Source: Bacteroidetes bacterium QH_10_64_37
GTDB taxonomy: Bacteria > Bacteroidota > Rhodothermia > Rhodothermales > Salinibacteraceae
Direction: 5' to 3'
NCBI GenBank assembly: GCA_003023105.1
Contig: PXSZ01000081.1
Location: forward strand, 1 to 11,835
DNA: 11,835 nt
The position numbers and the translations under genes were made by a program. The notes under the pieces were generated by a model, which made no database searches, was not told where the DNA came from, and saw nothing but the letters and a program-made list of their open reading frames with translations. Below are positions 1-11,835 of the stretch, piece by piece. How positions within the stretch are numbered: the stretch's first letter is position 1; every line of letters starts with the position of its first letter.

Positions 1-921
1 GGCCTCTCCGTCGACGCCCTCCGACACCCGTCGCACCTCATAGCCGCGGGCCTCCGCCGCCTCTTTCGCTGCATCGAGCGCTGTGCGATTGGTGCCGAGC
101 AGCGTGTTTTCCGTCCGCTCGAAGCACTCGTCGTCCGGACCCGGGGTGTCCGGATGCGTGCCGTGAGCCCCCTCGGTAAGGTGAGTCCGGATCGGGGCCG
201 GCACGTCGTGCCACAGATCGTTGGTGTAGAGCACCCGCACGGCGTCCTCGTACGTGGAGCGATCCGGAATGGTGGGTCCACTTGCAATAACGGACATATC
301 ATCCCCCACGACATCGGACACCACGAGGCTGCCCACGGCGGCCGGGTGCGCCGCCTGGGCGAGCTGTCCCCCGCCCACCCGCGTTAGATGCTTGCGCACA
401 GCGTTCATCTGATGGATGTCGACCCCGCCCGTCAGCATCCGGTGGTAGGTCGTTTTCAGGTCCCTCAATTCCAGGCCCTCCACCGGCACGGTGCTTAGCG
501 CGGTACCCCCTCCCGACACCAGCACGAGCAGCAGTTCACCCGGCCCTGCGGCCTCCGCCTGCTCCAGGATTCGACGGGCACTGCGAACCCCCTCCTGCGA
601 CGGCAGCGGATGCCCGCCCTCCATCACGTCGATGACCGTGGGGACCGGAACGTCTTTCGGATACGTCGCCGGATAGCCGTCCGGGACCACCACGCAGCCG
701 TCGCGCAGACGGGCGTCCAGTTCCCGTTCCACCACCCCTGCCATGGCGAGCGCCGCCTTGCCCATGCCCACGACCCGAATCGCGTCGTACGCGTCGAGCG
801 GCTCGGGCGCCCACGTCGACGAATCACTGGCCGAAAACAACTCCGGCGCCTGCACGCGCTGCACAGCGGAACGGAAGAGGGCCTTCGCATCCTCGACGAG
901 AGAGGAATTCCCGGTTGTCAT
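1..921 (-). CDS. Glycerate 2-kinase, GckA/TtuD (DUF4147/MOFRL) family; N-terminal 307 codons, C-terminus beyond the left edge
   Basis: The reading frame runs from ATG at 919-921 to the left edge without a stop, giving 307 residues. Family members are usually somewhat over 400 residues, so about a third is missing, including the C-terminal MOFRL domain. Visible motifs are VVGMGKAAL (about 50-58; Lys55 lines up with the lysine thought to be catalytic in the family), GGHPLPSQEG (102-111), LVSGGGTALS (134-143), NAVRKHLTRVGGG (173-185) and SDVVGDDMSVIASGPTIPD (202-220). Together these are diagnostic for the Asp/Ser/Gly-rich nucleotide- and substrate-binding half of the kinase. The enzyme phosphorylates D-glycerate with ATP to 2-phosphoglycerate in the cytoplasm, feeding glyoxylate, serine or tartronate carbon into glycolysis. 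It is divergent from thiE, with a 113-bp gap holding a dyad. There is no Shine-Dalgarno sequence before the ATG. The family call is firm; the exact product isomer is known only from the family. Confidence 0.9.
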   Translation of the reverse strand, partial: MTTGNSSLVEDAKALFRSAVQRVQAPELFSASDSSTWAPEPLDAYDAIRVVGMGKAALAMAGVVERELDARLRDGCVVVPDGYPATYPKDVPVPTVIDVMEGGHPLPSQEGVRSARRILEQAEAAGPGELLLVLVSGGGTALSTVPVEGLELRDLKTTYHRMLTGGVDIHQMNAVRKHLTRVGGGQLAQAAHPAAVGSLVVSDVVGDDMSVIASGPTIPDRSTYEDAVRVLYTNDLWHDVPAPIRTHLTEGAHGTHPDTPGPDDECFERTENTLLGTNRTALDAAKEAAEARGYEVRRVSEGVDGEA

Positions 922-943
922 GATCTTGTGGGTGTGCTATACC
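915..943 (+). promoter_or_regulatory. Candidate sigma70-like promoter for thiE
   Basis: TTGTCA at 915-920 and TATACC at 938-943 are separated by exactly 17 bp. A TG dinucleotide one base before the second hexamer gives an extended -10. Transcription would start near 950, leaving a leader of roughly 85 nt before thiE. The -35 overlaps the start of the divergent glycerate kinase gene. Bacteroidota primary sigma factors often use a different -33/-7 consensus, so this is only a candidate. Confidence 0.3.
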
Positions 944-990
944 GATGCGTGACGGAGAAAGGACGAAGGGGAACTGCGCACCAATTTAGA

Positions 991-1007
991 TGTGCAGATA
1001 CTGCACA
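991..1007. promoter_or_regulatory. Perfect 17-bp dyad (operator-like) between glycerate kinase gene and thiE
   Basis: TGTGCAG, spacer ATA, CTGCACA: perfect 7-bp arms with a 3-bp centre, ending 27 bp before the chosen thiE start. Size and symmetry suit a dimeric repressor or activator site in a divergent regulatory gap. If transcribed, it would also form a short hairpin with a 3-nt loop. No regulator gene lies nearby in the window, so the cognate factor is unknown. Confidence 0.45.
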
Positions 1008-1034
1008 CTCAGCCACACAGTTTGCCCTTCTGAT

Positions 1035-1712
1035 ATGGAGGATCCTTCGCCGAATGGAGAGCCCGCCGCCGAGAACTCCATTGGCCGCCTGCACGTGCTC
1101 ACCGACTACCACCTCCAGCAGGACCACTCCCACGCCGACCTCGCCCGGCTCGCCATCCGGGGCGGCGCCGACACGATTCAGTTCCGGCAAAAGCACGGCG
1201 GCATTCAAAATAAGCTCGTGGAGGCCCACAGGGTCGCCGCGGTGTGTATCGACGCGTCCACCCCCCTCATCGTCGACGACCGGATCGACATTGCCCAGGC
1301 CGTCGACGCCAATGGAGTTCACCTCGGCCAAGAGGACTTCCCCGTGGACGCGGCCCGCTCGGTGCTCGGCTCGGAGAGAATCATTGGGGCAACAGCGACT
1401 AAATCCCATCAGGTCGCCGAAGCCTACGAGAGGGGTGCCGACTACATCGGTTTCGGTCCGGTGTTTCCGACGACCTCGAAGCGAAACCCGAAATCTGTGA
1501 AGGGGCCCGAAGGGCTCGCAGACGCGTGCGAGGCCGCTCCCATTCCGGTGATCGCCATCGGCGGCGTCACGCACGACCGCGTCCGGGCGGCGCTGGAGGC
1601 GGGAGCCCACGGCGTTGCCGTGCTTTCGGCCATCGCGACGGCCAACGATCCCAAACGGGCCACCGCCCGCTTCCGAGCCTCCATCGACGGCGTCCTGCGC
1701 GAGTCCGAGTAG
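1035..1712 (+). CDS. thiE: Thiamine-phosphate synthase (ThiE/TenI family)
   Basis: A 225-residue TIM barrel that joins HMP-pyrophosphate and thiazole phosphate into thiamine monophosphate in the cytoplasm. Signature segments are IQFRQK (48-53; Gln, Arg and Lys of the pyrophosphate site), LIVDDRIDIA (78-87), GVHLGQEDF (94-102), ADYIGFGPVFPTTSK (135-149) and PVIAIGG (171-177). Relative to the well-studied Bacillus enzyme, several binding residues are conservatively replaced (Asn to Asp at 81, Ser to Thr near 120, Thr to Ser at 148). A TenI-like or divergent function therefore cannot be excluded. The ATG at 1035 was chosen because the alternative ATG at 990 adds 15 residues with Cys-rich, non-family sequence and would lie across the dyad. 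There is no Shine-Dalgarno sequence, no recognisable TPP riboswitch and no other thi gene nearby. It converges with hemD, leaving 12 bp between the two stops. Confidence 0.88.
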   Translation: MEDPSPNGEPAAENSIGRLHVLTDYHLQQDHSHADLARLAIRGGADTIQFRQKHGGIQNKLVEAHRVAAVCIDASTPLIVDDRIDIAQAVDANGVHLGQEDFPVDAARSVLGSERIIGATATKSHQVAEAYERGADYIGFGPVFPTTSKRNPKSVKGPEGLADACEAAPIPVIAIGGVTHDRVRAALEAGAHGVAVLSAIATANDPKRATARFRASIDGVLRESE

Positions 1713-1724
1713 CGCCGAGCCGGA

Positions 1725-2471
1725 TCACGCGTCCGCCTGCGCGGCCTGAATGGCCGATACGATGCCGTCCGGCGAGGGCTCCACCGCCACCGCCTCCACC
1801 GAGTGCCCGGCCTCTTCCAGCGCCCCGCCCGTCGTGGATCCGATCGCCGCGAGTCGGTACTCCGCCAAGTCAATCGAGCCGGCCTGCTCTACTGCCTCGA
1901 GACCCGACGGACTGAAGAACGCGAGCCAGGTCGCCCCCGACGACCGACGGGAGCGAGACAGCGACAGGTCCTGCCGAGGTCGCGTTTCGTAGACCACCTG
2001 TTCCTCAAACGGCACGTCGGCCGCCCGAAGTCGATTGGGCAGGGTGTCGCGCCGCCGATTGCCGCAGAGAAAGAGAAGCGGGGCGGAGGGGGCGTCGTCG
2101 ACAATGCAACGTGCCAGTGCCTCTGCGTCTCCGGCTTCTGCCTCCTTTGGGTGCAATCCAATGTCCTGCAATCGCTTCGCCGTCTTCGGCCCCACCGCAT
2201 ACGCCGTGGCACCGCTCCACGACTGGGCCAGATCCTCGTTGTCGGCGAAGAGGCGGTCGAGAGCGGTCGCGATGCGAGGACTCGTGGCAATGAGCGCCTC
2301 GTAGCGTTCGTGCTGCTGGAGACGGTCCCGCAGCGCCGCCTGATTCGGAAAGGCGAACGAAAGCACCGGCTCGCAGACGGCCCGGAGGCCCACCCGCTCG
2401 AAGGCCGACACGTACGGATCGCGGCCCTCGTCCTCTGATCGCAGCAGAACAACGTCCGGACGTTCGCTCAT
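1725..2471 (-). CDS. hemD: Uroporphyrinogen-III synthase
   Basis: A 248-residue protein that cyclises hydroxymethylbilane to uroporphyrinogen III with inversion of ring D, taking its substrate from HemC encoded just upstream. HemD is poorly conserved, but the family landmarks are present in order: VVLLRSE at the N-terminus, LIATSPRIATALDRLF, YAVGPKTAKRLQDIGLHP, LLFLCGNRRRDTLPNRL followed by QVVYET, WLAFFSPSGLEAV, and the C-terminal AAIGSTTGGALEEAGHSV. Length matches the usual 240-270 residues. The frame stays open 133 codons further upstream, but that stretch overlaps hemC and has no family similarity, so the ATG at 2469-2471 is chosen. It begins 37 bp after the hemC stop, consistent with one transcript. 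No Shine-Dalgarno sequence is evident and no terminator separates it from convergent thiE. Confidence 0.9.
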   Translation of the reverse strand: MSERPDVVLLRSEDEGRDPYVSAFERVGLRAVCEPVLSFAFPNQAALRDRLQQHERYEALIATSPRIATALDRLFADNEDLAQSWSGATAYAVGPKTAKRLQDIGLHPKEAEAGDAEALARCIVDDAPSAPLLFLCGNRRRDTLPNRLRAADVPFEEQVVYETRPRQDLSLSRSRRSSGATWLAFFSPSGLEAVEQAGSIDLAEYRLAAIGSTTGGALEEAGHSVEAVAVEPSPDGIVSAIQAAQADA

Positions 2472-2508
2472 CGGGACAGGGGTTCGTGACAAAAAAGAAC
2501 GCAAAGCG

Positions 2509-3501
2509 TCAGGGACGAAAGGGCGACCCCGACGGCTCCTCCCGCCGATCGCCGAGCACCTCGTCAAGGATTTTGTCCCCCCCCGCTTCCAGCAGATCGT
2601 GGGCCAGCGCGTGCCCGGTCGCCTCTCCCTCCGCCGGTGGACACCGTCGCTGGTCGCGGTAGTGCTCGCTGCCGTCGAGCGCCGCGATGCAGGCATCCAG
2701 GACGAGCTCGCCCTCCTCCAGGTGAGCCCACGCCCCGAGCGGCACCTGGCACCCCCCTCCGACCTCGCGCAGGAAGGCCCGCTCGGCCCCCGCAGCATGG
2801 CCGCTCGGCTCGTGATGCAGCGCGTCGCGCAGCAGAGCTTGCAGCACGTCCTGGTCCTCCCGACAGGCAATGCCGAGCGCCCCTTGGCCCACCGCCGGAA
2901 TCATAATGTCCGGGTCGATGTGGTCGCGAATGTGCACTGAGAGCCCGAGCCGCACGAGGCCCGCCACGGCAAGCACCATGCCCGACCAGGATTGACCGGC
3001 CGGCCGATCCTTCCTCAGTTTCTTGAGCCGCGTGTCCACATTCCCCCGCACGGGGACCACGTTGAGGTCCGGCCGCCACGTAAGCAACTGGGCCGTGCGG
3101 CGAAGGGACGCGGTGGCGACGGTGGCCCCCTCCGGCAGGTCGTCGAGGTGCCCATCGAAGGACGGATGCGCTACGAAAGCGTCCCGAGCATCCTCCCGCT
3201 CCCCGATGGCAGCGAGCGCAATGCCCCGCGGCACCGTCGAGGGGATGTCCTTCAGCGAGTGGACGGCCAGATCGACGCCGCCTTCCAGCAACGCCCGGTC
3301 CAGTTCTTTCGTGAAGACCGCCTCGTCCCCGATTTCCGAGATCGGGGTGTCCGTCGATTCGTCTCCGCGCGTCGAGATCGTTTCGAGCTCCACGCGATGC
3401 CCGGCGGCCTTGAGTCTCGAGCGCACGGTGTTGGCCTGCCGGAGCGCCAGCTCACTGCCGCGCGTGCCGAGGACGAGCGGATCGGAAATCGACATAGACA
3501 T
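2509..3501 (-). CDS. hemC: Porphobilinogen deaminase (hydroxymethylbilane synthase)
   Basis: A 330-residue cytoplasmic enzyme that polymerises four porphobilinogen molecules into hydroxymethylbilane. Landmarks are LGTRGSELALRQA (11-23), DLAVHSLKDIP (77-87, with Lys84 and the catalytic Asp85), IGEREDARDAF, ATASLRRTAQLL, VVPVRGNVDTRL (binding arginines), IPAVGQGALGIACRE, and ERAFLREVGGGCQVPLG, where Cys251 is the attachment point of the dipyrromethane cofactor. All key residues are intact. It is slightly longer than the E. coli enzyme, mainly from a polar C-terminal tail. The ATG at 3499-3501 is chosen; a second ATG two codons later (3493-3495) is equally possible and neither has a clear ribosome-binding site. 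It lies 105 bp after the hemA stop and 37 bp before hemD, forming hemA-hemC-hemD. Confidence 0.96.
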   Translation of the reverse strand: MSMSISDPLVLGTRGSELALRQANTVRSRLKAAGHRVELETISTRGDESTDTPISEIGDEAVFTKELDRALLEGGVDLAVHSLKDIPSTVPRGIALAAIGEREDARDAFVAHPSFDGHLDDLPEGATVATASLRRTAQLLTWRPDLNVVPVRGNVDTRLKKLRKDRPAGQSWSGMVLAVAGLVRLGLSVHIRDHIDPDIMIPAVGQGALGIACREDQDVLQALLRDALHHEPSGHAAGAERAFLREVGGGCQVPLGAWAHLEEGELVLDACIAALDGSEHYRDQRRCPPAEGEATGHALAHDLLEAGGDKILDEVLGDRREEPSGSPFRP

Positions 3502-3606
3502 TCTGGGAGCAATTGAAAGCGCTGGTGGAGGCGTAGAGCAGCGTGACGACGAAGACGCGACGTGCGTAAATCAGAAAGGGATGTCCAATCCAGAGGTGCC
3601 GACCGA

Positions 3607-5061
3607 TCATCCGGCGCTCGATTCCGACGGACTCTCCTCCCGCTCGGACGCGGGCATTGCCTCCGACATGCGGAGCGCCTGCTCGACCTCCCGCGTTTCG
3701 TCGCTCTCGGGCGCCGGATCGTGGGTCAGGTACGGGCACTGCGAGGGGGCGTCGCCGAGGGTCGGGCGGGCGGCGTCGGAGTCCTCGGGCAAGGACCGGC
3801 CGGGGGGCTCATCCTCTGAGGGGGCAAAGAGGGCGTGGAGAAGTTCGATGCCCTGCGCGAAGTCGATGCTCTCCGGATCGACGTTTTTGAGACGGACGAT
3901 GGGGACGGCCAGCAGCTTCTGCATGATCGACTGCGTGAGCCGATCTACCTCCTCCCGATCCATGTCCGTGCGATGGGCGTGCCGGTCCACCTCCTGCTCT
4001 CGGATCGTCTCGAAGGTGCTCCGGATGGCCTGAATCGCGGGCTGGAGGGCTTGCTGGTGGAAGAACCAGGTCACGAAGTCTTCGAGCAACTCCTCACAGA
4101 TGGATTCAGCCTCGGGCACGGCGGCGGCGCGGCGCTCGCGCACGTCCTCCGTCCAGGCCTGAAGGTCGTCCAGATCATAGACCCGGTATCCGGGGTGGTC
4201 GGCCACAGCCGGATCCACGTTTCGGGGCATCGCCACGTCCACCAGCAGGGTCGACCCGTCGTCCGGGGCCGGGAGAGACGCGGGAGAGAGAACCGGATCG
4301 GGTGCATCCGTGGCGACCAGAGCCAGGTCCGCAGCGGCCACCGCATCGTGCCGATGGCCCCACGCCTGGGCCGTGCCGCCGTAGGAGGCCGCCACCTCGC
4401 GGGCCCGGTCGGGCGAGCGGTTGACGATTGTTACGGACTGAGGCGCCTCGTCGGCGAGGGCTTCGAGGGCGAGCCGGCCCATCTTGCCCGCCCCAATCAG
4501 GGCGACGTCCGCCTCCGAAAGCGACGAGGGTCCTGCGTGGGCCTCCAGGTCCTCGCGGGCCATCTCCACGGCGGCAGTCGACACCGAGGCGGCCCCTCGG
4601 TCGAGCGTAGTCTCGGACGATACGCGTTTGGCCGTCCGGAAGGCCGTGTGCAGGAGGCGGTGCATCACCGAGTGCACGGCCCCGGCGTCCACGGCCCGCT
4701 CGTAGGCCGTCTTCACCTGGGCAAAGACCTGCCGCTCCCCGAGGACCACCGAGCGCAGGCCGCTCGTGACCTGAAGAAGATGACGGACCGCTGCCTCGTC
4801 CTGCCCCCGAAAAGCCGTTTCGGCCGGCCATGGTTCCCCGGCTGCCTGTCCGAGCAGTGCTTCGACCTGGCGGACATCGGCCTTACCGCCGTAGAGATAC
4901 GCCTCGGTGCGATTGCAGGTCGACAGGACGACGACCTCGGCGTCGTCACTGAGGCTGAGATTTGAGTAGAGGGCTTCCTGGTCCTCAGCGTCGAGCGCAA
5001 AGCTCTCGGTCCGCTTTAGCGACGTGCACTCGTGATTGAGACCGACCGCATAGAACCGCAT
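3607..5061 (-). CDS. hemA: Glutamyl-tRNA reductase with acidic C-terminal extension
   Basis: NADPH-dependent reduction of glutamyl-tRNA(Glu) to glutamate-1-semialdehyde, the committed step of C5-pathway tetrapyrrole synthesis. With the ATG at 5059-5061 the protein has 484 residues and begins MRFYAVGLNHE, as in the family. An in-frame GTG three codons earlier (5068-5070), with GGTGG just upstream, is the alternative. Landmarks are LSTCNRTEAY with the thioester-forming Cys49, SVVLGERQVFAQVK (about 104-117), the NADPH-binding GAGKMG (190-195) and VDVAMPRNVDP. After the helical dimerisation domain the chain continues for about 70 residues beyond the usual end. This tail is rich in Asp, Glu, Pro and Ser and contains SQCPYLTHDP with Cys442-Pro443, resembling a heme regulatory motif. 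It is the first gene of hemA-hemC-hemD; mtnN lies upstream on the same strand across a gap of about 110 bp. Confidence 0.96.
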   Translation of the reverse strand: MRFYAVGLNHECTSLKRTESFALDAEDQEALYSNLSLSDDAEVVVLSTCNRTEAYLYGGKADVRQVEALLGQAAGEPWPAETAFRGQDEAAVRHLLQVTSGLRSVVLGERQVFAQVKTAYERAVDAGAVHSVMHRLLHTAFRTAKRVSSETTLDRGAASVSTAAVEMAREDLEAHAGPSSLSEADVALIGAGKMGRLALEALADEAPQSVTIVNRSPDRAREVAASYGGTAQAWGHRHDAVAAADLALVATDAPDPVLSPASLPAPDDGSTLLVDVAMPRNVDPAVADHPGYRVYDLDDLQAWTEDVRERRAAAVPEAESICEELLEDFVTWFFHQQALQPAIQAIRSTFETIREQEVDRHAHRTDMDREEVDRLTQSIMQKLLAVPIVRLKNVDPESIDFAQGIELLHALFAPSEDEPPGRSLPEDSDAARPTLGDAPSQCPYLTHDPAPESDETREVEQALRMSEAMPASEREESPSESSAG

Positions 5062-5090
5062 AGGCAGCACAGGTCCACCAGTATCTGACT

Positions 5091-5120
5091 CAGAAATTTT
5101 ACAGGAGGCGGAGATTTCTG
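5091..5120. promoter_or_regulatory. Dyad upstream of hemA
   Basis: CAGAAAT (5091-5097) and its exact reverse complement ATTTCTG (5114-5120) are separated by 16 bp, starting 30 bp before the hemA ATG. The region 5071-5171 is the only sizeable non-coding stretch between mtnN and hemA, so it is where a hem promoter or operator would be expected. It could be a two-half-site operator or chance; no known box is recognised. Confidence 0.25.
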
Positions 5121-5171
5121 TTCAGAACGGGGGTGAATAAGGATTGATTTTGACAGTCGCCCGACGAGGCC

Positions 5172-5873
5172 TCACAGGTCCTCCGAGGCGATCGCCTGAA
5201 GCGTGTGGAGCACGATTTGGGACGACGAGTACGCGGCGTCCTTGAGGAATCCCTCAAAGTCAACGTCGGACGTCCCGTCGGCACGGTCCGAGATGGCCCG
5301 GACCACCAGGTACGGCACGTCATTCATCGCGCACACCTGTCCCACGGCGGCCCCCTCCATCTCCACGCAGTCGCCCTCCAGTTCCTCACGAAGCTGTCGG
5401 CGGTGCGCTTCGTCCTCGATGAACGTGTCCCCCGTCAGCACGCGCCCCTCCGTGATTCGGTGGTCGGAACGACTGACCTCCAGCGCACGACTGCGCAGGG
5501 TGGGGTCCGTCTCGAAGAAGCGGAAGTCGGTGAACGGAATCTGACCGCGGGGCAGCCCCAGAAACTCGACCACCACGTCGTGCTGCACGCAGTCCGTCGC
5601 CACCACGATGTCGCCGATGTCGAGCGTCCGGTTTACGGCCCCGGCCGAGCCGGTGCAAATGACGGCGTCGGCGTCGAAGACATCAATCAGAATCTGGGTG
5701 CAGAGGGCGGCATTCACCTTCCCCACCCCCGCCTTCACCAGCACCAGCTCGTGCCCGTGCCACTCCGCGTCGTGAAACGTGAGCTCCGCCCGGTGGGTTG
5801 ATCCGCGGACCTTGCAGCGGTCGAGATACAATTCCATCTCGACATCCATGGCGGACGTGATGGCGAGGGGCAT
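5172..5873 (-). CDS. mtnN: 5'-methylthioadenosine/S-adenosylhomocysteine nucleosidase
   Basis: A 233-residue cytoplasmic nucleosidase that releases adenine from methylthioadenosine and S-adenosylhomocysteine, clearing by-products of methylation and polyamine synthesis. Visible signatures are AITSAMDVEME at the N-terminus (Glu12 matches the catalytic Glu12 of the E. coli enzyme), VKAGVGKVNAAL (46-57), ICTGSAGAV (72-80), GDIVVATDCVQHDV, GRVLTGDTFI (143-152), DCVEMEGAAV (Glu173, ribose binding) and VRAISDRAD (Asp196, catalytic). Length matches the family (about 230). The start at 5871-5873 is supported by the family N-terminus; AGGT directly precedes the ATG, too close for a normal Shine-Dalgarno. 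It follows metG on the same strand, 227 bp away. Both belong to methionine metabolism, but the long repeat-bearing gap argues against a tight operon. Confidence 0.93.
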   Translation of the reverse strand: MPLAITSAMDVEMELYLDRCKVRGSTHRAELTFHDAEWHGHELVLVKAGVGKVNAALCTQILIDVFDADAVICTGSAGAVNRTLDIGDIVVATDCVQHDVVVEFLGLPRGQIPFTDFRFFETDPTLRSRALEVSRSDHRITEGRVLTGDTFIEDEAHRRQLREELEGDCVEMEGAAVGQVCAMNDVPYLVVRAISDRADGTSDVDFEGFLKDAAYSSSQIVLHTLQAIASEDL

Positions 5874-5938
5874 ACCTGCGTTGAGGGTGCTTAGTGCGGT
5901 GTGTACTAGTCTACGGGGCGGAAGAAGATCTTTGGTCG

Positions 5939-6030
5939 TGTGTTGCGTATTGCGTATCTCGTATTGCGTAATTCGTATTGCATATTCCAGGTTGTGGTGG
6001 CTTTACGCAATACGCACTACGCAATGTACA
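5939..6030. repeat. Inverted pair of heptanucleotide repeat arrays between metG and mtnN
   Basis: From about 5946 the plus strand reads as consecutive 7-mers of consensus CGTATTG, with variants CGTATCT, CGTAATT and CATATTC, for about six units. After a G/T-rich spacer (about 5988-6002), the reverse-complement unit (TACGCAA or TACGCAC) recurs three times to 6025. A perfect 12-bp inverted repeat, CGTATTGCGTAA at 5960-5971 and its complement at 6003-6014, results. The RNA from either strand could fold into a long hairpin with a 31-nt loop. It sits downstream of metG and upstream of mtnN. Period and arrangement are seen directly; function is unknown. Confidence 0.8.
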
Positions 6031-6100
6031 CCACCAACCTTCCCTGAAGAGGATGCCGTCAGAGTATGGCTGTCTCGAGACCAGGAGCATCTGTCGGCCC

Positions 6101-8248
6101 CTACCGCACGACCGCCCCCTCTTCCGCCTCCGTCGTCACCGGCACGAAGGTGCCATCCGGCTCCTCGGCCATCAGCACCATGCCCTGACTCTTGAATCCG
6201 AACATCTCCTTCGGCTCCATATTCGCCACGACCACGACGCGGAGGCCGATCAAATCGTCGGGGGCCATCTGCTCGGCCACGCCCGCGAGCATCTGGCGCT
6301 CCTCCAGGCCGATGTCCACCTCCAGGCGGAGGAGCTTGTCGGCATCGGGCACGGGCTGGGCGGCCGTGACGGTGCCGGCGCGCAGGTCGAGCTTCGTGAA
6401 GTCGTCGAACGAGATGGGGTCTTTCAGGTCGTCGAGCATGTCGGACGAAGAGGTTGATTCGGAATCTTGAGTTTCGGCCCGATCGCGAAGTTTCTCGATC
6501 TGGGCATCAATCTGGGCGTCGTTGATCTTTTCGAAGAGCGGATTTGCACCCCGGTCGAACTGAAGCGGATGCCCTGCCTCCAGAAGCGGTTCTCCGGCGT
6601 CGTCCCACCCTCGATCGCTGTCGGGATCGTCCGGACCCTTGCCCGGCGTGCTGGTGCGTACAGCATCGAGTCCCAGGCGGTTGCGCAACTCCGCTGCGGC
6701 GCTGGGGAGCACCGGGTCGAACAGGATGGACAGGGCGGCGCACACCTGGAGGCTCACGTGAATCGTATTCGCACAGGCCTGCGGGTCGCTCTCGTGGGTG
6801 TGCCAGGGCTCGGTTTCGTTGAAGTATTTGTTGCCGCGTCTGGCCAGCGCCATCGTCTCAAAGACGGCTTCCCGTGTGCGGTACTCTTCATAGGCCGTGC
6901 CGACGGTGTCCGGCGCCTCGCGCATCGCCTCGAGCATGTCCCGGTCGGCATCGGAGGGATCGTCGAGCGGCGGCACGGTGCTATCGAAGTACCGCTGGGC
7001 AAAGGTGAGCGTGCGGTGCACGAAGTTGCCGAAGACGTTGGCCAGCTCCCCGTTCACGCGCTGCTGAAATCCCTCCCAGTGAAAGTCGGCGTCGCCGGTT
7101 TCGGGCAACGTGGTGGCCAGCGCGTAGCGGAGCAGGTCGGGTCCGAATCGCTCGTTCCCGAAGTCGTCGAGGTACTCGTGGAGCCACACCGCCCAGCCGC
7201 GGCTGGTGGAGAGCTTTTCGCCTTCGAGGTTGAGGAACTCGTTTGCGGGCACGTTGTCGGGCAGGACGTAGTCGCCGTGCTCCATGAGCATGGCCGGAAA
7301 CATGAGGCAATGGAAGACGATGTTGTCTTTGCCGATGAAGTGCACGAGGCGGGTGTCCTCATCCTGCCAGTAGTCTGCCCACTGCTCGGGCGCACCCTGC
7401 TCTTCGGCCCACTCCTTGGTCGCCGAGATGTAACCAATAGGCGCGTCGAACCAGACGTAGATCACCTTTCCCTCCGCCTCCAATCCATGGCGTTCGGCCA
7501 CGTCCTTCGGGACGGGCACTCCCCATGGCACATCCCGGGTTATGGCGCGTGACTTCAAGCCGTCGTCGAACCAGCTTTTGATCTGCCCGAGGACGTTGTT
7601 TTTCCACTCCGGGTGAGAATCAATCCACTCCTCCAGTGTCGGTTGCAGGGTGCCGAGGGGAAGGTACCAGTGGGTCGTTTCCTTGCGCTCCGGCGTCGCG
7701 TCGGTGAGGGTGCTCTGCGGGTTTTTCAGCTCGGTGGGGCTCAGCGACGAGCCGCACTGCTCGCACTGGTCGCCGTACGCTTCCTCGTAGCCGCAGACCG
7801 GACAGGTGCCCACCACGAACCGATCGGCCAAAAACATGTCGGCCTCCGGGTCATAGAGTTGCTCTTCGGTCTTCAGCTCGAATCCGTCCTTCGCGTCGAG
7901 CACGCGGAAAAAGTCCTGCGTCGTCTCGATGTGGGTCTCGCTGGAGGTGCGCCCGTAGTAGTCAAAGCTCATCCCGAACCGCTCGAAGTTGTCGCGGATC
8001 TGGGGATGGTAGGTGTCGATGATGTCCTGCGGGTCCCGCTCCTCCCGGATGGCGCGCATGAGGATGGCGACGCCCATCTCGTCGGAGCCGCAGATAAAGG
8101 CCACGTCGCGCCCCTTCAACCGCTGGTAGCGCGCAAACAGGTCGGCCGGGAGATACGCCCCCGCCAGGTGGCCGATGTGGATGGGGCCGTTGGCGTAGGG
8201 CAGCGCCGCGGTGACGAGCAGACGTTCGGGAGAGGAAGAATCTGCCAT
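6101..8248 (-). CDS. metG: Methionyl-tRNA synthetase with C-terminal tRNA-binding domain
   Basis: A 715-residue class I synthetase charging tRNA(Met), including the initiator. The catalytic Rossmann fold has PIHIGHLAG (HIGH box, 24-27) and a KLSTSRG signature (345-349), the variant typical of Bacteroidota in place of KMSKS. A zinc knuckle is inserted with Cys149, Cys152, Cys162 and Cys165 (CX2C-X9-CX2C). VIYVWFDAPIGYISATKEW and the HFIGKDNIVFHCLMFPA segment follow as expected. After the anticodon-binding helical domain and an acidic linker (roughly 570-600), a Trbp111-like OB fold begins near FTKLDLRAGTV and runs through VVVANMEPKEMFGFKSQGMVLMA to the end; it promotes dimerisation and tRNA binding. 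The length agrees with the long E. coli-type enzymes. The ATG at 8246-8248 is chosen because the HIGH box then lies at the usual distance. No Shine-Dalgarno sequence is evident. Confidence 0.97.
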   Translation of the reverse strand: MADSSSPERLLVTAALPYANGPIHIGHLAGAYLPADLFARYQRLKGRDVAFICGSDEMGVAILMRAIREERDPQDIIDTYHPQIRDNFERFGMSFDYYGRTSSETHIETTQDFFRVLDAKDGFELKTEEQLYDPEADMFLADRFVVGTCPVCGYEEAYGDQCEQCGSSLSPTELKNPQSTLTDATPERKETTHWYLPLGTLQPTLEEWIDSHPEWKNNVLGQIKSWFDDGLKSRAITRDVPWGVPVPKDVAERHGLEAEGKVIYVWFDAPIGYISATKEWAEEQGAPEQWADYWQDEDTRLVHFIGKDNIVFHCLMFPAMLMEHGDYVLPDNVPANEFLNLEGEKLSTSRGWAVWLHEYLDDFGNERFGPDLLRYALATTLPETGDADFHWEGFQQRVNGELANVFGNFVHRTLTFAQRYFDSTVPPLDDPSDADRDMLEAMREAPDTVGTAYEEYRTREAVFETMALARRGNKYFNETEPWHTHESDPQACANTIHVSLQVCAALSILFDPVLPSAAAELRNRLGLDAVRTSTPGKGPDDPDSDRGWDDAGEPLLEAGHPLQFDRGANPLFEKINDAQIDAQIEKLRDRAETQDSESTSSSDMLDDLKDPISFDDFTKLDLRAGTVTAAQPVPDADKLLRLEVDIGLEERQMLAGVAEQMAPDDLIGLRVVVVANMEPKEMFGFKSQGMVLMAEEPDGTFVPVTTEAEEGAVVR

Positions 8249-8316
8249 TAGCGAAGAGTGCGCCTAAGGTATTAGAGGACTCTGAGTTTTGCGGTTGGTA
8301 TTGCGCCCATTGGACA

Positions 8317-8345
8317 GGGCAGCTCTCCGCTTACAGAGCACGCCC
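8317..8345 (-). terminator. Hairpin downstream of the 108-aa gene (possible terminator)
   Basis: On the plus strand GGGC, a bulged A, GCTCT, an 8-nt loop, AGAGC, a 2-nt bulge and GCCC can pair. The structure lies 24 bp beyond the stop of the upstream minus-strand gene and before metG. No U-tract follows, so intrinsic termination is doubtful. Confidence 0.25.
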
Positions 8346-8368
8346 GCCGATAGGAGCACAGCGCCGAG

Positions 8369-8695
8369 TCAGTTGAAGCTCACCCCATCCAACGGATCCC
8401 CCTCCTTCTTCCGGAGCGCCTCCTCAGCGAACCAGGCCTCGTCGACCTCCTGCGTGGTGTCCGGCAGGTCCTCGTGGGGCTTCTCGTAGCCCTCGATGTC
8501 CTTCAGCCAGACGAGCGTCTTGGTCCGCTCCGTGCCATCCCGCGCCTCGAACTCGACATTTTCCTCCCGGGCCGCACAGGTTCCCTCCGCTTCATCGTAC
8601 ACCCCGCCGAGCTTCGGGTGGCGCAGCAGGATCCGGACGCGCTCGCCGTAGTCAAAGCGACTGTTCGTGAAGTCTTTCTCACTGTACGTTGCCAC
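8369..8695 (-). CDS. Small acidic protein of unknown function (108 aa)
   Basis: I do not recognise a family. The 108-residue product is strongly acidic and soluble, with no signal peptide or membrane segment. It contains an N-terminal stretch with Arg-rich RVRILLRHPKLGG, a central VEFEARDGTERTKTLVWLKDIEGYEKP that would suit beta strands, and an acidic, probably helical C-terminus (EVDEAWFAEEALRKKEG). The VRILLRHP and VWLKDIEGY segments suggest a compact beta-rich (SH3-like) fold, which is inference only. The start is GTG at 8693-8695: an in-frame TAA stands two codons before it and the frame contains no other Met codon. AGGA lies about 14 nt upstream, too far for a strong ribosome-binding site. 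The frame reads open with haloadapted composition and normal codon use, so a real gene is likely. It is divergent from hisB. Confidence 0.7.
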   Translation of the reverse strand: MATYSEKDFTNSRFDYGERVRILLRHPKLGGVYDEAEGTCAAREENVEFEARDGTERTKTLVWLKDIEGYEKPHEDLPDTTQEVDEAWFAEEALRKKEGDPLDGVSFN

Positions 8696-8735
8696 AATTT
8701 ATCGTTATCCTGCGTGAGGAAGTTCAGCGAACCCC

Positions 8736-8765
8736 CACGGGACCCCGTGCCCGCAGAGAAGTATA
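8736..8765 (-). promoter_or_regulatory. Candidate -10 element and adjacent dyad for the 108-aa gene
   Basis: On the minus strand TATACT (8765-8760) could be a -10 box. Its -35 region is weak. Immediately downstream, at the expected transcript start, lies the dyad CACGGGACCCCGTG (8736-8749, 6-bp perfect arms, 2-bp centre). This may be an operator or a 5' leader hairpin. The 276-bp gap also serves the divergent hisB. Confidence 0.25.
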
Positions 8766-8908
8766 AAAACCAATACCGACTCGTGCGTGTTCGAGCCCCA
8801 TGAGCCCCTCGTGAAAAGCCCCCTTCTGCGCCCCTCGATCCGAGACGCAGCAGACCTCCCCCGCAGAACTCCGTTCCCACTCCTACTCTTTCCCTTATGC
8901 CTTCCTGA

Positions 8909-8964
8909 TGACTCTTCACTCGTGACCCCCTCCTCGCGACTCCTCCCTCGTGACTCTTCGACAA
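8909..8964 (+). repeat. Degenerate heptanucleotide array immediately upstream of hisB
   Basis: Eight consecutive 7-mers, consensus TGACTCT or TCACTCG with C/T substitutions, can be laid end to end from 8909 to 8964. Because alternate units resemble each other more, a 14-bp superperiod is also visible. The array ends 7 bp before the hisB ATG (8972). The whole stretch from about 8815 is unusually pyrimidine-rich on the plus strand. There is no Shine-Dalgarno sequence. Confidence 0.65.
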
Positions 8965-8971
8965 GCGATTC

Positions 8972-9580
8972 ATGTCCGAACCCTCCTTCCCGCCCCGCAT
9001 GGCCACCGTCGAACGCACCACCGCCGAAACGGAGGTTGCAATTGATCTGACCCTCGACGGGGATGGCACCTACGACGTGGACACCGGCGTCGGGTTCTTC
9101 GACCACATGCTCAATCTCTTCGCCAAGCACGGCAGCCTCGATCTTACGGTGCAGTGCGACGGAGATTTGGAGGTGGACGATCACCATACGATCGAGGACG
9201 TAGCCATTGGGCTGGGGCAGGCTGTGCGTCAGGCCCTCGGAGACAAGGCCCACATTGCCCGGTACGGACACGCCCACGTGCCGATGGACGACGCCCTGGC
9301 TCGCGCCGTGATCGACCTCTCGGGGCGCAGCTACTGCCGCCTGGACGCCTCGTTCGAGCGCGGCCACGTTGGGAATTTCTCGACGGAGATGGTGGAGCAC
9401 GTGTGGCGCTCCGTCGCCGACCACGCCCGCTGCACCCTGCACCTGACCGTCCTCCACGGCCACAACGCCCACCACAAGATCGAGGCCCTCTTCAAAGCCG
9501 CCGCCCGGGCGCTGCGAGCCGCCGTCCGCCGCCACCCCGATCACGCCGAGGTCGCCTCGACGAAGGGCACACTCTCCTGA
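8972..9580 (+). CDS. hisB: Imidazoleglycerol-phosphate dehydratase (monofunctional)
   Basis: A 202-residue, Mn-dependent enzyme of histidine biosynthesis converting imidazoleglycerol phosphate to imidazoleacetol phosphate. Landmarks are RTTAETEV (15-22), TGVGFFDHML (38-47), the metal-ligand segment DDHHTIEDV (69-77), and the mirrored second site HGHNAHHKIEALFKA (162-176), all with histidines and acidic ligands intact. Length fits the monofunctional form (about 195-200), without the N-terminal histidinol-phosphatase domain of enterobacteria. The ATG at 8972 is chosen; an in-frame ATG at 8999 would remove nine poorly conserved residues and is also possible. It is the first gene of hisB-proC-hisH. 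Its leader is a heptamer array. Confidence 0.95.
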   Translation: MSEPSFPPRMATVERTTAETEVAIDLTLDGDGTYDVDTGVGFFDHMLNLFAKHGSLDLTVQCDGDLEVDDHHTIEDVAIGLGQAVRQALGDKAHIARYGHAHVPMDDALARAVIDLSGRSYCRLDASFERGHVGNFSTEMVEHVWRSVADHARCTLHLTVLHGHNAHHKIEALFKAAARALRAAVRRHPDHAEVASTKGTLS

Positions 9581-9652
9581 TTTCGGGTCTTGGACTGGGG
9601 ACCCTGCGTGTTGAGGGGGACGCGTGCCGCCTTCCAGATGGTCTTCTCTTTC

Positions 9653-9690
9653 CCAACCTTCAACGTTCTAACGTTCCAACCTTCCAACGC
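9653..9690 (+). repeat. Octamer/heptamer tandem array immediately upstream of proC
   Basis: Five end-to-end units of consensus CCAACSTT (S is C or G) with period 8 (one unit is 7 bp) run from 9653 to 9690. The array stops 7 bp before the proC ATG at 9698. It contains two AACGTT palindromes. The remaining part of the 117-bp hisB-proC gap (9581-9652) shows no hairpin or start signal. Confidence 0.7.
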
Positions 9691-9697
9691 AAACCCA

Positions 9698-10516
9698 ATG
9701 CTTTCAGACGAAACGGTGGCCGTGATCGGCGCCGGCAACATCGGGCGTGCCCTCATCGGAGGCATGATCAGCAGCGAACTGATCGACGCCGAGCACGTGA
9801 TCGCTACACGGCGCACGGCCTCGGCCCTCGACGAGATGGCGGAGGAGTTTCCGGGGCTCCGCACCACGACCGACAACGTGGCGGCGGTGCAGGACGCCTC
9901 CCTCATCCTGCTCACCATCAAGCCCCAGAGCCGCGCCGAGGTGATTACGAACATCCGGGACCACGTGGAGCGGGACGTGCTCGTCATCAGCGTCCTCGCC
10001 GGCATTACCACCGAGCGGCTGCAACTCGGCTTCGGGCAGGATCAACCCGTGATCCGGGCCATGCCCAATACCCCCGCTCTCGTGGACGCCGGGGCGACGG
10101 CCCTCTCCGCCGGCACCTACGCCACGGACGAGCACCTGGAGAACGCGCAGTCCATCTTCGAAGCGGTCGGCGATGCGGTCGTCGTTCCCGAGGAGCACAT
10201 GGACGCCGTGACGGGCCTCTCCGGCAGTGGACCCGCATACGTCTACATGTTCATCGAGGCGCTTACCGACGCGGGCGTCAAACAGGGCATGTCGCGGACA
10301 GACGCCTCGAAGCTCGCGGCGCAGACCGTGTACGGCGCCGCCAAGCTGGCCATCGACACCGGCAAGCATCCCGCCATCCTGCGCGACGAGGTGACCACGC
10401 CCGGCGGCACGGCGATCGCCGCAGTCTCGTCGCTCGAAGAACACGGCCTCCGCACGATGCTCATCAATGCCGTGGGCACCGCCACGCAGCGCTCGGAGGC
10501 ACTGAATGAAGAATGA
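9698..10516 (+). CDS. proC: Pyrroline-5-carboxylate reductase
   Basis: A 272-residue NAD(P)H-dependent reductase performing the last step of proline synthesis. The N-terminal Rossmann motif is VIGAGNIGRALIGGM (about 9-23). LTIKPQ, SVLAGIT, IRAMPNTPALVDAGATAL, the substrate-binding LSGSGPAYVYMFIEALTDAGV and DEVTTPGGTAIAAVSSLE follow in the family order. Length matches the usual 265-280. The ATG at 9698 starts the protein six residues before the first beta strand, as in homologues; the frame is open upstream to a TTG at 9590, but that extension is non-conserved and covers the repeat array. The last codons and stop (around 10504-10516) read as a near-tandem GAATGAA/GAATGAG pair. The stop overlaps an ATG of the hisH frame (ATGA). 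Proline is also a compatible solute in many halophiles, but that role here is inference. Confidence 0.95.
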   Translation: MLSDETVAVIGAGNIGRALIGGMISSELIDAEHVIATRRTASALDEMAEEFPGLRTTTDNVAAVQDASLILLTIKPQSRAEVITNIRDHVERDVLVISVLAGITTERLQLGFGQDQPVIRAMPNTPALVDAGATALSAGTYATDEHLENAQSIFEAVGDAVVVPEEHMDAVTGLSGSGPAYVYMFIEALTDAGVKQGMSRTDASKLAAQTVYGAAKLAIDTGKHPAILRDEVTTPGGTAIAAVSSLEEHGLRTMLINAVGTATQRSEALNEE

Positions 10517-10524
10517 GGGCAGTT

Positions 10525-10567
10525 GCGAGCGGCGACCCTCGAGTTTCGAATCAAGCCCGCCGCTCGC
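10525..10567. repeat. 10-bp perfect inverted repeat between proC and hisH
   Basis: GCGAGCGGCG (10525-10534) and its exact complement CGCCGCTCGC (10558-10567) are separated by 23 bp, beginning 8 bp after the proC stop. The transcript could form a strong GC-rich hairpin. No U-run follows, so an intrinsic terminator is unlikely; an intercistronic stability or folding element is an alternative. Confidence 0.55.
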
Positions 10568-10608
10568 TCCGCTCATTCGAAATTCGTCACTCGCAATTCG
10601 AAACTGCT
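10560..10608 (+). repeat. Heptanucleotide array flush with the hisH start codon
   Basis: Seven end-to-end 7-mers run from 10560 to 10608, the clearest being ATTCGAA (twice) with variants ATTCGTC and ACTCGCA. The unit consensus is ATTCGNA. The last unit abuts or overlaps the ATG at 10609. The array is within an open frame continuous with hisH and overlaps the right arm of the inverted repeat. No Shine-Dalgarno sequence is present. Confidence 0.7.
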
Positions 10609-11262
10609 ATGGTCACCATCATCGATTACGGCATCGGCAACCTGCGCTCCATCGAGAAGGCGTTCGAGACGGTGGGAGCCGCGGTCCACCGCACCGACGA
10701 CCCTGATGCAGTGGCGAGTGCCGAGCGACTCGTGCTGCCGGGCGTGGGGGCGTTCCGCGCGTGCATCGATGAGATTCGCCGCCGAGACTTAGAACGGCCC
10801 ATCCAAGAGGCCATCCACCGAGGCGTGCCATTTCTCGGCGTCTGCGTGGGGATGCAGCTCCTGTTCGAGACGGGCTACGAGAAGGGCGAGCACGAGGGCC
10901 TCGGGATTCTTCCCGGCCACGTTGCGCATTTTCGGGAGACGGACGTCGAAATGCCTAAGGATCTGTCGGTTCCCCACATGGGCTGGAATGCACTTGACCC
11001 CACTCGTGAGAGCCGTCTCTTAAAGGGTCTGGGGGAGGCCCCGTACGTCTATTTCGTCCACTCCTACCACCCCGTCGCGGAGGAGACCGGCGACGTGCTT
11101 GCCACCACAACCTACGGCCACACGTTTCCGTCCGTCGTCCACCGCGAGAACGTGTTCGGCGTGCAGTTCCACCCCGAAAAGTCGCAGGCCGCCGGGCTGG
11201 GACTCCTGGAGAATTTTGCCACACTCCCAACATCGCATCAGCGCGAACGCGCGGTCTCGTAA
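10609..11262 (+). CDS. hisH: Imidazole glycerol phosphate synthase, glutamine amidotransferase subunit
   Basis: A 217-residue class I glutaminase that feeds ammonia to HisF, making imidazoleglycerol phosphate (the HisB substrate) and AICAR. Landmarks are IIDYGIGNLRSIEKAF at the N-terminus, LVLPGVGAF (oxyanion-side loop), FLGVCVGMQLLFE with the nucleophile Cys79, HMGWNAL, YFVHSYHP and FGVQFHPEKSQ with His188 and Glu190 completing the triad. The frame is open 32 codons upstream to an ATG at 10513 overlapping the proC stop, but that stretch encodes only repeat-derived sequence. The ATG at 10609, giving MVTIIDYG, matches the family. hisF and hisA are not in the window; hisH is the last plus-strand gene. 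Translational coupling with proC through the ATGA overlap is possible but unproven. Confidence 0.95.
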   Translation: MVTIIDYGIGNLRSIEKAFETVGAAVHRTDDPDAVASAERLVLPGVGAFRACIDEIRRRDLERPIQEAIHRGVPFLGVCVGMQLLFETGYEKGEHEGLGILPGHVAHFRETDVEMPKDLSVPHMGWNALDPTRESRLLKGLGEAPYVYFVHSYHPVAEETGDVLATTTYGHTFPSVVHRENVFGVQFHPEKSQAAGLGLLENFATLPTSHQRERAVS

Positions 11263-11325
11263 CGCCCACACACCGGCGGAACGGCTCCGGGGGGAGCAGC
11301 CGGCGGTGGATCCTCGTCGGCTGTG

Positions 11326-11418
11326 CTACAGAAACTGAACCAGGAGAAACACCAGAAAGCTCACGCCCCCGGCGGCAATGGATACGGCTCGGATCGCGCT
11401 GTCAACTGGATTTTCCAC
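11326..11418 (-). CDS. Possible 30-residue single-span membrane peptide
   Basis: From GTG (11416-11418) to TAG (11326-11328) a 30-residue frame encodes an N-terminal polar part, MENPVDSAIRA, followed by a hydrophobic stretch, VSIAAGGVSFLVFLLVQFL, long enough to cross the membrane and ending almost at the stop. The frame is open upstream to an in-frame TGA; a TTG 19 codons before the GTG would give about 50 residues with a basic N-terminus. No Shine-Dalgarno sequence is evident, but most genes here lack one. Amphipathic polar-then-hydrophobic order is typical of small membrane proteins, yet such frames also arise by chance. Function unknown. Confidence 0.3.
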   Translation of the reverse strand: MENPVDSAIRAVSIAAGGVSFLVFLLVQFL

Positions 11419-11592
11419 GGGCTCACATCGATCGAATTGGGGAAGCAAGCGTAGCGGAATCAGTCTTCGCTTCAATCAATACTCAAAAAAGATGCCAGTA
11501 TGGTCTGTGTGCGTGTTTTAAGAGCGCGCCCGGGGATCGTGGGAGCAATCCTGAAAACGGACTGCGTAGATCTTACCAGGAGAGAAATAGAA

Positions 11593-11618
11593 AAGCCCGC
11601 CCCACCTGGGACGGGCTT
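11593..11618 (-). terminator. Intrinsic terminator of the cold-shock gene
   Basis: On the minus strand an 11-bp stem (AAGCCCGTCCC with GGGGCGGGCTT, one G-U wobble) closes an AGGT loop and is followed by TTCTATTTCT. It begins 31 bp after the TAA of the cold-shock gene. The plus-strand reading lacks a good U-tract, so it acts mainly on the minus strand. Confidence 0.85.
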
Positions 11619-11648
11619 CTACCGTTAGCAATGTAGGGCTCCGGATCG

Positions 11649-11835
11649 TTATCCGACCGGGGAGGCGTTGAGGGCGCTGAGCCCCTTTTCCGTCTTCTCA
11701 GTCTCAAAGGCGACCTCCTGGCCATCTAAGAGGTCATCGCCCCTCGTCGAGCCGGTAATGTTATTCACGTGAAGGAAGACGTCCTCACTGCCATCCTGAG
11801 GCTCGATGAAGCCGTATCCCTTCTCGCTGTCAAAC
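11649..11835 (-). CDS. Cold-shock domain protein (CspA family), N-terminus beyond the right edge
   Basis: 62 codons plus stop-adjacent sequence are visible; the first base completes a codon that, by family pattern, should be the Trp of KWF. The visible part starts FDSEKGYGFIEP, containing RNP1 (KGYGFI), and continues with EDVFLHV (RNP2), NNITGSTRGDDLLDGQEVAFETEKTEKGLSALNASPVG and TAA at 11649-11651. This is the single OB-fold nucleic-acid-binding domain of about 65-70 residues that melts RNA structure. Only about 5-8 N-terminal residues are probably missing. RNP2 has Leu-His-Val instead of the commoner Val-His-Phe/Tyr, a mild variation. It converges with hisH and has its own terminator. Whether it is cold-induced cannot be judged without the 5' leader. 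Confidence 0.93.
   Translation of the reverse strand, partial: FDSEKGYGFIEPQDGSEDVFLHVNNITGSTRGDDLLDGQEVAFETEKTEKGLSALNASPVG

What the first reader, a model, noticed from the sequence alone, without database searches (positions are those of the whole stretch)
8909..10608. Three consecutive start codons (hisB, proC, hisH) each preceded by a different short tandem repeat of period 7-8
The three genes of the plus-strand cluster lack Shine-Dalgarno sequences. Instead each carries a degenerate 7- or 8-bp tandem array ending within 0-7 bp of its ATG. The units differ (TSACTCS-like, CCAACSTT, ATTCGNA), so the arrays are not copies of one element but share design: short period, about 40-55 bp, placed at the start codon. 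A fourth, CGTATTG-type array lies upstream of mtnN. Heptanucleotide repeats (STRR) are known in cyanobacteria and similar short repeats occur in other lineages. A systematic link with translation starts in this lineage would be notable. They could be unstructured ribosome landing zones, phase-variable spacers, or products of slippage or template switching.
Basis: partly seen in the sequence, partly recalled or inferred. Interest (0 to 1): 0.7.

Follow-up and report, generated by a model that had tools for sequence, protein, structure and literature searches.

The report
Heptamer/octamer repeat pairs between genes
The short repeats before three genes of this salt-loving bacterium are real, but they belong to a wide population of 7- and 8-base repeat arrays that sit between genes, often as mirror-image pairs with a fixed orientation, and they are not special to translation starts.

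Summary
The arrays are real: dinucleotide shuffles of the 60 bp before each start give p=0.0005 for hisB (lag 14), 0.0005 for proC (lag 8) and 0.001 for hisH (lag 14; lags 5-10 p=0.061). In a third of the closest held genome (G001, about 93% identical), period-7 and period-8 arrays are intergenic and far above shuffles. They do not mark start codons: 35 of 546 start, 51 of 494 stop and 15 of 280 mid-gap windows carry one. Shine-Dalgarno motifs are at background there, so their absence is normal. mtnN and hisH arrays are such pairs; hisB and proC arrays stand alone. Units turn over: the hisB array differs by 42 bp (6x7) from a close relative, and one junction holds different units in different relatives. 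The layout matches Xanthomonas/Nostoc G-rich heptamers (PMC4692102), but with many units, 8-mers too, and mostly no G-quadruplex motif. New variant of a known kind, probably slippage-built; the strict polarity is open.

The parts
8909..8956 (+). single C-type array (14 = 2x7 bp, TGACTCCTCCCTCG) before hisB, in the divergent gap
   Evidence: TRF score 54; lag-14 p=0.0005; the array region is 42 bp longer in the close relative G001:C44; no hairpin, z -0.9
9653..9689 (+). single C-type 8-bp array (CCAACGTT) before proC
   Evidence: TRF score 46; lag-8 p=0.0005; same array in L001, similar by eye in L002 where it is below threshold; no hairpin, z 0.1
10518..10551 (+). left (5') arm of the inverted pair between proC and hisH
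   Evidence: pairs with 10575-10608 in the predicted RNA fold of 10517-10608, -37.2 kcal/mol, z -3.48, 2 of 200 shuffles as good
10573..10600 (+). right (3', C-type) arm before hisH, unit TCACTCGAAATTCG
   Evidence: TRF score 42; lag-14 p=0.001, lags 5-10 p=0.061
5935..5989 (+). 5' arm on the + strand (G-type, TTGCGTA) of the mtnN-metG inverted pair; 62 bp upstream of mtnN, which is on the - strand
   Evidence: lag-7 score 22; TRF 5943-5986; hairpin of 5931-6040 z -5.46
6004..6025 (+). 3' arm on the + strand (C-type, TACGCAA) of the mtnN-metG inverted pair
   Evidence: TRF 3.1 copies; lag-7 score 11

Best explanation
The three arrays are local examples of a population of intergenic 7-bp and 8-bp slippage arrays, dense in some Salinibacteraceae-like genomes. 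SHOWN in the sampled relative: they are intergenic, stand out at periods 7 and 8, hug the ends of neighbouring genes, are scarce in divergent gaps, draw on a limited set of unit families, and often come as inverted pairs in which the G-type strand of each arm runs from the gene towards the middle. SHOWN at one locus: a length change of whole units between close relatives. INFERRED: arrays grow by replication slippage; the second arm is made or refreshed by inverted template switching (the 3' end of the G-type strand folds back and copies itself), which would give the fixed polarity; selection mainly removes arrays from coding and promoter DNA. Closeness to an ATG is then a by-product of an array filling the gap between two genes. 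No dedicated role in translation is needed.
For: G001 gaps, lag segments observed/shuffled at T>=10: period 7 86/1.3, period 8 59/1.7; lags 5, 6, 9, 10, 11, 13 give 4, 8, 2, 4, 0, 7 against 1.3-4.0. In called coding DNA no lag-7 or lag-8 segment reached T>=14 in G001 (245-kb part), G004 or G007. G-type arrays start within 10 nt of the 5'-side gene in 22 of 40 co-directional cases (3.9 expected), C-type end within 10 nt of the 3'-side gene in 20 of 54 (7.9 expected); in convergent gaps, where that gene shows its stop, 5 of 8 (1.1) and 6 of 7 (2.1). Inverted partner at score >=10 (3.1% in shuffled flanks): G-type right 29, left 0 of 53; C-type left 28, right 0 of 65. Opposite-type neighbours: 24 G-then-C, 0 C-then-G, always equal period. 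hisB array 42 bp longer in C44. Units within one mismatch between regions: 241 pairs against 48.6 (7-mers), 176 against 35.4 (8-mers) with letters shuffled within units. Spacers of 11 same-unit pairs are unrelated, so the pairs do not look like copies of one element.
Against: Plain slippage predicts neither the strict polarity nor a vocabulary shared between loci. 8-mer arms are no more complementary to their own partner than to others (p=0.43), against a simple fold-back copy. Whole-unit length change was seen at one locus only. Polarity is not without exception at weaker cut-offs: at score >=9 (7.4% in shuffled flanks) 1 G-type array has a left and 1 C-type a right partner, and in stretches of G005/G006 chosen because they bear arrays the counts are 4 right/1 left and 1 right/6 left. 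Density differs between close genera without explanation: sampled parts of G005 and G007 are about at chance, and sampled G154/G202 pieces hold 1 array in 69 gaps. In divergent gaps no hugging was seen (9 arrays).
Confidence: 0.62

Rival explanations
1. Translation-start elements: the arrays are unstructured, G-poor ribosome landing zones or protein sites that replace Shine-Dalgarno sequences, as proposed for TAACTGA repeats.
For: C-rich sense strand in 31 of 32 array-bearing co-directional start windows; hisB and proC arrays lie 8-15 bp before ATG and are not in hairpins.
Against: Stops carry arrays at least as often as starts, convergent gaps most of all; starts without arrays are also C-rich; Shine-Dalgarno motifs are at background in genes generally; orthologous hisB-proC-hisH junctions in L005, L006, L020, L007, G154 and G202 have no array at the threshold used, though the window's own hisB and hisH arrays also fall below that threshold. 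My start calls are approximate, which may lower the start counts.
Confidence: 0.1
2. Intercistronic or 3'-end RNA hairpins: the inverted pairs fold in mRNA just after stop codons and protect or attenuate transcripts, as REP elements do (recalled).
For: Placement right after stops; 19 paired spans in co-directional gaps have mean z -3.5 against -0.2 in 80 array-free gaps, though spans were trimmed to the arrays and controls were whole gaps; the proC-hisH gap folds with z between -1.9 and -3.5 in 5 of 13 genomes (window, C44, L002, L003, L008).
Against: In the other 8 of 13 genomes the proC-hisH z lies between -0.3 and 0.7; the C44 metG-msp pair has z -0.7, as has the array-free window gap; hisB-proC shows no hairpin in most genomes. 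Only 29 of 53 G-type and 28 of 65 C-type arrays have a partner. No U-tract follows the hisH arm.
Confidence: 0.17
3. End healing: broken DNA ends in gaps between genes are extended at their 3' ends with G-rich 7-8 nt units and then joined, leaving head-to-head arrays like an interstitial telomere fusion.
For: The polarity is that of a fusion (24:0); equal period in both arms even where units are not complementary; unrelated spacers; unit families shared among loci.
Against: No Ku in 9 genomes searched; no RVT_1 match in G001; no break or healing event was seen; no known enzyme for it here.
Confidence: 0.07
4. A mobile repeat of REP or MITE type spread by a RAYT-like transposase.
For: Same unit at many loci; inverted symmetry.
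Against: Spacers of 11 same-unit pairs unrelated; no Y1_Tnp match in array-rich G001, a metagenome assembly of unknown completeness; unit and period vary from locus to locus.
Confidence: 0.04

Closest known systems
GGGAATC / GGGGA(C/T)T heptamer repeats of Xanthomonas and Nostoc (Rehm et al. 2015, PMC4692102; abstract, outline, sections 10, 13, 16 and search passages read)
   Same: Intergenic G-rich heptamer arrays; in two Xanthomonas genomes 70 and 75 close pairs in convergent orientation; G strand near the stop on the sense strand or before an ORF on the antisense strand; scarce between divergent genes; length differs between close species.
   Different: Here many unit families, 8-bp as well as 7-bp units, a G3+ quadruplex motif in only 9 of 120 arrays, and a junction occupied by different units in relatives.
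TAACTGA direct repeats of Beggiatoaceae (MacGregor 2015, PMC4679880; abstract, outline and parts 1-2 of 5 of the results read)
   Same: Intergenic heptamer arrays near start codons without a ribosome-binding site; reported in some Bacteroidetes too.
   Different: One fixed unit, mostly forward and just before starts; here many units, inverted pairs, and stops at least as rich as starts.
Cyanobacterial STRR heptamers (recalled; heptanucleotide repeats of Calothrix are mentioned in a passage of PMC4692102)
   Same: Heptamer tandem repeats.
   Different: Not compared here by sequence.
REP/BIME elements (recalled)
   Same: Inverted, intergenic, often after stop codons.
   Different: No conserved spacer among same-unit pairs and no RAYT-type match in G001.

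Membership tests
Xanthomonas/Nostoc G-rich heptamer repeats | unit GGGAATC or GGGGA(C/T)T | tested here: not met
   Main 7-mer clusters in G001 are ATGCGTG-, ATTGCGT- and ATTTTGG-like; neither unit is among the 60 of 69 consensus units printed, the nearest being one GGGAATG; window units differ too
Xanthomonas/Nostoc G-rich heptamer repeats | intergenic, scarce in coding DNA and between divergent genes | tested here: met
Xanthomonas/Nostoc G-rich heptamer repeats | close pairs in convergent orientation (G strands facing each other) | tested here: met
   24 of 24 opposite-type neighbours; 57 to 0 partner sides at score >=10, the two counts partly describing the same pairs
Xanthomonas/Nostoc G-rich heptamer repeats | near the stop on the sense strand or before an ORF on the antisense strand | tested here: met
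Xanthomonas/Nostoc G-rich heptamer repeats | G-quadruplex capacity | tested here: not met
   G3+ motif in 9 of 120 arrays; the looser G2+ motif in 50 of 120
TAACTGA start-codon repeats | unit TAACTGA | tested here: not met
   not among the 60 of 69 seven-bp consensus units printed, nor among the listed cluster heads
TAACTGA start-codon repeats | most sets end a few nt before a start codon | tested here: not met
   start windows 35 of 546, stop windows 51 of 494
REP/RAYT elements | copies share one palindromic core and loop | tested here: not met
   spacers of 11 same-unit pairs unrelated: mean local score 4.00 against 4.11 shuffled
REP/RAYT elements | RAYT (Y1_Tnp) gene in the genome | tested here: inconclusive
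   matches in 5 of 9 genomes, none in array-rich G001, a metagenome assembly of unknown completeness
Phase-variable simple sequence repeats | unit-number variation that switches expression within a clone | not testable with these tools
   one whole-unit difference between two relatives; no population or expression data

The most novel reading that the evidence does not exclude
Head-to-head 7/8-bp arrays with near-absolute G-strand-inwards polarity are scars of end healing on a circular bacterial chromosome: both 3' ends of a break in a gap between genes are extended with G-rich units, templated by other arrays or by an unknown activity, and then joined, a bacterial counterpart of interstitial telomere fusions.
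Probability: 0.07. Interest if true: 0.85.

Novelty: new variant of a known kind. Interest (0 to 1): 0.45.

Why it matters
It shows that the layout described for one Xanthomonas/Nostoc heptamer family (intergenic, gene-hugging, G strands facing each other) recurs in a distant lineage with many different 7- and 8-bp units and mostly without quadruplex motifs. That shifts the question from the meaning of one sequence to a process that sets unit length and strand polarity, and genomes dense in arrays beside relatives nearly free of them in the sampled parts make that process testable.

Tried and rejected
Start-codon specificity: not supported by the stop, mid-gap and convergent controls. Absence of Shine-Dalgarno as a special trait: it is the norm in the sampled relative. 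One mobile element: not supported. NHEJ through Ku: no match in 9 genomes. Reverse transcriptase: matches in 4 of 9 genomes, none in G001, so no link with array density was seen. A conserved hairpin at orthologous junctions: mixed, proC-hisH z <= -1.9 in 5 of 13 genomes and about 0 in the other 8. The CGTATTG unit across the phylum: 101 of 198 genomes have a hit with up to one mismatch, but by eye only three stand out (62, 35 and 36 hits in G001, G154, G202), the rest being near the level of the backwards control. The proC loci as a survey of other lineages: 61 mostly Firmicutes loci give 42/12 at lag 7 and 26/13 at lag 8 but also 24/7 at lag 10 and 34/8 at lag 11, so nothing specific to 7 or 8; 10 other Rhodothermota-like loci give 5/1 and 5/1, mostly from L013 and L015. 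Mapping the mtnN junction in G001 gave only arrays and short matches, not the gene (40 of 102 first-look candidates were scored). The G005 sample stops just short of arrays listed, so its chance-level result understates that genome. Paper searches on Salinibacter repeats, heptameric or heptanucleotide repeats and the Xanthomonas motif showed no report of these arrays in Salinibacter or its relatives; several lists were capped (25 of 6,124, 20 of 3,971, 12 of 267), and only the open-access library is covered.

Full report
What the window is. The best relative by the proC protein is L001 (100%), contig PXTN01000044.1 of the metagenome-assembled Bacteroidetes bacterium QS_3_64_15, genome G001. 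Over 8600-11300 the DNA is 93% identical, so the window comes from another strain or species; its own genome is not held. Other relatives are Salinibacter, Salinivenus and related assemblies. Salinibacter belongs to Rhodothermota, Salinibacteraceae. G154 has contigs of 3,551,823 and 35,505 bases, the sizes I recall for Salinibacter ruber DSM 13855; no call names it.

The observation. TRF finds 8909-8956 (period 14), 9653-9689 (period 8), 10573-10600 (period 14) and 5943-5986 (period 7). Against 2000 dinucleotide shuffles of the 60 bp before each start: hisB lag 14 p=0.0005 and lags 5-10 p=0.44; proC lag 8 p=0.0005; hisH lag 14 p=0.001 and lags 5-10 p=0.061; the other eight starts p>0.06 on both. 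The arrays end 15, 8 and 8 bp before ATG. hisB's start at 8972 is supported by orthologue starts. By the lag-7/8 threshold used below, only the proC array and the mtnN pair of the window count; hisB and hisH fall below it.

Genome-wide test. I sampled 838 kb of G001 (about 32%; the first 20 kb at most of contigs 1-37 and 60-79, and contig 44), 400 kb of G004, 396 kb of G005 and 400 kb of G007, and called genes with a simple hexamer caller of my own, whose starts are approximate (it puts hisB's 27 bp too far in). In G001, lag-7 and lag-8 segments at T>=10 number 86 and 59 against 1.3 and 1.7 in shuffles; lags 5, 6, 9, 10, 11 and 13 give 4, 8, 2, 4, 0 and 7 against 1.3-4.0. G004 gives 22/0.3 and 11/1.0. 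G005 (2/1.3, 1/1.7) and G007 (3/2.3, 3/0.0) are about at chance in the sampled part, although G005 as a whole has 54 CGTATTG-type hits. In called coding DNA no lag-7 or lag-8 segment reached T>=14 in G004, a 245-kb part of the G001 sample, or G007.

Not a start-codon feature. Array-bearing 60-bp windows in G001 (score >=9): before starts 35 of 546 (shuffled 3), after stops 51 of 494 (shuffled 5), mid-gap 15 of 280 (shuffled 0; gaps of 180 bp or more); co-directional starts 32 of 398, divergent starts 3 of 148, co-directional stops 37 of 398, convergent stops 14 of 96. In gaps under 120 bp the start and stop windows overlap, so the counts are not independent. Stop versus start p=0.024, convergent stop versus divergent start p=0.0004, co-directional stop versus start p=0.61. 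Gaps with arrays at T>=11: 74 of 460 co-directional, 11 of 62 convergent, 9 of 75 divergent. Shine-Dalgarno 4-mers: 41 of 646 genes against 39 of 646 in a control window.

Inverted pairs with strict polarity. Of 120 merged arrays, 53 are G-type, 65 C-type and 2 even. A reverse-complement partner within 130 bp (score >=10; 3.1% in shuffled flanks) lies right of 29 and left of 0 G-type arrays, and left of 28 and right of 0 C-type arrays; by class 22/0 and 0/20 co-directional, 5/0 and 0/6 convergent, 2/0 and 0/2 divergent (right/left). At score >=9 (7.4% in shuffled flanks) there is one exception of each type. The two counts partly describe the same pairs. Ignoring complementarity, neighbouring arrays are G-then-C 24 times, C-then-G never and C-then-C 3 times, and the 24 have equal period (13 of 7-7, 11 of 8-8). 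In other genomes (right/left): G004 5/0 and 0/5; G003 3/0 and 0/3; stretches of G005/G006 chosen for their arrays 4/1 and 1/6. G-type arrays hug the gene on their 5' side and C-type arrays the gene on their 3' side, in convergent gaps as in co-directional ones; the 9 arrays in divergent gaps do not.

In the window. The mtnN-metG and proC-hisH gaps hold such pairs, with predicted RNA hairpins of -40.9 (z -5.5) and -37.2 kcal/mol (z -3.5); the hisB and proC arrays stand alone (z -0.9 and 0.1).

Turnover. Between the window and G001:C44 the hisB leader is nearly identical except that C44 carries 42 bp (6x7) more array. The metG-msp junction has no array in the window, a GTCGGCA-like pair in C44, a CGTATTT-like array in L003, a CAACGTTC-like array in L004, a CTCGCCC-like array in L008 and 17 bp without an array in L005 and L006 (unit names read by eye). 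hisB-proC and proC-hisH carry no detected array in L005, L006, L020 and L007, nor in G154 and G202. RNA folding at proC-hisH is z -1.9 to -3.5 in 5 of 13 genomes (window, C44, L002, L003, L008) and -0.3 to 0.7 in the other 8.

Origin. Unit consensuses fall into a limited set: 69 seven-bp arrays in 11 clusters and 51 eight-bp arrays in 4 clusters by single linkage; between-region pairs within one mismatch are 241 (48.6 expected) and 176 (35.4 expected). Spacers of 11 CGTATTG-type pairs are unrelated to each other. 7-mer arms match their own partner better than swapped ones (p=0.0002), 8-mer arms do not (p=0.43). Ku: 0 of 9 genomes. Y1_Tnp: 5 of 9, not G001. RVT_1: 4 of 9, not G001. These absences are weak because G001 is a metagenome assembly of unknown completeness.

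Known work. Rehm et al. 2015 (PMC4692102; abstract, outline, sections 10, 13 and 16, and search passages) describe the same layout for GGGAATC repeats in Xanthomonas, with 70 and 75 convergent pairs in two genomes, and could not identify a role. MacGregor 2015 (PMC4679880; abstract, outline and results parts 1-2 of 5) suggests translational regulation for TAACTGA repeats before starts. PMC4060949 was searched for five terms only. The fold-back model recalls hairpin-primed repeat elongation by DNA polymerases in vitro (recalled, no call).

Verdict. A real and widespread intergenic feature, wrongly tied to start codons, best filed as a new variant of the Xanthomonas/Nostoc kind. Slippage is supported at one locus; the fold-back step and the absence of function are inference; the strict polarity is the open point.

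Noticed in passing
window 8755-8820: The hisB leader holds a block conserved in relatives that lack the array there: AAGTATAAAAACCA-like, TGCGTGTTC and GTGAGCCCCTCGTGAAAA-like (seen in L005, L006, L020, G154, G202, more weakly in L004; the last motif not found in L008). It may be a promoter or leader element.
   Followed up: partly
L013 6997-7074: An array of 7-bp units (ACCCGCAACCCAAA) lies in frame inside the hisH coding sequence of a Great Salt Lake assembly, adding a repeat peptide: an array inside a gene.
   Followed up: partly
G001 whole genome: mtnN was not found in G001 by DNA search; only arrays and short matches came up (40 of 102 candidates scored). It may be missing from the assembly.
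   Followed up: no
G005 and G006 (Salinivenus): CGTATTG-type hits are numerous (54 and 64) although the window's orthologous junctions and the sampled parts of G005 show about none; arrays seem clustered in certain regions.
   Followed up: partly
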